Positions 1 through 64,000 of a DNA stretch of 64,000 nt are shown piece after piece. Made by a program: the position numbers and the translations under genes. The notes beneath the pieces were generated by a model. The model had not been told where the DNA came from. It was given only the letters and a program-made list of their open reading frames with translations, and made no database searches. Position 1 is the first letter of the stretch; every line of letters begins with the position of its first letter. Source of the stretch: Armatimonadota bacterium. GTDB lineage: Bacteria; Armatimonadota; HRBIN16. Location of the stretch: NCBI GenBank assembly GCA_026003195.1, contig BPGU01000003.1, forward strand, positions 186,001 through 250,000, read 5' to 3'.

Positions 1-57
1 GGCGCGTTCCTTATCGCCTACTGGCTGGGCAGATATCACCGGTTCATTGAGGAGTAA
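1..57 (+). CDS. C-terminal end of a membrane protein (partial)
   Basis: An open frame enters from the left edge and ends at TAA 55-57. Only 18 residues are visible, ending AYWLGRYHRFIEE. The mix of hydrophobic residues followed by a charged tail fits the last membrane segment and cytoplasmic tail of a membrane protein, but no family can be named. The upstream part lies outside the window. Confidence 0.45.
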   Translation, partial: GAFLIAYWLGRYHRFIEE

Positions 58-65
58 ACAAGACA

Positions 66-101
66 AAGGGATGCAGATGCCGAAACGTCTTTCCATCCCT
101 T
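66..101 (+). other. Inverted repeat after the first gene
   Basis: AAGGGATG (66-73) pairs perfectly with CATCCCTT (94-101) across a 20-base loop. It lies between the end of the partial gene and the DsrE gene, where a terminator would be expected, but no T-run follows, so the role is uncertain. Confidence 0.3.
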
Positions 102-149
102 CACCCGGATTCGACACAACCGGCACAAAAGTCAACCTGAGGAGGCGAG

Positions 150-503
150 ATGAACGTCCTGTTGATTATCCACGAATCGCCATACGGCTCTGAGCGGGCA
201 TGGAACGCCCTGCGGCTCGCTACCGCTCTGCAACAGGAGGCTCCCCAAACGCAGATACGCATCTTCCTGCTCTCAGATGGTGTATACGGCGCACTGCCAG
301 AACATCACCGCCCGGAGGGCAATTATAACATCGGGCAGATGCTTGCCAACCTCATTGCCAATGGTGCGGAGGTGCTGGCATGTGTCACCTGTACCGATCA
401 GCGCGGACTGTGGGCGTCCCGATTAGTGGAAGGTGTGCAGCTGGGCTCGATGGTAGAACTGGCGCACTGGACGGTGGAAGCGGATAAGGTGATAGTCTTT
501 TAG
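150..503 (+). CDS. DsrE/DsrF-like family protein
   Basis: This 117-residue protein has the alpha/beta pattern of the DsrE superfamily: an opening beta strand MNVLLIIHESPYGSERAWNA, an alanine/leucine-rich helix, the strand RIFLLSDGVYGAL, and a late CVTCTDQRG motif. Family members are small soluble proteins that often act in sulfur-relay or peroxiredoxin-like chemistry, usually through the cysteine in the last motif; here two cysteines (CVTC) are present. The start is supported by GAGGAGG seven bases upstream. It appears monocistronic. Substrate and partners cannot be read from the sequence, and a sulfur-relay role is inferred from the family only. Confidence 0.8.
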   Translation: MNVLLIIHESPYGSERAWNALRLATALQQEAPQTQIRIFLLSDGVYGALPEHHRPEGNYNIGQMLANLIANGAEVLACVTCTDQRGLWASRLVEGVQLGSMVELAHWTVEADKVIVF

Positions 504-591
504 TGCTCGTCAAGCGTCGTTCTTCTGGTGGGGCACATTGCGCTAGGACACTGTTGGACGCGACGGGGCGGCGAGGTGCCCGCCGAGTCTT
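501..591. repeat. Composite intergenic repeat, copy 1
   Basis: The first 24 bases (501-524, overlapping the dsrE-like stop) match 5649-5670 except for a 2-base indel and two substitutions. About 40 bases further on, 568-591 is a diverged copy of the GGCTC-loop-GAGCC hairpin found at six other places in the window. No gene fits the stretch up to 638. Confidence 0.45.
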
Positions 592-638
592 GGGGGAGAC
601 GCTCTGTCTCTCCAATCGTTCGGAAAAGGTGGAACAAA

Positions 639-3119
639 CTACCGGGGTGGACGTTGGATCACGTATTCGCCCGGTTTCAGCAACCAGCCGCCCATCACCT
701 TCGGCAGGGGAACGGCGCTGCCTTTAGCGAAACACTGCGCCTCCTGCCAGCCTTCCATCTTGAACCGGAACAGGTGAGGTTGCTCCTTCAGCTCCGCTAC
801 CGGCGCGGCAAAACTGCCCCGCAAACTGTTGCCCACCAGCACCGCATCGGGGTTCAGCAGTAACGAGAAGGTGCGTTCATCCTCCTGCCGCAGGAGATAC
901 AGCCCACTTCCGGTATACTCCACAAGCGGCGAGCTGCCCGTCCCCACAATCCGCCTAGGCGATTTCGGCAGATTCAGCGGTCGCCACTCGTCGATGCCTC
1001 GCGCGTACATTAAGGTATCTTCGGTCACCAGCACACTCTGGTTGTGTGCGAACGAGGTCGCCATCAGTTCGGGCAGAACCAGCTCGGTGGTGGGTCGCTC
1101 ATATCGGACGCCGCGTGGCAGGCGACGGAAGATTTCTCCAGCCAGCATGTAGCTGACCACCTTAGAAGGGGTGTACAGCCAGTTCAGCCAGTGCGCTTGC
1201 CAATCGGTGTTCCAGCGAGCGGTGCTCACGCTGTCGTACTGGAACTGACAAGCCACCTGCACCTCCCCGCTACGAAAACGCGCCGCCAGCGCGGGATACA
1301 GGTAGCAACTCACGTTGGTGGCTGGCGTGTCGAACTCGTACTCTAACCTTGCCTTGCGAGCGAATTCAACGGGCAACTCCATCGGTGCGGCTTCCGGCAA
1401 CAGGTTGAATCCGTCGTTCACCCGTTCCCAGCCGCCCGGGTACTCCGCAGGGATGGTGATAGCATCGCACTCGGAATCGCCGATAGCCTGCACCAGCTCT
1501 CTGTCCGCTGCTCCGAAAAAGGCAATTGCCACCGGCTGTTTTGCCCCTGTAGAACGTATCGCCTCCACCATCTCGCGGATGTACTGGCGCATCAGCTCGT
1601 AGCGGAATAACGGAAAATAGGCAGGCGATTCGGCAAGCCCCCTTGTGCTGCACCACTCTTGCCACAGCCTGCGGAAGGTCGCTCGGTCACGCTCTATCAC
1701 CTCAGGCCGCTCGCCCTGAGGGGTATAACTGCGCGTGAAAAGGTCTTGATACACGAAATAAGCGGGCTCGTTCATCACTTCCAGCAGCACGAGGCACGGT
1801 TCCTCGTGGTATGCCCGCCCGGTGTAGCGATTGACATGGCTCAGGAACTGCCGAAGGTAGTTCGCGGCGGCGCGTTTGGCTTCGGGCACGAACATCATGC
1901 CCGGCTTGCTGGTGTTGGCGGAGAAGGAGTCTGCTCGCTCATCCGGACCGCCCCACCACGCGATGGGCGTCAACATGAGGTAGATGCCCCGTCGGCTGCA
2001 CTCCGCCACCAGATAGTCCAGCAGGTCTAAATGTTCGTTGTCCGTCAGGTTGCCCTGTCCGTCGCTGATTTCGCGGTCGAACACATGGATGCGGATCATC
2101 TGCACACCCATCAGCTGCAGGTGGTCTAAATCCTGTCGGATGGTGGCTTTCATATCCACACCCAACCGCTTCATGTTCACAAACTGGTGCCAGCTCTGCG
2201 GGTAGTAGTTCACGCCCCACAGAGCCACCTCGCCACCATCGGCGTAGTACAGCACGCCGTCACGTACCACCATCGGGCGCAGCGGAAGCGGATCGCCAAT
2301 GGGGGAGGGCTTGGGGCGCGCCGGGACAGGAACCTGTTCCTGCGTAGCCGGTGTGACCGGTTCATCGCCCACCAAGATTGCCAGGGGCGCTTTGTACAGT
2401 CCACCGCCTGCGTAGGTGTTCTCTACCATCACCGTCAGCACGTTCTCCGCACCGTAATGCACCAGCGAATCGGGCAAGGGATAGTCACGGGGCAGGTCCC
2501 AGCCGTTGGTGCGTCCAATTGCCTGTCCATTCAGGAAGGTCACATCGTTGTCGTCCACCGCTGCCAGATAAAGGCGCAGTTTCTTACCTCGCCACGCCTC
2601 CGGCACGGTGAAACGAACCCGACACCATGCAGGGCGCAGGTCAAACCACAGATTGGGCACACCGAAAGTCTCCCATGTTGAATCGTCCAGACGGGGGTCT
2701 GTCAGTGAGGTGTCCACGCCGGTAGCATACAGCCGCTTCCATACCCTCTGAGTCAAGTCTATCCCACGTCGAACCGATATTCGTGCCACGCGGTTGCCGA
2801 TACGCGCCTGCACAGTGGCAGAATCACGTTGAGGTGATAGCGATACCTGCGCGGTGACCAGCTGCCATCCGCCAGCAGGCAGACTCACATCGCGGGATGC
2901 AGGCTCTACCTTGCCGCCATCGCAGGTGAAGGCAATCTGTGCCTCTACCGATTGCTTCTCGGGATTGAGTACCAGAAAGGCGACCGGAACCGGTTGCTCT
3001 TCCGCTACCAGCACCACCGGCACAGAGGGACGCAGTTCCAGCGCACGGACACCCTCCAGTGGGGCACCCCATCCTGCAGCAGCCCACAGACCCAGCATCC
3101 ACCAGACCGACCCTTTCAT
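639..3119 (-). CDS. Secreted beta-galactosidase-like glycoside hydrolase (GH2/GH5 clan A type)
   Basis: The protein has about 826 residues. It starts with a signal peptide (MKGSVWWMLGLWAAAGWGAP), followed by a beta-rich GH2-type sugar-binding region with a WYRVRF-like segment (PAWCRVRFTVPEAWRGKK) and a TIM barrel opening ALWGVNYYPQSWHQF. The barrel carries RIHVFDREISDGQGN and LEVMNEPAYF, where the Glu of NEP is the expected acid/base of clan GH-A. EYEFD later is a candidate nucleophile region. A GTG at 3185 would add 22 residues before the signal peptide, so the ATG at 3119 is preferred although its ribosome site is weak. The leader holds several palindromes. Substrate is probably a beta-linked glycan (inference). 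Confidence 0.8.
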   Translation of the reverse strand: MKGSVWWMLGLWAAAGWGAPLEGVRALELRPSVPVVLVAEEQPVPVAFLVLNPEKQSVEAQIAFTCDGGKVEPASRDVSLPAGGWQLVTAQVSLSPQRDSATVQARIGNRVARISVRRGIDLTQRVWKRLYATGVDTSLTDPRLDDSTWETFGVPNLWFDLRPAWCRVRFTVPEAWRGKKLRLYLAAVDDNDVTFLNGQAIGRTNGWDLPRDYPLPDSLVHYGAENVLTVMVENTYAGGGLYKAPLAILVGDEPVTPATQEQVPVPARPKPSPIGDPLPLRPMVVRDGVLYYADGGEVALWGVNYYPQSWHQFVNMKRLGVDMKATIRQDLDHLQLMGVQMIRIHVFDREISDGQGNLTDNEHLDLLDYLVAECSRRGIYLMLTPIAWWGGPDERADSFSANTSKPGMMFVPEAKRAAANYLRQFLSHVNRYTGRAYHEEPCLVLLEVMNEPAYFVYQDLFTRSYTPQGERPEVIERDRATFRRLWQEWCSTRGLAESPAYFPLFRYELMRQYIREMVEAIRSTGAKQPVAIAFFGAADRELVQAIGDSECDAITIPAEYPGGWERVNDGFNLLPEAAPMELPVEFARKARLEYEFDTPATNVSCYLYPALAARFRSGEVQVACQFQYDSVSTARWNTDWQAHWLNWLYTPSKVVSYMLAGEIFRRLPRGVRYERPTTELVLPELMATSFAHNQSVLVTEDTLMYARGIDEWRPLNLPKSPRRIVGTGSSPLVEYTGSGLYLLRQEDERTFSLLLNPDAVLVGNSLRGSFAAPVAELKEQPHLFRFKMEGWQEAQCFAKGSAVPLPKVMGGWLLKPGEYVIQRPPR

Positions 3120-3140
3120 GGGGCGGTGATTCTGCACAAA

Positions 3141-3180
3141 CAGGAATATTCCTGCCGAGGGTCGCTCTCGTACCCTCGGC
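3141..3180 (-). promoter_or_regulatory. Palindrome and hairpin in the leader of the GH gene
   Basis: CAGGAATATTCCTG (3141-3154) is a perfect 14-base palindrome. It abuts a stem-loop with GCCGAGGGT (3154-3162) and ACCCTCGGC (3172-3180), nine perfect pairs around a nine-base loop. Both lie 22-62 bases before the hydrolase start. The hairpin could end transcription coming from the DJ-1 gene, but no T-run follows. Confidence 0.45.
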
Positions 3181-3194
3181 TGCACTGCAAATGA

Positions 3195-3208
3195 GCAAAC
3201 CGGTTTGC
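3195..3208. promoter_or_regulatory. Candidate LacI-family operator upstream of the GH gene
   Basis: GCAAACCGGTTTGC is a perfect 14-base palindrome with a central CG step, the shape recognised by LacI/GalR-family repressors. It lies 76 bases before the hydrolase start and just after the DJ-1 stop. The regulator is not identifiable; a LacI protein is encoded at 47081. Regulation is inferred. Confidence 0.5.
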
Positions 3209-3217
3209 CTGCTTCGG

Positions 3218-3799
3218 CTACGGCTCGATCTTCGTGCCGAGCACCTGCAGGAACTTCGCCAGCCAGTCGGGGTGGGCGGGCCAGGCGGGCGCGGTCACCA
3301 GGTTACCATCCACCACCGCCTTGTCCACCGGAATGTCCACGTATTCACCGCCCGCGGCGTTGACCTCAGGTCCCACTGCTGGATAGGCAGATGCCTTTTT
3401 GCCCCTCAGCGCGCCCGCTGCGGCAAGCAGCTGCGCCCCGTGACAGATCGCGGCGATGGGCTTGCCTGCCTCAGCGAAGTGTTTAACGATGTTGATCACG
3501 CGCGGATTGAGGCGGATATACTCTGGCGCGCGTCCTCCCGGGATGACCAGCGCATCGTACTCCTCAGCCTTCACGTCGTCGAAAGTGTGGTTCAGAGTGA
3601 AGTTGTGTCCGGGTTTCTCGCTGTAGGTCTGGTCACCCTCGAAGTCGTGTACCGCGGTACGCACCTTGTCGCCCGCCTTCTTGCCAGGGCATACCGCGTG
3701 CACGTGATGCCCGACCATCAGCAAAGCCTGAAACGGAACCATCACCTCGTAGTCTTCCACGTAATCGCCGACCAGCATCAAGATACGTTTGGCTGCCAT
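3218..3799 (-). CDS. DJ-1/PfpI family protein
   Basis: This 193-residue single-domain protein belongs to the DJ-1/PfpI superfamily. It shows the N-terminal [17 protein letters not shown] segment with the conserved Glu, the [12 protein letters not shown] turn, and the nucleophile elbow [14 protein letters not shown] with the active cysteine. Members act as deglycases, glyoxalases or intracellular proteases; which applies here cannot be told. ATG 3799 is chosen because AAGGAGGG lies eight bases upstream; a TTG at 3823 is possible but lacks such a site. TATAAT is present on the minus strand at 3843-3838 without a convincing -35 box. It may be co-transcribed with the downstream hydrolase. Confidence 0.88.
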
Positions 3800-3923
3800 C
3801 TTCAGCACCCTCCTTCTCTCCAAAGTTGCCTACTCACATTATATCGCAGAAGGCAAAGGGGTAGTAAGATGGCGCTAAGCGAACTGTCGCTGGCTACCGA
3901 TAATTGTGGCGGAGGTCGGTACG

Positions 3924-5648
3924 ATGCACAAAGCACGCTTGCGGATTGGTGAAATCTTACTGCAGATGGGGTATATCACCCAGGAACAGCTGGAAGAGGC
4001 TCTTCAGCGTCAACAGAGCACCCGAGAGTTACTGGGCGAAGTATTGATTCGGCTTGGGTATATCCACAGCGAGCAGCTGGCGCAAGCGCAGGCATTCCAG
4101 TTCGGCGTGGAGTACGAGCGCGTAAACCTCAACAGCATCCCCCAGGAGGTACGTAACCTGATACCTGCCTACCTGGCGCGACGCCTGCGCGTGTTGCCGC
4201 TGCGCAAGGACAAGCACCGCCTTGTGGTTGCCATGCTGAACCCGGTGGACATTGTGGCGCGCGATGACCTGCAGCGCATTACAGGGTGCTACATCAAACC
4301 TGTTTACACTGCTCCAGAGGTGCTTCAGCAGGCAATAGACCTTTTCTACGCCAGCGATACGGTGCATGATGACCAGCTCGCAGCGCAAGAGGAAAGTTTG
4401 CAACTGCTGCAACCGGAAGAGGATACGCTTGAAGAGATCGACCACGTAGAGCAGCTGGTGCAACAGGCTCCTGTGGTGCGTCTGGTCAATGAGATCCTGC
4501 TGCAGGCGGTCAGGATGGGCGCGAGTGATATCCATTTCGAACCCAAGCGCAAGGGGCTGCGTCTGCGCTACCGCATTGACGGAGACCTCGTGGAAGTGCG
4601 CCAGATTCCTTTGTCGATGATGCAGGCGGTCATTGCACGAGTCAAGGTGCTGGCTGACCTGAATCTCACCGAAAGGCGGTTGCCCCAGGACGGCAGGTTC
4701 TCTTTTCAGGTAGAAGCCCGACGTATCGACGTGCGTGTCTCCACGCTGCCAAACCAGCATGGCGAGCGCGTGGTGCTGCGCCTGCTCAACAACAGCCAGG
4801 TGCAATACCGCCTAGACGCGCTGGGCTTCTCCGAAGTCAACCTGCGACGCTTCCGCTCGCTGATCAGTCAGCCCTACGGGATGATACTGATTACCGGTCC
4901 CACCGGGTCAGGCAAGACCACCACCCTGTACGCTACTCTGCGTGAAATCTCACGCCCAGAGATTAACATCATGACCTGCGAAGACCCCATCGAGTACGAA
5001 ATAGAAGAGATTAGTCAGTCTAACGTGAACGAAAAAGTGGGTTTGACCTTCGCCACCCAGCTGCGCTCTATCTTGAGGCAAGACCCCGACGTGGTGCTGG
5101 TGGGCGAGATCCGTGACAGGGAAACCGCTGAGATAGCGTGTCGCGCCTCCCTCACCGGGCATCTGGTACTTTCCACCCTGCACACCAATGACGCCGCCTC
5201 CGCGGTACCTCGCCTTATCGACATGGGAGTGGAGCCTTTCCTGATCAGCTCCTCGCTCATCGGGGTCGTCGGGCAGAGGTTGTTGCGCCAGCTATGCACT
5301 TCCTGTCGCTATCAGGACATTCCCTCTCCCGAGGAACGCGCCTTACTAAGAGGCGGTGGGATGCACGTGTATCGTGCGAAGGGTTGTCACGTCTGCTTGC
5401 AGCGAGGATACAGCGGTCGTACTGCGGTGCATGAGGTGCTTATCGTCAACGAGCCGATACGCCAGCTCATCCTGCAGCGCGCCGAGGCGCAGCGCATCCT
5501 CGCCGAAGCCCTCCGTGACGGCATGGTGACCATGCAGGAGGACGCCTTGCAAAAGGCACTGTCTGGCGTGACTACCTTGCAGGAGGTTATCAGCAAGGTC
5601 GGCTTACCGAATGCATATATGGAGGAAGCACCCCCCATCGCTGCTTAG
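3924..5648 (+). CDS. pilB: Type IV pilus/type II secretion assembly ATPase (PilB/GspE)
   Basis: A 574-residue hexameric secretion ATPase that powers pilus or pseudopilus extension at the inner membrane. An N-terminal MshEN-type domain (roughly residues 5-150, with RIGEILLQMGYITQEQLEEA) is followed by the GspE core: Walker A GPTGSGKTT near residue 325, an Asp box, a Walker B region VVLVGEIRDRETAE and a His box (LVLSTLHTNDA). The tetracysteine zinc site is present (LCTSC and GCHVC about 30 residues apart). ATG 3924 has GGAGGT seven bases upstream; GTG 3906 is less likely. No pilC, pilT or prepilin peptidase is nearby, but four pseudopilins are encoded elsewhere in the window. Confidence 0.93.
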   Translation: MHKARLRIGEILLQMGYITQEQLEEALQRQQSTRELLGEVLIRLGYIHSEQLAQAQAFQFGVEYERVNLNSIPQEVRNLIPAYLARRLRVLPLRKDKHRLVVAMLNPVDIVARDDLQRITGCYIKPVYTAPEVLQQAIDLFYASDTVHDDQLAAQEESLQLLQPEEDTLEEIDHVEQLVQQAPVVRLVNEILLQAVRMGASDIHFEPKRKGLRLRYRIDGDLVEVRQIPLSMMQAVIARVKVLADLNLTERRLPQDGRFSFQVEARRIDVRVSTLPNQHGERVVLRLLNNSQVQYRLDALGFSEVNLRRFRSLISQPYGMILITGPTGSGKTTTLYATLREISRPEINIMTCEDPIEYEIEEISQSNVNEKVGLTFATQLRSILRQDPDVVLVGEIRDRETAEIACRASLTGHLVLSTLHTNDAASAVPRLIDMGVEPFLISSSLIGVVGQRLLRQLCTSCRYQDIPSPEERALLRGGGMHVYRAKGCHVCLQRGYSGRTAVHEVLIVNEPIRQLILQRAEAQRILAEALRDGMVTMQEDALQKALSGVTTLQEVISKVGLPNAYMEEAPPIAA

Positions 5649-5712
5649 TAGTGCGTCAAGCATCATTCTTGCCTTTTACCCTGTGGAGGACGAGCTCCCG
5701 ACGAGCCGATGG
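5649..5712. repeat. Composite intergenic repeat, copy 2
   Basis: 5649-5670 repeats the sequence found right at the stop codon of the DsrE gene (501-524). As there, a diverged GCTC-loop-GAGC hairpin follows at 5689-5712. The two copies share order as well as sequence, so this is a composite element rather than chance similarity. Confidence 0.45.
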
Positions 5713-5725
5713 TATCCGAATCTAA

Positions 5726-5750
5726 CCCCCTTCCCTGCGAGGGAAGGGGG
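5726..5750. other. Perfect 10-bp hairpin between pilB and the aminotransferase gene
   Basis: CCCCCTTCCC (5726-5735) pairs with GGGAAGGGGG (5741-5750) across the loop TGCGA. It could end pilB transcription, but no T-run follows on either strand. Similar purine/pyrimidine hairpins occur at 14408-14427 and 35731-35750. Confidence 0.5.
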
Positions 5751-5841
5751 AACCGCAATCCCTGGCAATCTGCTCTCAGAGGACAACCCTTGTCACAGCG
5801 CGAAGTGCATATACCAACACAGATCGCTGGAGGGATGTCCG

Positions 5842-7134
5842 ATGAGCGACCAACTTGCCCTTTTTGGGGGAAACCCCGCTGTCTCCGTGCCCGTGCTGGA
5901 ACTGTGGCAGTCTCCTAAAGAGGAGATGAAACGCGCCGTTTGCGAACTGATTGACGCCGATTTCCTCTCCGGTTCGGGCACCGGTCCTCCCAAACGGTTC
6001 GAAGAGGAGTTCCGGCAATACGTAGGAGCACAGTACTGCCTCTCGGTGAACCACGGCTCCACAGCTCTCGCCAGCGCGTTCTTCGCACTCCAGGTCGGAC
6101 CTGGCGACGAGTTGATCACCCCCACGTTAGGCTATATCGGCACCTATGGGGGAGCCTTACACATGGGTGCACGTCCCGTTTTCTGTGATATCGACCCACA
6201 TACGCTGCTAATGGACCCAGACGACGTAGAGAAGAGGATTACTCCGCGCACGAAGGCGATTGTGCCTATCCATCTGTTCGGCAACGTGTGTGAGATGGAC
6301 GCCCTGCGAGACATCAGCGCCCGACACGGCATCCCGATTCTCGAAGACGCCGCCCATGCGCACGGTGCAGAGTGGGACGGTGTCAAGGTAGGCAATATCT
6401 CCGACATCACCTGCTTCAGCCTGCAGGGTTCACCTCCCTACGGCAAACCGATATGCGGTGGAGAGGGAGGACTGGTGACCACCAACAACCGCGAGTACTA
6501 TGAGCGCATGCTGGTGCACTGCCACCTGCACCGCTTCGGCATTACGGAGGAACTCACTCTACCCGAGTACCGCGAGCTGGACTCGCAGGTGCTAGGGCAG
6601 AAGTGGCGGGCGCATCCTCTGGCGTTGGCTATCGCGCGGGTGACCATGCAGTCGCTGGACTATCGCAACGCCAAAAGCGCCGAGTTTCGTCAGAAGGTGT
6701 TCGCGGCTCTGCAAGCAATGCCCGGTATCGAGCCAGTGTGCTCCTATCCCAAAGCCAAGCCCGCCGGGTTCTACGCCGGGCACCCGCTGGTATACCATCC
6801 GGAGCAGCTGCACGGCTTACCTGCCGGGCGGTTCGTCGAGGCGTTGAAGGCGGAGGGCGTGCCGGTGTCCCTGTATGGCAGAAATCTGGAACACCAGAAG
6901 ACCATTTTCCGCAAAGGGTTCGACCTGTGGGGGCGTGGCAGGGGACCACTTGGTGGTGAGTTTTTCGGACTACCGCCGTTCGAGGGCTACAAGGATGGCG
7001 ACTTCCCGCAGGCGGAAAAGGTAGCGGGCAACATCCTGCATATTCGCCCGATTATCGAACCGGCAGAAGGACTGGTAGAGCAAATCGCCCAGGCGTTCGA
7101 GAAGGTGATCGCACACCATGAAAGACTGCTCTAG
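5842..7134 (+). CDS. DegT/DnrJ/EryC1/StrS-family PLP-dependent aminotransferase
   Basis: A 430-residue fold-type I sugar aminotransferase-like protein. It has SGSGTGPPKRFEEEF, the VNHGSTALASAF cofactor loop, ILEDAAHAHGAEW with the PLP-binding Asp, and a Lys near residue 202 in YGKPICGGEGG, matching the K-x5-GEGG spacing of the family's Schiff-base lysine. The segment before the Lys (QGSPPYGK) is two residues longer than in the usual form. Family members aminate nucleotide-linked keto-sugars or inosose-type substrates; this one's substrate is unknown. ATG 5842 is chosen for the GGAGGG site upstream; the frame is open further upstream but that part is noncoding in character. No sugar-nucleotide genes are adjacent. 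Confidence 0.85.
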   Translation: MSDQLALFGGNPAVSVPVLELWQSPKEEMKRAVCELIDADFLSGSGTGPPKRFEEEFRQYVGAQYCLSVNHGSTALASAFFALQVGPGDELITPTLGYIGTYGGALHMGARPVFCDIDPHTLLMDPDDVEKRITPRTKAIVPIHLFGNVCEMDALRDISARHGIPILEDAAHAHGAEWDGVKVGNISDITCFSLQGSPPYGKPICGGEGGLVTTNNREYYERMLVHCHLHRFGITEELTLPEYRELDSQVLGQKWRAHPLALAIARVTMQSLDYRNAKSAEFRQKVFAALQAMPGIEPVCSYPKAKPAGFYAGHPLVYHPEQLHGLPAGRFVEALKAEGVPVSLYGRNLEHQKTIFRKGFDLWGRGRGPLGGEFFGLPPFEGYKDGDFPQAEKVAGNILHIRPIIEPAEGLVEQIAQAFEKVIAHHERLL

Positions 7135-7143
7135 CCATTAGAT

Positions 7144-7189
7144 TTGACAAATAGAACCGGTTGTGTTACACTGTACGTAAAGGTGTTAC
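7144..7189 (+). promoter_or_regulatory. nikR promoter with NikR-like half-sites
   Basis: TTGACA (7144-7149) and TACACT (7167-7172) are 17 bases apart. GTGTTAC occurs at 7163-7169, overlapping the -10 box, and again at 7183-7189, 20 bp downstream. GTGTTAC is the half-site of some published NikR motifs, but those are inverted repeats whereas these are direct. The start codon is at 7193, so the leader is only about a dozen bases. Autoregulation by metal-loaded NikR is inferred. Confidence 0.65.
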
Positions 7190-7192
7190 GCG

Positions 7193-7612
7193 ATGGCGAA
7201 GCTGAAGCGGTTCGGAGTGTCTATACCCGCAGAACTGGTGGACGCCTTCGACCGCCTGATAGAGGCGAAGGGGTATCCCAACCGGTCGGAGGCGTTGCGC
7301 GACCTCATGCGCGACGCACTCGTGGAGAGCGAGTGGGAAAGCGACGCCGGCGAGGTGGTCGGCACTGTCACCATTGTCTATGACCACGAGGCGCGAGAAC
7401 TGTCGCGCAAGATGACCCGGTTGCAACACCAGACGGTGGATGCGGTGGTCTGCACGACGCACGTGCATCTGGATGAGCACAACTGCATGGAGGTCGTGGT
7501 GGTGCGCGGCTCCGCTGCACAGGTCAGAGCCATCGCGGACAAACTCATCAGCATGAAAGGAGTCAAACATGGCAAGCTCGTGTGCACTACCACCGGCAAG
7601 TCGCTCGTCTGA
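7193..7612 (+). CDS. nikR: Nickel-responsive transcriptional regulator NikR
   Basis: A 139-residue ribbon-helix-helix repressor with a C-terminal ACT-like metal domain. The DNA-binding part is [19 protein letters not shown] and [12 protein letters not shown]. The high-affinity nickel ligands of E. coli NikR (His76, His87, His89, Cys95) align here with His79, His90, His92 and Cys98 at identical spacing (LQHQ, THVH, HNC). Ligand conservation is therefore complete. Its own promoter carries two NikR-like half-sites. The next gene starts inside nikR, and a metal-transporter-like operon follows without a clear break, so NikR probably controls the whole unit. AAAGGTG lies eight bases before the ATG. 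Confidence 0.95.
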
Positions 7613-8330
7613 AAGCGACTTTCTTTTTGTGCCAAATCGTAGCACGATTTTAAAAAAGAGGTTACAACCGTACGGTTTCACACTCATTGAGCTGCTTGTG
7701 GTTATCGCTATCATCGCGATACTGGCGGCGATACTTTTCCCCGTCTTCGCACAGGCACGGGAAAAGGCGCGCGCTGCCACCTGCCAGAGCAACCTCAAGC
7801 AGCTGGGGCTGGCATTCGCCATGTACACCGCCGACTACGACGAGGTATACCCACCCACCTACCAGTGGAAGAGCCGTCTGCAACCCTATATCAAGACCGT
7901 CGAGATAAACTACTGCCCCAGCCGAAGGCATTTGCCCTGGTACTACGGGCAGGGTTATAATATCGGCAACAGGGATCCGTACGTGGCTGGCTTCCCAGAG
8001 CGCAGCATGGCGGCGGTCGTGCAGCCAGCAAACAAAATCCTGGTCGTGGAGTGGGATCGATGCAACGCCGGTCCGCCCGTGGGACCTACAGGGCTATTCG
8101 CGGGTGGAGCCACCTGCTTCTGGGCGGTCACGCGCATTCACGGAGGCGGCTCCAACCTGTTGTTCGGCGATGGACATGTGCGCTGGCTGAAGCCCGACGT
8201 TTACCACAGCAATACCGAACGCGCCGACGATCAGGGTAATCCTCTCACGGTGAACGGCGCGCCGCTGGTGACCGTGCCGGAGAACGTCATGCGCTACTAC
8301 TGGGACATCACCTATGAGGGCAATCCATGA
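7569..8330 (+). CDS. DUF1559-type pseudopilin (prepilin-like secreted protein) in the nikR operon
   Basis: A 253-residue protein with a class III prepilin signal: about 37 leader residues ending PYG, then [18 protein letters not shown], then a globular domain with two Cys and the family's C-terminal motif [17 protein letters not shown]. Such proteins are processed by a prepilin peptidase and displayed at the envelope. ATG 7569 lies inside nikR and is preceded by AAAGGAG at six bases, implying translational coupling; the leader is unusually long, so a later start such as GTG 7629 cannot be excluded. Its stop overlaps the next start (ATGA). A pseudopilin inside a metal-transport operon is unusual. 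Confidence 0.82.
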
Positions 8331-9157
8331 GCAGGCGGAGCCTCTCGATAGCGCTCGTCCTGTGGCTTGGTGTGGCGGCAGCTGCGCCCGCCGAGTCTCT
8401 GCGCGTGGTGGCAACCACCAGCCTGCTGGCGAGCGTGCTGGGCGACATCGGTGGACAACGGGTGCAGGTCAGTGTGCTGATTCCGCCAGCATCCTGTCCG
8501 GGACATTTCGACCTGCGCCCCGGCGATGTCGCCACGATCAGCCGCTCCGGCGTGCTGTTCGCGCACCAGTTTGAGCGATTTGTAGACCGCATCGGTGAGG
8601 TTGCGGGGAAGCAGGTGCGGGTGTATCGCATTACGGTGCAGGGCAACGGGCTGGTGCCAGGCACTTACGCCCAGGCGGCGGAGAAGGTAGCAGGCATCCT
8701 CAGCCAGATAGACCCCGCAGGCAGGGCAGTCTACCAGCGCAATCTCAAGCAGCTGCGCCTGCGTGCAAGCAGGGTGGATACCGAGCTCAAAACCCGCCTG
8801 AAACAAGCGGGTGTCGCGAATACGCCCGTAGTGGGCTCCGAGATGCTGGAACCGTTGTTGCGGTGGATGGAGCTGAAGGTGGTCGCAACCTACGGACGAG
8901 CGGAAGACCTCACCCCCGCTGAATGGCAGCGGGTGACCGCATCCGCAAGGGGAGCGGGCGTGCGTCTGGTCATTGACAACCTGCAGAGCGGAGCAAACAC
9001 AGGGCGGGAGCTGGCACGCGAACTGGGCGCACAGCATGTGATGCTCAGCAACTTTCCCGGCGGTTTCCCGAACACTTCCAGCTGGGAGAGTTGTCTGCGC
9101 GAGAACGTACGACGCATCATCGAGGCAGTACAAGCGCAGAAAAGGGCGAAACAATAA
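8327..9157 (+). CDS. TroA/ZnuA-like metal ABC transporter substrate-binding protein
   Basis: A 276-residue exported protein (signal peptide [20 protein letters not shown]) of cluster A-I, the family that delivers zinc, manganese or related metals to ABC-3 permeases. [19 protein letters not shown] and the long backbone helix match the family. The metal-site residues look atypical: the usual Asp-Pro-His-x-Tyr region reads [12 protein letters not shown], giving Cys57 and His60, and His80 follows in LFAHQFERF. The usual later SHxAF motif is replaced by [11 protein letters not shown]. The operon starts with nikR, so the cargo may be nickel rather than zinc (inference). It overlaps the pseudopilin gene by four bases. 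Confidence 0.82.
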
Positions 9158-9170
9158 GATTCGTGGAGGG

Positions 9171-9219
9171 ATGGCTTCGGCAGGAGCATGCCTCGCCACC
9201 ACAAATGGTGCCATGGCGA
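9171..9219. repeat. Intergenic repeat within the transporter operon
   Basis: 9171-9197 is a diverged plus-orientation copy of the GGCTCGGCRGGAGCC hairpin family. It runs into a second dyad, TCGCCA (9193-9198) with TGGCGA (9214-9219). It fills most of the 121-base gap between the binding-protein and ATPase genes and may be an mRNA-stabilising structure. Confidence 0.4.
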
Positions 9220-9278
9220 ACGACGAAGGAGCGAAGCAACCTCCCCTTTAAACCCAAGCTGCATCACCTTTGAGAGAC

Positions 9279-10001
9279 ATGAAACAGGCTGCTTGCGAGC
9301 TGCGCCAGGTCTGGGTGTCCTACGGCAAAACACCTGCGTTGCGCGGAGTATCTCTACAGGTGGCGCAGGGTGAGTTGTTAGGGCTATTCGGACACAACGG
9401 CGCGGGCAAATCGACCCTGCTGCGGACCTTGCTGGGGCTGGTGCCTGTGCAGAGCGGAGAGGTGTTCGTAGACGGCGTGCCCGTGCAGAAGAAGCACCTG
9501 CTGCGCTTGCGCCAGCAGATGGGCTATGTACCGCAGATACTGCGGGTGGATGCGGGTGCGCCTGTATCCGCGCGTGATGTGGTGATGATGGGACAGTATG
9601 CCCGCATCGGCTGGGGAAGGCTTCCCTCGCGGCAGCACCGGGAAGCGGCGCATCACGCCCTGCAGGCGATGGGTGTCGCACACCTCGCCGACAAGCCTTT
9701 CGGACACCTTTCCGGAGGAGAACAGCAAAGGGTGCTGCTGGCACGTGCGCTGGCGCAGTCTCCCCGACTTCTGTTGATGGATGAGCCGACGAACTCGGTG
9801 GACTGGCAGTTTGTGCGCGAGCTGGCAAGGCTTATCCGGGAGGTACATGAGGCAAATGCGCTCACCACTATCGTCGTTTCGCATGATGCGCCCTTCCTCG
9901 CCCGGTTGTGCGACCGCGTGGTGCTCATGGAAGGGGGCGAAATACTGGGGGAGATGCCCGCGTCTCTGTTGTGGAAACGGGTGGAGCAGGAGTTCGTGTG
10001 A
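9279..10001 (+). CDS. Metal ABC transporter ATP-binding protein (ZnuC/MntB type)
   Basis: A 240-residue ABC ATPase of the zinc/manganese-type importer family. It has Walker A GHNGAGKST, a Q-loop region MGYVPQI, the signature LSGGEQQRV, Walker B LLLMDEP and the switch histidine in VVSHDAPF. The D-loop reads NSVDW instead of the usual ALD. ATG 9279 is chosen over an upstream TTG at 9270. The stop overlaps the permease start (TGATG). It should energise uptake of the metal bound by the preceding TroA-like protein. Confidence 0.9.
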   Translation: MKQAACELRQVWVSYGKTPALRGVSLQVAQGELLGLFGHNGAGKSTLLRTLLGLVPVQSGEVFVDGVPVQKKHLLRLRQQMGYVPQILRVDAGAPVSARDVVMMGQYARIGWGRLPSRQHREAAHHALQAMGVAHLADKPFGHLSGGEQQRVLLARALAQSPRLLLMDEPTNSVDWQFVRELARLIREVHEANALTTIVVSHDAPFLARLCDRVVLMEGGEILGEMPASLLWKRVEQEFV

Positions 10002-10825
10002 TGTGGTTCTCTCTGTGGAGTGAGGGCTTCATGCAGCGTGCCCTGCTGGCAACGGTGCTGTCGGGAGTGGCTTGCTCGCTCATCGGCGTGCTCATCGTCA
10101 CCATGCGCTTGTCGTTTATCGGGGTATGCATTTCGCATGCGGCGTTTGCGGGTGCGCTGGTGGGATTGCATCTGGGAGTATCTCCCCTCAGCAGTTCACT
10201 GGTGACCAGTCTTCTGGCGGCAGGTGTTCTGGGACCGCTGGCAGACAAGGGCAATCTCAGCCCGGACACAGCAATCGGCGTGGTGTTCTCGGCGTCTATC
10301 GCGCTGGCGTTCCTGCTCCTCGCCCTGTTGCCCGGTCCGAAAAGCGAGGCTCTGGGCTGGCTGTGGGGAAATGTACTGACGGTTAGCCGCGAGAACCTGT
10401 GGCTGTTAGCAATCACGGCGGGCGTTCTCGCCCTGCTGGTACTGCTCTTTTTCAAGGAGTTACAGGCGGTTCTCTTCCATCGTGAACTGGCTGCTGCGTC
10501 GGGCTTGCCCGCGACCGCCCTGTTTTACGGCGTTCTGATATGCAGTGGCGTTGCGATTACCGCTTCGCTCAGCGCCATCGGCGGGCTACTGGTTTTCAGT
10601 ATGGTCATTAACCCTGCTGCCACAGCGTACCAGCTCACCTATCGCCTGAGCCGACTGTTCCTGCTTTCGGTGCTGTTCGCGGTACTGGCAGGGTGGACAG
10701 GGCTTGCACTTTCTGTTCTTTTCAACCTGCCCAGCGGGGCGATGATCGTGCTGGTTTCCACTGCAATGCTGCTGGTAGCGGTTGCTCTATCACCCAAACG
10801 TCGTTCTGGAGGAGGAGCGCGTTGA
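10001..10825 (+). CDS. Metal ABC transporter permease (ZnuB/MntC, ABC-3 family)
   Basis: A 274-residue polytopic membrane protein with the features of ABC-3 permeases: FMQRALLATVLSGVACSLIG at the N-terminus, RLSFIGVCISHAAFAGALVG after the second helix, and the late SAIGGLLVFSMVINPAATAY segment. The hydropathy suggests seven to nine membrane helices. The ATG at 10001 overlaps the ATPase stop, so the frame further upstream is not used. It forms the channel of the importer with the two preceding products. The stop codon overlaps the next start (TTGA). Confidence 0.9.
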   Translation: MWFSLWSEGFMQRALLATVLSGVACSLIGVLIVTMRLSFIGVCISHAAFAGALVGLHLGVSPLSSSLVTSLLAAGVLGPLADKGNLSPDTAIGVVFSASIALAFLLLALLPGPKSEALGWLWGNVLTVSRENLWLLAITAGVLALLVLLFFKELQAVLFHRELAAASGLPATALFYGVLICSGVAITASLSAIGGLLVFSMVINPAATAYQLTYRLSRLFLLSVLFAVLAGWTGLALSVLFNLPSGAMIVLVSTAMLLVAVALSPKRRSGGGAR

Positions 10826-11415
10826 GCAAACAGAAGTTCTTCGACAGGTTGGCAGCAACCTGGGATGCGGAGGAACGCCCGGACATCTCGGAGCGTCTGG
10901 CTCGAGTGGCTGCGCTGTCATGCCTTCGAGAGGGGCAATCTGTGCTGGACGTGGGAACCGGCACCGGCGTACTCATCCCTCATATCCTGCGAGCGATCGG
11001 TCAGAGGGGTATCGTGGTGGCGATAGACATCTCACGGGAGATGCTCCGCCAGGCGTTTCAAAAGGGCTTTCCTCTGAACGTCTACTTCCTGCTGGCGGAT
11101 ATGCACCGGTTGGGCATCAGGCACGAAGCATTTGACCGCGTGCTATGTAACGCTGTTTTTCCGCATTTTGAGCACAAGGAACGTGCTCTGCGCGAGGCAT
11201 GGCGCGTGCTGGTACCGGGTGGGCTGCTGGTCATCTCACATCCTATCGGTCGGGAGGCGGTGAACCGCTTGCACGCCCAGTGTCACCCTGTCGCTGAGGA
11301 CCGCGTGCCTACCGCAGCGAAAATGCATGAGCTGCTCACACGCCTCGGCTGGGTGGACGTGGAAGTGCTCGATGAGCCGGAGTTCTACCTGGCACGAGCG
11401 TGGAAGAGAGCATAA
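10822..11415 (+). CDS. Class I SAM-dependent methyltransferase
   Basis: A 197-residue methyltransferase with motif I VLDVGTGTGVLIPHIL, the acidic motif II VVAIDISREML, and FDRVLCNAVFPHFEHKERAL. The likely start is TTG 10822, preceded by GGAGGAGG and overlapping the permease stop, which suggests translational coupling. It ends seven bases before the convergent hydrolase gene. The substrate is unknown. Its place at the end of the nikR-transporter unit suggests a metal-linked role, for example methylation of a metallophore or cofactor (speculative). Confidence 0.82.
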   Translation: MSKQKFFDRLAATWDAEERPDISERLARVAALSCLREGQSVLDVGTGTGVLIPHILRAIGQRGIVVAIDISREMLRQAFQKGFPLNVYFLLADMHRLGIRHEAFDRVLCNAVFPHFEHKERALREAWRVLVPGGLLVISHPIGREAVNRLHAQCHPVAEDRVPTAAKMHELLTRLGWVDVEVLDEPEFYLARAWKRA

Positions 11416-11421
11416 GCCCGC

Positions 11422-14298
11422 CTATTTCCATCCGAAACGGTAGCCGGCGATGCTCTTGTCGTTCGTCAGGATCACAAAGTCGGCGGCGCAGGCGGTGTTC
11501 GCAGGCGCCTGAATCTCCAGCGCGTGCGTGCCTTTCGTCAGCGTTGCCGCTTCCGTCCGCAACACATCCATGCCCTCTCTGCCGGTGGCATTCTCCAACC
11601 GGAGAGGCTTCCCATTCAGCACCACGCGCGGAGCCACCAGATTGCCTTCCGCCACGCACCGCACGAAGAACACGTACTTGCCGGGCACCTCGATGGGGAA
11701 GCGGGTGCGGATGGACTTGCCTGCTGGCAACCAGACACAGGTTTCACCCTCGCCGGGATGGCACTCTGGCAGGGCGCGCTTTGCGTTGCCGCGCAGGTCG
11801 GTAAAACGTTCACAGGGCAGCAGCAGCTCCTGGGGCTGCTCGGTGAAGGGAAGGAAGGCGATGCCTCCTGGCGGTATCTGCACACGGAAAGTGCCCGAAG
11901 GTGCGCTGCGAATCTGCGGAAAGGCACTGAACATTCCGGCAGTCAGGCTCCCTTCGCGAGTAACGGGCTGAGAGGTGCTGTTGTAGAAGAGGATGCGGTC
12001 GGTCTGCAGTGTCGTGAAGACGCCATCTTCGGTATCATCCACCAGCGGGGCGTTGCGATGTGTTGCCGAGATGTCCGAGAGCCGATACACCAGTCGGCGC
12101 AGCACCTCCACGTAAGCAGTGACACCGTCCTTTGCCCGTCGCACGGGGACGAATACGCATAGCCCCTTGCCCAGCTTCTGTGTCCAGCGGGTAGCCAGCG
12201 CCTGCTGGTCTATCTGGTAGAGATAGCGCCCCTGAGGGGCACCCTCCAGCGGAGGCTCGGAGCTGTCCACGGCGGTCAGTTTGACCTCCGCCACGCGCAC
12301 ACCCTTTGCCGGTTTCGCCTCGCCTCGCGGTGCGGCACGGATGGTGAGCAGTGCGCTACTGTCTGCCCTGGTCCACTCGGCAGGGATGACGAACTTGTAC
12401 ACCGTCTCCCCAGCGCTATCCAGATAACCAAGCAGGCTCTGTCCGAAGCGCACCTCGTAGCGCACAGACGCCTCTTCACGCGGTAGAAAGGCGCGAATGG
12501 TTAGACTGTATGTCTGCGCAGGTTTCAGCAACAACCTCAGTTGAGCGTTCACTCCCGTCCATCGCCAGGCATATTCGCCTTCCTTTTCGGGGGGCGACCA
12601 CGTGCCCTGCACAAACTCTGCGGTCATAGGGTCCTCCATCCGCAGAGTGTAGCCGCCAGCGGGCACTTCTCCCCGGAAGGTGGGCTGCAGCATCTGCAGC
12701 TTGCCCGCATAGCCGAACAGGGTGCGCCAGGAGGAACCGTCCCCTTCCACATTGGTCACCTTCCCGAAGTCATAGGCGACAACGACCCCGCCCGCTTGCA
12801 CCCACTCCACGATTTTGTCCAGCACATCCTGTTCCACCACCGTGCCTTCCCAGAAGACCAGCAGACGGTACCGCTGCAGAGCGCCATCGCGAATCATGCG
12901 TTCGTCTACAATGTCAAAGGCAAAGAGGTCACGTGCCCTCGCACACCCCTGTCGCATGGTGGGCGCCTCGCCGACGTCCGCCAGACGCACTGCAGTAGAC
13001 GGAAAGAACATGGCGACATCCACCACAGGCTGCCCCACAGTGAGGTAGCGCAAGTTCTGCTCATACACCCACCTGTTCGTGGTAGGGTTTACCGCCCAGT
13101 CAAAGAAGCCAGACGCGCCCTGTGCAACGGCTTCAAAGAGCGCTTCCGTCTGGCGCTGAGCGTTCAGCGTACCCGGAGCCTCCAACCACAGGGGCGTCCC
13201 ATAGAAACGGCAGGCAGAGGCGATTCGCGCCAGCAGGAAGCTTTCGTTCTCGGCGAGCGGCAGATAACCAGCATGGGTAGAACGCACCGCCACCCCATGA
13301 CGCGCCGCGACCTTCACCAGCGCAGAGAGGTCCGCTCCGTAGCGCACGTCCTCGTCCGGGAAGCCGATGGGCAGGATGCGTAACGTGTTCGGGAAATAGC
13401 GCTGCGCGAGACGACAGACGACGTCGGTGAGATAGGTTACTCCATTCTGGTACCACTGCACAAAATCCAGCCACCATCGCCTGCCTTCCGCAGGAGACTG
13501 TGGATAGCGTATCTCTTCCTCTTTGGCAAACTGCGTGCCCCATGCCCGGTTCAGCGTGTTCAGGTTACCATATTTGCGCAGCATCGCCCGCCGGAAGCTG
13601 GCGCGAGCCTGATCGTCGCCACACCAGAAGCCTTTGTGATTGTGCGCTTTGCCGAAGCGTCGCTCCCAGTCTTCACGCTGTTCCCGGGATGCCATGCGCG
13701 CCCCAGAGAACAGCCCTGCCTCGCCGTAGTCTCCGTGAATACCCAGTACCAGAGCGTGCACGCGAGGTGTCTTTCCACCAAACTGCTTCGCCAGCGCCGA
13801 CCACTGTCTGTCCAGCCAGGTGGAGAAACGGGGTTCCCACGGCGAAAGGGCAGGGATCTCCTCGCCGTGCTCCACGCAGCGGGTCAGTGCGGGTTGCTCC
13901 TTCTCGATGTACCATCTGGCGGGGAAGGCGTAGTGCGGAAAGAGGGCGAACAGAAACCCTTCTTGAGTAGCTTGTTCATACACCTCTTCGGCAGCTGTCC
14001 AGTCCCACTGCCCGGGCGCGGTTTCGTTGCTGGCAAGGTGGTCAGTGTCATATTGCCACACGGAGAAACCCAGCAGCCGTAGGGACGGAAACCAGTCCGG
14101 CTTTGCTCCACCGAAGCTGAAAACGATTCGTGACCCCGGACGAGCAGGCTGCACCAGAGCGTCTGCCGACGAGGGTGAGATATACACCCGCACAAACCGG
14201 CGGATATCTTTCTGCGGCGCACGCTGTCCCCCGGCGAATGCGGTCCACAAGAGGCCACTGAGAGCCGCTGCCATCCCTAGCAGAACCAGATGCTTCAT
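11422..14298 (-). CDS. Secreted GH42-like glycoside hydrolase
   Basis: About 958 residues, opening with a signal peptide (KHLVLLGMAAALSGLLWTA). The N-terminal half resembles a GH42-type TIM barrel: YGDYGEAGLFSGARM, then the subfamily-like KYGNLNTLNRAWGTQF, and HAGYLPLAENESF and GASGFFDWAVNPTTN further on. A Rossmann-like trimerisation-type domain follows (YRLLVFWEGTVVEQDVLDKI), then beta-rich modules ending in a carbohydrate-binding-like C-terminus. It probably acts outside the cytoplasm on galactoside-containing glycans (inference). ATG 14298 is chosen for the signal peptide; no strong ribosome site is seen. The catalytic Glu pair was not assigned with confidence. Confidence 0.75.
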   Translation of the reverse strand: MKHLVLLGMAAALSGLLWTAFAGGQRAPQKDIRRFVRVYISPSSADALVQPARPGSRIVFSFGGAKPDWFPSLRLLGFSVWQYDTDHLASNETAPGQWDWTAAEEVYEQATQEGFLFALFPHYAFPARWYIEKEQPALTRCVEHGEEIPALSPWEPRFSTWLDRQWSALAKQFGGKTPRVHALVLGIHGDYGEAGLFSGARMASREQREDWERRFGKAHNHKGFWCGDDQARASFRRAMLRKYGNLNTLNRAWGTQFAKEEEIRYPQSPAEGRRWWLDFVQWYQNGVTYLTDVVCRLAQRYFPNTLRILPIGFPDEDVRYGADLSALVKVAARHGVAVRSTHAGYLPLAENESFLLARIASACRFYGTPLWLEAPGTLNAQRQTEALFEAVAQGASGFFDWAVNPTTNRWVYEQNLRYLTVGQPVVDVAMFFPSTAVRLADVGEAPTMRQGCARARDLFAFDIVDERMIRDGALQRYRLLVFWEGTVVEQDVLDKIVEWVQAGGVVVAYDFGKVTNVEGDGSSWRTLFGYAGKLQMLQPTFRGEVPAGGYTLRMEDPMTAEFVQGTWSPPEKEGEYAWRWTGVNAQLRLLLKPAQTYSLTIRAFLPREEASVRYEVRFGQSLLGYLDSAGETVYKFVIPAEWTRADSSALLTIRAAPRGEAKPAKGVRVAEVKLTAVDSSEPPLEGAPQGRYLYQIDQQALATRWTQKLGKGLCVFVPVRRAKDGVTAYVEVLRRLVYRLSDISATHRNAPLVDDTEDGVFTTLQTDRILFYNSTSQPVTREGSLTAGMFSAFPQIRSAPSGTFRVQIPPGGIAFLPFTEQPQELLLPCERFTDLRGNAKRALPECHPGEGETCVWLPAGKSIRTRFPIEVPGKYVFFVRCVAEGNLVAPRVVLNGKPLRLENATGREGMDVLRTEAATLTKGTHALEIQAPANTACAADFVILTNDKSIAGYRFGWK

Positions 14299-14396
14299 AC
14301 TACTGGGTTCGCCGGTGCAGGTAAAGTTCCTGCGCAGGGCGCACACCACAGAGGATGTCGCCCGCAACCTCTTCCCCTCAGAAGGGCAAGTCACCA

Positions 14397-14431
14397 CAAA
14401 ATACCCCCTCTCCTGCCCGCAGGAGAGAGGG
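14397..14431 (-). terminator. Terminator-like hairpin after the PEP-CTERM gene
   Basis: CTCTCCTGC (14408-14416) pairs with GCAGGAGAG (14419-14427). Read on the minus strand it is followed by GGGGTATTTTGTG, a short T-rich stretch. It lies 23 bases after the minus-strand stop of the PEP-CTERM gene. Confidence 0.5.
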
Positions 14432-14453
14432 ACGTGTGCCAGGCTTCAGGCAA

Positions 14454-15074
14454 CTACTTACGCCGATGTGCTATCAGAGGCACCGCCAATCCCATGCCGA
14501 ACAGCAGTAAGGTCATCGGCTCAGGGATCACAGCACCCTGGGGGCGCAGTTGGCGGCTGACGATGGTCTGGGTGTATGGATTTCGGGGATTGCTTGTTGC
14601 GAACAAATAGCGTGCCTGATAGGGCCACACATCCATCTTCAGACTCGTCCCCGTCAAGTCCACCCGGTAAGAAAGGGTGACGACAGGCTTTGTCCCCACT
14701 ACGGGAATGGCGATGTCGCTGGATTCTGGGGGCGCGTTAACGGTTGTGGATTCAAACTGTACCTTGCCCGCCTGAGGACTTGTACTGGCGTGTGACCAGC
14801 CGGTGGGCAAGCTGAGGTTGCTTACACTCGCCGGGTTTTGCGGGGAAACCTTCAGGTTGAACCAGTCCAGCCAGGCATTCTGCGTTCCTGTGTAGCCTGT
14901 GGTGTTGATGGTTACAGAGACGTCATAGAGATTACCAGAGACTGGCGTCACAGAAGCACTGTACTGGATGCCGTAAGTGTCGACATCCGTAAAGGTCACG
15001 GCGTGAGCGGTGCTGAACAACACCATACCTATCACCCACGTCATGGTAAACACAGCAAATCCTCGCGGATTCAC
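14454..15074 (-). CDS. PEP-CTERM sorting domain protein
   Basis: A 206-residue exported protein. It has an N-terminal signal (RGFAVFTMTWVIGMVLFSTA) and a beta-rich middle of a kind seen in cohesin- or adhesin-like domains. The C-terminal tail, VIPEPMTLLLFGMGLAVPLI followed by AHRRK, is the PEP-CTERM signal recognised by exosortase. No exosortase is encoded in the window. GTG 15074 is chosen because AAAGGAGGT lies exactly six bases upstream; upstream frame extension to 15161 would pass through the promoter. It probably ends at the cell surface or in the extracellular matrix. Confidence 0.85.
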   Translation of the reverse strand: MNPRGFAVFTMTWVIGMVLFSTAHAVTFTDVDTYGIQYSASVTPVSGNLYDVSVTINTTGYTGTQNAWLDWFNLKVSPQNPASVSNLSLPTGWSHASTSPQAGKVQFESTTVNAPPESSDIAIPVVGTKPVVTLSYRVDLTGTSLKMDVWPYQARYLFATSNPRNPYTQTIVSRQLRPQGAVIPEPMTLLLFGMGLAVPLIAHRRK

Positions 15075-15113
15075 CTTTGCACCTCCTTTCGGGGACAAAT
15101 TGATTGTTTTTGA

Positions 15114-15142
15114 ATTATACCACATCTCCGCAAGGAATGCAA
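15114..15142 (-). promoter_or_regulatory. Promoter of the PEP-CTERM gene
   Basis: On the minus strand TTGCAT (15142-15137) and TATAAT (15119-15114) are separated by 17 bases, 40 bases before the GTG start. Confidence 0.7.
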
Positions 15143-15183
15143 TAGCAAATACAACAGGCAACAGCGCTGCTTAGCCCATGCTG

Positions 15184-16950
15184 TCATGCGCACACTGTTG
15201 AGAGACTGCTTGCAGCCCCAGCCTCACGCCCACAACGCCCACCAGGCAGGAGATGACGCCTCCGGTAAGCCATGCCTTCTGCCACAGCAACAGTCCACCC
15301 AGTGCGAACAGACCGCCGTAGATGAGCAGTACCCCCGCCGACCCAGCCAAACAGCCATCCCCAGCCGATGCGCAAAGGAGCCACGCCTGCTTCTTGCGCG
15401 ATGTTTGCCCACCAGCCGGGCGGACGCACCCGGCGGTAGAACTCCATCAGCTTCCCACGCGAGACGGGGGGCGTAAGGAAAGTGATCAGCAGCCAGGCTA
15501 CCTGCGTGGCGCCCACGATAATCATCAGGCGGTAGGGAAAGCCCGCGGTCTCGATGAGCATGTCAAACGGTGCGACCTTCAGCCAGCCAAGCGCATAGAT
15601 GACCGAGTTCACCACCAGTGCGGTGAGCATTGCGCCCAGCTCGCTCCACGCGCTCACCCGCCACCACAACCAGCGCAACACCGACACCGTGCCGATACCT
15701 GCGTTCAACCCCGCCAGCAACATCCACGCCTTACTGATGTCCTCCGTAATTAGCGAGACCCCCACCCCCAGCGCGAGAATGAAAGTGGTAGCTACCCTGC
15801 CTATCAGCACGTAGTGCCTGTCGGGAGCGTTTTTGCGGATATAGGCGCGATAGAAGTCGTTGGTCAGATAGCTCGCTGCCCAGTTCATATGCGTGTCCAT
15901 CGTGCTCATGAACGCGGCTAGCAGGGACGCCACCATGATGCCCAGCACGCCTGCAGGCAGTAACCTGCCCATCAGCATCGGGTAAGCTGCTTCATCGCCG
16001 CCCAGCTGGGAGGGGATCGCTTTGGGAATGAGCAGCAACGACGCCAGCCCCACCAGCAACCACCACCAGGGACGTATCACATAGTGTGCGAAGGCAAACC
16101 AGAGAAAAGCGAGCGTGGCGTGTTTCTCATCGCGAGTAGAGAGTACCCGCTGCGCGATGTAGCCCTCTCCATCAGGACGCCCCACCGACCACCACTGCAG
16201 TAACACGTACGTCAGGAAAGCAATCCACAGCTCACGCATCTCGGGGGTGGGCACAATAGCCAGTCGTTCCAGCAATCCGCGCTCCGCCAGCTGGTTGACC
16301 AAGCCGGTACTGCCTCCCGCCGCGTTCAGCGCAGCGATGCCCAGCCAGACTGCCCCGGTTACCGCCAGAATGAACTGCAGCAGGTCGGTCATCACCACGC
16401 CCCACAACCCCGCGCTCAGCGTGTAGATAAAGGCGATGATAATCAGTATGCCCAGCGCCTCCCACGGCTCCCAGCCAAAGGTCGCCCGCACAATCTTGGA
16501 CGCGCCCAAAATCACCCAGCCCATCACGATAGAGTTGTAAATGAGAGAGGAGTAGAGCACGCGGAAACCGCGCAGGAAGTGCGCTGCCTTGCCGTCGTAG
16601 CGTATCTGGATAAACTCCAGGTCAGTCAGCACGCCGCTTCGCCTCCAGAGTGGGGCAAACACGAACGTACCCAGCATGTTCGCGAACACACCGTTCCACC
16701 AAAACCAGTTTCCTGCCACTCCCTGCTTGCGCACCAGCCCGGAGACCGCCAGTGGTGTATCCGCCGCAAAAGTGGTAGCGACCATGCTTGTGCCAGCGAC
16801 CCACCAGGGCAGGGTACGCCCTGCCGCAAAGTATTCTGCCATACTTTGAGAAGCTCGCCTGCCGAGCAGCGCGCCCACCACCAGAGCAAAAACCAGATAG
16901 GCGACAATAATGATGTAGTCTATCGTCGTGACGTGTACGGTTGGCTCCAT
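15184..16950 (-). CDS. Sodium:solute symporter with frameshifted C-terminus
   Basis: An SSS-family transporter of 588 residues as written. It starts TTIDYIIIVAYLVFALVVGA and carries the typical AAGRTLPWWVAGTSMVATTF and long helical core, so it imports a sugar, amino acid or similar solute with sodium. ATG 16950 has GAGGAGG upstream. After WGWLFGWVGG the frame turns into an Arg-rich, non-hydrophobic tail. Removing one C from the run at 15332-15336 restores VLLIYGGLFALGGLLLWQKA and a second hydrophobic helix, ending at TAA 15171-15173. The true C-terminus is therefore almost certainly in the other frame, through a sequence error or a recent mutation. Confidence 0.85.
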   Translation of the reverse strand: MEPTVHVTTIDYIIIVAYLVFALVVGALLGRRASQSMAEYFAAGRTLPWWVAGTSMVATTFAADTPLAVSGLVRKQGVAGNWFWWNGVFANMLGTFVFAPLWRRSGVLTDLEFIQIRYDGKAAHFLRGFRVLYSSLIYNSIVMGWVILGASKIVRATFGWEPWEALGILIIIAFIYTLSAGLWGVVMTDLLQFILAVTGAVWLGIAALNAAGGSTGLVNQLAERGLLERLAIVPTPEMRELWIAFLTYVLLQWWSVGRPDGEGYIAQRVLSTRDEKHATLAFLWFAFAHYVIRPWWWLLVGLASLLLIPKAIPSQLGGDEAAYPMLMGRLLPAGVLGIMVASLLAAFMSTMDTHMNWAASYLTNDFYRAYIRKNAPDRHYVLIGRVATTFILALGVGVSLITEDISKAWMLLAGLNAGIGTVSVLRWLWWRVSAWSELGAMLTALVVNSVIYALGWLKVAPFDMLIETAGFPYRLMIIVGATQVAWLLITFLTPPVSRGKLMEFYRRVRPPGWWANIAQEAGVAPLRIGWGWLFGWVGGGTAHLRRSVRTGWTVAVAEGMAYRRRHLLPGGRCGREAGAASSLSTVCA

Positions 16951-17077
16951 CGTCCTCCTCTCGGTCAAGAGGGTTTTTCTTTGTCCATAATCTTGGCGAA
17001 AGACACGCAAATACCCTGCAAGCGGTAAAGAGGATGCTTGCCAGGCTGCAATGCCCCCTGGTGCACGGCGAATACTC

Positions 17078-17106
17078 TTGTCTTCTGCTTGCAGCCGTGC
17101 TATACT
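17078..17106 (+). promoter_or_regulatory. Promoter of the tRNA-Leu gene
   Basis: TTGTCT (17078-17083) and TATACT (17101-17106) are separated by 17 bases. The expected start point is a few bases before the tRNA 5' end at 17120. Confidence 0.75.
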
Positions 17107-17119
17107 TTTGAGAGGATGT

Positions 17120-17201
17120 GCCCGGGTGGCGGAATCGGTAGACGCACGGGACTTAAAATCCCGGGCCGTAAGGCGTGCGGGTTCGAGTCCCGCCCCGGGC
17201 A
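17120..17201 (+). tRNA. tRNA-Leu (anticodon UAA)
   Basis: An 82-base type II tRNA. The acceptor stem is GCCCGGG (17120-17126) with CCCGGGC (17194-17200) and discriminator A. The anticodon stem CGGGA/TCCCG encloses loop CTTAAAA, giving UAA. A class II variable arm and the T-arm GTTCGAGTC follow. The 3' CCA is not encoded, so a CCA-adding enzyme is needed; one begins at 63414. Confidence 0.97.
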
Positions 17202-17236
17202 CTTGATACAGGCGAACACGTTTGCAAGGAGGAGCC

Positions 17237-18784
17237 ATGCCACAACCCGAGGTACGAGATGCTGCCATTATGGAGCCGCCAGTGAAGACGGCAGAGCCTC
17301 TTGCTGAAGTTGAGCAGTTGCTGGAACGCGCCGCGCAGATGGACCAATCCCTTCCCCAACAGGAGGCTCAACCGCAGATGCGACGCTCCGAACCGTTTGA
17401 TGTGGACGTCACGTTCATCGGTGCAGGACCGGGCGGATATGTGGGGGCTATTCGCGCCGCGCAGCTGGGCGGGCGCGTGGTGTGTGTGGAGAAAGAGTAT
17501 CTGGGCGGGTGTTGTCTGAATTGGGGATGCATTCCGACCAAGGCGATGATCGCCGGCGTGGAACGCTATCAACAGATCAAACATGCCGACATATTTGGCA
17601 TCAGCACCGGCGAGGTGAGCATCGACTTTGCGAAGCTGATGGCGCACAAAGACAAGGTGGTCTCCACCCTGCGCAACGGAATCGCCAGCCTGTTCAAAAA
17701 GAATGGTGTCCGTCACATGGAAGGCACAGGGCGCATCGCCGGACACCACACGGTGGAGGTGCTGAAACCAGACGGCTCGACGGAAACCATTCGCACCCGT
17801 GCGATCGTGATCGCTACCGGCTCCGCACCGGTGAGATTGCCCATCCCTGGATTGGAGGGCGAGGGCATCTGGACGAGCGACCATGCGGTATCGGCGAAAG
17901 AGGTTCCGCCTCGCATAGTGATTATCGGTGCCGGGGCGATCGGATGCGAGTTCGGCTACATCTACAATGGACTGGGCTCCAAAGTGACGGTCGTGGAGAT
18001 TCTGCCCCAGATTCTGCCCAACGAAGACGCGGACATCGCTGCCGAGCTACAGCGCAGTCTGACAAGGCAGGGCATCCGATTCCTGCTGAACTCGCGCGTG
18101 ACAGAGGTGAAACACGGCAAAAACGGCATCAAACAGGTCGTCGTGCAGACCGAGAAGGGCGAAGAGAGCATCGAGTGCGAGGTGGTGCTGGTGGCAGTCG
18201 GTCGCCGCGCGGTGCTGGATGGGTTGGGGCTGGAAACGGTGAACATCAAGACGCACGAGAAAGGCATCGCCGTCAACGACAGGATGGAGACCAGTGTGCC
18301 GGACATCTACGCCATCGGTGATGTGACAGGACGCATCCAGCTGGCGCACGTGGCGTCGATGGAGGGCATCGTGGCGGCGAGCAACGCAATGGGACAGGAG
18401 CGTCGCATGAACTATCGTGCCGTGCCCAGCTGCGTGTACACCGTGCCGGAAGTGGCTTCGGTTGGGCTCACTGAGAAGCAGGCACGCGAGCAGGGATACG
18501 AGGTGCGCGTGGGTAAATACGCCTTTCGTGGGCTGGGCAAAGCGATGGCGATGGGTGAACGCGAAGGGCTGGTTAAAGTGGTTACCGAGGCGCGCTACGG
18601 TGAGATCCTGGGCGTACATATCGTGGGACCCCACGCCACCGACCTCATCGGCGAGCCGGTGACCGCCATCCAGCTGGAGAGCACCATCGAGGAGATGACC
18701 CATACCATTCACGCCCACCCGACCCTTACCGAAGCGCTGCTGGAAGCTTACGAAGACACCGAGAGGATGGCCATTCACAAGTGA
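17237..18784 (+). CDS. lpdA: Dihydrolipoyl dehydrogenase (E3)
   Basis: A 515-residue flavoprotein disulfide reductase that reoxidises lipoyl groups of 2-oxoacid dehydrogenase or glycine cleavage complexes with NAD. It has the FAD motif VTFIGAGPGGYVGAI, the redox disulfide GGCCLNWGCIPTKAM (Cys-x4-Cys), the NAD motif IVIIGAGAIGCEFGY, the second FAD motif IYAIGDVTG, and the C-terminal base in HAHPTLTEALLEA. About 55 residues precede the FAD domain and are not part of the usual fold; they are charged and not a lipoyl domain. ATG 17237 follows AAGGAGG. The gene starts 35 bases after the tRNA and may share its transcript. No E1/E2 genes are adjacent. Confidence 0.95.
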   Translation: MPQPEVRDAAIMEPPVKTAEPLAEVEQLLERAAQMDQSLPQQEAQPQMRRSEPFDVDVTFIGAGPGGYVGAIRAAQLGGRVVCVEKEYLGGCCLNWGCIPTKAMIAGVERYQQIKHADIFGISTGEVSIDFAKLMAHKDKVVSTLRNGIASLFKKNGVRHMEGTGRIAGHHTVEVLKPDGSTETIRTRAIVIATGSAPVRLPIPGLEGEGIWTSDHAVSAKEVPPRIVIIGAGAIGCEFGYIYNGLGSKVTVVEILPQILPNEDADIAAELQRSLTRQGIRFLLNSRVTEVKHGKNGIKQVVVQTEKGEESIECEVVLVAVGRRAVLDGLGLETVNIKTHEKGIAVNDRMETSVPDIYAIGDVTGRIQLAHVASMEGIVAASNAMGQERRMNYRAVPSCVYTVPEVASVGLTEKQAREQGYEVRVGKYAFRGLGKAMAMGEREGLVKVVTEARYGEILGVHIVGPHATDLIGEPVTAIQLESTIEEMTHTIHAHPTLTEALLEAYEDTERMAIHK

Positions 18785-19275
18785 GCGAGATGGAGAGCGA
18801 GGAGAGCAAGCAGACTCCGCTACGACGTGCGCTGGTAGTAGGGCTACGCCTGCCACCGGATGTCATGGATCGCGCGGAATATATCGCCGCGCTTTCGGGA
18901 GCATCGCTCAAGGGGATGTTTCGCCGGTGGATTAGCCATGAGCTGCAGCGTGATCCCCGATGGAGCTCAGGGGTCATCGAGTGGAATGAGGCGAACGCGA
19001 AGCGCGCGCCTGCGTGTGCGGCGGTGTACCGCTTCCGTGATGCGCAGTATCAGGTGCTCTATGTGGGCTTCGAGCCGCGAAACCTGCAGCAGCGGTTGCT
19101 GGAGCACTGGCGAGATCAGGACGTGCCAGACGCTCGCTATGTGAGCTACCTGCCGGTGACCAGCACGGCGAAGGGAAAGGAGGTGCAGCAACGCCTGATT
19201 GCGCGTACCAAACCTCTCTATCAGACTCAGCAGGAAGACAGGGACGATAAAGAGGAGGAAGAGTCTGAGGAGTAG
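18781..19275 (+). CDS. GIY-YIG nuclease-like protein
   Basis: A 164-residue protein whose second half resembles a GIY-YIG domain: AAVYRFRDAQYQVLYVG, then the conserved Arg and His in NLQQRLLEHW, a later Glu in GKEVQQRLIA and KPLYQ, matching the order of catalytic residues of the family. The first 65 residues contain LRLPPDVMDRAEYIAALSGA, reminiscent of a ribbon-helix-helix DNA-binding segment. The tail is very acidic. The GTG at 18781 overlaps the lpdA stop (GTGA); an in-frame ATG at 18790 is an alternative. Function is not established; DNA binding or cleavage is inferred. Confidence 0.6.
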   Translation: MSEMESEESKQTPLRRALVVGLRLPPDVMDRAEYIAALSGASLKGMFRRWISHELQRDPRWSSGVIEWNEANAKRAPACAAVYRFRDAQYQVLYVGFEPRNLQQRLLEHWRDQDVPDARYVSYLPVTSTAKGKEVQQRLIARTKPLYQTQQEDRDDKEEEESEE

Positions 19276-19290
19276 CAGTTTGCCCCATCT

Positions 19291-19408
19291 GAGGTTCTTC
19301 ACAGGCGCTCGGAATGACATGTGGTTGCTTTTTGCCGTCATGCTGAGCGCTAGCGAAGCATCTCAGAGCGTCGTCAAGGCGAGATTCTTCGCTTGCGCTC
19401 GGAATAAC
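19291..19408. repeat. Three copies of a 28-bp repeat in alternating orientation
   Basis: Copies lie at 19291-19318 (plus), 19337-19364 (minus) and 19381-19408 (plus). They share a pattern beginning GAGATTCTTCGC and ending CTCGGAATGAC or close variants. The alternating orientation makes the transcript foldable into long hairpins. The array fills the gap between the GIY-YIG-like gene and the BMP lipoprotein gene. Confidence 0.6.
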
Positions 19409-19443
19409 CATTTGGAGACACTCTTACTGGGACGAGGTGTGCC

Positions 19444-20496
19444 GTGAGACCTGTTCATCTCTTGCTTCTGCTAAGTGCGCTCGTGCTGTTGAGCGCGTGC
19501 GCAAAGAAGCCATCCGCCCCCACGTCGGGGGAGGCTCCGGCGGAAGGGAAGAAAAAGCTCCGTGCGGCGATGGTCACAGACATCGCGGGCATCGGGGACC
19601 GTTCGTTTAACGAGTCGGCGTGGCGCGGTTTGCAACGTGCGCAAAAGGAGCTGGGCGCAGAGGTGCGCTACCTCGAATCCGCCAAGCTGCCCGACTACGA
19701 ACAGAACCTGCGCCTGCTGGCGCAACAGAAGTACGACGTGGTCATCGCTGTTGGCTTCGCGATGGAGGACGCGCTCCAGAAGGTCGCTCCGCAATTCCCG
19801 AACGTCATTTTCGCCATCGTGGACGGCAACGCGCCTGACCTGCCCAACTGCGTGTCGCTCAAGTTCCGTGAGCACGAAGGTTCCTTCCTGGTGGGTGCAC
19901 TGGCGGGCGCAATGACCCAAACGGGCACGGTGGGCTTTGTGGGGGGCATGGAGATACCGCTCATTAAAAAGTTCGAGGCAGGCTATCGCGCCGGCGTGAT
20001 GACCACCAACCCCAAAGCGAAGGTGCTCGTCGGATATACCGGTAACTGGACGGACACCGCCAAAGGCAAGGAACTCGCCCTGTCGCAGTTTGAACGCGGA
20101 GCCGACATCGTGTACCACGCCTCCGGGCAGTGCGGGCTGGGCGTCATTGAGGCAGCCAAAGAACGAGGAAAAGGGCACTTCGCCATCGGTGTGGACTCGG
20201 ACCAGGACTATATCGCCCCCGGCTTCGTGCTGACCAGCATGATCAAAAGCGTGGACAACGCGGTGTTCGAGGTGTGCAAGTCGGTGGCGGAAGGCACGTT
20301 CCAGCCGGGCACGCGCGACCTGGGCATCAAGGAAAACGGCGTCGGTCTCAGCCCGATGCGGTACACCAAGCACCTGGTGCCCCAAGAGGTGCTGGACAAA
20401 ATAGAGACCCTGCGCCAGATGATAGCAGATGGCAAGCTGAAAGTGCCCCAGAGCGAGGAGGAGCTGAAGAGTTTTCAGCCTCCGTCGTTGCCGTAA
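19444..20496 (+). CDS. BMP-family (PnrA/TmpC-like) substrate-binding lipoprotein
   Basis: A 350-residue lipoprotein with signal and lipobox LLLLSALVLLSACAKKP. The mature part is a basic-membrane-protein domain: KLRAAMVTDIAGIGDRSFNE, the ligand-loop DVVIAVGFAMEDALQKVA, GTVGFVGGMEIPLIKKFEAG and VDSDQDYIAPG. BMP proteins of this type bind purine nucleosides or related molecules for ABC importers. No permease or ATPase genes are nearby, so it is an orphan here or its partners are elsewhere. The GTG start has GAGGTG a few bases upstream. Residues EAP-EGKKK after the lipobox form a short linker. Confidence 0.9.
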   Translation: MRPVHLLLLLSALVLLSACAKKPSAPTSGEAPAEGKKKLRAAMVTDIAGIGDRSFNESAWRGLQRAQKELGAEVRYLESAKLPDYEQNLRLLAQQKYDVVIAVGFAMEDALQKVAPQFPNVIFAIVDGNAPDLPNCVSLKFREHEGSFLVGALAGAMTQTGTVGFVGGMEIPLIKKFEAGYRAGVMTTNPKAKVLVGYTGNWTDTAKGKELALSQFERGADIVYHASGQCGLGVIEAAKERGKGHFAIGVDSDQDYIAPGFVLTSMIKSVDNAVFEVCKSVAEGTFQPGTRDLGIKENGVGLSPMRYTKHLVPQEVLDKIETLRQMIADGKLKVPQSEEELKSFQPPSLP

Positions 20497-20512
20497 CGGG
20501 AGGAAAGAAGCG

Positions 20513-21052
20513 ATGGCTGTGCCCAAATACCTGCCCCACTATACCTATGCAGACTACGTGCAGTGGGAAGGACGCTGGGAGCTCATCGACGGCATCCCCT
20601 TCGCCATGAGCCCCCAGCCCTCTTTCCGGCATCAGCGCATCTCACAGCGTATTGCTGCGGAGCTGGAAAAAGCACTGGAAGGATGCGAACGCTGTCGTGC
20701 AGTGCTGCCAGTGGACTGGAAAATCGCTGAGGATACGGTGTTGCAGCCGGATAACATGGTGGTATGCGGCGAGGTGACCACCGAAGCCTATCTGGACAGA
20801 CCGCCTGTGCTCATCTTTGAGGTGCTCTCACCTTCTACCGAACAGAAAGACCGTGTAGTGAAAGCGGAACTCTACGCCTCGCAAGGAGTCCAATATTATG
20901 TGCTGGTAAACCCCGACCTCCTGCAGGCGGAAGTGATGGAGCTGCAGGACGGAGAGTACCGCCTACAGGCGACCCTGCACGAGGGAACATGGCGGTTTGA
21001 CCTGGGTGAATGTCAGATAGAAGTGGACTTTGGTCGCCTGTGGAGGATATGA
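20513..21052 (+). CDS. Uma2-family (DUF820) endonuclease-like protein
   Basis: A 179-residue protein of the Uma2 family (PF05685), restriction-endonuclease-like in fold. It has YTYADYVQWEGRWELIDGIP, the central VLQPDNMVV with the PD of the core, and LIFEVLSPSTEQKDRVVKAE with the E-x-LSPS motif. The family is very abundant in cyanobacteria, Chloroflexi and Armatimonadota, and its biological role is not settled. ATG 20513 follows GGAGGAAAG and starts 16 bases after the BMP stop, so the two may be co-transcribed. Confidence 0.87.
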   Translation: MAVPKYLPHYTYADYVQWEGRWELIDGIPFAMSPQPSFRHQRISQRIAAELEKALEGCERCRAVLPVDWKIAEDTVLQPDNMVVCGEVTTEAYLDRPPVLIFEVLSPSTEQKDRVVKAELYASQGVQYYVLVNPDLLQAEVMELQDGEYRLQATLHEGTWRFDLGECQIEVDFGRLWRI

Positions 21053-21124
21053 GAACCTTAAACGTTTCTTATCACAAAAGGCGTATAATAAAAGGTGCAG
21101 AACGTTCTGCAGAGGCGATGAGGC

Positions 21125-21910
21125 ATGATTGTAGAAGCACGCAACGACACGGTTAACCTGCTGGGTGCGCTGACCAAAAATCACTGGCAGACCATTAAGG
21201 CGGCGGCGAACCTGCTGCTGAAGCGCAACCCCGCAGGCATTATCATCAACTGTGCGGGCATTACCGAGTGCACGGAGGAGGGAGCGGAAACCTTTGCCGA
21301 TGCGCAGGCGTACATCCGAAAGCATGGCGCACGCATCGTGCTGTGCGACATCCCCGAGCATGTGATGGAGGTGCTCCGTCGGGTGCCGGGGGTGCGTTCG
21401 CAACTGCCCGTCGCTTGTACGATGTCTCAGGCGCGCGCCTCACTGGGGCTACCCAGCGCCTACGAGACCGCAGAAGCCCCCTCGGAGAAGATTGTGCTGC
21501 TGCCTGTTTGGGAGGGGATGAACGCGCCGTATGCCGCCCAGCACGCCCTGCACATGACCAAAGACCAGCACGCGGTGCTGCACATCGTGTACATTCTGCT
21601 GGTGCCCCAGAAGCTGGCTCTCACCACCCCCATGCCTGAACAGGAAGAAGCGGCGCATCGCACCCTGACCGAATTGGAGGAGATGGCTCGCCGCGCCCGG
21701 GTGAAGGTGGAAAAGCGTGTAGAACGCTGTCGAGACCTGGCGCGCGGGATTATCACCGCGGCGGAGCAAGAGAGGGCAAGCCAGCTGATTCTGGGCATCA
21801 CGCCGGGCGACATGGCGGCGGCAAACGGTTTGCTGACCACCGTGTTGCAAAAAGCCCCCTGCGAGGTGCTGGTGGTACGCGCCCCGGCAACGGTGGGGCA
21901 GACGGGGTGA
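21125..21910 (+). CDS. STAS-UspA domain fusion protein
   Basis: A 261-residue protein with two domains. Residues 1-110 look like a STAS domain (VNLLGALTKNHWQTIKAA, GIIINCAGITECTEEGAETF), the fold of anti-sigma-factor antagonists. Residues 120-255 look like a universal stress protein (KIVLLPVWEGMNAPYAAQHA, ending APCEVLVVRAP). The Usp phosphate-binding region GITPGDMAAANGLLTTVL only partly follows the canonical G-x2-G-x9-G pattern, so ATP binding is uncertain. The usual phosphorylatable STAS Ser/Thr region reads AGITECTEEG. TATAAT at 21084-21089 lies 36 bases upstream. A stress-signalling adaptor is inferred. Confidence 0.72.
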   Translation: MIVEARNDTVNLLGALTKNHWQTIKAAANLLLKRNPAGIIINCAGITECTEEGAETFADAQAYIRKHGARIVLCDIPEHVMEVLRRVPGVRSQLPVACTMSQARASLGLPSAYETAEAPSEKIVLLPVWEGMNAPYAAQHALHMTKDQHAVLHIVYILLVPQKLALTTPMPEQEEAAHRTLTELEEMARRARVKVEKRVERCRDLARGIITAAEQERASQLILGITPGDMAAANGLLTTVLQKAPCEVLVVRAPATVGQTG

Positions 21911-21933
21911 GCCTGCGTCCACTCCCTCCAGTG

Positions 21934-22534
21934 TTACCGTTTGAGAATCCTTTTCACGTCCAGCCAGTCTGCATACAGGATGGGTATTTTGTGGCGGCTG
22001 TCCCAATGCAGGCGGACACCTGCCGCTTGGCAAACGTCGCGCAAAGGCACGTAGTCCATCTTTCCTCGCCGTAGCACCCCCGCGTGCGTGAGAGGGCAAC
22101 GCTTCTGCTCCGTCACGCGGTAAGGCGAGTTGTGCAACTGCGTGCTCATCGTGGAAAACATCCCGCAATAACGCACGCTCCAGTTCTGCAGGTCGCTTAC
22201 AGGAGGCTGGGTGCATCCCGGATGAAGCCCGCTCTGGATGCTGAAACTGGTTTGGCGGATAGGTTGTGTAGAGTGCACCTGCGTCAGCTCTTGCAGTTCC
22301 GCCCGGTCGACAGTGACGTTGATGATAGGGAACTTGTACGCCACGAGGAAATAAAAGCACGGATTAGCCACTTCGCCAGATGTCACACATTGCATGGGCT
22401 GGCTATCGGTCAGATTGTTGTCCCATTGCACGTGGATGGCGGTGACGATTTGCTGGGCGCAGAGGGACGTAGCGAACCACAGGAGAAACGCACTCAGTAC
22501 CCCCCCGTTGGAGTAGCAAAGTGAAGCGTTTCAT
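21934..22534 (-). CDS. Secreted protein with copper-amine-oxidase-N-like domain, frameshifted in the signal peptide
   Basis: The open frame on the minus strand runs 22431-21934 (165 residues) but lacks a proper start. Upstream lies ATG 22534 with AAGGAGG at a good distance, encoding MKRFTLLLQRGG. The frame changes at seven G (plus strand C, 22500-22506), after which VLSAFLLWFATSLCAQ continues into the main frame. With six G the product would be a 199-residue protein with a convincing signal peptide. The C-terminus (KMDYVPLRDVCQAAGVRLHW) resembles the copper amine oxidase N-terminal/stalk domain. The indel may be a sequencing error or slippage at a poly-G tract. Confidence 0.65.
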
Positions 22535-22569
22535 TCTGGTTACCTCCTTGGAAGGAGTGTCGTACCTAT

Positions 22570-22598
22570 AGTATAACACAGGGTGCAGGAAACATCAA
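22570..22598 (-). promoter_or_regulatory. Promoter for the frameshifted secreted-protein gene
   Basis: On the minus strand TTGATG (22598-22593) and TATACT (22575-22570) are separated by 17 bases, 36 bases before ATG 22534. The intact promoter and ribosome site argue that this gene is, or was recently, functional. Confidence 0.65.
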
Positions 22599-22621
22599 TC
22601 TACTGCGACAAACCACTCTGC

Positions 22622-23461
22622 CTACTTCCTCCCCTTACACAGCGGCACCAAGCTCATCTGTCGTTTCTCGAACACCGCCACCTCGCGGAAACCGATGTCC
22701 CACGCCATACGCACTGCGTCCAGTAGGCAGTGCGCTAACTCGTCGGGGTGGTGGGCGTCCGAGCCGAAGGTGATGAGCCTGCCACCGCGTTCATAGTACC
22801 ACTCTAACGTTTGTCGGCAGGGGTAAAAGTCGCGGGCGTCCTGTCGCAGACCGGCGGTGTTTATCTCCAGCACCGTGCCCTTCTCCACCATCAGGTCGAA
22901 CAGCGTGAACAGCAGGTCACGATAAGGCTGGGGGTCAAAGGTGCCAAAGCGAGGCACACCACGCCGTTTGGCGTACTCCAGATGCCCCACGATGTCAATC
23001 AAACCGCTTTCCACCGAGTGCAGCACTTCCTCATAGTAGCGGGTGTATGCCTCGCGAGCGGTAGGAAAACGCTCCACGTATTCATCGGTCATCAGCATCC
23101 GCGCATCCACGTAATGCACGCACCCCAGTACGTAGTCAAAGGGATACTGGCTGAGCCACACACGCACGTCGGGCTCGAACCACTGCTGATAATCTATCTC
23201 TACGCCGGCACGGATGCGCAGTCGCCCCCGGAACAGGTCGCGCACGTAGACGATGTCATCCATAAACAGGTCATAGTCGAAGTATTCCACCACAGGGTCG
23301 TTGGGGTCAAAGTCTTTGTGTTCGCTGAAGCCGATTTCGTCCAGCCCCAGAGCCATCGCGCGGGCGCAGTGTTCCAGCATCGTCGCGCGTCCATCGTGCG
23401 ACAGGAAGGTGTGCACCTGATAATCCACCCGCGTATATTCTGCCCTGTTATTCCATCCCAT
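22622..23461 (-). CDS. PHP-domain phosphoesterase (histidinol-phosphatase-like)
   Basis: A 279-residue PHP-superfamily protein resembling HisJ/HisK-type histidinol phosphatases. It shows VDYQVHTFLSHDGRAT, GFSEHKDFDPND, RAGVEIDY, LGCVHYVD, IVGHLEYAKRRG and FGSDAHHPDELA, the ordered metal-ligand motifs of the family. In motif 1 the usual first His of HxH is Gln (DYQVH), so one metal ligand may differ. No other histidine-biosynthesis gene is near. Its start overlaps the stop of the preceding NTF2-like gene by 14 bases, so the pair is probably one transcription unit. Confidence 0.85.
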   Translation of the reverse strand: MGWNNRAEYTRVDYQVHTFLSHDGRATMLEHCARAMALGLDEIGFSEHKDFDPNDPVVEYFDYDLFMDDIVYVRDLFRGRLRIRAGVEIDYQQWFEPDVRVWLSQYPFDYVLGCVHYVDARMLMTDEYVERFPTAREAYTRYYEEVLHSVESGLIDIVGHLEYAKRRGVPRFGTFDPQPYRDLLFTLFDLMVEKGTVLEINTAGLRQDARDFYPCRQTLEWYYERGGRLITFGSDAHHPDELAHCLLDAVRMAWDIGFREVAVFEKRQMSLVPLCKGRK

Positions 23462-23936
23462 TGACGCTTATTCCCTCAACATCTACCACGCGCCATTTTT
23501 CGGTGGGAAACACTAGCCACTTGCGAGCGGGCTCCTTACGCAGCTTCAACTGGATATCGGTCGGCTCATGGCGGCTGACCAGCCCTTGCTCTTCCCACCA
23601 CGCCTCCACGCGCATACTCACCGTTGCCTCTTTGCCGATGATGTTGATGACCGGCGTGCTATAGCGGACATGCGGCTGGATGCCGCGGCGGAATGCCGAC
23701 GCGATTTCAATGCGCAAGCGCTCGGGTGAGTAGCCAAAGGCGTCGAAATCGCTGGAGAGGGCTTCCATGAGCGTGTTCAGGTCGCGCCCCTCAATGGCCA
23801 GACGGATTTCCTCCAGCCGGTTTCGCACGATTTGCTCTTCAGGCGGTACGGGTGTCGCTGCGATACGCCACATTACCAGCACCACCCCGAGTAACACCAT
23901 CGCGCCGATAAGAGCGAGCCACGTAGACCGCTTCAT
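23448..23936 (-). CDS. Membrane-anchored NTF2-like protein
   Basis: A 162-residue protein with one N-terminal membrane helix (TWLALIGAMVLLGVVLVMW) and a small alpha+beta domain. The helix EQIVRNRLEEIRLAIEGRDL and the strands ending in EKWRVVDVEGISV resemble an NTF2/SnoaL-like cone-shaped fold. Such domains often serve as protein-protein or ligand pockets. No specific function can be assigned. It is the first gene of a two-gene unit with the PHP phosphoesterase. Confidence 0.65.
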   Translation of the reverse strand: MKRSTWLALIGAMVLLGVVLVMWRIAATPVPPEEQIVRNRLEEIRLAIEGRDLNTLMEALSSDFDAFGYSPERLRIEIASAFRRGIQPHVRYSTPVINIIGKEATVSMRVEAWWEEQGLVSRHEPTDIQLKLRKEPARKWLVFPTEKWRVVDVEGISVNGME

Positions 23937-23969
23937 CCTTGCTCTGCCTCACAGGTGCATGCTGCTGAG

Positions 23970-23999
23970 ATTATACCGGAAACATCCCGCTGTATCCAA
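23970..23999 (-). promoter_or_regulatory. Promoter for the NTF2-like/PHP operon
   Basis: On the minus strand TTGGAT (23999-23994) and TATAAT (23975-23970) are separated by 18 bases. The start codon lies 33 bases downstream of the -10 box. Confidence 0.6.
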
Positions 24000-24047
24000 A
24001 CAGTGGTTGGAACCCAGGTTTGTGCAATACAAGATTGCGTTGTGCTT

Positions 24048-24069
24048 GGGCGAGGCTCCCGCCGAGCCG
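24048..24069 (-). repeat. GGCTC-loop-GAGCC hairpin repeat
   Basis: GGCTCGGCGGGAGCC on the minus strand, with flanking CG and TCGCCC shared with copies at 35702, 54211 and 59031. It lies in the divergent gap between the NTF2-like and Clp1-like genes, which otherwise holds only the two promoters. Confidence 0.6.
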
Positions 24070-24185
24070 TCCAATTTGGGGGACATGACGGGATGCGTCT
24101 TTCCCAGCATGTTGCACAGGTTGCATCGAAAAGGTGAAGCGGTTAATATATAGTGGAACAGGGAGTATCGCATTCCTATCTTCGG

Positions 24186-24201
24186 TATAATAAGAGCCAG
24201 A
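24186..24201 (+). promoter_or_regulatory. -10 box of the Clp1-like gene; mRNA probably leaderless
   Basis: TATAAT (24186-24191) ends ten bases before ATG 24202. A start point at the usual distance would fall two to four bases before the ATG, leaving no room for a ribosome site, and none is seen. No good -35 box is visible. Confidence 0.55.
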
Positions 24202-25281
24202 ATGGTGATCGAGTCGCCAAAACAGCCCCCTGAGTGGGAACAGGCACTGCAGACTCTGGCAGCACAGCGGGCGCGCGTGATGGTGCTGGGCGCACGGGAT
24301 GTGGGAAAGACCACTTTCACCGCGCTGCTGGCGAACCGCCAGCTCGCTCATGGCATCCGTGTGGCGGTGGTAGATGCTGACGTCGGGCAGTCGGAGATTG
24401 GTCCCCCGACCACTATCGGCATGGGACTGGTGGAGGTGCCGATACCTACGTTGCACGCCGTGGTGCCCCGCGCTATCTACTTTGTCGGCTCCAATACTCC
24501 ACGGGGACGGATGCTGGAGACAGTGAGCGGCGTGCGCGCGATGGTAGCCAGAGCTCAGGAAGCGGGAGCAGAGTCGATTATTGTGGACACCACCGGTTTC
24601 GTCAGTGGGGCAGCGGCGCGTCGCCTGAAGTGTGCTAAAGTAGAAACAGTGCGCCCCCAGTTTGTGGTTGCTATCCAGCGCAAGGACGAGCTGGAGCACA
24701 TCCTGCGTCCGATAGAGCGCCGCAATCTGAAGATTATCCGTCTGCCCGTGCCGGAGAGCGTAGTTATCAAGTCACCCGAAATGCGTCAGCAGCGGCGGGT
24801 GATGCGTTTTTTCCGGTACTTTCAGGACGCTCGAACGCACACATTCGCCCTCGCCGACATTGCCTGCGAGGGCACATGGTTCCATACGGGCACACCGCTG
24901 GAATGGAACGAGATCCACTTCCTGCAGGAGACCCTGCGTTCGCGCGTGTTCTGGGCAGAACGCACCGCCGAGCACCTGTTCGTGATTACCGACAAAGTGG
25001 TAGACGAACGCGCACTGGTCATCGTGGAGGAAACCTTTCGGGTGGCGCACGTCACCACAGCGGGGGTGCACCGCTTTGTCAAGCTGTTGCTGGGGTTGCT
25101 GAACGCAGAGGGTGATTGTCTGGCGATAGGTATTCTGGAGCGGATCGACTTTGTGAACCGCACCATCACCGTCCGTACCCCTTTGCGAGATGCCTCCGGT
25201 GTGACCATTCTGCGCTTTGGTGGTTTGAACGTACGCCCTGATGGGAAGGAGATCGGCGTGGTGAAGCCGGGGGAGATTTAG
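24202..25281 (+). CDS. Clp1/Grc3-type polynucleotide 5'-kinase-like protein
   Basis: A 359-residue P-loop protein resembling the Clp1/Grc3 polynucleotide-kinase family. It has Walker A GARDVGKTTF (residues 30-39), the lid-like DADVGQSEIGPPTTIGMG, and a central Asp in SIIVDTTGFVSGAAARRLK. Family members phosphorylate 5'-hydroxyl ends of RNA or DNA; they are well known in eukaryotes and archaea and less common in bacteria. The last 120 residues form a beta-rich C-terminal domain as in Clp1. The mRNA appears leaderless. The next gene follows after ten bases. Kinase activity is inferred from the family. Confidence 0.75.
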   Translation: MVIESPKQPPEWEQALQTLAAQRARVMVLGARDVGKTTFTALLANRQLAHGIRVAVVDADVGQSEIGPPTTIGMGLVEVPIPTLHAVVPRAIYFVGSNTPRGRMLETVSGVRAMVARAQEAGAESIIVDTTGFVSGAAARRLKCAKVETVRPQFVVAIQRKDELEHILRPIERRNLKIIRLPVPESVVIKSPEMRQQRRVMRFFRYFQDARTHTFALADIACEGTWFHTGTPLEWNEIHFLQETLRSRVFWAERTAEHLFVITDKVVDERALVIVEETFRVAHVTTAGVHRFVKLLLGLLNAEGDCLAIGILERIDFVNRTITVRTPLRDASGVTILRFGGLNVRPDGKEIGVVKPGEI

Positions 25282-25291
25282 GAGGAAGGGC

Positions 25292-26359
25292 ATGGGCGAA
25301 AAGGCACGTTCTGGTCACTTGAGAGACTCCACCTGCGCTGTGCTTTATGAGGTGATAGGTCAGTGGTGTCGGGGCGAGCCGCTGCGCTGGCAGTCGCTGG
25401 ACGAGGCGGACTGGCGATCGCTTGCCGAACAGAGCCGGTTGCAGGGGGTAGCCGGATTGCTGTATACACTCCTGCCGGACGACGCCCCCGATAGCGTTCG
25501 GGAGATGCTTCACGCGGAATACACCTCTCAGCTCGCCGCCAACGTGCTTTACCTGCAGCAGCTGGCGCCAATCGTGCCTGCTTTGAGAAGTGCTGGCGTG
25601 CGCTTTGCTGCAGTGAAGGGTTCTGCCCTGCTGGCAACGGTCTACTCCGATCTGGGTGTTCGCTTTATGAAGGACATCGACCTACTGGTACATCCTGAGG
25701 ACGTGAACATTCTCAAGCCCGTCCTGCAGCATCTTGGCTGGCAGGAGGAAGACGAGGACATCGCAGGCAAGCATTTCGGCGAGCGATACCGGGCGGAGAC
25801 CTCCTTTACCCGTCGGGAAGGTTCGTTAATGCTTCGGCTGGAAGCGCATCTGGACGCGCCCGGCTTCTATCCGCCATCACGGCGCAGTATCTGGGACAAG
25901 GTGACTACGGTTTGCGGAGGAGGCATCGACGAACTACCTGTACTGCATCTGCCTGCCCACCTGAGCTACCTGTGCGCTCACTACTATTACCATCATTGCG
26001 GCTCCGGCTTGAAATGGCTGGTGGACGTGGCTCTGCTGGTATCGCGGGTGCGTTCCTGGCACGATGTGGTGGTAGATGCCTATCAGTTCGGCACCACGCG
26101 CCCGGTGCACCTGGCGTTGCACGATGTGGCGAAGTATCTGCAAGTACCAGTACCCCAGCACATCGTGGAAACCCTGCGATTTTTGCCCATGCCACTCAGT
26201 TTGCGCCTGCTGTTCGAGATGTGCAAGCGTCCCTCTCTGCATTATCTGGGCATCCGTTTGCTGGACCTTTACCGCGCACCCAACTGGTCTACCCGCTTCG
26301 GTTATGTCTGGCGCAAACTCACCGCTCCCCGCTGGCGAAGACTCTCCCGTTGCGAATAG
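25292..26359 (+). CDS. NTP_transf_5-like nucleotidyltransferase family protein (PF14907 type)
   Basis: A 355-residue protein resembling the uncharacterised nucleotidyltransferase family PF14907. The core is GVRFAAVKGSALLATVYSD followed by RFMKDIDLLVHPEDV, which supplies the GS and DxD elements of a polymerase-beta-type transferase. A helical C-terminal half with LSYLCAHYYYHH follows. Such proteins often sit near exopolysaccharide or lasso-peptide genes; here the neighbour is the Clp1-like gene, ten bases upstream. AGGAGG lies before the ATG. Substrate unknown. Confidence 0.78.
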   Translation: MGEKARSGHLRDSTCAVLYEVIGQWCRGEPLRWQSLDEADWRSLAEQSRLQGVAGLLYTLLPDDAPDSVREMLHAEYTSQLAANVLYLQQLAPIVPALRSAGVRFAAVKGSALLATVYSDLGVRFMKDIDLLVHPEDVNILKPVLQHLGWQEEDEDIAGKHFGERYRAETSFTRREGSLMLRLEAHLDAPGFYPPSRRSIWDKVTTVCGGGIDELPVLHLPAHLSYLCAHYYYHHCGSGLKWLVDVALLVSRVRSWHDVVVDAYQFGTTRPVHLALHDVAKYLQVPVPQHIVETLRFLPMPLSLRLLFEMCKRPSLHYLGIRLLDLYRAPNWSTRFGYVWRKLTAPRWRRLSRCE

Positions 26360-26378
26360 TGAAGTGACGTGCTATACT
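26350..26378 (+). promoter_or_regulatory. Promoter for the 109-residue protein gene
   Basis: TTGCGA (26350-26355) and TATACT (26373-26378) are 17 bases apart. The promoter begins inside the end of the preceding gene. Confidence 0.6.
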
Positions 26379-26416
26379 CTAATACACAGAGAGATACAAA
26401 TAGAGGATGACACGTC

Positions 26417-26746
26417 GTGGACCTGCAGACATTCAAAGAAATGGTTTATCGGGAGTTCGGCGACCATCTGGAGCATGCCACTCCTGCCAACGTGCGCGAG
26501 TTTCTGGACAGATTGCAGATGCAGGAGGTGGCAGGCAGGTTGCCGGGGGAGCGGTTCGAAATCCATGAGACCGGCACCACTTACGAGGAGATTATCAAGG
26601 ACTTTTTTGCCCGTGTGCTGGAGATGCCTCGTGATGATGCTATCATCTTACTGTGGACGCTGGCGATAGACCTCGCTTTTGCTGCCGTAGAACACCAGTA
26701 TGCCGAGTACTTTGCTTCTCTGTTCAAGGACCTGGACCAGTCTTGA
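26417..26746 (+). CDS. Hypothetical protein, 109 residues
   Basis: A small, largely helical soluble protein with no signal peptide. It contains LQTFKEMVYREFGDHLEH and a hydrophobic segment DAIILLWTLAIDLAFAAVEH that is too polar at the ends to be a clear membrane helix. The GTG start follows GAGGATG. It has its own promoter upstream and a strong terminator about 65 bases downstream, so it is a single-gene transcription unit. I do not recognise the family. Confidence 0.65.
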   Translation: MDLQTFKEMVYREFGDHLEHATPANVREFLDRLQMQEVAGRLPGERFEIHETGTTYEEIIKDFFARVLEMPRDDAIILLWTLAIDLAFAAVEHQYAEYFASLFKDLDQS

Positions 26747-26812
26747 AGCAGGTCCGATGCTGCAAAGGCTGCGTGAACTGCATCGGGGACGCCAATAAGG
26801 ATAAAACTGAGC

Positions 26813-26839
26813 AAAAAGCCCTCTGGCGAGGGCTTTTTT
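26813..26839 (+). terminator. Rho-independent terminator
   Basis: AAAAAGCCCTC (26813-26823), loop TGGC, GAGGGCTTTTTT (26828-26839): a perfect GC stem flanked by A and T runs, so it can work in both directions. It ends the 109-residue gene's transcript. Confidence 0.92.
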
Positions 26840-26853
26840 CTTGCTTGCATCTC

Positions 26854-26883
26854 TTGCACTGCGTGCACAGCGCAGGGTACACT
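26854..26883 (+). promoter_or_regulatory. Promoter for the LON-domain/idh operon
   Basis: TTGCAC (26854-26859) and TACACT (26878-26883) are separated by 18 bases, just after the terminator and 53 bases before ATG 26937. Confidence 0.6.
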
Positions 26884-26936
26884 CTATGCGTGATAAACAC
26901 CAAAAACGAGAAACATCATTTTCGGGGAGTTTTTAC

Positions 26937-27623
26937 ATGGAACCGCTGGTAACGTTGCCGCTGTTTCCGTTGCATGCTGTCCTGTTTCCGGGGATGCCTT
27001 TGCCCCTATATGTCTTTGAAGAACGCTACCGCCAGATGATGCGTATGGTACTGGAGCAAGACCGGCAGTTTGGGGTAGTGCTCATCCGGGAAGGCAAGGA
27101 AGTAGGCGGACCGGCGGTACCCTATCAGTGGGGTACTGTCGCCCGCATCACCGCACTGCAGAATCTGCCCGATGGCAGCATGAACCTGTGGACAGTGGGC
27201 GAGCAACGTTTTCGCATTGTGCAAATCACGCAGTCTGAACCTTTTATGGTGGCGAAGGTGATGCTTCTGCCCGATGTCTGTGACGGTTGTGAGCACCGCA
27301 TCCTGCCAATCGTACATCGTGCGACCGACCGTCTGGAACAGTACGTGCGTTTGCTTTTCAGCCCCGAAGGCGGTAAGCATTTTGTGATAGAGCTCCCCAA
27401 TAATCCCCGTGTGCTGGCGAACACGATTGGCGCCATCCTTCAGGTTCCGCTGGTGCAGAAGCAGAAGCTTCTGGAGATAGACGATGTGGTACAACGGTTA
27501 GAGGCGGGGCTGGTCTTGCTGGAGGAGGAGATTGACAGCCTGCTCCTGAAAGCTACCGAGCGAGCGGGTGGTAGAGCGGTGCAGCCTTTCCGCCCCGAGC
27601 AGAAGGTGGTTTCGCGCAATTAG
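26937..27623 (+). CDS. LON N-terminal-domain protein
   Basis: A 228-residue protein that consists of the substrate-binding N-terminal domain of Lon proteases without ATPase or peptidase parts. The opening LPLFPLHAVLFPGMPLPLYV and FEERYRQMMR are typical, followed by VVLIREGKEVGG, GTVARI and GEQRFRIV. A DVCDGCEH segment adds two cysteines. A helical C-terminal half follows. ATG 26937 has GGGGAG upstream; the open frame before it overlaps the promoter. It is 25 bases from the isocitrate dehydrogenase gene and probably co-transcribed. Its role in bacteria is not settled. Confidence 0.88.
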   Translation: MEPLVTLPLFPLHAVLFPGMPLPLYVFEERYRQMMRMVLEQDRQFGVVLIREGKEVGGPAVPYQWGTVARITALQNLPDGSMNLWTVGEQRFRIVQITQSEPFMVAKVMLLPDVCDGCEHRILPIVHRATDRLEQYVRLLFSPEGGKHFVIELPNNPRVLANTIGAILQVPLVQKQKLLEIDDVVQRLEAGLVLLEEEIDSLLLKATERAGGRAVQPFRPEQKVVSRN

Positions 27624-27648
27624 CGACGAAATCAGGAGGTCCCCGGTG

Positions 27649-28653
27649 ATGCTTACGGTCACGCTCATCCCTGGAGATGGTATCGGTCCTGAAGTGGTGG
27701 AGGCGGCGGTGCGCGTCGTGGAGGCGACCGGCGTGCCGGTGCAGTGGGAGCGGTTTGAAGCAGGCACCGAAGTGATGAACAAGTACGGCACACCCTTGCC
27801 TGATGAAGTGTTCAACTCCGTATTGAGAAATCGTGTTGCACTCAAAGGTCCTATTACGACCCCTATCGGCACAGGATATAGCAGCCCCAATGTGATGCTC
27901 CGCAAGCGGTTGAACCTCTTTGCCAACGTGCGTCCTGCCAGGAACCTGCCGGGCGTGCGTACGCGCTACGAAGGTGTAGACCTGGTGGTGATTCGCGAAA
28001 ACAGCGAGGACCTTTACTCCGGTCTGGAGCACCTTGTGGTGCCCGGGGTGGTGGAAAGCTTAAAGATTATCACCGAGCGTGCCAGCCTGCGTATCGCCCG
28101 GTTCGCTTTTGAATATGCGGTGAAGCATGGGCGCAAGAAAGTGACGGCGGTGCACAAAGCGAATATTATGAAACTGAGTGACGGGCTGTTTCTGGAATGT
28201 TGTCGGCGGGTGGCACGAGACTATCCGCAGATAGAATATGAGGAGCTGATTGTGGACAACACGTGCATGCAGCTGGTGACGCGCCCGGAACGCTTTGACG
28301 TGATGGTGATGGAAAACCTGTACGGCGACATCATTTCCGACCTGTGTGCTGGGCTGGTAGGAGGTTTGGGGCTAACGCCCAGCGCGAACGTTGGTGAAGA
28401 GGGCATTGTCGTCTACGAGGCGGTACACGGCTCTGCCCCCGACATCGCCGGGCGCAACCTTGCCAACCCCATTGCACTCATCTTCTGCGCTGCGATGATG
28501 CTGGAGGACCAGGGTGAGCGAGAAGCGGCGGAGCGGGTGCGTCAGGGCGTGTATCGCGTGCTGAGCGAAGGCAAAGTGCTCACCCGCGACCTGGGCGGCA
28601 CCGCTACCACTACCGAAATCACCGACGCGATTATCGCCGCGATGACCGACTAA
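27649..28653 (+). CDS. NAD-type isocitrate/isopropylmalate dehydrogenase family protein, probably isocitrate dehydrogenase
   Basis: A 334-residue beta-decarboxylating dehydrogenase. It opens [20 protein letters not shown]; carries [20 protein letters not shown], the substrate-binding [26 protein letters not shown] with the catalytic Lys, and [19 protein letters not shown]. The [19 protein letters not shown] and EDLYSG sequences match NAD-dependent isocitrate dehydrogenases better than LeuB. It should convert isocitrate to 2-oxoglutarate. ATG 27649 follows AGGAGGT; GTG 27646 is also possible. Its stop codon overlaps that of the convergent tdh gene. Confidence 0.88.
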
Positions 28654-29684
28654 TCCGGGCGAAGGATTACTTTGGCACACTTGCCGGTATCGATCAGCTC
28701 CATAGCCCTGCTCACTTCTGAGAAGCCCATCGTGTGGGTAATTACCGGGCGTACATCCAGCCTGCCCGATGTCAGCAGATCCTGCATCTGCTCCCATGTC
28801 TGGTACAGCCGTCGCCCGACGATGCCCTGAACCTCCAGCCCCTTAAAGATGACATCTTCAGCAAGGTCTATTTCTATCGGGTCGCTGGGGATGCCCATTA
28901 GGGTGACCCTTCCGCCCGGACGAGCAATGCGGAAACTCGTCCTGATCGCAGCGGGAGCACCCGACATCTCCAGCACCACGTCCACACCCTCACCACCCGT
29001 CTGCGCCATCACCGCTTTCTCCACGTCGTCTTTGGCGGGGTCCAGCAACACATCTGCGCCCATCTGCTCCGCCAGCTGCAGGCGATAAGGGTGCTTTTCC
29101 ACCGCGAAGACGGTGCTGGCGTGACAGGCTCTGGCAATGCCCACACAAAATAACCCCAGAGGTCCACAGCCCATCACCGCCACCGTGAGCCCCTCTAAAG
29201 GTCCTGCCAGCGCAGCGTGCACCGCATTGCCCAGCGGATCCTGAATCGCCGCCACCTCCACCGGAATTTGTGCGGGGGTAGGACGGGCGTTTGCCTCAGG
29301 AAGAACCACCAGTTCCGCCCACACGCCATCGGTATCCACACCCAGAATGCGTGTATTGCGGCACACGTGTGCCTGCCCATGCCGACACTGGTAACACACG
29401 CCGCACACGATGTGTGACTCGCTGGCAACATAATCGCCCACTTTGCGCTCCTTCACGCCCTCGCCAACGGCAACCACTTCACCGGCGAATTCATGCCCGA
29501 GAATACGTGGCGGGTGGATACGGTGTGCTGCCCAGTGATCCCAGTGCCAGATATGCACATCGGTGCCGCAGATAGACCATGCATGAGGTTTAACGAGCAC
29601 ATGTCCAGGGGGGACAGTAGATAGGTCGGCAATATCTATCACCTCGCCGCCGGGTTCGGGGCGAGTCTTGACAATCGCACGCAT
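28650..29684 (-). CDS. tdh: L-threonine 3-dehydrogenase
   Basis: A 344-residue zinc-dependent medium-chain dehydrogenase. It has the catalytic zinc region WSICGTDVHIWHWDHWAAH and RILGHEFAGEV, the structural zinc cysteines CGVCYQCRHGQAHVC, and the NAD fold AVMGCGPLGLFCVG. The CGTDVHIW-x-WDxWA signature is typical of threonine dehydrogenase, which oxidises threonine to 2-amino-3-ketobutyrate. No kbl (2-amino-3-ketobutyrate ligase) is adjacent. ATG 29684 follows AAAGGAG. The frame stays open far upstream but there it overlaps the promoter and the divergent gene. Confidence 0.9.
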   Translation of the reverse strand: MRAIVKTRPEPGGEVIDIADLSTVPPGHVLVKPHAWSICGTDVHIWHWDHWAAHRIHPPRILGHEFAGEVVAVGEGVKERKVGDYVASESHIVCGVCYQCRHGQAHVCRNTRILGVDTDGVWAELVVLPEANARPTPAQIPVEVAAIQDPLGNAVHAALAGPLEGLTVAVMGCGPLGLFCVGIARACHASTVFAVEKHPYRLQLAEQMGADVLLDPAKDDVEKAVMAQTGGEGVDVVLEMSGAPAAIRTSFRIARPGGRVTLMGIPSDPIEIDLAEDVIFKGLEVQGIVGRRLYQTWEQMQDLLTSGRLDVRPVITHTMGFSEVSRAMELIDTGKCAKVILRPD

Positions 29685-29720
29685 CTCTGAGAGCTCCTTT
29701 CTACAAGCTTCACCGCTTTC

Positions 29721-29749
29721 ATTATATGCCTTCGTTCGGGTTCTCGCAA
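29721..29749 (-). promoter_or_regulatory. tdh promoter
   Basis: On the minus strand TTGCGA (29749-29744) and TATAAT (29726-29721) are separated by 17 bases, 36 bases before the tdh start. Confidence 0.7.
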
Positions 29750-29820
29750 GCCAGCGTGAACTTCTTGCCCTGCCTGACGTCTGAAAAGAGTGTAAGAACC
29801 TGTGGAAGGAGATGTGGAAC

Positions 29821-30870
29821 ATGCGCCGCTGGATCATCTGGATATCGGGCATGCTTTTGCTGCTTGCCGCGCTGGTGCTGACAGCCGCCCAGAGCCGGCA
29901 AAATGCATCTGCGCAGGGTGTGCGCAATATCATTCTCATCGGCTGGGATGGAGCACAGCGCGAGCATGTGCGCGAGTGCCTGCAACGTGGGGAGCTGCCC
30001 AACCTGGCGAAGCTGGCTTCCGAAGGCAAACTGGTGGCTATTGACATCCTGCGCACCACCGACACCAAAGCGGGGTGGACGCAGATACTGACCGGCTACG
30101 AGCCGGAGAAAACAGGAGTGTTCAGCAACGGGCGTTACCAGCCGATCCCCAAAGGCTATACCGTTTTTGAAAGGCTGGAACAGCATTTCGGCGCGGACAA
30201 TATCGCGACGGTAGCAGTCATAGGCAAAAAGGGAAACGTGGACGCCGACCCGCCGAGCAAGGTGTTGGCGGCTCCCATTGAGCAACGGGCACGCGCGGGA
30301 CGTGCTCCAGCGCAGCAGCGGCTCCGACAGGGGAAGATTATCACCGAAAACGGTGTGCGCTATCTGGTGGAACCGGGCAAGCCCTACTACAACGCCCGGC
30401 AGAGCATGGACGTTTTCCTCAACGGTCTGATGCGCGACGACGCCGTCGGCGCGAAGGCGCTGGAGATGCTGGAGCGCTACAAGGATAAGAGGTTCTTCTT
30501 CTTCATCCACTTTGCCGAGGTAGACCATCAGGGGCACCGGTACGGCGAGAACTCGAAGGAGTACAACGACGCGCTCATCTCCGGCGACAGGTGGCTGGGT
30601 AGAATCGTGCAGAAGCTGAAAGAGCTGAAGCTGTACGATAGGACGCTGATTTACGTCACCGCCGACCACGGCTTCGACGAGGGCATGAAAACCCACGCTG
30701 ATGCGCCGTACGTGTTTCTGGCTACCAACGATAAGGGCATCCTCCGACGTGGCACCCGGACGGATATTGCACCGACCATCCTGGAGCGATTTGGGGTAGA
30801 CCTGAAGCGCATCCAGCCACCGTTGGATGGGCATCCGCTGACAAAGCCCCATAACCCGCCCATCTGGTAG
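29821..30870 (+). CDS. Exported alkaline-phosphatase-superfamily phosphodiesterase/sulfatase-like protein
   Basis: A 349-residue protein with a signal peptide (WIIWISGMLLLLAALVLTAA) and an alkaline-phosphatase-fold core. Metal and nucleophile positions are visible: IILIGWDGAQ, the Thr in LRTTDTKAGW, FAEVDHQGH, TADHGFDEG and KTHADAP. This order fits type I phosphodiesterase/nucleotide pyrophosphatase or sulfatase-like hydrolases. ATG 29821 has AAGGAG nine bases upstream; ATG 29812 would sit directly on it. Substrate unknown; it acts outside the cytoplasm. Confidence 0.83.
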   Translation: MRRWIIWISGMLLLLAALVLTAAQSRQNASAQGVRNIILIGWDGAQREHVRECLQRGELPNLAKLASEGKLVAIDILRTTDTKAGWTQILTGYEPEKTGVFSNGRYQPIPKGYTVFERLEQHFGADNIATVAVIGKKGNVDADPPSKVLAAPIEQRARAGRAPAQQRLRQGKIITENGVRYLVEPGKPYYNARQSMDVFLNGLMRDDAVGAKALEMLERYKDKRFFFFIHFAEVDHQGHRYGENSKEYNDALISGDRWLGRIVQKLKELKLYDRTLIYVTADHGFDEGMKTHADAPYVFLATNDKGILRRGTRTDIAPTILERFGVDLKRIQPPLDGHPLTKPHNPPIW

Positions 30871-30900
30871 TGGCACACACGCAGACGCCGTCGGAGTCCG

Positions 30901-31884
30901 TTATAGTGGCAGAAGCCCGTTTTTCTGCAGGGTGAGATGCGCCAGCATGTAGGAAAGAACAGACTCCGCGCCGCCGTTCAGATTCAGCCCATGTGGCGTC
31001 AGGGCGTCGTGACAGAAGCCAGTTTCGGGTTCGTACACCTGGAGCATGTGGTCGTTCTTGCCCAGGTACCATTCGTAAGCCAGTAGCGCCTTTTCGCGAT
31101 AGAACGGTTCCTGTGAGAGCAGGTAAGCGGTGGTACAGGCTTCTACCATCGCGCCTGCGTCTACCGGTTGCTGGTCCCAGCGGGCGGGCACTCCCCCTTT
31201 GAAGAACCAGCCATGGTTGCCAATAGGGCGGAAATGCCCGTCTCCAAAGGTGTGACCGATGAGCCAGCGCAGTGTGGCATGTGCGACCTCAATGCCTTCT
31301 GTATGGTGCAGGCGGTACGCTGCGACGAACAGTGCTTGAGGCAGGCGCGCGTTCTCATAGGTCACCACCGGCTCGAACCACCGCCACTCCCAGTCGCTAT
31401 AATGGCGATATCCCGTTAGCAGTTGATCCAGCGTGCGGCGCAACAGGTTGACATTGCTGGTCTCCAGAGCGGCGAATGCCAGCGCACGCGGCGAGTGTAC
31501 CTCCATCATCGCACGCTCCATGCGCCGTATCATGTGGCGAGCGCCCAGGTCTGACGGGTGATGCCTCGCCCAGAGATAGAGGCTCCATAGCGTGCGTCCC
31601 AGCGCATCATCGCTGCCGACCGGTTCCAGCCATTGGCCCTGCGCCGAACGGAAGTTGCGCACTCTTCCGTTCGGCAAGAAAGCGCTGCGGATGTAACGCA
31701 TGCACCGATCGCACAGGGCACCATGAAGGGCGGCGGGCATCTGCTCTTTCGCCAGAGTCGCCACAATCAGCGCACGCGCCTGGTCGTCTATCGAGTAACC
31801 ATGCTCGGGGGCGGGAGTGCGCAGGTTTGCATGCTGCCACACCCCCAGCGGACCGAGCAAGGTGTACAGATAGTCAAACCGCAT
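30901..31884 (-). CDS. Glycosyltransferase-linked (alpha/alpha)-toroid-like protein
   Basis: A 327-residue helical protein with repeated Trp-rich helix-loop motifs: EHGYSIDDQARALIVA, GRTLWSLYLWARHH, WFEPVVTYENARLPQALFVA, RWDQQPVDAGAMVEACTTAY and YEPETGFCHDAL. The pattern resembles (alpha/alpha)6-barrel glycosidases or epimerases. No known catalytic pair was assigned. ATG 31884 lies within the end of the upstream GT4 gene (11-base overlap), so the two are co-translated and probably act on the same glycan. An oligosaccharide-trimming or epimerising role is inferred only. Confidence 0.7.
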   Translation of the reverse strand: MRFDYLYTLLGPLGVWQHANLRTPAPEHGYSIDDQARALIVATLAKEQMPAALHGALCDRCMRYIRSAFLPNGRVRNFRSAQGQWLEPVGSDDALGRTLWSLYLWARHHPSDLGARHMIRRMERAMMEVHSPRALAFAALETSNVNLLRRTLDQLLTGYRHYSDWEWRWFEPVVTYENARLPQALFVAAYRLHHTEGIEVAHATLRWLIGHTFGDGHFRPIGNHGWFFKGGVPARWDQQPVDAGAMVEACTTAYLLSQEPFYREKALLAYEWYLGKNDHMLQVYEPETGFCHDALTPHGLNLNGGAESVLSYMLAHLTLQKNGLLPL

Positions 31885-33133
31885 CGGTTGCCCGCTCCCG
31901 TGCGGTGTTGGTCTGCGTGATATTCGCCTCCGGCGCGAACGCTGATGGCAGGTAGTACCCTGTGTAGTATACATTCGTCGCGTAGTATGCCAGCGCTATC
32001 CGGTTGAGCCACTGGCTAAACTGTGCCCCAACCGCCGACCATGTCATGTGCCGGCTGTAATGGTATGCCCGATAGCGCAATTGTTCGCGGTAGCCTTCGT
32101 CGCTGAGCAGTTTGTGGAGCGTCTCGGCGATGGCCTTCGGGCTGCGGAACGGCACCAGCTCTCCCCTACCGTCCGCAAGCAGTTCCTGCGCGTATAGATA
32201 GGGTGTGGATACCACCGCGCATCCGCACGCCAGCGCGTAAGTCAGTGTGCCGCTGGAAATCTGCCCCGGATTGGGGTAGGGTGTGATGTATATATCGGTC
32301 GCGGCGAGATAACGCAACAGCGTCTCCTGCGTCAGGTAGCTGTTGACAAAGCGCACGTGATTCTGCAACCCCAGCTGCTCTACCAGCGCCATCAGCGACT
32401 CGCGATAGCTCTCGCCCTCGTAAGCCCGCACGTTGGGGTGGGTTTGACCAAGCACAAGGTATAGCGCGTCCGGGTGTCGCGGTGCAACGTCCTGCATGGC
32501 AACGATAACATCCTCAATACCCTTCCCCCGACTAATCAGCCCGAAGGTAGATATCACCTTTCTGCCCTGCAGTCCCAGCCTGTTCTTAGCGATGTCGGTG
32601 CTGGTGAAAGGCACCTCTGGTGCGCCATGCGGAATCATGCGCACATGATGGGTGGGCACATGATACACCTGCTTGAGCAACCGTATCGCCGTGTGTGACA
32701 TCACCATCACGCCCTGCGCGTGCGTCACGAGTTCCCGCAGGATGCGCTTCATAATGTCGCGCGGTTGCGGGTCTACCGTGTGCAGGGTAACCAGCAGAGG
32801 CACCCTCAGCGCGCGCACGAAGCGCAGTACCTCTTCACCCATCTCCCCGGCAAACAGACCGTATTCGTGCTGCAGGCTGACCGCGGTCGGCTGTAGTCGG
32901 TTCAGGAACTGTGCAGCCTGTTCATAATCCCCCACATGCTCCTTGCGGATACGCCATACCACCCGCTGGTCGGCATAATCCACCTCGCCCTTGTCGATGG
33001 CGATAACCAGCGGCGTCCATCCATACAGTTCTACTGCGTTTGCTAGATCTCTGGTGAAAGTGGCGATGCCGCATTGAACAGGTGGATAGGTGCTCACGAA
33101 CGCGACGGTACGTCCTTGCGTTAAACGGCTCAT
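31874..33133 (-). CDS. GT4-type glycosyltransferase
   Basis: A 419-residue GT-B glycosyltransferase. The N-terminal domain begins VAFVSTYPPVQCGIATFTRD, a form common in retaining GT4 enzymes; HEYGLFAGEMGEEVLRFV follows. The C-terminal half has STFGLISRGKGIEDVI, FVNSYLTQETLLRYLAATD and the nucleotide-binding YITPYPNPGQISSGTLTYAL. AAAGGAGGTGA precedes ATG 33133. The downstream gene overlaps. Donor and acceptor cannot be told; cell-wall or storage glycan synthesis is plausible. Confidence 0.88.
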   Translation of the reverse strand: MSRLTQGRTVAFVSTYPPVQCGIATFTRDLANAVELYGWTPLVIAIDKGEVDYADQRVVWRIRKEHVGDYEQAAQFLNRLQPTAVSLQHEYGLFAGEMGEEVLRFVRALRVPLLVTLHTVDPQPRDIMKRILRELVTHAQGVMVMSHTAIRLLKQVYHVPTHHVRMIPHGAPEVPFTSTDIAKNRLGLQGRKVISTFGLISRGKGIEDVIVAMQDVAPRHPDALYLVLGQTHPNVRAYEGESYRESLMALVEQLGLQNHVRFVNSYLTQETLLRYLAATDIYITPYPNPGQISSGTLTYALACGCAVVSTPYLYAQELLADGRGELVPFRSPKAIAETLHKLLSDEGYREQLRYRAYHYSRHMTWSAVGAQFSQWLNRIALAYYATNVYYTGYYLPSAFAPEANITQTNTARERATDAV

Positions 33134-33250
33134 TACCTCACCTCCTTTCCCAGTAATGAGTCGCTCCCGCTGGAGCGTGCACGTCGCCCGTGATGTCGGC
33201 AAGGATAGAAGGATCTAAAGCGGTATCACGGACGGGTAACGGCAGTTAGC

Positions 33251-33280
33251 ATTATACCAGAGGAGATGCTGGTTTTGCAA
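33251..33280 (-). promoter_or_regulatory. Promoter of the GT4 operon
   Basis: On the minus strand TTGCAA (33280-33275) and TATAAT (33256-33251) are separated by 18 bases. The leader is about 110 bases. Confidence 0.65.
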
Positions 33281-33308
33281 GATTTTGACAGGTCAGGAGG
33301 GTGACACG

Positions 33309-33336
33309 AAAAAGCCCCTCTTGAAGAAGAGGGGCT
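33309..33336 (-). terminator. Rho-independent terminator of regulator-pseudopilin operon 1
   Basis: On the minus strand AGCCCCTCTT and AAGAGGGGCT form ten perfect pairs around a four-base loop, followed by TTTTT. It lies 14 bases after the stop of the small membrane-protein gene and separates that operon from the GT4 operon. Confidence 0.92.
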
Positions 33337-33349
33337 GCAGCTGCTGTGT

Positions 33350-33568
33350 CTAACGTCCTGGAGAGGGTGCCGTCTGAATGGGGTTGGAAAGCACTCCTCC
33401 CGGCATCGGACGTCCTCGCTGACTGGGTGGTAGTTCGATCGGACCGGACGGTGGCGCAGGCGGGAGCTTCGGCTCATTGCGCGTGCTCCGCCAGTACACC
33501 AGTGCGATAACCGCCACCAACACTACGATGATTATCGCGGCAACCGCCGGCGAAATCTCCTTCTTCAT
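33350..33568 (-). CDS. Small single-pass protein of the MKKE(I/V)SP type
   Basis: A 72-residue protein: MKKEISPAVAAI, one membrane helix (AAIIIVVLVAVIALVYW), then a proline-rich tail (KLPPAPPSGPIELPP) expected outside the membrane. The start closely resembles the product at 48192 (MKKEVSPSVA), which is encoded next to another pseudopilin and a LacI regulator. GGAG lies before the ATG. It is the last gene of the operon, 21 bases after the pseudopilin. No named family; an envelope partner of the pseudopilin is inferred from the repeated context. Confidence 0.75.
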   Translation of the reverse strand: MKKEISPAVAAIIIVVLVAVIALVYWRSTRNEPKLPPAPPSGPIELPPSQRGRPMPGGVLSNPIQTAPSPGR

Positions 33569-33589
33569 CCGCGTTGTTCTCCTTTACCG

Positions 33590-34333
33590 TCAGGGTTCGG
33601 TCGGATGCAGGCGCACCTTGTAGTAGCCCCAGAATACCGGGCTCTCTTTGGTCAAGGTGACTCGCACCCATTTCGCGTGCCCGTCCGCAAACATGAAGTT
33701 CGCACCGCTGTTGTGGCGAGGCGGACCGTAGAACCATGTTTGCTGGTCACTGCTGAGCCAGTAGGTGCGCTGCACTCCATCGCCCGCGTCCAGGTAGTAG
33801 CCAATGTAGCTGTTCCAGGGCATGTAACCATCTGCCAGCACGCCGATTTCGGCGGGTTCGTTAATCGCTGCCAGAGGCCAGCCGCCGAATCGCAGGCTAC
33901 CGCCCATCAGCAACTCGTTGTAGCCATAGCCCAGATGGTAATCTTCCAGGCTTGCCACGTTGGGCGATGGGGCAAAGCAGCAGTACGCGAGCCACGGATA
34001 CCCGTTGAAGTCCGGCTCCTTGAAAATGGCTGCGTTTTTCACGTAGGGGTAGAGCTGGTCCGGGAAGTACAACTGGTTGACCGTCTGCCCCGTGTTCGGG
34101 TCGGTGTAGCAACCGGGAAAAGCCTGCCACCACAGGGTTTCATCGTAGTCCTGCGCGTACATCATGGTGGCGGTGCCCAGCTGCTTCAGGTTGGAAAGGC
34201 ACACGGTTTGCCGTGCCTTGGCGCGAGCCTGGGCAAACACCGGGAACAAAATCGCTGCGAGTATCGCGATAATCGCGATAACCACCAGCAACTCAATCAG
34301 GGTAAAAGCGGTCTTGCGTCTGTGGTGATACAT
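33590..34333 (-). CDS. DUF1559-type pseudopilin (operon 1)
   Basis: A 247-residue secreted protein with prepilin signal MYHHRRKTA, then [18 protein letters not shown], then [15 protein letters not shown]. The residue before the cleavage site is Ala rather than the usual Gly. The globular part has several Cys and ends in the family motif [21 protein letters not shown] 34333 follows GGAGGG; the longer open frame reaches into the regulator gene. It lies 14 bases after the GntR/LacI-type regulator gene. It is expected to be processed by a prepilin peptidase and displayed at the surface; its function is unknown. Confidence 0.9.
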
Positions 34334-34347
34334 CGGTAAACCCTCCT

Positions 34348-35466
34348 CTAGGTTTGGTGGTGATAGGTACCGCTCGGCGACGTGGTGGACTGACGCACCA
34401 TCAGATGCGTCGGTAGCACGACGCCCTGGCGGGGTGGTTCCGTGTTCTTCAGCCATTCGAGAAGTATCTCGGTCGCCAAACGCCCCATCTCATCCAGCGG
34501 TTGGCGCACGGTGGTCAAAGGCGGGCTTAACAGTGCCGCAGACACCGGGTCGTCGAAGCCTACTACGGAAAGGTCTTCCGGTATATGCAAGCCCTCCTCG
34601 CGAGCGATACGCATGACATCCAGCGCCAGATAGTAGCCCCCACAGAAGAAAGCGGTCGGACGCGCGGAAGAGCGAAGCATCCGCCGCAGCTTCTCGCGAC
34701 CGGTCTCCGAAATGGAGATTGCCTCCTCTTCCATGAGGAGGAAGGCGTCGTCTATCTGGATGCCTCGTTCCTGCAAGGTCTCTCGGAACGTTCGGAGGCG
34801 GTCCTGAGTGTTGCAGGTGTTGGGCAGAGCGAACACGCCGCCGATACGCCGGTGCCCCAGACCGAGAAGATGTTCCAGCGCCGCCCGAGTTCCGGCAACG
34901 TTATCGCTGTCCACGAAGGGCACTTCCAGCCCCTTCCAGGAAGCACCGATAACCACCATCTTTAACCCTTCCCGGTAGAGCTGGTTGACCTTTTCCACAT
35001 TTTGCTCCAGCATGTCCAGCACCAGCAAGCCGTCCAGCAGCGCCTCACGGATTTTCTCAATCTCGTGCGCGGGCACCTCGAGGATGGACAGACTGACGGA
35101 GGAGTTTACAATCGCGCGTTGCATCCCCCGAAAGAGCGAACCGAGATAAAAGTCTTCCAGAGCGTGCTCAGCGGGGATATGCGCTACCACGCCAATTTGC
35201 AGCACTTCGGGAGGCGGTGGGCAAAAGTCCTCTGGCACAAAGGTACCCCTGCCATGCTCGCGCCGTATCCATCCCTCCTTCTCCAGCTCCACCAGTGCTC
35301 TGTTCATCGTCATCTGACTGATGCGCAGCTCTTTTGCCAGGTCGCGCTCGCCGGGGATACGCTCGCCCGGGCGATACCTGCCCGAACGGATACGCTGCTG
35401 GATGATCAGCATCGCCTGCACATAGCGCGGTAGCGGGTTGTTCCTGTCGACCACTTGAATACTCAT
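34348..35466 (-). CDS. GntR-type DNA-binding domain fused to LacI-type sugar-binding domain (transcriptional regulator)
   Basis: A 372-residue regulator. Residues 10-80 form a GntR winged helix ([40 protein letters not shown]). Residues 95-365 form a periplasmic-binding-like domain as in LacI/AraR proteins ([54 protein letters not shown]). Such AraR-type regulators respond to sugars. ATG 35466 has GGGAG close upstream; ATG 35481 is an alternative. It is first in a three-gene operon with a pseudopilin and a small membrane protein, ended by a strong terminator. Confidence 0.9.
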
Positions 35467-35506
35467 TGCTCCCACGACCATTGTTATAGTTTTTTAGAAC
35501 ACTGGT

Positions 35507-35535
35507 ATTGTATATCGCTGTGCCAGAGGTGTCAA
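35507..35535 (-). promoter_or_regulatory. Promoter of regulator-pseudopilin operon 1
   Basis: On the minus strand TTGACA (35535-35530) and TACAAT (35512-35507) are separated by 17 bases. The leader, about 35 bases, contains an imperfect dyad GTTCTAAAAAAC that could be an autoregulatory operator. Confidence 0.75.
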
Positions 35536-35625
35536 GCGTTTTCACACGGTTTTTTGCGAAAAAATTCGAGAAATTGGGAAGACGCCTGGAGATGGCACTA
35601 CGATGCAAAGAATATATCGTGGTAT

Positions 35626-35699
35626 GTTTGCGGCTGAAGCCGCACCCCTTCAGACAAAGCCAGCCTTCGCTGGCTGAATAGGGTTTGCGAGGGAACGGC
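35626..35699. repeat. 74-bp direct repeat, copy 1
   Basis: Identical at 73 of 74 positions to 42761-42834. It contains two hairpins: GCGGCTGAAGCCGC and AGCCAGCCTTCGCTGGCT. It lies in the roughly 500-base gap between two divergent genes (35467-35966), which otherwise holds the two promoters, a GGCTC-type repeat and one short hairpin. The two copies bracket two large genes. Confidence 0.85.
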
Positions 35700-35701
35700 C
35701 C

Positions 35702-35750
35702 TGGAAGGCGAGGCTCCTGCCGAGCCTTCTCCTCCCCGCCTGCGGGGAGG
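35702..35750 (-). repeat. GGCTC-loop-GAGCC hairpin repeat plus GC hairpin
   Basis: 35702-35727 is a minus-orientation copy of the GGCTCGGCAGGAGCC family. It is followed by CCTCCCCGC (35731-35739) and GCGGGGAGG (35742-35750), a nine-pair stem. Confidence 0.55.
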
Positions 35751-35900
35751 CAGGGTGGGGCTACCTGTTTCGGCTCGCGCGGAGGTTCGCCCTCCAGCCC
35801 CGTTCACCGCACCACCCCTTTGGTTTTCACATCTCGTCCTCCTCATCCAGTACGAGGCTATACCAGATTCTTCACGAGAAAACCATTTAGCCAATGCGTC

Positions 35901-35930
35901 TTGACCAGCTCTAATCTGTTTTTATATACT
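35901..35930 (+). promoter_or_regulatory. Promoter of the STN-domain protein gene
   Basis: TTGACC (35901-35906) and TATACT (35925-35930) are separated by 18 bases, 36 bases before ATG 35967. It shows that the open frame upstream of 35967 is not coding. Confidence 0.65.
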
Positions 35931-35966
35931 CTAATCGCCGAGAACCATAGGGAAAAGGTGCTCCTG

Positions 35967-37847
35967 ATGGGCGTCCTCAGCGTAATGATGATGCTCACAA
36001 TGTGGTTACTGTCCCCGCTTGCTTGGGCTCAGGATCAGCCTTCCGATGTGCTGGCTCCCTTCCGCTTAAAAGCATGGGAGGGCGACGGCAGGCTTGCCCG
36101 GCGTATCAACGTTTCGGTATCCGGTCGGCCACTGGCAGAGGCGATACGCCAGATAAGCCAGAGATCAGGGGTGTCTCTGCGCGTCTCGCGTGATGTGGCG
36201 CAGTGGCGAGCAGTCATTGATGTGCAGGAAACGCAGCTGTCCGACGTGCTGGCGGGAATCGCTTTCACCTTCGACCTTGCCTGGCGACAGATACCCGTCA
36301 AAGAGGGCGAGCCGCCCGCCTATGAACTGTTTCAGACACCCGCGCAGAAGAGATTACAGGAGGAGTTCCTGAAGGCGCGGGTGGAGCTGGCACAGCGGAT
36401 GGTAGGCGAGGCGCTGAGGCGTGCGCAGTGGATGGCGGCTCAAGGCGTTCGTCCGCCCGTACCTATCAGAAAGGAACCTCCGCGTAACGAGGAAGAGGCG
36501 CTGGAAATGCCCACTTTCTGGCTGATGCATGACCATCGCCTGCGCATTGTGTTGGGCAAGCTATCCCCAGAGGAGTGGAGCCTTCTGTTCGCGGGAGAGC
36601 GGGTGATTTTGCCTGCGTCGCGCTTTTCCACACAAGAAGCGCAAGCCGTCGCCGCGCCCACTCCCCCCACCCCGCGTGAATGGCTCGCGGAGGGCGCGGA
36701 ACCCGAAGAGCCCGCCGAGGCTGGCGAACGGCAGCTGGTAGGGGTAGAGCTGATTTACGACCCATTCCATAACCGCATTCAGGCTTTCAGCGACTATTGG
36801 AGGCTCGACAGGAACCACACACACCTGCGTGAAGGAGCCTCGCTGAGCTGGTGGAACCCTGTCTCCTCACCCCTGAGCATGGAGGAAGCGTTCACTGTGG
36901 GCAAGCTGCTGACCAGTGAGGAACTACGGCGCAAAGACCCCTCTCCTCCCGCCCACTCTCAGGAGACGATAGCGGAGAGGTTACATCGCCTGTCGCGAGC
37001 AGTACGGATAGGCGTGATTGCCGAGTACTATCCGCTGAGCATGGACCCAAACCTACAGGAAGGGGGAGGCAGTACGGCGCAAGAGATACTGCAGCCGCTG
37101 ATGTGGGAATATCGCCCAGTGCGCTCGGGCAACCTCCTACTGTTTCCTGCGGTCGGCTCTGCGCGCTACTACCATCGGCTGTGCGATATTCCAGAGGCGT
37201 TGTTGGTGCGCTGGTTCGGCGATGACCGGAGGTTCGGTTTTAGCCTCCAGGCGTTGGGCGAGATGATGATGCAGCTTTCACCCTACCAGAAACGGGCACT
37301 GTCACTGTGGAGTATGTTCGCTGCCCAGTACTACGCCACGCGCTCGCCAGCGAAGGTGGTTACACTACACCAGTTCTACTTGGGGCACGGTGGAGGCGCC
37401 GAACTGATGCACCTCTTCCTGAGCCAGCCGGAGTGGCGCAGAGCGTTAACAGGACACCGGATTGCCCTTGACCCGATGCATCCCAACGTAGTCGCTTTTC
37501 TTTACCACCTTCCGACATGGACCTCTTATGCTCAGGAACCACCTCCTGTCCCACCGAACGTTGCACTCTGGCTACGCATAGAACGCCAAATGGAACAGCG
37601 GTGGGCGTACGACGCCCTGTCGCGCAGCGTGGAGTCGTCTATGTTTGTGGCACCGGACGATCTGTGCCTCAGCAAGCCGAACGAAGACCTGCGAGCGTTT
37701 CAGGCGCGCCTGCGCAAAGAGCACAAGGTAGAAGAAGGGCGTTGGTTGCATGTGGAAAGGGAGAAGGTTACCCTGCGCTTTGGGATGGGAGACAGGGAGA
37801 TGATCAGTTTACCGTTTGAGCTGACTCGCTTTACGCGCGTTCGGTAG
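35967..37847 (+). CDS. Exported STN-domain protein of unknown function
   Basis: A 626-residue protein with a signal peptide (VLSVMMMLTMWLLSPLAWAQ) and an N-terminal STN-like domain (INVSVSGRPLAEAIRQISQR, then SDVLAGIAFTFDLAWRQIP), the small domain found at the start of secretins and TonB-dependent receptors. The remaining 500 residues show no secretin or beta-barrel sequence and I do not recognise them. ATG 35967 has AAAGGTG upstream. It may be a periplasmic partner of an outer-membrane complex (inference). The gene lies between the two 74-bp repeats together with the GH99-like gene. Confidence 0.7.
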   Translation: MGVLSVMMMLTMWLLSPLAWAQDQPSDVLAPFRLKAWEGDGRLARRINVSVSGRPLAEAIRQISQRSGVSLRVSRDVAQWRAVIDVQETQLSDVLAGIAFTFDLAWRQIPVKEGEPPAYELFQTPAQKRLQEEFLKARVELAQRMVGEALRRAQWMAAQGVRPPVPIRKEPPRNEEEALEMPTFWLMHDHRLRIVLGKLSPEEWSLLFAGERVILPASRFSTQEAQAVAAPTPPTPREWLAEGAEPEEPAEAGERQLVGVELIYDPFHNRIQAFSDYWRLDRNHTHLREGASLSWWNPVSSPLSMEEAFTVGKLLTSEELRRKDPSPPAHSQETIAERLHRLSRAVRIGVIAEYYPLSMDPNLQEGGGSTAQEILQPLMWEYRPVRSGNLLLFPAVGSARYYHRLCDIPEALLVRWFGDDRRFGFSLQALGEMMMQLSPYQKRALSLWSMFAAQYYATRSPAKVVTLHQFYLGHGGGAELMHLFLSQPEWRRALTGHRIALDPMHPNVVAFLYHLPTWTSYAQEPPPVPPNVALWLRIERQMEQRWAYDALSRSVESSMFVAPDDLCLSKPNEDLRAFQARLRKEHKVEEGRWLHVEREKVTLRFGMGDREMISLPFELTRFTRVR

Positions 37848-38052
37848 GTTCTTAGACCCATAGGGTAGCGCAACAGCTGCAAACTCATGCCCCTGGTCTG
37901 TACAGTGGCTTCTCGTCGGGAAGTCGTGGGATTATGATTGCACTTCTGCTCGGGGGGCAGCCTGCACCAACAGGTTTCGCCCCCCACAGGAAGTTCACCC
38001 CCTCGTCAAGAACGATTTTCCCGAAAACGACACGCGGCAAGGAGCCTTCATT

Positions 38053-41000
38053 ATGCAACGCAACACACATCGGGCATCGGAAACCCTGCCGCTGGTGGGG
38101 GCGGCGTACTTCTACTGGTACGAATGGGACACGCACGCCGGTGAATGGGGCAACTGGATCAACGGCATCCACAACACGCCCCTGTACGGCTACTACGACA
38201 GCCGCAAAGTGGCAGACAACGTGCGCTCGCAGCTGCTCGCCGCCGACTGGGGGATGACGCACCTGTACATGGACTACTGGGGACAGGGCTGGCGCGGCGA
38301 GGGCGGGGAGCCTCGTGAAGCCACTGTGCTGAAAGCCACTGAGCATGTGCACGCGCTGGGCTATCGCCTCTTTATGGGATTATATCAGGACGGCGAAAAC
38401 TTCGCCATGCGCGAGTTCTGGCGTAACGTCAGCGAACAACGCGACACCGTTTACTGGATGCGCCGATACGCTCGCTCGCCCGTGTGGACATGGCTGGGCG
38501 GAAAGCCGTTCCAGCTGGTCTATTCGCGCAATGGCACACCGCAGCTCACGGAAGACCATCGGGGATTCCAGCAATGGCTCCGGGAGCGATACCGCACTAT
38601 CGAACAGCTGAACAGCGAATGGGGCACCCGTTACAGCGATTTTGAGCAAATCCGCATGGACGTGAACAGTACCGGCTTCCAGCGCGCGCTAAGCATCGAA
38701 TACCAGTACGAGAGGTGGCAGCGCGATTGGCAAAAGCTGGAGGAGCTGATTCGGCAGGAGCTCGATTTGCCCGGTCTGAGTGCCTCTTTCGACGTGGGCT
38801 ATGCGCCCTTTATGGGCTTCGGTTTCGAGCGGTTTGCGCGTGTGTTTGGCGGGGCGCACTCGTATGCGGGCATCTTCGGTGTGCCGCAGGAGCAGGACGC
38901 CGAACGCTTTCTGCAGGCGGCGGTCACACGCCAGTGTGGAGGCGTGTTCTTTGACCACCTGAAGCACCGCTATTTGGACTGGGGCATCCGCGTACCAGGC
39001 ACCGGCTACCTCCCCGAACCACACCACTACGACCGCTTCTGGGTGGGGAACCTGATGCGATTCGTGGACGGCGTGTTGCACCTCAGCTGGAACGAGTGGT
39101 GGGAAGGCTCCAACCTCGAACCAAGCTTCGAAGGCGGCAAACGATTCTGCGAGACGAACCTGCTGTACAGCACCCTCTGGCAGTTAACCTACCCGCGCCC
39201 ACAGGCGGAAGCAACCGTCGCCCTGCTGGTCAACGACTGGATTTTCGAATGCGGCACCGGTGACCCCAACGACCTGTACCACGCCGTGCAGGCTCTTCGG
39301 GCGATTCAGGCTCCCTTTGAGGTGCTTCTGCAGAGTGAGGCAGACACAGAGCATCTGCAGCAGTACCGCGTGCTGATAGCGCCTTCCGGTGGAGTGGGCT
39401 TCGGGCTGAACGGCAAGCGAGAGCGCATAGCGGAAGTGCTGAAAGGGTGGCTTCGACAGGGCGGTCGCACACTAATCGTCTCGGCGTGCTCGGTGGACTG
39501 GACCGGCGAAGCGATGTCCGTGGCGCCTTCCGCGCAGACCGAAACAGCCGGACGGAGGTTCAACTTTCTGGCAGACATCGGCACTTGGGGTGACGAGCGG
39601 GTGTTGCAGAGCGGATTCAGCGGGCGCGAGGACTGGGGCAAACTGCCTGCAGGCGCTTACGGTGCAGGCACATCAGCCACCGTGCGCTGGACGCCCGGCT
39701 CGGGTACGGTAACCACCCTTCTGCTTCCCGCCTTGCCGAATACCGACCTGCTGTTGCGCTGGCATGGCAGCGTGATGTGGCAACACCGGATGAGCGTTCT
39801 CGTCAACAATGAACGGGTTGGTGAGGTAGTGCTGGAACCCGGCTGGCGCGTCTACGAGGTGCGTATCCCCGCCTCCGCCATCGGCGCATCGCGTGTTGCA
39901 GAGGTGCAGTGGCAGTTCTCGGAGGCAATGATCCCGCGCGAAAAGGAGCCGCAACGCTTCAAAGACGAGAGCCGAGCCTGCAACCTCGCGCTGGACTGGG
40001 TGCAAATCTCCACTCCCGACGTGCCCGCAGGTGAAAGGCAAAGCGTGGAATGGCGACCGACAGACATCGCCCGCTTCGCCGAAGGCGGGGGGGACTTCCA
40101 TGCTTCCCTGCAACGCCGTCGCAGTCGCCTGCCGGCGGGCGAAGTGCTCAGTCGCTACAGCGACGGCTTGCCGCGCGACGTGCTCACCTCCGTCAACGGC
40201 TCCCGGCTGCTCACGGTGAACGGCATCTTCACCGACGACCCCCGCTGGTGGGCGAGGGTACTGGACGATCCAGCAGGAGTGCCATGCGGCAAGGTGGTCC
40301 GCCTCGCCGATGGCAGGCTACCCGACAGCCCTGACCTGATGGGTGCCGTTCTGGAAGCGGGAACCACCTGCTTCTTACTGCTGGAGAACCGCACCTGGCA
40401 GGGGCAACAGGTTCGTCTGCACCCACCGGAGGTGCATGACCTGCCTCTGGCGGAAGTGACCACCCTGACCATAGACGGCAGGCACTTCCTCCCGCGTCAG
40501 GTGACCTCCTTGCCCTTTGAAGACACTGTGCAATATGTCTCCGCCTACCAGCTGGTGTACGCGCCGGTGCGGGTCACCACCCCTCGCTGGATGGGTTTCC
40601 CCGGCAGCCAGTTACAATTGCCTCTCACGCTGAAAAACCTGCTACCCCAGCCGATAACCGTCACCCTGCAGATAGGTGCGAAGATTGCCAGCGTGAAAGG
40701 GAAGCCGATCACCGTCCGCCTCGCCCCGGCGGAAAGCAAGCAGGTGCAGCTTCCCTGTGAGGTCAAACCCTTTGCGGATTGGGGCATCAAGACGGTATAC
40801 CTGCAGGTCTCGTGGCGAGGACGCGATGGGCAGGAACGAACAGCCTACTTCCTGCGCCCGCTGACGGTGGGGCGCAACGCGGAGGTGCGGCTGGGGAACG
40901 CCTCTGCCTCTTCGCATGCACCCACCGTATCTGTCGTCCATGCACCCAGCACCCCTCACGGCGAGATGCGCTGGTGGCATCCTGCGCTGGACGTGCCCGG

Positions 41001-42711
41001 CGAAACCGCCCGAGACGTGGAGGTAGTGTTCTCCGGCAGACGTCTCCGCGTCGGCGACTTGCGTGAGGGCGAGCGCAAAGAGGTGCGTCTACCGATACCG
41101 TTCACCTCCCGGGTGCAAACTCGCCAGGCAACCGTCACTATCCGCTGGCGCGACAGCGCAGGCATCCGCGAACGCACCGAGCCACTGACCGTCGCCACCG
41201 CGCCGCCTCGCCTGCGCAGAACTCGCCCGGAACAGGTATCCTCCCTGCTCATCGCCAGCGCAGACGAGGCGCGAGGGATGCCTCTCTCTGTGCCTCTGCC
41301 TGCCGGTTGGCTTGGGCGAGCGTGGCAGTTACGCCTGCCGGATAGCACTCCCCTGCCCACACACATCGCCGATGGCAGATTGCATTTCATCGTCCCACCG
41401 CGCACACCGAGCTGGCGCATCGACATTGGCGCTCCCGGCGACGAGCAGGTGCTTGTGCGCGGCATGGCTCAGCGCGAGTCCTGGGCGCAGGGCAATACGG
41501 TGCGCTGGATACCGGGAGAGGGACGCGAGACGGTGCTGCGTGTGCCGGTTCCTGCTGGGGGAACATACCGCCTGCTGCTTCATGGACAGGTGTTGTGGCA
41601 GAATCGGCTCGCCGTGTTCGTCGACGGGCGGAAGGTAGACGAGATCGATATGCGACCGGGCTGGCAAACTCTGGCGATCAACCTGCCGCCGCGCCAGCGC
41701 TCCTCCCCACAACCCTCAGAGATTCGGCTGCTCTTTGCGCAGGCACACCGTCCAGCGGAAAAAGGTGCGGGCGATGACCGTCGGGTGTGTAACCTGGCGC
41801 TGGACTGGGTGGCACTGGAGCCGGTGGAAGAGGCCGGCTCGCTGTTGCTGGCGGTATCGCCTTTGCGGGGCACGCCCTCGCCCTCTATTCGAGTGCAGAC
41901 CGGCGGCGGGACAGTGCGGCTAGACAACGGCGTGCTGGAGCTGGAGTGGCGCGAGGAGGTCGGAGGCACACTCACCCGCCTGTATTCGAAACGCACCGGA
42001 AGAGACTACGCCGCGCAAAGCTGCGGCGCGGGAATGGGCACGTTCGGCAGGAGTGACCCCAAACGCCCCGCGCAAGATACCGCGCAGTTTGTGGTGGACG
42101 ACATCCGGTGGCAGCGCAACGGCAAGGCAAACGTGCGCGTCATCGAACGCAACCCGGTATGGACGACGGTAGAGGTTACCGCCGGAGGAGGCAACCTACC
42201 CCTGCGGGTGACGCAACGCTACCGTGTGTTCGCCGGCCTGCCGCTGGTGGAGGTGGATGTGCGAGTTCAGCCCCTGTCGGCGGAAGCGGATGAGCTCGTG
42301 GCGTTGGAAGCACGCTTCGCCGCCCGCTGGTGGACAAAGAGCTTCCCCAATTTCGTGGGCACTGGAGACAATCCGGCGGAGGTATACGGAGCAAAGGTGC
42401 ACTTCGGCTGGCGGATGGGCGACTGGGCGCCGCCTGTGCTGACGCTTTTCCACCCGGGCGACCTGAGCGAGAGCCTCTCCTTGCTGATGATGGAGAACGA
42501 GGGTTGCAGTGGGGTGCGTCAGGGGTTCTGGGGTGAGGCTCGGGGGAAGCCCGCCGATGCCCGCCGATACGCGACAGTGGAACTGGTCGCCCAACCAGTG
42601 ATGCCTGTGCGCTTGCGGCTATGGCTCTGGCTCCACGAGGGATACCATGTACACGCCCGCCAGATGCGCCAGAGGCTGATGCATCCTGCGTCCATCGCCC
42701 TGCTACCTTGA
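38053..42711 (+). CDS. Very large multidomain GH99/WbsX-like carbohydrate-active protein
   Basis: A 1,552-residue protein. Residues 10-370 form a GH99/WbsX-like barrel (PLVGAAYFYWYEWDTHAGEW, HLSWNEWWEGSNLEPSFEGG). Residues 385-480 resemble a Rossmann-like trimerisation domain (TVALLVNDWIFECGTG). Two copies of a beta-rich module lie at about 505-655 and 1135-1260; both carry WQ-H/N-R and end in CNLALDWV. The C-terminal 270 residues (VRLDNGVLELEWREEVGGTL) resemble the galactose-mutarotase-like C-terminal domain of glycosidases. No classical signal peptide is seen at MQRNTHRASE, although AAGGAG supports this start. Substrate unknown. Confidence 0.8.
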   Translation: MQRNTHRASETLPLVGAAYFYWYEWDTHAGEWGNWINGIHNTPLYGYYDSRKVADNVRSQLLAADWGMTHLYMDYWGQGWRGEGGEPREATVLKATEHVHALGYRLFMGLYQDGENFAMREFWRNVSEQRDTVYWMRRYARSPVWTWLGGKPFQLVYSRNGTPQLTEDHRGFQQWLRERYRTIEQLNSEWGTRYSDFEQIRMDVNSTGFQRALSIEYQYERWQRDWQKLEELIRQELDLPGLSASFDVGYAPFMGFGFERFARVFGGAHSYAGIFGVPQEQDAERFLQAAVTRQCGGVFFDHLKHRYLDWGIRVPGTGYLPEPHHYDRFWVGNLMRFVDGVLHLSWNEWWEGSNLEPSFEGGKRFCETNLLYSTLWQLTYPRPQAEATVALLVNDWIFECGTGDPNDLYHAVQALRAIQAPFEVLLQSEADTEHLQQYRVLIAPSGGVGFGLNGKRERIAEVLKGWLRQGGRTLIVSACSVDWTGEAMSVAPSAQTETAGRRFNFLADIGTWGDERVLQSGFSGREDWGKLPAGAYGAGTSATVRWTPGSGTVTTLLLPALPNTDLLLRWHGSVMWQHRMSVLVNNERVGEVVLEPGWRVYEVRIPASAIGASRVAEVQWQFSEAMIPREKEPQRFKDESRACNLALDWVQISTPDVPAGERQSVEWRPTDIARFAEGGGDFHASLQRRRSRLPAGEVLSRYSDGLPRDVLTSVNGSRLLTVNGIFTDDPRWWARVLDDPAGVPCGKVVRLADGRLPDSPDLMGAVLEAGTTCFLLLENRTWQGQQVRLHPPEVHDLPLAEVTTLTIDGRHFLPRQVTSLPFEDTVQYVSAYQLVYAPVRVTTPRWMGFPGSQLQLPLTLKNLLPQPITVTLQIGAKIASVKGKPITVRLAPAESKQVQLPCEVKPFADWGIKTVYLQVSWRGRDGQERTAYFLRPLTVGRNAEVRLGNASASSHAPTVSVVHAPSTPHGEMRWWHPALDVPGETARDVEVVFSGRRLRVGDLREGERKEVRLPIPFTSRVQTRQATVTIRWRDSAGIRERTEPLTVATAPPRLRRTRPEQVSSLLIASADEARGMPLSVPLPAGWLGRAWQLRLPDSTPLPTHIADGRLHFIVPPRTPSWRIDIGAPGDEQVLVRGMAQRESWAQGNTVRWIPGEGRETVLRVPVPAGGTYRLLLHGQVLWQNRLAVFVDGRKVDEIDMRPGWQTLAINLPPRQRSSPQPSEIRLLFAQAHRPAEKGAGDDRRVCNLALDWVALEPVEEAGSLLLAVSPLRGTPSPSIRVQTGGGTVRLDNGVLELEWREEVGGTLTRLYSKRTGRDYAAQSCGAGMGTFGRSDPKRPAQDTAQFVVDDIRWQRNGKANVRVIERNPVWTTVEVTAGGGNLPLRVTQRYRVFAGLPLVEVDVRVQPLSAEADELVALEARFAARWWTKSFPNFVGTGDNPAEVYGAKVHFGWRMGDWAPPVLTLFHPGDLSESLSLLMMENEGCSGVRQGFWGEARGKPADARRYATVELVAQPVMPVRLRLWLWLHEGYHVHARQMRQRLMHPASIALLP

Positions 42712-42760
42712 AAGGAGATGCGACGTTCTGTAGTGGTTGTGCGGAGAGGGGTTGTGAAGA

Positions 42761-42834
42761 GTTTGCGGCTGAAGCCGCACCCCTTCAGACAAAGCCAGCC
42801 TTCGCTGGCTGAATAGGATTTGCGAGGGAACGGC
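42761..42834. repeat. 74-bp direct repeat, copy 2
   Basis: 73 of 74 positions match 35626-35699 in the same orientation. It is followed by the palindrome CGGCTTGAGCCG. It fills most of the gap between the giant gene and the minus-strand membrane-protein gene. Confidence 0.85.
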
Positions 42835-42906
42835 TTGAGCCGTGAGAGATCTCACCGGGGTAGCTGCGCGTGCAACTCTCAGTGTGCAAGCGAAGAATTG
42901 CCGGCG

Positions 42907-43725
42907 CTATTCTTCATTCACCTGTCGCCGGGTGCTCTCCTCCTCGGGCAATTTCTGCGCATTGCCTGCTGCGACGGAAGGAGCAGGTGACAGAGGCGAG
43001 CGTATTCCTGCATCAGGTGGAAGGTTTCCTCTCGCGCCGCGGCGATATTCCCAGAGATACCACCCCGCTATGAGGAGCAGTAGACACAGTCCAGTCCCTG
43101 CCAATACCCTCTCTACCAATTGCGCTTCCGGAGTCGTGGATCGCGGTGCGAGCAGCAGCGAAATACTTGCTGCTGGCAGCATGAGAATAGTTATCACGCC
43201 AACAACGAACTCCGCCACGTTCTGATAGGGATTGGTTTTACCATGCATTCGCCTTTGTGTTGCACCCACAAACAGCACCATCAGGTAAATGCCGATAACC
43301 CATCGCAAGATCTCGCCCTCGTACTTATTCGCAGGAGATATCAGCATCAGAAAAAGATAAAGCAGCGGGGTTAGCTTCTGGTAGGCGTACAGGTCCCTTT
43401 GTGGAAATCGTGCTCCTTCCAGAACAAACCACAGGTTTGCGCCTGCAACTAGTGCCACTGATTCCGCTCCCCATCCCGAGAGCGCCAGTATGCCCGAAAG
43501 GAGCAGGATAGTCCTGGAGGCTATCTCCTCATACAGGGGTTTTGTGTATTGCCTCCCCAAGCGGTACGCCAGTCCCACTACGAACGCGAGTGCGATAGCA
43601 AGGTGCACTTCCCTTTCGCTACGAATGTGCTGCGACATCTGGTACGACGCCCAGTTCAAATATGCAACCAACACCGCCCCTGCGCCCAGTGCGTCCATCT
43701 CGTTGAACAGCTTGGCACGTCGCAT
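42907..43725 (-). CDS. Multi-pass membrane protein of unknown function
   Basis: A 272-residue protein with six or seven likely membrane helices (for example LIALAFVVGLAYRLG, TILLLSGILALSGWGAESVA, LTPLLYLFLMLISPA, WVIGIYLMVLFVGAT, FVVGVITILMLPAASISLLL) and a hydrophilic C-terminal tail of about 50 residues. No family-specific motif was recognised. GGAGG precedes the ATG at eight bases. It is monocistronic as far as can be seen. Confidence 0.7.
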   Translation of the reverse strand: MRRAKLFNEMDALGAGAVLVAYLNWASYQMSQHIRSEREVHLAIALAFVVGLAYRLGRQYTKPLYEEIASRTILLLSGILALSGWGAESVALVAGANLWFVLEGARFPQRDLYAYQKLTPLLYLFLMLISPANKYEGEILRWVIGIYLMVLFVGATQRRMHGKTNPYQNVAEFVVGVITILMLPAASISLLLAPRSTTPEAQLVERVLAGTGLCLLLLIAGWYLWEYRRGARGNLPPDAGIRSPLSPAPSVAAGNAQKLPEEESTRRQVNEE

Positions 43726-43819
43726 CTTGAAGATACCTCCCGCTCCAAAGACGGCTCATCATCACAGAGGGCACCCAGTTTCGCTCCTGAGCAACCCGTC
43801 TCGTCCGTAGTTCAGTAGT

Positions 43820-45295
43820 CTATTCATCCCCGATTGCGCCGAAATTGCGCACGAGGATGCCAAAATCAAAGAGCGACACCTCCTCATCGCCGTCAAGATC
43901 AGCGTTTGGATTCCACCTGTAATCGCCGGGCGTGCTGCCGAAGGAGAACACCAGTTGTCCGAAATCGAATAGCGTCACCTCATTGTCGCCATCGATGTCG
44001 CCGTTGATGAGAATGGCATCGACTCCAGACACATCTGATCCCGCCACGACTACGCGACGCACCAACCTGCGAAGCCAGTGGCTCGCAGAGAAGGACAGGT
44101 CGTAGGTGCCAACGCCCAAGCCAGTGAGGGTGTATGTGCCATCGGAATCGAGTCTCATCGCTTGCTGGAGCACAGGTATTCCGTCTCGACGCACCTCTAC
44201 GGTGATGGGGATCTGAGTGATGTCGCCGGTATAATCCTGCAGCTCCAACCTTCCCGAAATCGCGTAGCGCACGGCGGTATCTACAAGGAATGCCTCCCAG
44301 CGCCCTGTCGAGGCGTTGTAACCGCCGCCCACGATGTAGCGACCATCTGGAGAAACCCCTGCGGCAAACGACAGGATAGAACCTTCGGCCAACAACGGAG
44401 CTATTGTCTCATTCAGGTCCTCGCCAACTGTGGAATCCTTCCACCACACTGCATGTCCCCCATCGTCAGGGTTCATTGCCTCGCCGACGATGACGAGACC
44501 ATCTGCCGAAACAGCCATCGCCGAAGACTCCCGGAATCCTATAGGAGGCAACAGCTCCAGCATCCCCTCCGCTGGACTCCAGCGGAAGGCGCGGCGCAGG
44601 CTCTCGGGGTTCAACGTCTCTCCTACCACTACCCCGCCGTTAGCGGACACACCAAGCGCATAACTCCACTCGCCTAAACTACCAAGTCTCACGGTTCCCG
44701 ACACAGGCGTCCAGATACTGGCATAGTTGCGCCAGTTAGTCCCCCAGGCAACCCCTGCTACGAGATTACCATCCGCAGATACGCCAAAAGCGTGTTTGAG
44801 CAGGAGATTCTCCGCTGCCCCGGAAAGTAGCCAGCGTATTGCATTGGTAGCGCTACCACCGCCGAGGGTTCCCACCACGATGCCACCGTCTGCGGAGACA
44901 CCGAAAGCAAGGCTGGAGCCGGTGATGGTGCTTAACTCCACCATACCCCCCGCCAGCGTCCAGCGAAATGCGCGATAGGTGCCATCATCCCGTGAAGCGG
45001 TGCCTACGACGGTAGACCCATCTGCGGAGACTGCGCTCGCATAACTCCAGTTGCCCCCTAGCGTGCCCAGGTCCACCATCCCCGTCGTCGGTGACCAACG
45101 GAAGGCTCGTTCTGCACCCTCTGCCGCCTCCGATTCTCCGACTACGACAGAGCCATCGGCAGATACACCCGCCGCATAAGACCACTGCCCACCTAGCGTT
45201 CCGAGCCAGATTAGCTTCTGCGCGCGAGCAGGGCAGTGAATGACGCTTACTACAAGGGATAAGCAGAGCAGATGTACAATGTGCTTGGTGAACAT
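43820..45295 (-). CDS. Secreted HAF-repeat protein with dockerin-like C-terminus
   Basis: A 491-residue exported protein with signal peptide (HIVHLLCLSLVVSVIHCPARA). It has about six or seven HAF repeats of the pattern LGTLGG-SYA-VSADGS-VVGxS-RAFRW, then a beta-sandwich region (YAISGRLELQDYTGDITQIP). The C-terminus has two EF-hand-like loops, NGDIDGDNEVTLFDFGQLV and NADLDGDEEVSLFDFGILV, as in type I dockerins, which bind calcium and may dock the protein. ATG 45295 follows AAGGGGGG; the open frame upstream overlaps the pseudopilin gene. It lies 19 bases after that pseudopilin gene and shares its promoter. Confidence 0.87.
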   Translation of the reverse strand: MFTKHIVHLLCLSLVVSVIHCPARAQKLIWLGTLGGQWSYAAGVSADGSVVVGESEAAEGAERAFRWSPTTGMVDLGTLGGNWSYASAVSADGSTVVGTASRDDGTYRAFRWTLAGGMVELSTITGSSLAFGVSADGGIVVGTLGGGSATNAIRWLLSGAAENLLLKHAFGVSADGNLVAGVAWGTNWRNYASIWTPVSGTVRLGSLGEWSYALGVSANGGVVVGETLNPESLRRAFRWSPAEGMLELLPPIGFRESSAMAVSADGLVIVGEAMNPDDGGHAVWWKDSTVGEDLNETIAPLLAEGSILSFAAGVSPDGRYIVGGGYNASTGRWEAFLVDTAVRYAISGRLELQDYTGDITQIPITVEVRRDGIPVLQQAMRLDSDGTYTLTGLGVGTYDLSFSASHWLRRLVRRVVVAGSDVSGVDAILINGDIDGDNEVTLFDFGQLVFSFGSTPGDYRWNPNADLDGDEEVSLFDFGILVRNFGAIGDE

Positions 45296-45314
45296 CGTTT
45301 CCCCCCTTCTCCGT

Positions 45315-46133
45315 TCACGGCATCGAGAACGTGAAGTAACGCTTATACCACACGGTTCTTCCGTCCTCTGTGGTGCTTGACAGATAACGCTCCGCGTTGT
45401 TTTCGATGAAACGCGCATGTCCATCCGCGAAAGCGAAGTTGGAACCATGGCTGTGAACCCTCTGCGACTCACAGCCGAAGGGAACCAACACGTAGGTTGG
45501 TCCCTTGTCCAGAAAGGTGAGACCATCGCCGATGAGGATGGTCTCTGCCGGTCGTTTGAGTTCGGGCATGTAGCGGGTGAGTCCACCGCTCCCGGGCGGG
45601 TAGCACAGGCTGCCCGGGGAGTGATAGTAGGGGTTCTCCGGAGTGCCCGCGCCCATACGCGACGCCATCTGGAACACGATGCCATAGTGCGCGAAGACCT
45701 GGGTGGGAGGCCAGAAAGGATCCAGCTCGCCCGGGTAGCAGTCGGGCATGTTCACGCCTTCCATGTACCTCTCCGCGCTCCACGAGGGGCATCGGTGAAT
45801 ACCGACAGGTTGCCCTCCCACTGTGTACGTTTTACCCGGGTCTGGCGGCAAGAGCTGACTGTGAATATACGGCTGTAACAGGCCGATCCAGAATCGTTCG
45901 TTGAGAGGCTGTCCGGGGTATTCCCGTATCTTGAACCAGGGCACGATGGCTTCATCGTAGTCATAAGCATACAGCAAGATACCCGTAGCAAATTGCTTCA
46001 CGTTATCCAAACATTGTGACTGGCGAGCAGCTTCGCGTGCACGGGGCAGTACGGGGAACGAGGGTATCATCACAAGGAGCAACAGCCCTGTTGCTGCCAG
46101 CACTTCCGCTAGTGTGAACGCCTGACGTTTCAT
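45315..46133 (-). CDS. DUF1559-type pseudopilin with divergent prepilin helix
   Basis: A 272-residue protein starting MKRQA then FTLAEVLAATGLLLLVMI. The helix differs strongly from the [11 protein letters not shown] form of the other three pseudopilins, and the residue before the cleavage site is Ala. The Glu5-equivalent (FTLAE) is kept. The C-terminal family motif is present (RVHSHGSNFAFADGHARFI). It is the first gene of a two-gene operon with the HAF/dockerin protein, behind a good promoter. Confidence 0.88.
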   Translation of the reverse strand: MKRQAFTLAEVLAATGLLLLVMIPSFPVLPRAREAARQSQCLDNVKQFATGILLYAYDYDEAIVPWFKIREYPGQPLNERFWIGLLQPYIHSQLLPPDPGKTYTVGGQPVGIHRCPSWSAERYMEGVNMPDCYPGELDPFWPPTQVFAHYGIVFQMASRMGAGTPENPYYHSPGSLCYPPGSGGLTRYMPELKRPAETILIGDGLTFLDKGPTYVLVPFGCESQRVHSHGSNFAFADGHARFIENNAERYLSSTTEDGRTVWYKRYFTFSMP

Positions 46134-46172
46134 GCCAAGTTCACCTCATTCGGGGTCCATGGTTGTGCCTCC

Positions 46173-46201
46173 AAGATACTGCTCTCCGCCGTTTTTGTCA
46201 A
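46173..46201 (-). promoter_or_regulatory. Promoter of the pseudopilin-HAF/dockerin operon
   Basis: On the minus strand TTGACA (46201-46196) and TATCTT (46178-46173) are separated by 17 bases. The -35 box ends seven bases from the left end of the insertion sequence. Confidence 0.7.
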
Positions 46202-46207
46202 GTATCC

Positions 46208-46978
46208 TTGAGAGGGTGTTCAAAAAATCGGTTGGTATCGGGTATCCCTATTCCATGAAACGACGATACCTACCACAAAGCAGACCCACTACCCTGTCGG
46301 TGTTCACCATCGTCCAGCGCTTCTGCCAACTTCATCCTCTGCCCCCACGCCGCGCACGACCCTGCAAATACCCCGAAGCACTCATCCTCACCCTGCTATT
46401 GCTGGGCGTGCGCGAAAACGCCTCCTACCGACGCCTGCTTTTTGCGCTTGCCCCCGAAATCCTGCCCGACCACCCCCTGCCTTAGCCTACCGCTTGCAGC
46501 ATCTTGCAGACAAACGCCTGCACCAATGGGGCGGCGTATGCGGATGAGGGGCGTCTGTTGTGGAAGTGGGTGGAGCATCATGGGCTTGGTGGGTTGTCGT
46601 GTGGCACTTTATTGGTTGGGGACGGGTTGTATGGTTATCGGGCGCAGTTATTGGTTGCGTTGGAGCGTGCGGGTTGGTTACCTGTGGCTGTGGCTCGGGA
46701 TGGCGTGTGGCAGCAGGTGCGTGCCGATGCGCGGTTGCGTGCGGAGGTGTATGGTTGGGCGTTGCGGGAGCGTTATCGGAGTGAGCAGGTGTTTGGTAGT
46801 GTGAAGGGAGTTTAAGGGAGTGTGTGGCGAGCGCGTTCGTGGGAGGGTGCACGGGTGTGGGTGTGGGGCATGTTTGTGATGTGGAACATGGTGGGTGTGG
46901 TGCAGGTAGTGGAGGCTGGTTTTCTTGCTTGGTGTGTGGGAGATGAGCGTCTATACGATTTTTCGAACAGCCTCTCAA
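46208..46978 (+). mobile_element. Degenerate insertion sequence with 23-bp terminal inverted repeats
   Basis: The ends 46208-46230 and 46956-46978 are inverted repeats matching at 21 of 23 positions (core GAGAGGGTGTTC on the left). The 771-bp element carries remains of one transposase gene. No convincing target duplication is seen. The right half is strikingly rich in G and T on the plus strand. It sits in what was a short divergent promoter region. Confidence 0.85.
46255..46977 (+). pseudogene. Broken DDE-type transposase
   Basis: From ATG 46255 the frame gives PQSRPTTLSVFTIVQRF and KYPEALILTLLLLGVRENAS, then meets TAG 46483. Another frame just there reads LAYRLQHLADKRLHQWGG, the likely continuation, so there is a frameshift. 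The original frame then resumes with TLLVGDGLYGYRAQLL, which resembles the second-Asp region of DDE transposases, and RYRSEQVFGSVKG, the Glu region. A second stop TAA lies at 46813. The total length, about 240 residues, is short for such a transposase, so a central deletion is also likely. It is not functional. Confidence 0.82.
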
Positions 46979-46983
46979 AACCC

Positions 46984-47070
46984 TTGACTCCTTTGGTAAG
47001 TGGTGTTATAATGAGGTTGTTAGTTGAACGCCAAACTATTTTTAGTCTTAATTCGTTGAACGTTAGACTA
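46984..47070 (+). promoter_or_regulatory. Promoter and candidate operator of LacI-pseudopilin operon 2
   Basis: TTGACT (46984-46989) and TATAAT (47007-47012) are separated by 17 bases. Downstream, GTTGAACG occurs at 47023-47030 and 47055-47062, and TAGTCT (47043-47048) forms a dyad with AGACTA (47065-47070). This is a plausible autoregulatory site. The -35 box starts five bases from the insertion-sequence end. Confidence 0.7.
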
Positions 47071-47080
47071 GGAAAGATAA

Positions 47081-48172
47081 ATGCCTGAAGGAACTCCGAC
47101 CATCAAAGATGTCGCCGAACGGGCGGGAGTGTCGGTAACCACCGTAACCAACGTGCTGCACGGACGAGGAGGTCGCTTCTCGGAGGAGACCAGAGAGCGC
47201 GTGCTGCAGGCAGTGGAAGAGCTGGGTTACCGTCCTAACCAGATTGCACGCATTCTGGTTCGCCGACGCAGCCACACACTGGGTGTGGTGGTAGAACATT
47301 TTCGTGGTGCGCTATTGGGTAACCCGTACTACTCTACTCTGCTGGACGGCATTCTTGCCGAAGCGGTGCAGTCGGGTTACCAGATAAAGATAATCGCGCT
47401 GGAACGCCCTGACCCAACCCATGCACGTATGAACACGGAGGACGGCTCTATCGACGGCGCGATTCTGGCTGCGCCTCTACATCAAAGCCCTCTGTTGCAG
47501 TGGGTGGAGAACTGCAATATTCCCCGTGTGGTGGCGGGCAGCAGCCCACGCGACCTGCGCGCCGCCTGTGTAGATGTAGATGACGAGGGATCGGTTTACG
47601 CCGCCGTCAAGTGGCTGATAGAGCTCGGACACCGACGCATCGCCTTCATTGCCGGTCCGACCAGCTACTGGAGCGCAAGGCAGCGCGAACAAGCCTACCT
47701 GCGCGCCCTGCACGACGCGGGTATCACCCCTACCCCACACTGGATACGGCGGGGCAACTACAGCACGCTTTCGGGGCGGCAGGCGATGGAACTGCTGTTG
47801 CAGGTGCGTCCAGCGTTCTCGGCGGTGGTGAGCTGTAACGACTGGATGGCTTTGGGTGCGCTGGAGGTGCTTCGCCGTAAGGGATTACTGGTGCCCGATG
47901 ATATATCGGTGCTGGGCTTTGACGATGTAGAGGCAGCGGCGGTCGCTTCTCCACCCCTGACCACCATCCGGCAGCCGGTGCGCGAAATCGGCATCACCGC
48001 CGCCCGACTGCTGATTCAACAGATCGAGAGCGGCAAACCATCTACCGAGCACGTGATATTCCCGGGTGAGCTGGTGCAGCGAGACAGTGTAGTCCCCTGT
48101 TCGCCTGAACCGCCCGACAGCATAAAGCAACAACAGCGCACACGCCCGCGGCGCAGGCGCTATTCACTCTGA
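47081..48172 (+). CDS. LacI-family transcriptional regulator
   Basis: A 363-residue regulator. The N-terminal helix-turn-helix is TIKDVAERAGVSVTTVTNVL, followed by the hinge helix region and a periplasmic-binding-like sugar domain (GVVVEHFRGALLGNPYYSTL, LIELGHRRIAFIAGPTSYW, SVLGFDDVEAAAVASPPLTT). The C-terminus is basic (TRPRRRRYSL). AGGAAAG precedes the ATG. It is first in a three-gene operon with a small membrane protein and a pseudopilin. Sugar ligand unknown. Confidence 0.95.
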   Translation: MPEGTPTIKDVAERAGVSVTTVTNVLHGRGGRFSEETRERVLQAVEELGYRPNQIARILVRRRSHTLGVVVEHFRGALLGNPYYSTLLDGILAEAVQSGYQIKIIALERPDPTHARMNTEDGSIDGAILAAPLHQSPLLQWVENCNIPRVVAGSSPRDLRAACVDVDDEGSVYAAVKWLIELGHRRIAFIAGPTSYWSARQREQAYLRALHDAGITPTPHWIRRGNYSTLSGRQAMELLLQVRPAFSAVVSCNDWMALGALEVLRRKGLLVPDDISVLGFDDVEAAAVASPPLTTIRQPVREIGITAARLLIQQIESGKPSTEHVIFPGELVQRDSVVPCSPEPPDSIKQQQRTRPRRRRYSL

Positions 48173-48191
48173 ACAGGAGGTGTAGGCTCCT

Positions 48192-48479
48192 ATGAACATG
48201 AAAAAAGAAGTTTCTCCATCCGTGGCGATAGCGGTTATCGTTATTGCCATGCTCATTGCAGGTTTCTTCCTGTATCGGGCTTTCGTGGGAAACCGTCCCA
48301 GTACCGCGCCCTCGCAGATGGGCTTGAAGGTGAACGAACTGGTCAACCGCACAGGGGGCGATGCCCGATTGCTCACCTCGGAGGAACGCAAGCTGGTGAT
48401 GGAAGCTATCCAGCAACGGATGATCCCACCAGGCATCTTTAGAAACCTGGACATGAGCCAGGCAAATCCAACCAACTAA
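48192..48479 (+). CDS. Small single-pass protein of the MKKE(I/V)SP type
   Basis: A 95-residue protein starting MNMKKEVSPSVAIAVIVIAM, with one membrane helix and a 60-residue tail (LTSEERKLVMEAIQQRMIPP). The opening is close to the 72-residue protein at 33350-33568, including the EVSP/EISP element just before the helix. The tails differ. AGGAGGTG lies 11 bases before the ATG. The gene lies 19 bases after the LacI gene and 27 bases before the pseudopilin. Function unknown; an envelope partner of the pseudopilin is inferred. Confidence 0.78.
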   Translation: MNMKKEVSPSVAIAVIVIAMLIAGFFLYRAFVGNRPSTAPSQMGLKVNELVNRTGGDARLLTSEERKLVMEAIQQRMIPPGIFRNLDMSQANPTN

Positions 48480-48506
48480 TCCCAAAACCAAAGGAGGTTC
48501 GCTGAC

Positions 48507-49370
48507 ATGTCACGCAACAGAGCGTTCACGCTCATCGAACTGCTCGTCGTCATCGCGATTATCGCGATACTGGCGGCGATCCTGTTCCCGGTGTTCGCTC
48601 GCGCCCGGGAGATGGCACGCAAAACCTCGTGCCTTTCCAACATCAAGCAGCTGTCTCTGGCGGTGCTGCAGTATGCGCAGGATTACGATGAGACCCTGCC
48701 TTACCCCGGCTGGTCGCCCATTGAGACGCCTGCTGGACTGGCGTGCCACGGCTGGCGATACGCCGTGCAACCCTACATCAAGAACACAGGTATCTACCTG
48801 TGTATGAGCTTCGAACAGCCGGGCGAGCCGATCTGGAACTGGTCGTGCTACCACGGCACCGAGGGTGTGTATCCCCCTGCGCTCATGAGCCGATTAAGCG
48901 AGACTGGCTATACGATGGAGATGAACATCGGCATCAAGCGCTCCTACGGCGGCGCAGCCAACTGGGCGCAAAAGAACGAGGTTGGCGTGCGCCTGGGCTG
49001 GATTGTGAACCCGCTGCTGCCTAACCCGGTGCAGCTGGCAGCCATTCCCCGCCCCGCCACTGTCATCCAGCTGCTGGAATCGCGCGAGTACTGGAACGAC
49101 CACGGCCCCTGGGTGGTCAACGGCGACTGGTTCCGAGCCTGGTTCGACCAGAACAAGGGCGTGGTCACCTCGCACAACGGCATCAGCAACTGGAGCTTCC
49201 ACGATGGTCATGTGAAAGCCATCAAGCTATGCGCCACGATGGGCGCGCTGAACTGGACCAACGAACAGGGTCCCACCGACGACTATCTGTGGGACTGGAA
49301 GCCCGCCCAGCAAGTGGAGTGGCTGCGCGACTGGCGTGACCGCTGCCGCACTATCCCCGAGTACCAGTAA
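48507..49370 (+). CDS. DUF1559-type pseudopilin (operon 2)
   Basis: A 287-residue secreted protein with prepilin signal MSRNRA, then [18 protein letters not shown], then [15 protein letters not shown]. The residue before the cleavage site is Ala. The globular domain contains several Cys and ends with the family motif [26 protein letters not shown] precedes the ATG. It is last in the LacI operon and is followed by a perfect 13-pair hairpin. Confidence 0.93.
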
Positions 49371-49381
49371 TCCAGCCCAAG

Positions 49382-49413
49382 GGTTCGAGCCTCCCTGCCC
49401 GGAGGCTCGAACC
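49382..49413 (+). terminator. Terminator hairpin of operon 2
   Basis: GGTTCGAGCCTCC (49382-49394) and GGAGGCTCGAACC (49401-49413) form 13 perfect pairs around a six-base loop, 11 bases after the pseudopilin stop. The downstream sequence is GGCTTTCTAT, so the T-run is weak. Confidence 0.75.
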
Positions 49414-49437
49414 GGCTTTCTATCCCTCCCCCACACC

Positions 49438-49467
49438 TTGACACCGCCGCCCCAAAAAGCGTATCCT
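49438..49467 (+). promoter_or_regulatory. Promoter of the HAD/clostripain-like operon
   Basis: TTGACA (49438-49443) and TATCCT (49462-49467) are separated by 18 bases, 37 bases before ATG 49505. Confidence 0.55.
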
Positions 49468-49504
49468 TTAATATCGGCGTGACTCTCAACACGAAAGAGG
49501 CAAC

Positions 49505-50335
49505 ATGGGCTCCCTTCCTTTTGAACTGGTAGCGGTAGACCTGGACGGCACACTGGCTGACGAGCACAACCGCTGTTCCCCGGTGGACTTGCGAGCGATG
49601 CACGCGGTGGCAGAACGGGGGGCATACGTGGTCATCGCCTCCGGCAGGATGCACGCTGCCACCGAACGCTTCTGGCAGGAAGCGCAACTGAACGCGCCCA
49701 TCCTTTCCTACAACGGCGCGATGATCAAGCACCCACGCGATGGCTTCATCTGGTTCCACCTGACCGTACCCGCTCCTTTTGCGGACGAGATAGTGGATTT
49801 TTGCGAAACGAAAGGCTATCACCTCAACTACTACCTGAACGACCACCTTTACGTGAAGGAAGAGACCCCATGGTCGCAGCTGTACCATCAGCGCACGGGG
49901 TCGGTCATCGAGCCGGTGGGCAGTCTCACGCGCTTCCGGGGGCACTCCCCTACCAAACTCATCCTGATTGATACCCCCGAAACGACCGATCAGCTCAGGG
50001 AGATGTTTCACGACCGCTTCGGGGAGCGGCTGAACATCATCAAGAGCAACGATGAATATCTGGAGTTCATGCACCCGGGCGCGAACAAGGCGCGCACGCT
50101 GCAACGTCTGGCGTATCAGCTGGGCGTGCCGCGCGAGCGCGTGCTGGCTATCGGCGACGGCAACAACGACATCCCCATGATGCGCTGGGCGGGTTACGCG
50201 GTGGCAATGGGCAACGCCAAACCAGCAGTCAAGGAGCTGGCGCACCAGATTGCTCCGCCGATTGAGCAAAACGGGCTGGCGGTTGCACTCGTCGATATAT
50301 TCAGATTAGACCAGAAGGAGGTTTTCGGCTCTTGA
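49505..50335 (+). CDS. Cof-type HAD-IIB hydrolase
   Basis: A 276-residue HAD-superfamily phosphatase with a type IIB cap. Motif I is AVDLDGTLADE with the nucleophile Asp, motif II lies in VVIASGRMHA, NGAMIK follows, and motif IV is AIGDGNNDIPMMRWAGYAVA. Family members dephosphorylate sugar phosphates or other small phosphorylated metabolites in the cytoplasm. It starts 13 bases after AAGAGG. Its stop overlaps the TTG start of the next gene. Confidence 0.92.
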   Translation: MGSLPFELVAVDLDGTLADEHNRCSPVDLRAMHAVAERGAYVVIASGRMHAATERFWQEAQLNAPILSYNGAMIKHPRDGFIWFHLTVPAPFADEIVDFCETKGYHLNYYLNDHLYVKEETPWSQLYHQRTGSVIEPVGSLTRFRGHSPTKLILIDTPETTDQLREMFHDRFGERLNIIKSNDEYLEFMHPGANKARTLQRLAYQLGVPRERVLAIGDGNNDIPMMRWAGYAVAMGNAKPAVKELAHQIAPPIEQNGLAVALVDIFRLDQKEVFGS

Positions 50336-52116
50336 CGCCACACCGTCTGAGATATCTCACTGCACTATTCCTGCTAATGGCTACCCTTTCCGGTTGCGGA
50401 ATGTTCCGTAGCGACACCACTCCCCCAGTCAACGGTTCGGGCAGTCTGGTGCTCACGATTGTCTGGACGGGCAATCGCGGCGACCCGTCGGCGCCGCACT
50501 CGGTGCGGGTGAGCCTCTTCCGAGGCGATAAAACGATCCAGGAGCTGGTATTCAGCCGTGCCGATACCCCTTCCACCGTGTGGACCGCCCAGCTGGAGAG
50601 CGGTACCTACCTGTTGCAGCTCTTCGTCTATCCCAATGAGAACGCCATCGGCACCCCGATCGCAGTCGGTGATATTACCGTACAGGTAGTGCAGGATACC
50701 CCCCAGCGGCTCAATATCGCTACTGGCGGCACGCCCGCTGCCCTCGCCATCCTGCCGACTGTCGCCAACCTCACGCCCGGGCAGACTCTGCCCCTGTCGG
50801 TGCTGGGGGTGGACGCGCAGGGACGCTACTTGCTGCTGCCAGCAGGCTCCACAGTGCGATGGAGCGTGAGCGATAGCAACGTGGTGAACCTCGGCGCAGA
50901 CGGCGTTGCCCGTGCGCTGGCTCCGGGTAGCGCGACGGTGACCGCCAGTGTGGACGCTCTGGGGCTGACAGCAAACGCCTCTGTTGGGGTGCAAACCGTC
51001 CCCCGCGAGTGGACGATACTGGTGTTCATGAACGCCGCCAACAATCTGGAGCCGGACAGCGTGGACGACATGAACGAGATGGAACAGCTCGGCTCCACCA
51101 GCGATGTGAATATCGTGGTGCAGTGGAAGCGCATCGCAGGCTATGACGGCACCAACGGCGACTGGAAGACCACCCGACGCTACTACGTGACCAGAGACAG
51201 CGACCCCGAGACGGTGAGCTCCAATCTGCTGGTGGATATGGGCACAGGCGTCGATATGGGTAGCCCCAACACCCTGCGCGATTTCCTGCAGTGGGGCGTG
51301 CGCAGTTTCCCTGCACGCAAGTATATGGTGGTGCTGTGGAATCACGGGAGCGGCTGGCGGGCTTACCGTGACAGGTTGAATCTCTTCGCGCGTGGCGTCT
51401 CCTATGACGACAACACCGGCAACTACATCCGCATCTGGGAGCTGCCCCTCGCGTTGAGCGCAGGCGTCAAGTGGGACATTATTGCCTTTGATGCCTCACT
51501 GATGCAGATGTTAGAAGTGGCTTACGAGATACGCCATCTGGGCGACTACATCGTGGGTTCTGAAGAAAGCCCGCCGGCACCGGGCTACCCTTACCATCGC
51601 ATTCTGGCTCCGGTTGTCTCCAACCCGGGCATCTCGGCGCGTGACCTCGCCGCACAAATTGTGACGCAGACCATCAACTACTATAACCCCGACAGCACTG
51701 ACAACATCACGCAATCTGCGCTGGATGCCTCGCAGATAGAGAACGTGGCGCAGAAGGTAGACACGCTGGCGCAGGTGTTGCTCACCGTCGCGCCGGGCAA
51801 CGGTGTAGCGGTCGCAACGGCAAGGGATAACGCGCAAGCGTATGCCGAGTATACCTACAAAGACCTGTGGGACTACACCGAGCAACTGCGTGCCCGGCTG
51901 CCCAGCTCGCCAGAACTCACCGATGCACTCAACGGCGTGCAGAACGCCCTGTCGCAGGCGGTGATTGCGGAGGCGCACAGCAACCGTCGGGTGAACCGCT
52001 CGCATGGGTTGTCTATCTACGTGCCGACGCCCAGCAGCTTTGAAACACGCTACGGACTGCTGGCTTTCGCACGCGCCACGCACTGGGACGAGTGGCTACA
52101 GAACCAGCCACAGTAG
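50332..52116 (+). CDS. Clostripain-like (peptidase C11) lipoprotein with Ser in place of the catalytic Cys
   Basis: A 594-residue lipoprotein (lipobox MATLSGCGMF). A beta-rich N-terminal region and a BIG2-like domain (TVRWSVSDSNVVNLGADGVA) precede a peptidase C11 domain from about residue 225 (REWTILVFMNAANNLEPDSV). The catalytic His is present (WNHGSGW, His338). The position of the catalytic Cys in the family's DACLMxMxEVA motif is Ser389 (FDASLMQMLEVAYE), encoded TCA, two changes from any Cys codon. The protein is therefore probably an inactive binder or uses Ser. The TTG start overlaps the HAD stop; AAGGAGG lies 12 bases upstream. Confidence 0.85.
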   Translation: MTPHRLRYLTALFLLMATLSGCGMFRSDTTPPVNGSGSLVLTIVWTGNRGDPSAPHSVRVSLFRGDKTIQELVFSRADTPSTVWTAQLESGTYLLQLFVYPNENAIGTPIAVGDITVQVVQDTPQRLNIATGGTPAALAILPTVANLTPGQTLPLSVLGVDAQGRYLLLPAGSTVRWSVSDSNVVNLGADGVARALAPGSATVTASVDALGLTANASVGVQTVPREWTILVFMNAANNLEPDSVDDMNEMEQLGSTSDVNIVVQWKRIAGYDGTNGDWKTTRRYYVTRDSDPETVSSNLLVDMGTGVDMGSPNTLRDFLQWGVRSFPARKYMVVLWNHGSGWRAYRDRLNLFARGVSYDDNTGNYIRIWELPLALSAGVKWDIIAFDASLMQMLEVAYEIRHLGDYIVGSEESPPAPGYPYHRILAPVVSNPGISARDLAAQIVTQTINYYNPDSTDNITQSALDASQIENVAQKVDTLAQVLLTVAPGNGVAVATARDNAQAYAEYTYKDLWDYTEQLRARLPSSPELTDALNGVQNALSQAVIAEAHSNRRVNRSHGLSIYVPTPSSFETRYGLLAFARATHWDEWLQNQPQ

Positions 52117-52179
52117 CATGACTGTCATCGTGGATGTCATTCTGAAGTGCGCTACGACAAACGAATCGGGAGTTGCGCC

Positions 52180-53403
52180 ATGCACACCGAACTGATCACG
52201 CTAGAAGGACATATCATCGACTCGCTGACGCTGTCGAAGATACTGGACATTCTGGTAGCGGCGGGCGTGGATTACGAGATACGCTCCTTCCGCATCGGCA
52301 AGTCCCATGACGAGCCGAGCCACGCGGAGATACTGGTCATCGCGCCCGACGAGCAGAGCCTGCAGCGCGCCCTGCACGAGGTGCAACAACACGGCGCGGT
52401 CATCTCGCAGGAAGATGCGAATCTGCAACCTGCCCCGCAGGACGGCGTGTTCCCCGAAGGGTTCTACTCCACCACCAATTTAGAGACCTTTGTGCGCATC
52501 GAAGACACGTGGATACCCGTCGAGCGCATCGAGATGGACTGCGGCATCCGCGTCACGCGCAACGAAACGGGCTGGCGGGCGGAGTGCGTACCCCTGCACT
52601 GGGCGCGACAGGGCGACCTGTTCGTAGTGGGGAGTGCGGGCGTGCGCGTGACGCCCATGCCTCGTCGCGAGGCGGAGAGCGTGTTCCACTTCATGGGCAG
52701 CGAAGTCTCTATCGAAAAGCCCAAAACGCGTATCGTGCAGGCGGTGGCGCGTGCCGTGCGCGAGACTAAACTCAAGGGGCAGAAGGTGCTGTTCGTGGGC
52801 GGGCCCGCTATCGTGCATACTGGCGCTGCGCCCTATCTGGAGCGGCTGATTCGCAGCGGCTGGATCGATGTGCTTTTCGCGGGCAACGCGCTGGCCACGC
52901 ACGATATCGAGCGCGTGTTGTACGGCACTTCGCTGGGTGTTGCGCTGGAGACAGGTGTGCCCGAAACGCATGGACATGAGCACCACCTGCGCGCGATCAA
53001 CACCATCCGCGCAGCGGGAGGCATCCGCCAGGCGGTGGAGAAAGGTATCCTGAAAGGCGGCATCATGCATGCCTGTGTGGTAGCGGGGGTGAAAGTAGTA
53101 CTCGCGGGTAGCATCCGCGACGACGGTCCCCTGCCCGACGTCATCACCGATACCGTGCGAGCGCAGGACGCCATGCGCGAAGCCGTTCAGGGGGTTGGAG
53201 TTGCGCTGATGGTGGCGACCACCCTGCACTCCATCGCCACGGGCAACCTGCTCCCCGCCTCGGTGACCACCTTCTGCATCGACGCCAACGCCGATACCGT
53301 CATCAAGCTCACCGACCGCGGCTCGCATCAGGCGTTTGGCATCGTCACCGACTGCGCCTTCTTCCTGAAAGAGCTGGCAGGGGAGCTGTGCGGCAAGGAG
53401 TAA
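52180..53403 (+). CDS. TIGR00300/LOR-SDH family protein, probable ornithine cyclodeaminase
   Basis: A 407-residue protein matching the TIGR00300 family and the C-terminal part of cyanobacterial AgrE/ArgZ. It has ITLEGHIIDSLTLSKILDIL at the N-terminus, GPAIVHTGAAPYLERLI, a dinucleotide-binding-type region and the conserved GNALATHDIERVLYGTSLG. Relatives convert ornithine to proline and ammonia. ATG 52180 follows GGGAG; the upstream ATG-less frame is not used. The next gene, three bases away, encodes the arginine-hydrolysing partner, so the pair could turn arginine into proline. Confidence 0.82.
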   Translation: MHTELITLEGHIIDSLTLSKILDILVAAGVDYEIRSFRIGKSHDEPSHAEILVIAPDEQSLQRALHEVQQHGAVISQEDANLQPAPQDGVFPEGFYSTTNLETFVRIEDTWIPVERIEMDCGIRVTRNETGWRAECVPLHWARQGDLFVVGSAGVRVTPMPRREAESVFHFMGSEVSIEKPKTRIVQAVARAVRETKLKGQKVLFVGGPAIVHTGAAPYLERLIRSGWIDVLFAGNALATHDIERVLYGTSLGVALETGVPETHGHEHHLRAINTIRAAGGIRQAVEKGILKGGIMHACVVAGVKVVLAGSIRDDGPLPDVITDTVRAQDAMREAVQGVGVALMVATTLHSIATGNLLPASVTTFCIDANADTVIKLTDRGSHQAFGIVTDCAFFLKELAGELCGKE

Positions 53404-53406
53404 CTG

Positions 53407-54198
53407 ATGGCGCGCGTGCTGATGTGTCCCCCCGACCATTACGACCTGCGTTACGAGATTAACGCCTGGATGCACCTGGAGAACAAGCCCGACCTGCCCC
53501 TTGCCGTCCAGCAGTGGCAGAGGCTGTACGAGCAGGTACAGCGGCTGGCGCAGGTGGAACTGGTCTCCCCCGCCCCCGAGTGCCCCGATATGGTCTTCAC
53601 CGCCAACGCGGGCTTGATCGTGGGCGAGAAGCGGGTGCTGTTGAGCCGTTTCCGCCATCCCGAACGCCAGCCCGAGGAGCCACACTTTCGCCGCTGGTTT
53701 GAGGAGCACGGCTACACCGTGTACACCATGCCTGAAGACTGCCCCTTTGAAGGTGAGGGCGACATCCTGTGGGCGGGAGAGCGTTACCTGGCGGGCTACC
53801 GCAAACGCACGGAGATGTGTGCCCACCGCATCGCCGCGGAGTACCTGCAGCACGAGGTGCTTTCCCTCGAGCTGGTGGATGATCGGTGGTATCATCTGGA
53901 CACCGCGCTGTTCGTTCTCGATGAGCACACAGTGGTGTACTATCCGGGTGCGTTCGACCCTTACGCGCGCCGTGTGATCGAAGAGCACTACAACACGTTG
54001 TATGTGATACAGGAGGAAGCGCTGCGTTTCGCCTGCAACAGCGTGGTGCTGGGCAACACCGTGTTGATGCCGGAAGGATGCTGGCTATTGAAAAGCCTGC
54101 TGGAGCGCAAAGGCTACGAGGTGATTCCGGTCCCGATGACAGAGTTCATCAAGAGCGGTGGCGCGTGCAAGTGCCTGGTGATGTTTTTAGAGAGGTAG
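53407..54198 (+). CDS. Amidinotransferase/arginine deiminase-like hydrolase (probable arginine dihydrolase)
   Basis: A 263-residue guanidine-modifying enzyme of the DDAH/arginine-deiminase superfamily. Visible motifs are CPDMVFTANAGLIVG, FEGEGDILWAG with the substrate Glu/Asp, the catalytic His in YHLDTALFVLDE, and the nucleophile Cys in SGGACKCLV close to the C-terminus. Size and motifs match the N-terminal arginine dihydrolase half of AgrE/ArgZ, which makes ornithine, CO2 and ammonia from arginine; dimethylarginine hydrolase is the alternative. It follows the TIGR00300 gene after three bases. Confidence 0.82.
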   Translation: MARVLMCPPDHYDLRYEINAWMHLENKPDLPLAVQQWQRLYEQVQRLAQVELVSPAPECPDMVFTANAGLIVGEKRVLLSRFRHPERQPEEPHFRRWFEEHGYTVYTMPEDCPFEGEGDILWAGERYLAGYRKRTEMCAHRIAAEYLQHEVLSLELVDDRWYHLDTALFVLDEHTVVYYPGAFDPYARRVIEEHYNTLYVIQEEALRFACNSVVLGNTVLMPEGCWLLKSLLERKGYEVIPVPMTEFIKSGGACKCLVMFLER

Positions 54199-54210
54199 CC
54201 TCCGGGTGAA

Positions 54211-54236
54211 CGGCTCGGCAGGAGCCTCGCCCTGCA
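54211..54236 (+). repeat. GGCTC-loop-GAGCC hairpin repeat
   Basis: GGCTCGGCAGGAGCC plus flanking CG and TCGCCCTGCA. The first 22 bases match 59031-59052 except for one position in the loop. It lies just after the arginine dihydrolase-like gene and may serve as its terminator. Confidence 0.65.
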
Positions 54237-54326
54237 GCACCGTGTCCTTGCGAACCGCGCACTTGGCGAAGCCATCTCCGTCGCCAACGAGCAGGAGTCC
54301 TGTTTCTGAAGCCGAAGATTCTTCTC

Positions 54327-55781
54327 ATGAGCGCATACGTCAAGCTGGCTACTCTGAAAAACGTCGACGAGTTCCTCGCCGTGAGAGAACGGCTGAACCT
54401 GCATATCCCTTGCGACCGGCAGGTTCTCTCAGGCGACGCCTCTCCTCTTGCTCAGCCGATAACGGTGGACGGGCTGACCATCGGCAATCGGTTCGCCGTA
54501 CAGCCGATGGAGGGATGGGATGGTACGCCCGACGGCAAACCTTCCGACCTGACCTTCCGCCGATGGCGGCGCTTCGGCGGTAGCGGCGCGAAGATGATAT
54601 GGGGTGGGGAGGCGGTTGCCGTTCAGTATGACGGCAGGGCGAACCCGAATCAGCTAGTACTGAACGAGCACACCCGCGACGACCTGGCTCGCCTGCGCGA
54701 CGCACTGGTGGAGGAACACCGCAAAGCTACTGGTTCCACTGACGGATTGGTTCTCGGCTTGCAGCTGACCCACTCCGGGCGTTACAGCCGCCCCAAAGAC
54801 AAGCCCGAGCCGCGTATCCTGTATCGCCACCCCATTCTGGACAGGCGGCTGAATCTGCCCGACGACTACCCCGTTCTGACCGACGGCGAGATACGGCAGA
54901 TTATCCACTCGTTCATCCGCGCGGCGAAGCTGGCATGGCAGATTGGCTTCCATTTCGTGGACATCAAGCACTGTCACGGCTATCTGGGGCATGAGTTCCT
55001 CAGCGCGCACACACGCGAAGGCGACTATGGAGGAAGTTTCGAAAACCGCACCCGTTTCCTGCGCGAGGTGGTACAGGGCATCCGTGCCGAAGCGCCCGGC
55101 TTGCAGATGGGAGTGCGCCTCTCTGCGTTCGACATGATTCCCTTCCGCCCCGACCCCGCGACCTCCCGACCGGGCAAACCGGGCGTGGGCGTGCCGGAGC
55201 CGTTCGAGAACCTGCTTCCCTACCGCTGGGGATTCGGCGTGAATGCCGATAACCCCACCGAACCCGACCTCACCGAACCAGCTGCCTTCCTCGCCCTGCT
55301 GCGCCAGCTGGGTATTCGGCTGGTCAACCTCACCGCCGGCAGCCCCTACTACAACCCGCATATCCAGCGCCCCGCTCTCTACCCGCCATCCGATGGCTAC
55401 CAGCCGCCTGAAGACCCGCTGGTGGGGGTGGCTCGCCAGATGTGGGCGGTGCGCACGCTGAAAGAGCAGTTCCCGCAGCTGGTCATCGTGGGCACGGCGT
55501 ATACCTACCTGCAGGAGTACATCCCGCATGTGGCGCAGGCGGCGGTGCGCGAGGGGTGGACGGACCTGGTAGGGCTGGGGCGCATGATGCTGGCGTATCC
55601 CGAGCTGCCACGCGATGTGCTGCAGGGCAGAACGCTGCAAACCAAACGATTGTGCCGCACCTTCAGCGATTGCACTACCGCCCCGCGCAACGGATTGCCT
55701 TCCGGCTGCTACCCGCTGGACGAGTTTTACAAAAAGTCGCCGCTGGCGGAGCAGCTCCAGAGAGCCAAACGCGCAGGTTGA
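54327..55781 (+). CDS. Old-yellow-enzyme family NADH:flavin oxidoreductase
   Basis: A 484-residue FMN-dependent TIM-barrel oxidoreductase. It shows [70 protein letters not shown], and a late [11 protein letters not shown]. These are the FMN- and substrate-contacting motifs of the 2,4-dienoyl-CoA reductase/OYE family. A Cys-rich segment near the end ([19 protein letters not shown]) recalls, but does not match, the iron-sulfur motif of dienoyl-CoA reductase. No ribosome site is seen before ATG 54327. Substrate unknown. Confidence 0.87.
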
Positions 55782-55971
55782 AACCCTTCTCTGATACTTT
55801 TGCGGTTGTGCAGTTTACCGTCAGTATCCTTCGCGGTTTTGGGCACACCTCGCAGGATGTACAGGAGCACTCCTCGCCCTCAGGTGGAAAGACCTCAGTG
55901 GAAGCGAAGCACGAATACCCGAGGGAGTTCCCCTTGACGATACACATGCAGGGAAGCGAGGTGTGCACAGG

Positions 55972-56055
55972 ATGTCGTCCGTAGTTGCCGTATGCATCGC
56001 TATTGCAGCCATCGCGCTGGTGATACTCATGATCCGTGAGGGCGCATACCTCTAG
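55972..56055 (+). CDS. Possible 27-residue single-pass membrane peptide
   Basis: ATG 55972 opens a frame MSSVVAVCIAIAAIALVILM-IREGAYL ending at TAG 56053-56055. It is one hydrophobic helix with a short charged tail, as in small membrane peptides of the KdpF or CydX kind, though no such operon is near. GAGGTG lies about ten bases upstream. The surrounding gap (55782-56150) holds nothing else recognisable besides a hairpin. Confidence 0.3.
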   Translation: MSSVVAVCIAIAAIALVILMIREGAYL

Positions 56056-56124
56056 CTTGGCTGGCGAAGGACACCAGAGGCATCAGAGAGGAGGGATGCC
56101 GAAGCGGTTCATCTGCGCGCAGGG

Positions 56125-56147
56125 CAGGGCGGCTTTTTGCCGCCCTG
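56125..56147. terminator. Hairpin between the small peptide and the amidohydrolase gene
   Basis: CAGGGCGGC (56125-56133), loop TTTTT, GCCGCCCTG (56139-56147): nine perfect pairs. It lies four bases from the amidohydrolase stop on the minus strand. No T-run follows, so it is a weak or protein-assisted terminator. Confidence 0.5.
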
Positions 56148-56150
56148 TTC

Positions 56151-57320
56151 CTATGTACCGAGCTCTGCCAGCGCGAGCCGAACGAACATCTCCACTCCCG
56201 GTGCAATCGCTTCGTCCGGGAAATCGAAGCAGGCGGTGTGCCAGTCCGCCACCTCGCCCAACCCCAGAAAGAACATCGCCGAAGGGACCGCCTGCGCGAA
56301 GTAGGCGAAATCCTCTGCACCCATCAGCGGATGCTCCAGCCACACCACCCGTTCCTTACCGAACACCTCTTCCGCTACCTTCGCGATGCGTGTGGCAACC
56401 GTTTCATCGTTGCGCAGAACAGGTACGCCTTCGTGCCATTCGAACCGTGCTTCCAGATGCCATGCCCGAGCAGTGGTGTCTATTAGCTGCTCCATACGCC
56501 GACGCACTTTGTCACGTGCCTCCTCTCGCAAGCAACGCACCGTTCCCGCCAGATGTACCTCCTGAGGCAACACATTGTAGGCGTTGCCCGCATGGAACTG
56601 CGTCACGCTCAGCACCACAGGGTCGGAAAGTGCGCTTTCGCGACTCACCAGGGTCTGTAAAGCCTGCACCAGCTGCGCTCCGGCAACGATAGGGTCGCTG
56701 GTGAGGTGCGGCAGGGCAGCGTGTCCTCCCCTGCCCCTCAGCCGGATATCAAACGTATCCGCCGATGCCATCATCGCGCCCGAACGAATGCCTATGCTGC
56801 CCAGCGGTAACCCAGGGCGACCGTGCAACGCCACTACCCACCGGGGAGGCATCTCCTGCAAAACGCCTTCTGCCAGCATCGCCTTCGCACCGGAAACGCC
56901 CTCTTCCGCAGGCTGGAAGTAGAAGCGTACCGTTCCGCGCAGTTGTGTCCGCAGCTGAGCCAGCACAGCCGCCGCGCCCAGCAAGATGGTGGTATGTCCG
57001 TCGTGTCCGCAGGCGTGCATCTTGCCCGGGTGCTGTGAGCGGTAGGGCAGGTCAGTCCCTTCCTCAATGGGCAGGGCATCCATATCGGCGCGAAAGCTGA
57101 CCACTGCTCCTTCTCCCGCTTCGCCACGCAGGGTGCCTGTTACTCCCGTGCCCGCTCTCCCTGTGCGTACCTCTACCCCGCATCTCTGCAGCCACTCCGC
57201 CACGATGCCCGCCGTGCGATGTTCCTCGAACCCCAGCTCGGGATGAGCGTGCAGGTCGTGGCGCAGGGCTACCAGCTCGGATTGTAATCGCCTTATGTGC
57301 TGGCGTAGATCCGACATCAT
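56151..57320 (-). CDS. M20-family amidohydrolase (hippurate/N-acyl amino acid hydrolase type)
   Basis: A 389-residue di-zinc amidohydrolase. It has LRHDLHAHPELGFEE, the metal-binding GKMHACGHDGHT, the catalytic Glu pair in FQPAEEG, and GRGGHAALPH in the dimerisation domain. The Cys in ACGHD, typical of the hippurate hydrolase branch, is present. It should cleave N-acyl amino acids in the cytoplasm. GGAGGAGCG precedes the two in-frame ATG codons at 57320 and 57317. It is divergent from the sugar-isomerase-like gene. Confidence 0.93.
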   Translation of the reverse strand: MMSDLRQHIRRLQSELVALRHDLHAHPELGFEEHRTAGIVAEWLQRCGVEVRTGRAGTGVTGTLRGEAGEGAVVSFRADMDALPIEEGTDLPYRSQHPGKMHACGHDGHTTILLGAAAVLAQLRTQLRGTVRFYFQPAEEGVSGAKAMLAEGVLQEMPPRWVVALHGRPGLPLGSIGIRSGAMMASADTFDIRLRGRGGHAALPHLTSDPIVAGAQLVQALQTLVSRESALSDPVVLSVTQFHAGNAYNVLPQEVHLAGTVRCLREEARDKVRRRMEQLIDTTARAWHLEARFEWHEGVPVLRNDETVATRIAKVAEEVFGKERVVWLEHPLMGAEDFAYFAQAVPSAMFFLGLGEVADWHTACFDFPDEAIAPGVEMFVRLALAELGT

Positions 57321-57448
57321 CGCTCCTCCTTTCCTTCGCCCCGGACATCAAAGGTTTCTGAGGCTAAGCAACAGGAAATCCTTCTTCCTTTTCGAAGCAG
57401 GATGGTAAGAAACCTGTTCGCCACACCGGAACAAGGAGGGAGTCTCTG

Positions 57449-58885
57449 ATGAACCCCTGCAAGACGTGTGCACTCAGTCGTCGGCAGTTTCTGCGGGCAG
57501 CAGGCGGAGCGATAGGCGCGTGGATGCTTCTGCCCCTTGCCGAACCCGTGTTCGCCGCGCCACCTGACAGCAGAACCCCCATCTTCCCGAAGGGGAAACC
57601 TCGTGTCACTGTGGTCTTCAGTCATGTGCCGTCCGAATACCCCACCTGGCCCTCCGTGGGCTACGACTATGAGGGGCGTAAGAAAGAGCTGATGGCGAAG
57701 TTGCAGGAAGTCTGCCCGAATATCCGCTTTACTTTCCACACCGCGCTCAACGCCCAACAGGCGGAAGCCATCGTGAAAGCGGCTGGTGAAAACATCGACG
57801 GCTTCGTCTGCTATAACATCGGCATCTGGACGGGCGCACCCAACGTGCTGGCTCGCAGTGGCAAACCGGTGGTGATGGTAGATGACCTGTTCGCCGGTTC
57901 AGGTGAGACGCTGATTGTGGGCGGCGCTGCCCATCGCGAGAAGTTGCCGGTGGTGACGGTTAGTTCCTCGCGCTTTGAGGATGTCGCCGACGCGGTGCGC
58001 CTGTTCGAAGTGATTCGCGCGATGAAGGAATCCACCATTCTGGACGTAGCGGACTACGACATCAGCGGATGGGCTGGTAGCGTCCAGGCGTTGTTTGGCA
58101 CGAACGTGGTCCGAATGGGTTCCGAGGAGCTGGCTTCCTACTACGCGAAGGCAGACGAGACCGAAGCCGTCAGATGGGCTGACCTGTGGATGAAACAGGC
58201 GAAAAAGGTGGTGGAACCCTCACGCGAGGAGATTATCCAGTCGGGCAAGATGTACCTGGCACTATCGCAAGCCGCCACCGACAAACGCGCCGATGCGGTG
58301 ACGATGGACTGTCTGGGCATGTTCTATTCCGGGCGCGTCACCGCTTATCCCTGCCTGAGCTTCTTCCAGATGAACAACGACGGCGGTACCGGCGTGTGTG
58401 AAGGTGACCTGAACTCCACCTGTACTCAGCTGATGATGCGCTACCTCACCGGGCGCCCCGGCTATGTCTCTGACCCGGTGATAGACACCGCACGTGGCTG
58501 GATTATCTACGCGCACTGCGTTGCCACCAACCGCGTGTTCGGTCCGCAGGGCAAAGCCAACCCGTACATCATCCGCTCGCACGCGGAGGACCAGAAGGGT
58601 GCATCCGTGCAGTCACTGATGCCGATTGGCGAGACCGTGACCACTCTGGAGATCGATGTGGGCGGCAAGCGCATGGTGATTCACACCGGAAAGACCGTCG
58701 CCAACATCGACGATCCCAAAGCCTGTCGCACGAAGCTGGCAGCGAAGACCGATGCCGAGAACATCCTGAACGAGTGGGACATGGGCTGGCATCGCGTGAC
58801 GGTATACGGTGACTGGCGCAAGCAGGCCATACAGCTGGCGCGACTGTACGGTCTGACGGTGAACGAGGAGGACAAGCCCGGGTAG
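57449..58885 (+). CDS. Tat-exported L-fucose/L-arabinose isomerase-like protein
   Basis: A 478-residue protein. The N-terminus carries a twin-arginine signal (LSRRQFLRAAGGAIGAWMLL). The mature part resembles the FucI/AraA isomerase superfamily: VTVVFSHVPSEYPTWPS, GFVCYNIGIWTGAPNVLA, MDCLGMFYSGRVTAYPCLSF and GVCEGDLNSTCTQLM, where Glu and Asp residues could bind a metal. Sugar isomerases normally work in the cytoplasm, so Tat export of the folded, possibly metal-loaded protein is unusual. AAGGAGGGA precedes the ATG. Substrate unknown. Confidence 0.8.
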   Translation: MNPCKTCALSRRQFLRAAGGAIGAWMLLPLAEPVFAAPPDSRTPIFPKGKPRVTVVFSHVPSEYPTWPSVGYDYEGRKKELMAKLQEVCPNIRFTFHTALNAQQAEAIVKAAGENIDGFVCYNIGIWTGAPNVLARSGKPVVMVDDLFAGSGETLIVGGAAHREKLPVVTVSSSRFEDVADAVRLFEVIRAMKESTILDVADYDISGWAGSVQALFGTNVVRMGSEELASYYAKADETEAVRWADLWMKQAKKVVEPSREEIIQSGKMYLALSQAATDKRADAVTMDCLGMFYSGRVTAYPCLSFFQMNNDGGTGVCEGDLNSTCTQLMMRYLTGRPGYVSDPVIDTARGWIIYAHCVATNRVFGPQGKANPYIIRSHAEDQKGASVQSLMPIGETVTTLEIDVGGKRMVIHTGKTVANIDDPKACRTKLAAKTDAENILNEWDMGWHRVTVYGDWRKQAIQLARLYGLTVNEEDKPG

Positions 58886-59030
58886 AATTGCTGCCAGCAG
58901 GGGTAGACCTTGTGTCTGCCCCTGCCTCATCCTACCCTTTACGTGTCATTGCGAGCACGCAGCCATCTCCTGCGTCAAACGAACTTCACCCCCGTTCCCC
59001 CTCCTCTACGGAGAGGGGCGGTGACATCAA

Positions 59031-59056
59031 CGGCTCGGCGGGAGCCTCGCCCTCCA
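59031..59056 (+). repeat. GGCTC-loop-GAGCC hairpin repeat
   Basis: GGCTCGGCGGGAGCC with the same flanks as at 54211. It lies one base from the minus-strand stop of the GH65 gene, between two convergent genes. The rest of the gap (58886-59030) holds only a short purine/pyrimidine dyad at about 59000-59018. Confidence 0.65.
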
Positions 59057-59057
59057 A

Positions 59058-61373
59058 TCAGGAGGAGTACTCCCACCGCCAAACCTCGCCGGGTGCGATG
59101 ACTGCCCTGCCCTGCGGAGTGAGCACGGGAACGTCGCCCGTGCCCTCGTTGGTCAACCGCACGCTTGTGCCATCTACCTGCACCCGAACCGGCTGTCCAT
59201 GCCACACCACGCGGAAGCGCACACTCCGCCAGTGCGTGGGGATAACCGGTGGCTTGAGGAAACGGATGCCCTCTGCGGTCAACTCCAGCTGACAGAAGCC
59301 GTTGACTACCGCCTGCCATGCTCCGCCTAGCGACGCCGCGTGGATGCCCAGATTCCAGTGGGGACCGTACGACGCCAGGTCAATGTGCGCGGTGTACAGG
59401 AAGTACTTGTACGCCCACTCCACCATGCCTACGTCCGCCGCTACCAGCGAATACGCCATCGGGCTAAGCGAGGAGTCGTGCGCGGTGCGAGGCTCGTAAT
59501 AGCGCCAGTTTGCCAGCTTGGTTTCGGTGTCGTAGCGGTCGCGCAGTAAGTACAGCAACATCACGACGTCCGCCTGCTTGATGTTCTGCGTCTCCTGATA
59601 GGGTCCCAGGGGACCGCCCGGATGCAAGTCGGGATGCGCCAGGCGTTTGCGGGTCTCTTCCACCGGCTCGTCGCGCAATTCGAAGTAGCCGTCGAACTGC
59701 GGTATCAAGCGTGTTTTCGGGTCGGGCGCAGGCACGTACACCTTCTGCACAAACTGCTGCCATTGAGCCACTTCACCGTCGGTCAGCCCCACTTTCGCTT
59801 TGAGCGTATCGTACGCCTCAGGGTGCTTCTCCCGCAACAGGTTCAGCACCTCGATCGCCTTCTGCACGCTGAACTGCGCTAGCGCGTTGGTGTAGGCGTT
59901 GTTGTTCACGCGCTCGTGATACTCGTCTGGACCGAGCACCGAACGCAGTTCATACCGACCCCTTTCGGCGTTCCAGTGCGCCCGCGAGACGAAGAAGCGT
60001 GCCACCTCCACCAGAATCTCCGCGCCGCCGTCCAGCCAAAACTTCTCATCGCCTGTCGCCTGCACGTACTGCCATATCGCGTAGGCGATGTCGGCGGAGA
60101 TATGTATCTGCTCGTCGGCGAAGTAGCTGCGTATCAGCTCGCCGGTGAGAGGGTTCGTAAACACGTACAGGTCGCACTGCTCATCGCCGGTTTCCTGACT
60201 TTGCCAGGCGTAGTAAGCTCCCTGAAAGCCCAGTCCCTTCGCCTTGCGTTTTGCGCCTTCGAGCGTGTGGTAGCGATAGCGCAGGATGTTTCGCGCCACC
60301 TGCGGCTGGGTGTAGATGAACAGGGGCAGCACGAAGATCTCACAGTCCCAGAAGATGGAGCCGTAGTAGTCCTGCCCCTGCAAACCGCGCGCAGGGATGC
60401 TGATACGGTCATCATGGTAAGGCGCGGCGGCGAGTAGATGGAATATGGCAAACCGAATGCCCATCTGCGCCTCGTCATCGCCCTCAATCTGCACGTCCGA
60501 CGCCTGCCAGAGCTCCTCCCAGCGGCGTCCGTGCTGCGCTTTCAGGGTCTCGTAGCCCAGTGCGCACACCCTGTCCAGCTCCGCCAGGCATAGCGCGTGC
60601 AGGTCGCCGTCACTGAAGCGGCTGTCGTACAGGGCACACCATTTGGTCAGTTCGAACTCCTGCCCCGGCTGCAGGTCAAAGGTGAAGATGGTCTGTACGC
60701 AACGGTCGGTAGGGTCATCTCGCTCCACGCTCACCGGTGCAGGCGTACGCACCTCATGCCTTGCCATCACGCCGACATGGTAGCCGGGTTCGAAGGTCTC
60801 TACTTGCAGATAGTCTTCCTCGCTATCCTGCCGTCGGGAGAACCGCTTGAAGTGGTACGCCCAGCGGTTGTTCACCGCTCCATCGATGCTGGAACGCAGT
60901 TCGATGTGCACCGGATGCTCGGCGACCAGCCGGTAGCGAAGAACGCCCACGTGCCAGTGCGCCATGCTCAGCAGGCGTTCGCTTTGCATGCGTATCACTT
61001 TGCCGGATGGACTTCGCCAGCGGATAGACCGGCACATGACTCCCTCGCGCATGTCCAGCTCGCGGCTGTATTCCAGCAGTTCGCCCATGTTGGCGGGGTC
61101 AAAAGGCTCCTCGTCTGCCCAGAACTGGATCAGCGTCCAGTCCGGCATGTTGGGGAATTCGCGCTCGGTGAGTTTTCCGCGCGGGGTATCGTAGATACCG
61201 TTGATGTAACACCCTTTGACACCCGGGATCGTGGAGGGAAGTTCTTCGCCAGCTCCACGCAGTCCCATGTAGCCGTTTGCCAGCGCGAAAACGGTCGCTT
61301 TTGCGCTCTCTTCTTCGGGTTTGTACTGCTTTTCTCGAATGATCCAGCCGTCGATAAAGTCGTACTCGTCCAT
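59058..61373 (-). CDS. GH65 disaccharide phosphorylase
   Basis: A 771-residue protein of glycoside hydrolase family 65. An N-terminal beta-sandwich (WIIREKQYKPEEESAKATVF) precedes the (alpha/alpha)6 barrel with FWDCEIFVLPLFIYTQPQVA and the general acid Glu in GPDEYHERVNNNAYTN. The beta-sandwich C-terminus follows. Family enzymes split maltose, trehalose, kojibiose or nigerose with phosphate to give beta-glucose 1-phosphate; the exact disaccharide cannot be told. The pgmB gene five bases upstream supplies the next step. ATG 61373 directly follows GAGGAGG; upstream frame extension overlaps pgmB. Confidence 0.92.
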   Translation of the reverse strand: MDEYDFIDGWIIREKQYKPEEESAKATVFALANGYMGLRGAGEELPSTIPGVKGCYINGIYDTPRGKLTEREFPNMPDWTLIQFWADEEPFDPANMGELLEYSRELDMREGVMCRSIRWRSPSGKVIRMQSERLLSMAHWHVGVLRYRLVAEHPVHIELRSSIDGAVNNRWAYHFKRFSRRQDSEEDYLQVETFEPGYHVGVMARHEVRTPAPVSVERDDPTDRCVQTIFTFDLQPGQEFELTKWCALYDSRFSDGDLHALCLAELDRVCALGYETLKAQHGRRWEELWQASDVQIEGDDEAQMGIRFAIFHLLAAAPYHDDRISIPARGLQGQDYYGSIFWDCEIFVLPLFIYTQPQVARNILRYRYHTLEGAKRKAKGLGFQGAYYAWQSQETGDEQCDLYVFTNPLTGELIRSYFADEQIHISADIAYAIWQYVQATGDEKFWLDGGAEILVEVARFFVSRAHWNAERGRYELRSVLGPDEYHERVNNNAYTNALAQFSVQKAIEVLNLLREKHPEAYDTLKAKVGLTDGEVAQWQQFVQKVYVPAPDPKTRLIPQFDGYFELRDEPVEETRKRLAHPDLHPGGPLGPYQETQNIKQADVVMLLYLLRDRYDTETKLANWRYYEPRTAHDSSLSPMAYSLVAADVGMVEWAYKYFLYTAHIDLASYGPHWNLGIHAASLGGAWQAVVNGFCQLELTAEGIRFLKPPVIPTHWRSVRFRVVWHGQPVRVQVDGTSVRLTNEGTGDVPVLTPQGRAVIAPGEVWRWEYSS

Positions 61374-61378
61374 CCTCC

Positions 61379-62131
61379 TCACAGCTCCTCGAGGTTCACC
61401 TCGTCCAGTCTCGTCACCACCCAGTCTGCGCCTGCAGCGCACAACAGCGCCATATCGTCCCGCCGCGCCACGCCGATGCAACGCATTCCTCCCGCTTTCG
61501 CCGCCTGCACCCCCGCTGGCGCGTCCTCGATGACAACGCATCGCTCGGGAGGAACGCCCAGCAGAGCCGCAGCGGTGAGGAATATCTCAGGATGCGGTTT
61601 ACCCTGCGCAAAGTCACGCCCACACACGTTGACGTCGAACAGGTCTATCAGGCGCGTTTCAGGGGTGACAAAGGATACGTGCAGGCATTGTCTGTCACAG
61701 AAGGGTTGCAGGAATACCCGCTCCAGCATTCGATTCGCGTTCTTGGATGAAGAGGCGGCGGCAAGTTTCACCCCCTTAGCCTTCAACGCGAGAATGAAGC
61801 GCAAGCCGTCCTCCAAAGCGGTAAACTCTCCGCGTTCTATCAGCTCCACAATCATCTGCTGTTTGAGGTCGCAGAGCTCCTGCGTGCGCCTGCCGTCGGG
61901 GTCGGGAATACCGAAGTATTCTAACAACGCTGCTGCCCCCTCCTGCCTGGGCTTGCCAGATACGACCTGCTGATACACTTCGGAAGTGTAGCGATCCGGC
62001 GTGTAGCGGGTGTCAGAAGCGATATCTGCCCAGCGGGTACTCATCAGTCTTTGTAAGGTTTCGCCCCACGCACGTTCGTGCGGTGAGTCCACCAGCACGC
62101 CGTCGATGTCGAATATCGCCGCCTCCGTCAT
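61379..62131 (-). CDS. pgmB: Beta-phosphoglucomutase
   Basis: A 250-residue HAD-superfamily enzyme of the beta-PGM branch. Motif I AAIFDIDGVLVDSPHERAW carries the nucleophile Asp and the general-acid Asp two residues on. Motif II is in AAASSSKNA, and motifs III/IV in GKPHPEIFL and VVIEDAPAGVQAAKAGG. It converts beta-glucose 1-phosphate, the GH65 product, to glucose 6-phosphate. ATG 62131 overlaps the upstream stop (ATGA). This pairing with GH65 is a well-known arrangement. Confidence 0.92.
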   Translation of the reverse strand: MTEAAIFDIDGVLVDSPHERAWGETLQRLMSTRWADIASDTRYTPDRYTSEVYQQVVSGKPRQEGAAALLEYFGIPDPDGRRTQELCDLKQQMIVELIERGEFTALEDGLRFILALKAKGVKLAAASSSKNANRMLERVFLQPFCDRQCLHVSFVTPETRLIDLFDVNVCGRDFAQGKPHPEIFLTAAALLGVPPERCVVIEDAPAGVQAAKAGGMRCIGVARRDDMALLCAAGADWVVTRLDEVNLEEL

Positions 62132-63222
62132 ACGCTGCGTACTCCATACTTCTCGGCGGCGTCGAAGTAAACCTTCACACCCTCCGGTGGCAGGTCCCAT
62201 GTCAGATGGTTGCCCACGCAGAAGAAGTAGCCGGGCATGTGGCGACCGACCTCTGCCATCTCGCGCACCATTGCTTCGATAGCCTCACGGTCATTGCTCA
62301 GGATCACGCGGTTGTCACCGCCTCCCAGCAACACCTTGTCGGGATGCTTGCGGGCGAAGGCTCTCCAGTCGGTGTAGGTCTCGCAGAAGATGCCGTCCGC
62401 TCCACATGCCAGCACGTCATCCGCCACGAGGTCCACATTGCCATCGGAGACGAAGAATATCTTCTTGCCCGACGCCTTCAGGTAACCCCAGAACTCTTCG
62501 TAGTAGGGGTAGATATTCTCACGCAGCCACTTTGGTGAAAAGACCGGCCCCTGCCGATGACAGATGTCGTCGTGGCTGGAGAAGACCTGCACATCCGTCT
62601 TCGCCCACGCGCGGAACACCTTGCGTGAGATTTCAGCAAAGTCGCGCAACAGGCGTTTTGCCTCCTGCGGGTAGCACATTGCCACCTCCAGCCACAGCTC
62701 CCAGCCAAAGGTCAGAAGCGGCCACATGAACATCGTGTTATAGAAGTGCCCAATCTCCAGACAGAGGTCACTGTTGGCAGCGCGGTCGCGGTCTACCTGC
62801 TGCTGAAAACGCTTCGCCAGTTCCTCTTCCGACGGCGAGAGGTCTATGCCAATGGGATCCATCTCGCGGTAATCGCAGTGTTCCAGAGGCTGATAGCGCA
62901 GCACATCTTCTATGGACTTGAAGCGATGTCCCCAGTCCCAGTGCCAGGTATGGTCCCATCCCCAGCGCACGGTCTTGCGCCCTTCTGCGTCCTCATAGAC
63001 GACACCATCCGGTGGACGGGGCACAGGAGTATCCTCGGCAGGCAGCGTATACAGGTCAATGGCATAGCGCTCCACCAGTGCCTTCTGCGCCAGACGCGGA
63101 TGCTGCCACGGGTCGATGCCAGTGATGTACTCGATAGCGTCCGGGCAGGAGATGATCTCCCAGTGCGGGATGCGATCGGTCATCTCGCCCTGAAACGCTT
63201 TCAATGCACGTTCACGTTTCAT
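62128..63222 (-). CDS. Uroporphyrinogen-decarboxylase-superfamily protein
   Basis: A 364-residue URO-D/methyltransferase-fold protein (KRERALKAFQGEMTDRIPHW, then FVSDGNVDLVADDVLACGAD, FCVGNHLTWDLPPEGVKVYF). It is not a haem-pathway HemE in character: it lacks the usual N-terminal substrate-binding signature and sits in a sugar operon. Relatives act as corrinoid or other methyltransferases or have unknown functions, and are frequent in sugar-utilisation clusters of environmental bacteria. ATG 63222 is chosen for spacing to GAGGG; ATG 63231 is also possible. It is first in the operon with pgmB and GH65. Confidence 0.8.
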   Translation of the reverse strand: MKRERALKAFQGEMTDRIPHWEIISCPDAIEYITGIDPWQHPRLAQKALVERYAIDLYTLPAEDTPVPRPPDGVVYEDAEGRKTVRWGWDHTWHWDWGHRFKSIEDVLRYQPLEHCDYREMDPIGIDLSPSEEELAKRFQQQVDRDRAANSDLCLEIGHFYNTMFMWPLLTFGWELWLEVAMCYPQEAKRLLRDFAEISRKVFRAWAKTDVQVFSSHDDICHRQGPVFSPKWLRENIYPYYEEFWGYLKASGKKIFFVSDGNVDLVADDVLACGADGIFCETYTDWRAFARKHPDKVLLGGGDNRVILSNDREAIEAMVREMAEVGRHMPGYFFCVGNHLTWDLPPEGVKVYFDAAEKYGVRSV

Positions 63223-63237
63223 GGTGCACATGCCCTC

Positions 63238-63277
63238 TTACAGGTTACTTGCTTCCACCGATTATTGTAACCTGTAA
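63238..63277 (-). promoter_or_regulatory. Operator-like perfect inverted repeat before the GH65 operon
   Basis: TTACAGGTTAC (63238-63248) and GTAACCTGTAA (63267-63277) are perfect 11-base inverted repeats 18 bases apart. A -10-like TACAAT on the minus strand (63269-63264) overlaps the distal arm. This arrangement suggests repressor control of the operon; the regulator is not in the immediate neighbourhood. Confidence 0.65.
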
Positions 63278-63401
63278 AAGGGCAATCTGCCAGAGGGGGA
63301 AAGCGCAAGGAAGAAGTATTTTCGTTCTCAGGAGAACACCGAGAGGGTATGCAGGCACCGGCTGGTTGCGGTGCACATGGACGTCCGCAGCAAAAGCGTG
63401 G

Positions 63402-63413
63402 TACACTCAACGT
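63402..63413 (+). promoter_or_regulatory. -10 box of the CCA-adding enzyme gene; mRNA probably leaderless
   Basis: TACACT (63402-63407) ends six bases before the GTG at 63414, with a weak -35 TGGACG (63378-63383) 18 bases upstream. The expected start point is the GTG itself, and no ribosome site is present. Confidence 0.45.
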
Positions 63414-64000
63414 GTGAATCCACTACTGCTTGCTATCGACAAACTGCGTCAGGCTACACGCGGCACCATCTGGGAAGGCCGCCTGTATCTGGTAGGGGGC
63501 GTGGTGCGCGATGAGCTGCTCGGTCGTCCGCTCCCGCCCGATGTGGACATCGTGACCGAGCAGAACGCGCTGGAACTGGCGCACTGGCTCTGTGCGCAGG
63601 GCGTGGCCGACCACCTGCCTGTGACCTACCCGCGTTTCGGCACGGCGATGGTGCATATCGATGGTGTGCCGTTCGAACTGGTCACCGCACGGCGCGAGAG
63701 CTACTCCGCCCACAGCCGCAAGCCGGTGCAGGTACAACCCGCCACTCTCCGTGAAGACGCCTTCCGTCGCGATTTCACGGTGAACACCCTCATGCGCAAT
63801 CTGCACACCGGCGAACTGCTGGACCTGACCGGCATGGGGCTGAACGACCTGCAGGCGAGACTGCTGCGCACTCCGCTGGACCCGATGCTCACTTTTGAGG
63901 AGGACCCCCTGCGCGCCATGCGGGCGGTGCGTTTTGCTGCGCAGCTGGACTTCGAAATCGAGCCGAACACCCTTGAAGCGGTTCGGAAGACCGCTTATCG
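63414..64000 (+). CDS. cca: CCA-adding enzyme/poly(A) polymerase-type tRNA nucleotidyltransferase (partial)
   Basis: The gene runs off the right edge; 195 residues are visible from GTG 63414. It has the class II nucleotidyltransferase head: LYLVGGVVRDELLGRPLPPD followed by VDIVTE (the G-GG-VRD and DxD elements), FGTAMVHIDG, ARRESYS and the RRDFTVNTLM motif, then the RNA-binding start EEDPLRAMRAVRFAAQLDF. It adds or repairs the 3' CCA of tRNAs, which fits the tRNA-Leu gene here lacking an encoded CCA. Confidence 0.92.
   Translation, partial: MNPLLLAIDKLRQATRGTIWEGRLYLVGGVVRDELLGRPLPPDVDIVTEQNALELAHWLCAQGVADHLPVTYPRFGTAMVHIDGVPFELVTARRESYSAHSRKPVQVQPATLREDAFRRDFTVNTLMRNLHTGELLDLTGMGLNDLQARLLRTPLDPMLTFEEDPLRAMRAVRFAAQLDFEIEPNTLEAVRKTAY

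Follow-up and report, generated by a model that had tools for sequence, protein, structure and literature searches.

A C11 (clostripain) family variant of the Armatimonadota with serine at the catalytic cysteine position and a linked change in an active-site loop

Nucleophiles in family C11 and its relatives

Clostripains belong, together with caspases, legumains, gingipains and separase, to clan CD, which has been described as consisting of cysteine enzymes, activated along a path that suits a thiol. The MEROPS signature of the clostripain family, C11, consists of a His-(Gly/Ala) doublet and an Asp-(Ala/Ser)-Cys triplet (PMC4850289). In caspases more than 5 Å separates Cys and His, and the thiol is thought to pass its proton to the substrate, which probably applies throughout clan CD (PMC10088814). 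A path that uses the substrate as base would, we infer, be much harder for a serine, which should need a better base; serine triads nearly always have the N-epsilon configuration (PMC9825947).

Serine is found at the position of the catalytic Cys in family C14 of the same clan, in pseudo-orthocaspases and pseudo-metacaspases (the YS type, TbMC4, and the HS type TbMC1). The protein described here shares with them the clan CD fold and the replacement of Cys by Ser, and TbMC1 also keeps the His (PMC6426788). These proteins belong to another family, however, their commonest bacterial type has lost the His, and the available part of that account describes no coupled loop change. Exchanges of Cys and Ser are also described for clan PA, for SERA5 and the silicateins near family C1, and for the mixed clan PC, in each of which one fold works with either nucleophile (PMC4576821, PMC9825947). 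Their folds and active-site geometries are different from those of our protein, and the parts of these accounts available to us contain no clan CD case.

With the C11 enzymes (clostripain, PmC11, globupain; PF03415) our protein shares the profile, the fold, the His-Gly doublet, the S1 Asp and an Arg at each of the clostripain maturation places. It differs from them in having Ser for the catalytic Cys, and Ser-Pro at positions 413–414 where the Cys forms vary. No paper on a serine-type C11 protein was found among literature titles and the starts of abstracts (subscription papers, preprints and MEROPS lay outside this search). We know of no activity shown for any serine-type C11 protein. Judged from sequences, the finding is larger than the single odd protein of the preliminary description: it is a C11 variant spread through a phylum, without the Cys that defines the family and with a second, linked change.

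The gene at 50332–52116 and its neighbours

The window is the whole 64,000-nucleotide stretch that was analysed, from an Armatimonadota bacterium (contig BPGU01000003.1). The features of interest are as follows, with the single residues and the loop placed by alignment.

49505..50335, + strand, upstream gene for a Cof-type HAD-IIB phosphatase, overlapping the C11 gene by four bases (TTGA)
50317..50321, + strand, likely ribosome-binding site GGAGG (from the sequence), within the last part of the HAD gene
50332..52116, + strand, gene for a C11-like lipoprotein with an active-site Ser, a single open frame of 594 codons with a TTG start
50332..50397, + strand, putative signal peptide (from the sequence) with lipobox LSGC and Cys22
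50749..50958, + strand, Big_2 Ig-like domain, residues 140–209, a marginal Pfam match (23.2 bits, cut-off 22.8)
51022..52098, + strand, Peptidase_C11 domain, residues 231–589 (Pfam, 186.8 bits, cut-off 25.8, E 1.1e-54)
51343..51345, + strand, His338 (CAC), the dyad His, equivalent to clostripain His176 and PmC11 His133
51358..51360, + strand, Arg343, at the position of clostripain Arg181 (first maturation cut)
51391..51393, + strand, Arg354, at the position of clostripain Arg190 (second maturation cut)
51490..51492, + strand, Asp387, the S1 Asp, equivalent to clostripain Asp229 and PmC11 Asp177
51496..51498, + strand, Ser389 (TCA), at the position of the catalytic Cys (clostripain Cys231, PmC11 Cys179)
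51568..51576, + strand, active-site loop Ser413-Pro414-Pro415, of which 413 and 414 track Ser389

The preliminary description had seen here a clostripain-family lipoprotein with an intact His motif and Ser for the catalytic Cys, and both the Pfam match and the alignments to solved C11 chains bear this out: in 6n9j, 6mzo, 9cip, 5dyn, 3uws and 4yec the His of WNHG aligns to His338, which is present in the window protein, and the Cys of FDAC aligns to Ser389. The codon TCA is indeed two changes away from either Cys codon. Sequencing error does not account for the Ser: it recurs in a second serine-type C11 lipoprotein of the same genome (the paralogue L002 on contig 2, with a domain 85% alike) as well as in all 10 readable rows of the genus. 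A true nucleophile Cys nearby, which would have undone that description, does not exist here, as Cys22 of the lipobox is the protein's sole Cys; this lipobox suggests a lipoprotein. By its sequence, then, the protein is a C11 homologue and not strictly a cysteine peptidase, having the His-Gly doublet, and Ser389 where the signature has Cys. It falls far below the cut-off of the NCBIfam clostripain equivalog TIGR02806 (67.2 bits against 550, over residues 228–437). Nor is it a YS-type pseudo-orthocaspase of family C14, since it belongs to C11 and keeps His338.

A first structure model was poor (pLDDT 42.1), and a second, limited to the core (residues 224–483), was fair (pLDDT 67.3, pTM 0.76). 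The core model has the clostripain fold: it matches the solved C11 enzymes 6n9j, 6mzo, 6nag and 9cip with Z scores of 18.7–19.7, a SAVED-CHAT protease with 12.1, and legumains and caspases with about 8–9. Three strands (model residues 105–114, 158–163 and 181–189) end before His338, Ser389 and Ser413, respectively, which would thus lie at one edge of the sheet; model residues 115–118 and 189–195, which include His338 and Ser413, have pLDDT <50, so we quote no distances.

Translational coupling to the HAD phosphatase had also been proposed. The 4-base overlap agrees with it, and wherever contigs reach far enough the genus keeps the order HAD, C11, ornithine cyclodeaminase (OCD), arginine dihydrolase/DDAH-like gene; HAD and C11 genes also meet or overlap in L011 and L014/L032. 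This order is absent at the paralogue (L002, L041), and L002 has no HAD or OCD gene within about 1.5 kb. Outside the genus, relatives of the window's neighbours were not found beside C11 genes (tblastn, E up to 1e-6, flanks of about 1–2 kb), which sets aside a partnership with HAD or arginine catabolism as a general feature. The coupling thus stands for the genus, and because it is seen there only, the HAD link is unlikely to explain the function in general. At 52147–54198 of the window lie an ornithine cyclodeaminase gene (TIGR00300, over the cut-off) and a separate arginine dihydrolase/DDAH-like gene, for which even the best models score below their cut-offs; NCBIfam has a fused counterpart of these two neighbours, bifunc_ArgZ. 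The closeness of arginine breakdown genes to the gene of a possible Arg-directed protease is no more than a lead.

Repeated exchange of Cys and Ser, with a joint change at 413–414

PF03415 was found in 219 of the 291 genomes of the phylum (Armatimonadota), and rows were read from 157 of these 219. In a first sample of 101 genomes, for which every listed match was fetched, the 91 rows comprise 59 His-Ser, 26 His-Cys and six with neither pair; with a different model, this material gave 59 His-Ser, 29 His-Cys and five other rows out of 93. The enlarged set has 140 His-Ser, 39 His-Cys and six other rows out of 185, a proportion that leans towards high-scoring rows and, probably, towards Ser forms, since the additions (80 stretches and further new loci) come from the upper, best-scoring part of the matches listed. 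The Ser form occurs in 129 of the 157 genomes (in 121, every row read was a Ser form) and in 20 of the 28 family groups of the phylum. Alignment of homologues, the check that the preliminary description had proposed, therefore finds the Ser conserved, and it is the commonest state among the phylum rows read; with no other Cys available in the window protein, a lone mutation or error is rejected.

Outside the phylum we read 30 rows: 29 are His-Cys, one is Tyr-Cys and none has Ser. 25 of them come from the phylum to which a Phycisphaerales record belongs (26 of its 149 genomes had a match, and 30 loci were fetched from these), and five are plasmid or phage loci. Rows were dropped when the gene was the same as at another locus (L032–L038, L106, L107), when the domain was identical to another in a different genome (L041, identical to L002) or when they were short or incomplete (13 rows); one His-less gene is counted twice in the 215-row set (L029, L095), and this was corrected in the thinned test given below.

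All 59 serine-type proteins that were scanned match Pfam Peptidase_C11 at E up to 0.001. By a simple pattern, a lipobox is present in 119 of 137 serine-type proteins with enough N-terminus and in 23 of the 39 Cys types from the phylum. The N-terminal parts vary, e.g. Big_2 is found in 10 and carboxypeptidase regulatory-like domains in 11 of the 59 proteins; the common lipoboxes and varied N-terminal parts fit surface display.

A mobile or viral origin of the Ser form was considered and rejected, as the relatives read on viral, phage and plasmid records are Cys-type. A scan of viral contigs with the C11 domain of the window gave no relative, and a scan with a mixed alignment gave one, which is Cys-type (L236, IMGVR_UViG_3300004457_001718). 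The phage set holds one record with C11, also Cys-type. A relative is present on 61 plasmid records, and the four that were read all have Cys.

The nucleophile has been exchanged repeatedly. On a tree of the 215 rows, made with the nucleophile and loop columns excluded, there are at least eight changes between Cys and Ser, with seven independent pairs on starred branches; the method gives no direction for these changes. A single origin of Ser is rejected by an AU test of one Ser clade (p-AU 1.6e-60; 74 rows, 59 Ser and 15 Cys), from which 11 far-diverged Cys rows were left out and in which the loop columns were kept, which should pull the Ser rows together. For example, the sister pair L007 (FDAS, with loop SEESPP) and L026 (FDAC, with loop SEEIVP) has support 100 in a quick tree and lies within a starred set of 54 rows, 45 of them His-Ser; the two proteins are alike at 246 of 369 aligned positions.

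The loop changes together with the nucleophile. Ser-Pro-Pro (SPP) is found in 134 of 140 Ser rows, in one of 39 Cys rows of the phylum and in none of 29 Cys rows outside it (57 of 60 Ser against one of 58 Cys rows after thinning). In every one of 200 random pairings it follows the nucleophile in six of the seven independent pairs; 195 pairings contain no pair that goes the opposite way, and the other five contain one (sign test, median p 0.031, range 0.031–0.125); the first tree gave five pairs, too few for the coupling to reach p 0.05, which the larger set did. In a scan of 139 columns, the nucleophile column included, 414 and 413 rank first in tracking the swap (6.0 and 5.7 of the seven pairs), and the next column reaches 3.5. 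Pro415 is frequent in Cys forms too (35 of 39 phylum rows), so the linked part is Ser413-Pro414. In PmC11 the residues aligned to 413, 414 and 415 are Glu203, Thr204 and Met205, and the latter two line the S1 pocket (PMC4850288). The exceptions are one Cys row with SPP (L051) and six Ser rows without it (SEP or FEP). Arg343, Arg354, Arg498 and His549, all commoner in Ser rows, were tried as further linked residues and do not track the swap across pairs.

Catalysis, binding or another reaction

Rows with the dyad His hold Cys or Ser at the nucleophile place in 208 of 208 cases, and His-less rows in two of seven (Fisher p 5.7e-9); with rows thinned to <60% identity and the doubly read gene removed, the counts are 118 of 118 and two of six (p 1.6e-6). 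Conversely, the His is present in 140 of the 141 rows with Ser at the nucleophile place, L094 (Ser without His) being the exception. Ser389 is encoded by TCN in 72 and by AGY in 68 of 140 rows, and its codon class changed at least five times among the 59 Ser rows of a 121-row tree. The C11 domain is under strong purifying selection: by a counting method its dN/dS is 0.04–0.13 in nine comparisons, eight with species of the genus and one with the paralogue, and in each of them the N-terminal part has a higher value (0.15–0.24).

Not every conserved residue is informative. The S1 Asp is kept in all 140 Ser rows and in all seven His-less rows, and the Gly after the dyad-His place is also kept in 7/7 of the latter; since His-less rows keep both, these two residues alone do not show catalysis. 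The five His-less genes of the phylum (dyad states TP, RD, TG, PG and LS) may indicate how lost catalysis looks in C11, to judge from their sequences: four of the five have also lost the nucleophile and none has Ser-Pro-Pro. Three of these genes (L093, L094 and L103 of family group f15, with Thr-Gly, Leu-Ser and Pro-Gly) form a small clade with support 100 in a quick tree, and are possible true pseudoproteases.

The Arg at the maturation places is better kept in the Ser rows. Clostripain is cut after Arg181 and Arg190 (PMC11296011). Of the 140 Ser rows 133 have Arg or Lys at the Arg354 position, as do 30 of 39 phylum Cys rows and nine of 29 outside Cys rows, and three of seven His-less rows have Arg there; at the Arg343 position, 113 of 140 Ser rows have Arg or Lys. 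Retention at Arg354 would be unexpected in a protein that never cuts, unless another protease makes the cut.

The preliminary description had left two choices, a pseudoprotease used for binding or Ser as the nucleophile. The homologues favour the nucleophile, short of proof, because the Ser is conserved, the His goes with it almost without exception and the active-site loop changes along with it. A working serine-nucleophile C11 lineage is accordingly the reading we think likeliest, and a fairly probable one. The window protein would be a surface lipoprotein acting as an Arg/Lys-directed peptide hydrolase, in which Ser389 would attack the peptide bond with His338 as its partner. It might mature, as clostripain does, by cuts after Arg343 and Arg354, and Asp387 would still read a basic P1 residue. 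The Ser413-Pro414 loop could make a serine workable where the His of clan CD stands too far away for deprotonation, perhaps as a proton relay or through a shift of the His or the substrate; we ascribe the missing function to the loop because Ser413 and Pro414 are the residues that track the swap. TEV protease shows that such a path could in principle exist: giving it Ser for Cys lowered activity about 10^4-fold, and other changes restored near-wild-type activity (PMC4576821). The reading nevertheless meets a serious chemical objection in the clan CD geometry described above, and it is weakened by the rows that break its rules, i.e. L051, L094 and the six Ser rows without SPP. In a bolder form of it, which we offer tentatively and consider somewhat less probable than its opposite, clan CD would have here its first lineage of serine peptidases, spread through the phylum. 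Ser413, at the end of the next strand, would help as a proton relay or positioning group between Ser389 and His338, so that a serine would work in a geometry believed to require a thiol, and the two-part module would have been swapped together several times.

The main rival is a peptide-binding pseudoprotease, in which the cleft would be kept as a surface receptor for Arg/Lys-bearing peptides or protein tails and Ser would abolish cutting. We regard it as rather unlikely, though a serious alternative. The chemistry of clan CD suits a thiol, and Cys136Ser in a C11 enzyme, PNT1 of T. brucei, failed to support viability (PMC4850289). Ser is also the commonest replacement of the catalytic Cys in prokaryotic C14 caspase homologues (PMC3501461), whose Ser variants are presumed inactive while keeping the acidic pocket (PMC6426788); here, likewise, the S1 Asp is kept whether or not the His is. 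But the commonest pseudo-orthocaspase is Tyr-Ser, with the His lost (PMC6426788), whereas nearly all our Ser rows have it and the dead-looking rows are those that lose it. A binder has no evident need of the maturation Arg. Cys forms with the His that are nested among Ser forms (e.g. L026) would be odd if Ser had long been dead, although the direction of change is unproven.

An improbable third reading is that the Ser site does something other than cut peptides in trans: esterase or acyl-transfer chemistry, a ligase-like reaction, or a single maturing self-cleavage. Clan CD includes ligases, and the fold matches take in peptide ligases of the legumain type; in silicateins the exchange of Cys for Ser accompanied a change of reaction (PMC9825947); and since 414–415 match residues lining the S1 pocket of PmC11, the specificity may have changed. 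Against this, the S1 Asp and the cleft residues are peptidase-like, and the sequences give no hint at any particular other substrate. That the Ser is an error, the mark of a decayed gene or a stand-in for a shifted Cys has next to no chance: 25 of 140 Ser rows do have a Cys immediately before the Ser, but the window protein is not among them, 22 of the 140 have no Cys at all in the matched C11 domain, and neither the number of genomes with the Ser form nor the purifying selection suits an error or decay.

The large natural set of Ser forms with His and S1 Asp, together with the sister pairs that differ in the nucleophile and one loop, offers a direct test of whether this fold can run on serine and of what must change for it to do so. 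If the proteins are dead instead, a surface protease would have become a conserved receptor in much of the phylum, an outcome almost equally odd. The label 'clostripain-related cysteine peptidase' would not fit the Ser forms in either case.

Two loci carry C11 genes of different kinds side by side. On contig 458 of G058 (L029), a dead-looking copy, in which Thr and Pro occupy the dyad places, comes after a serine-type gene. On contig 6 of G299 (L182), a serine-type gene with the SPP loop stands in tandem with a Cys-type gene with an LTP loop, a natural pair for a test.
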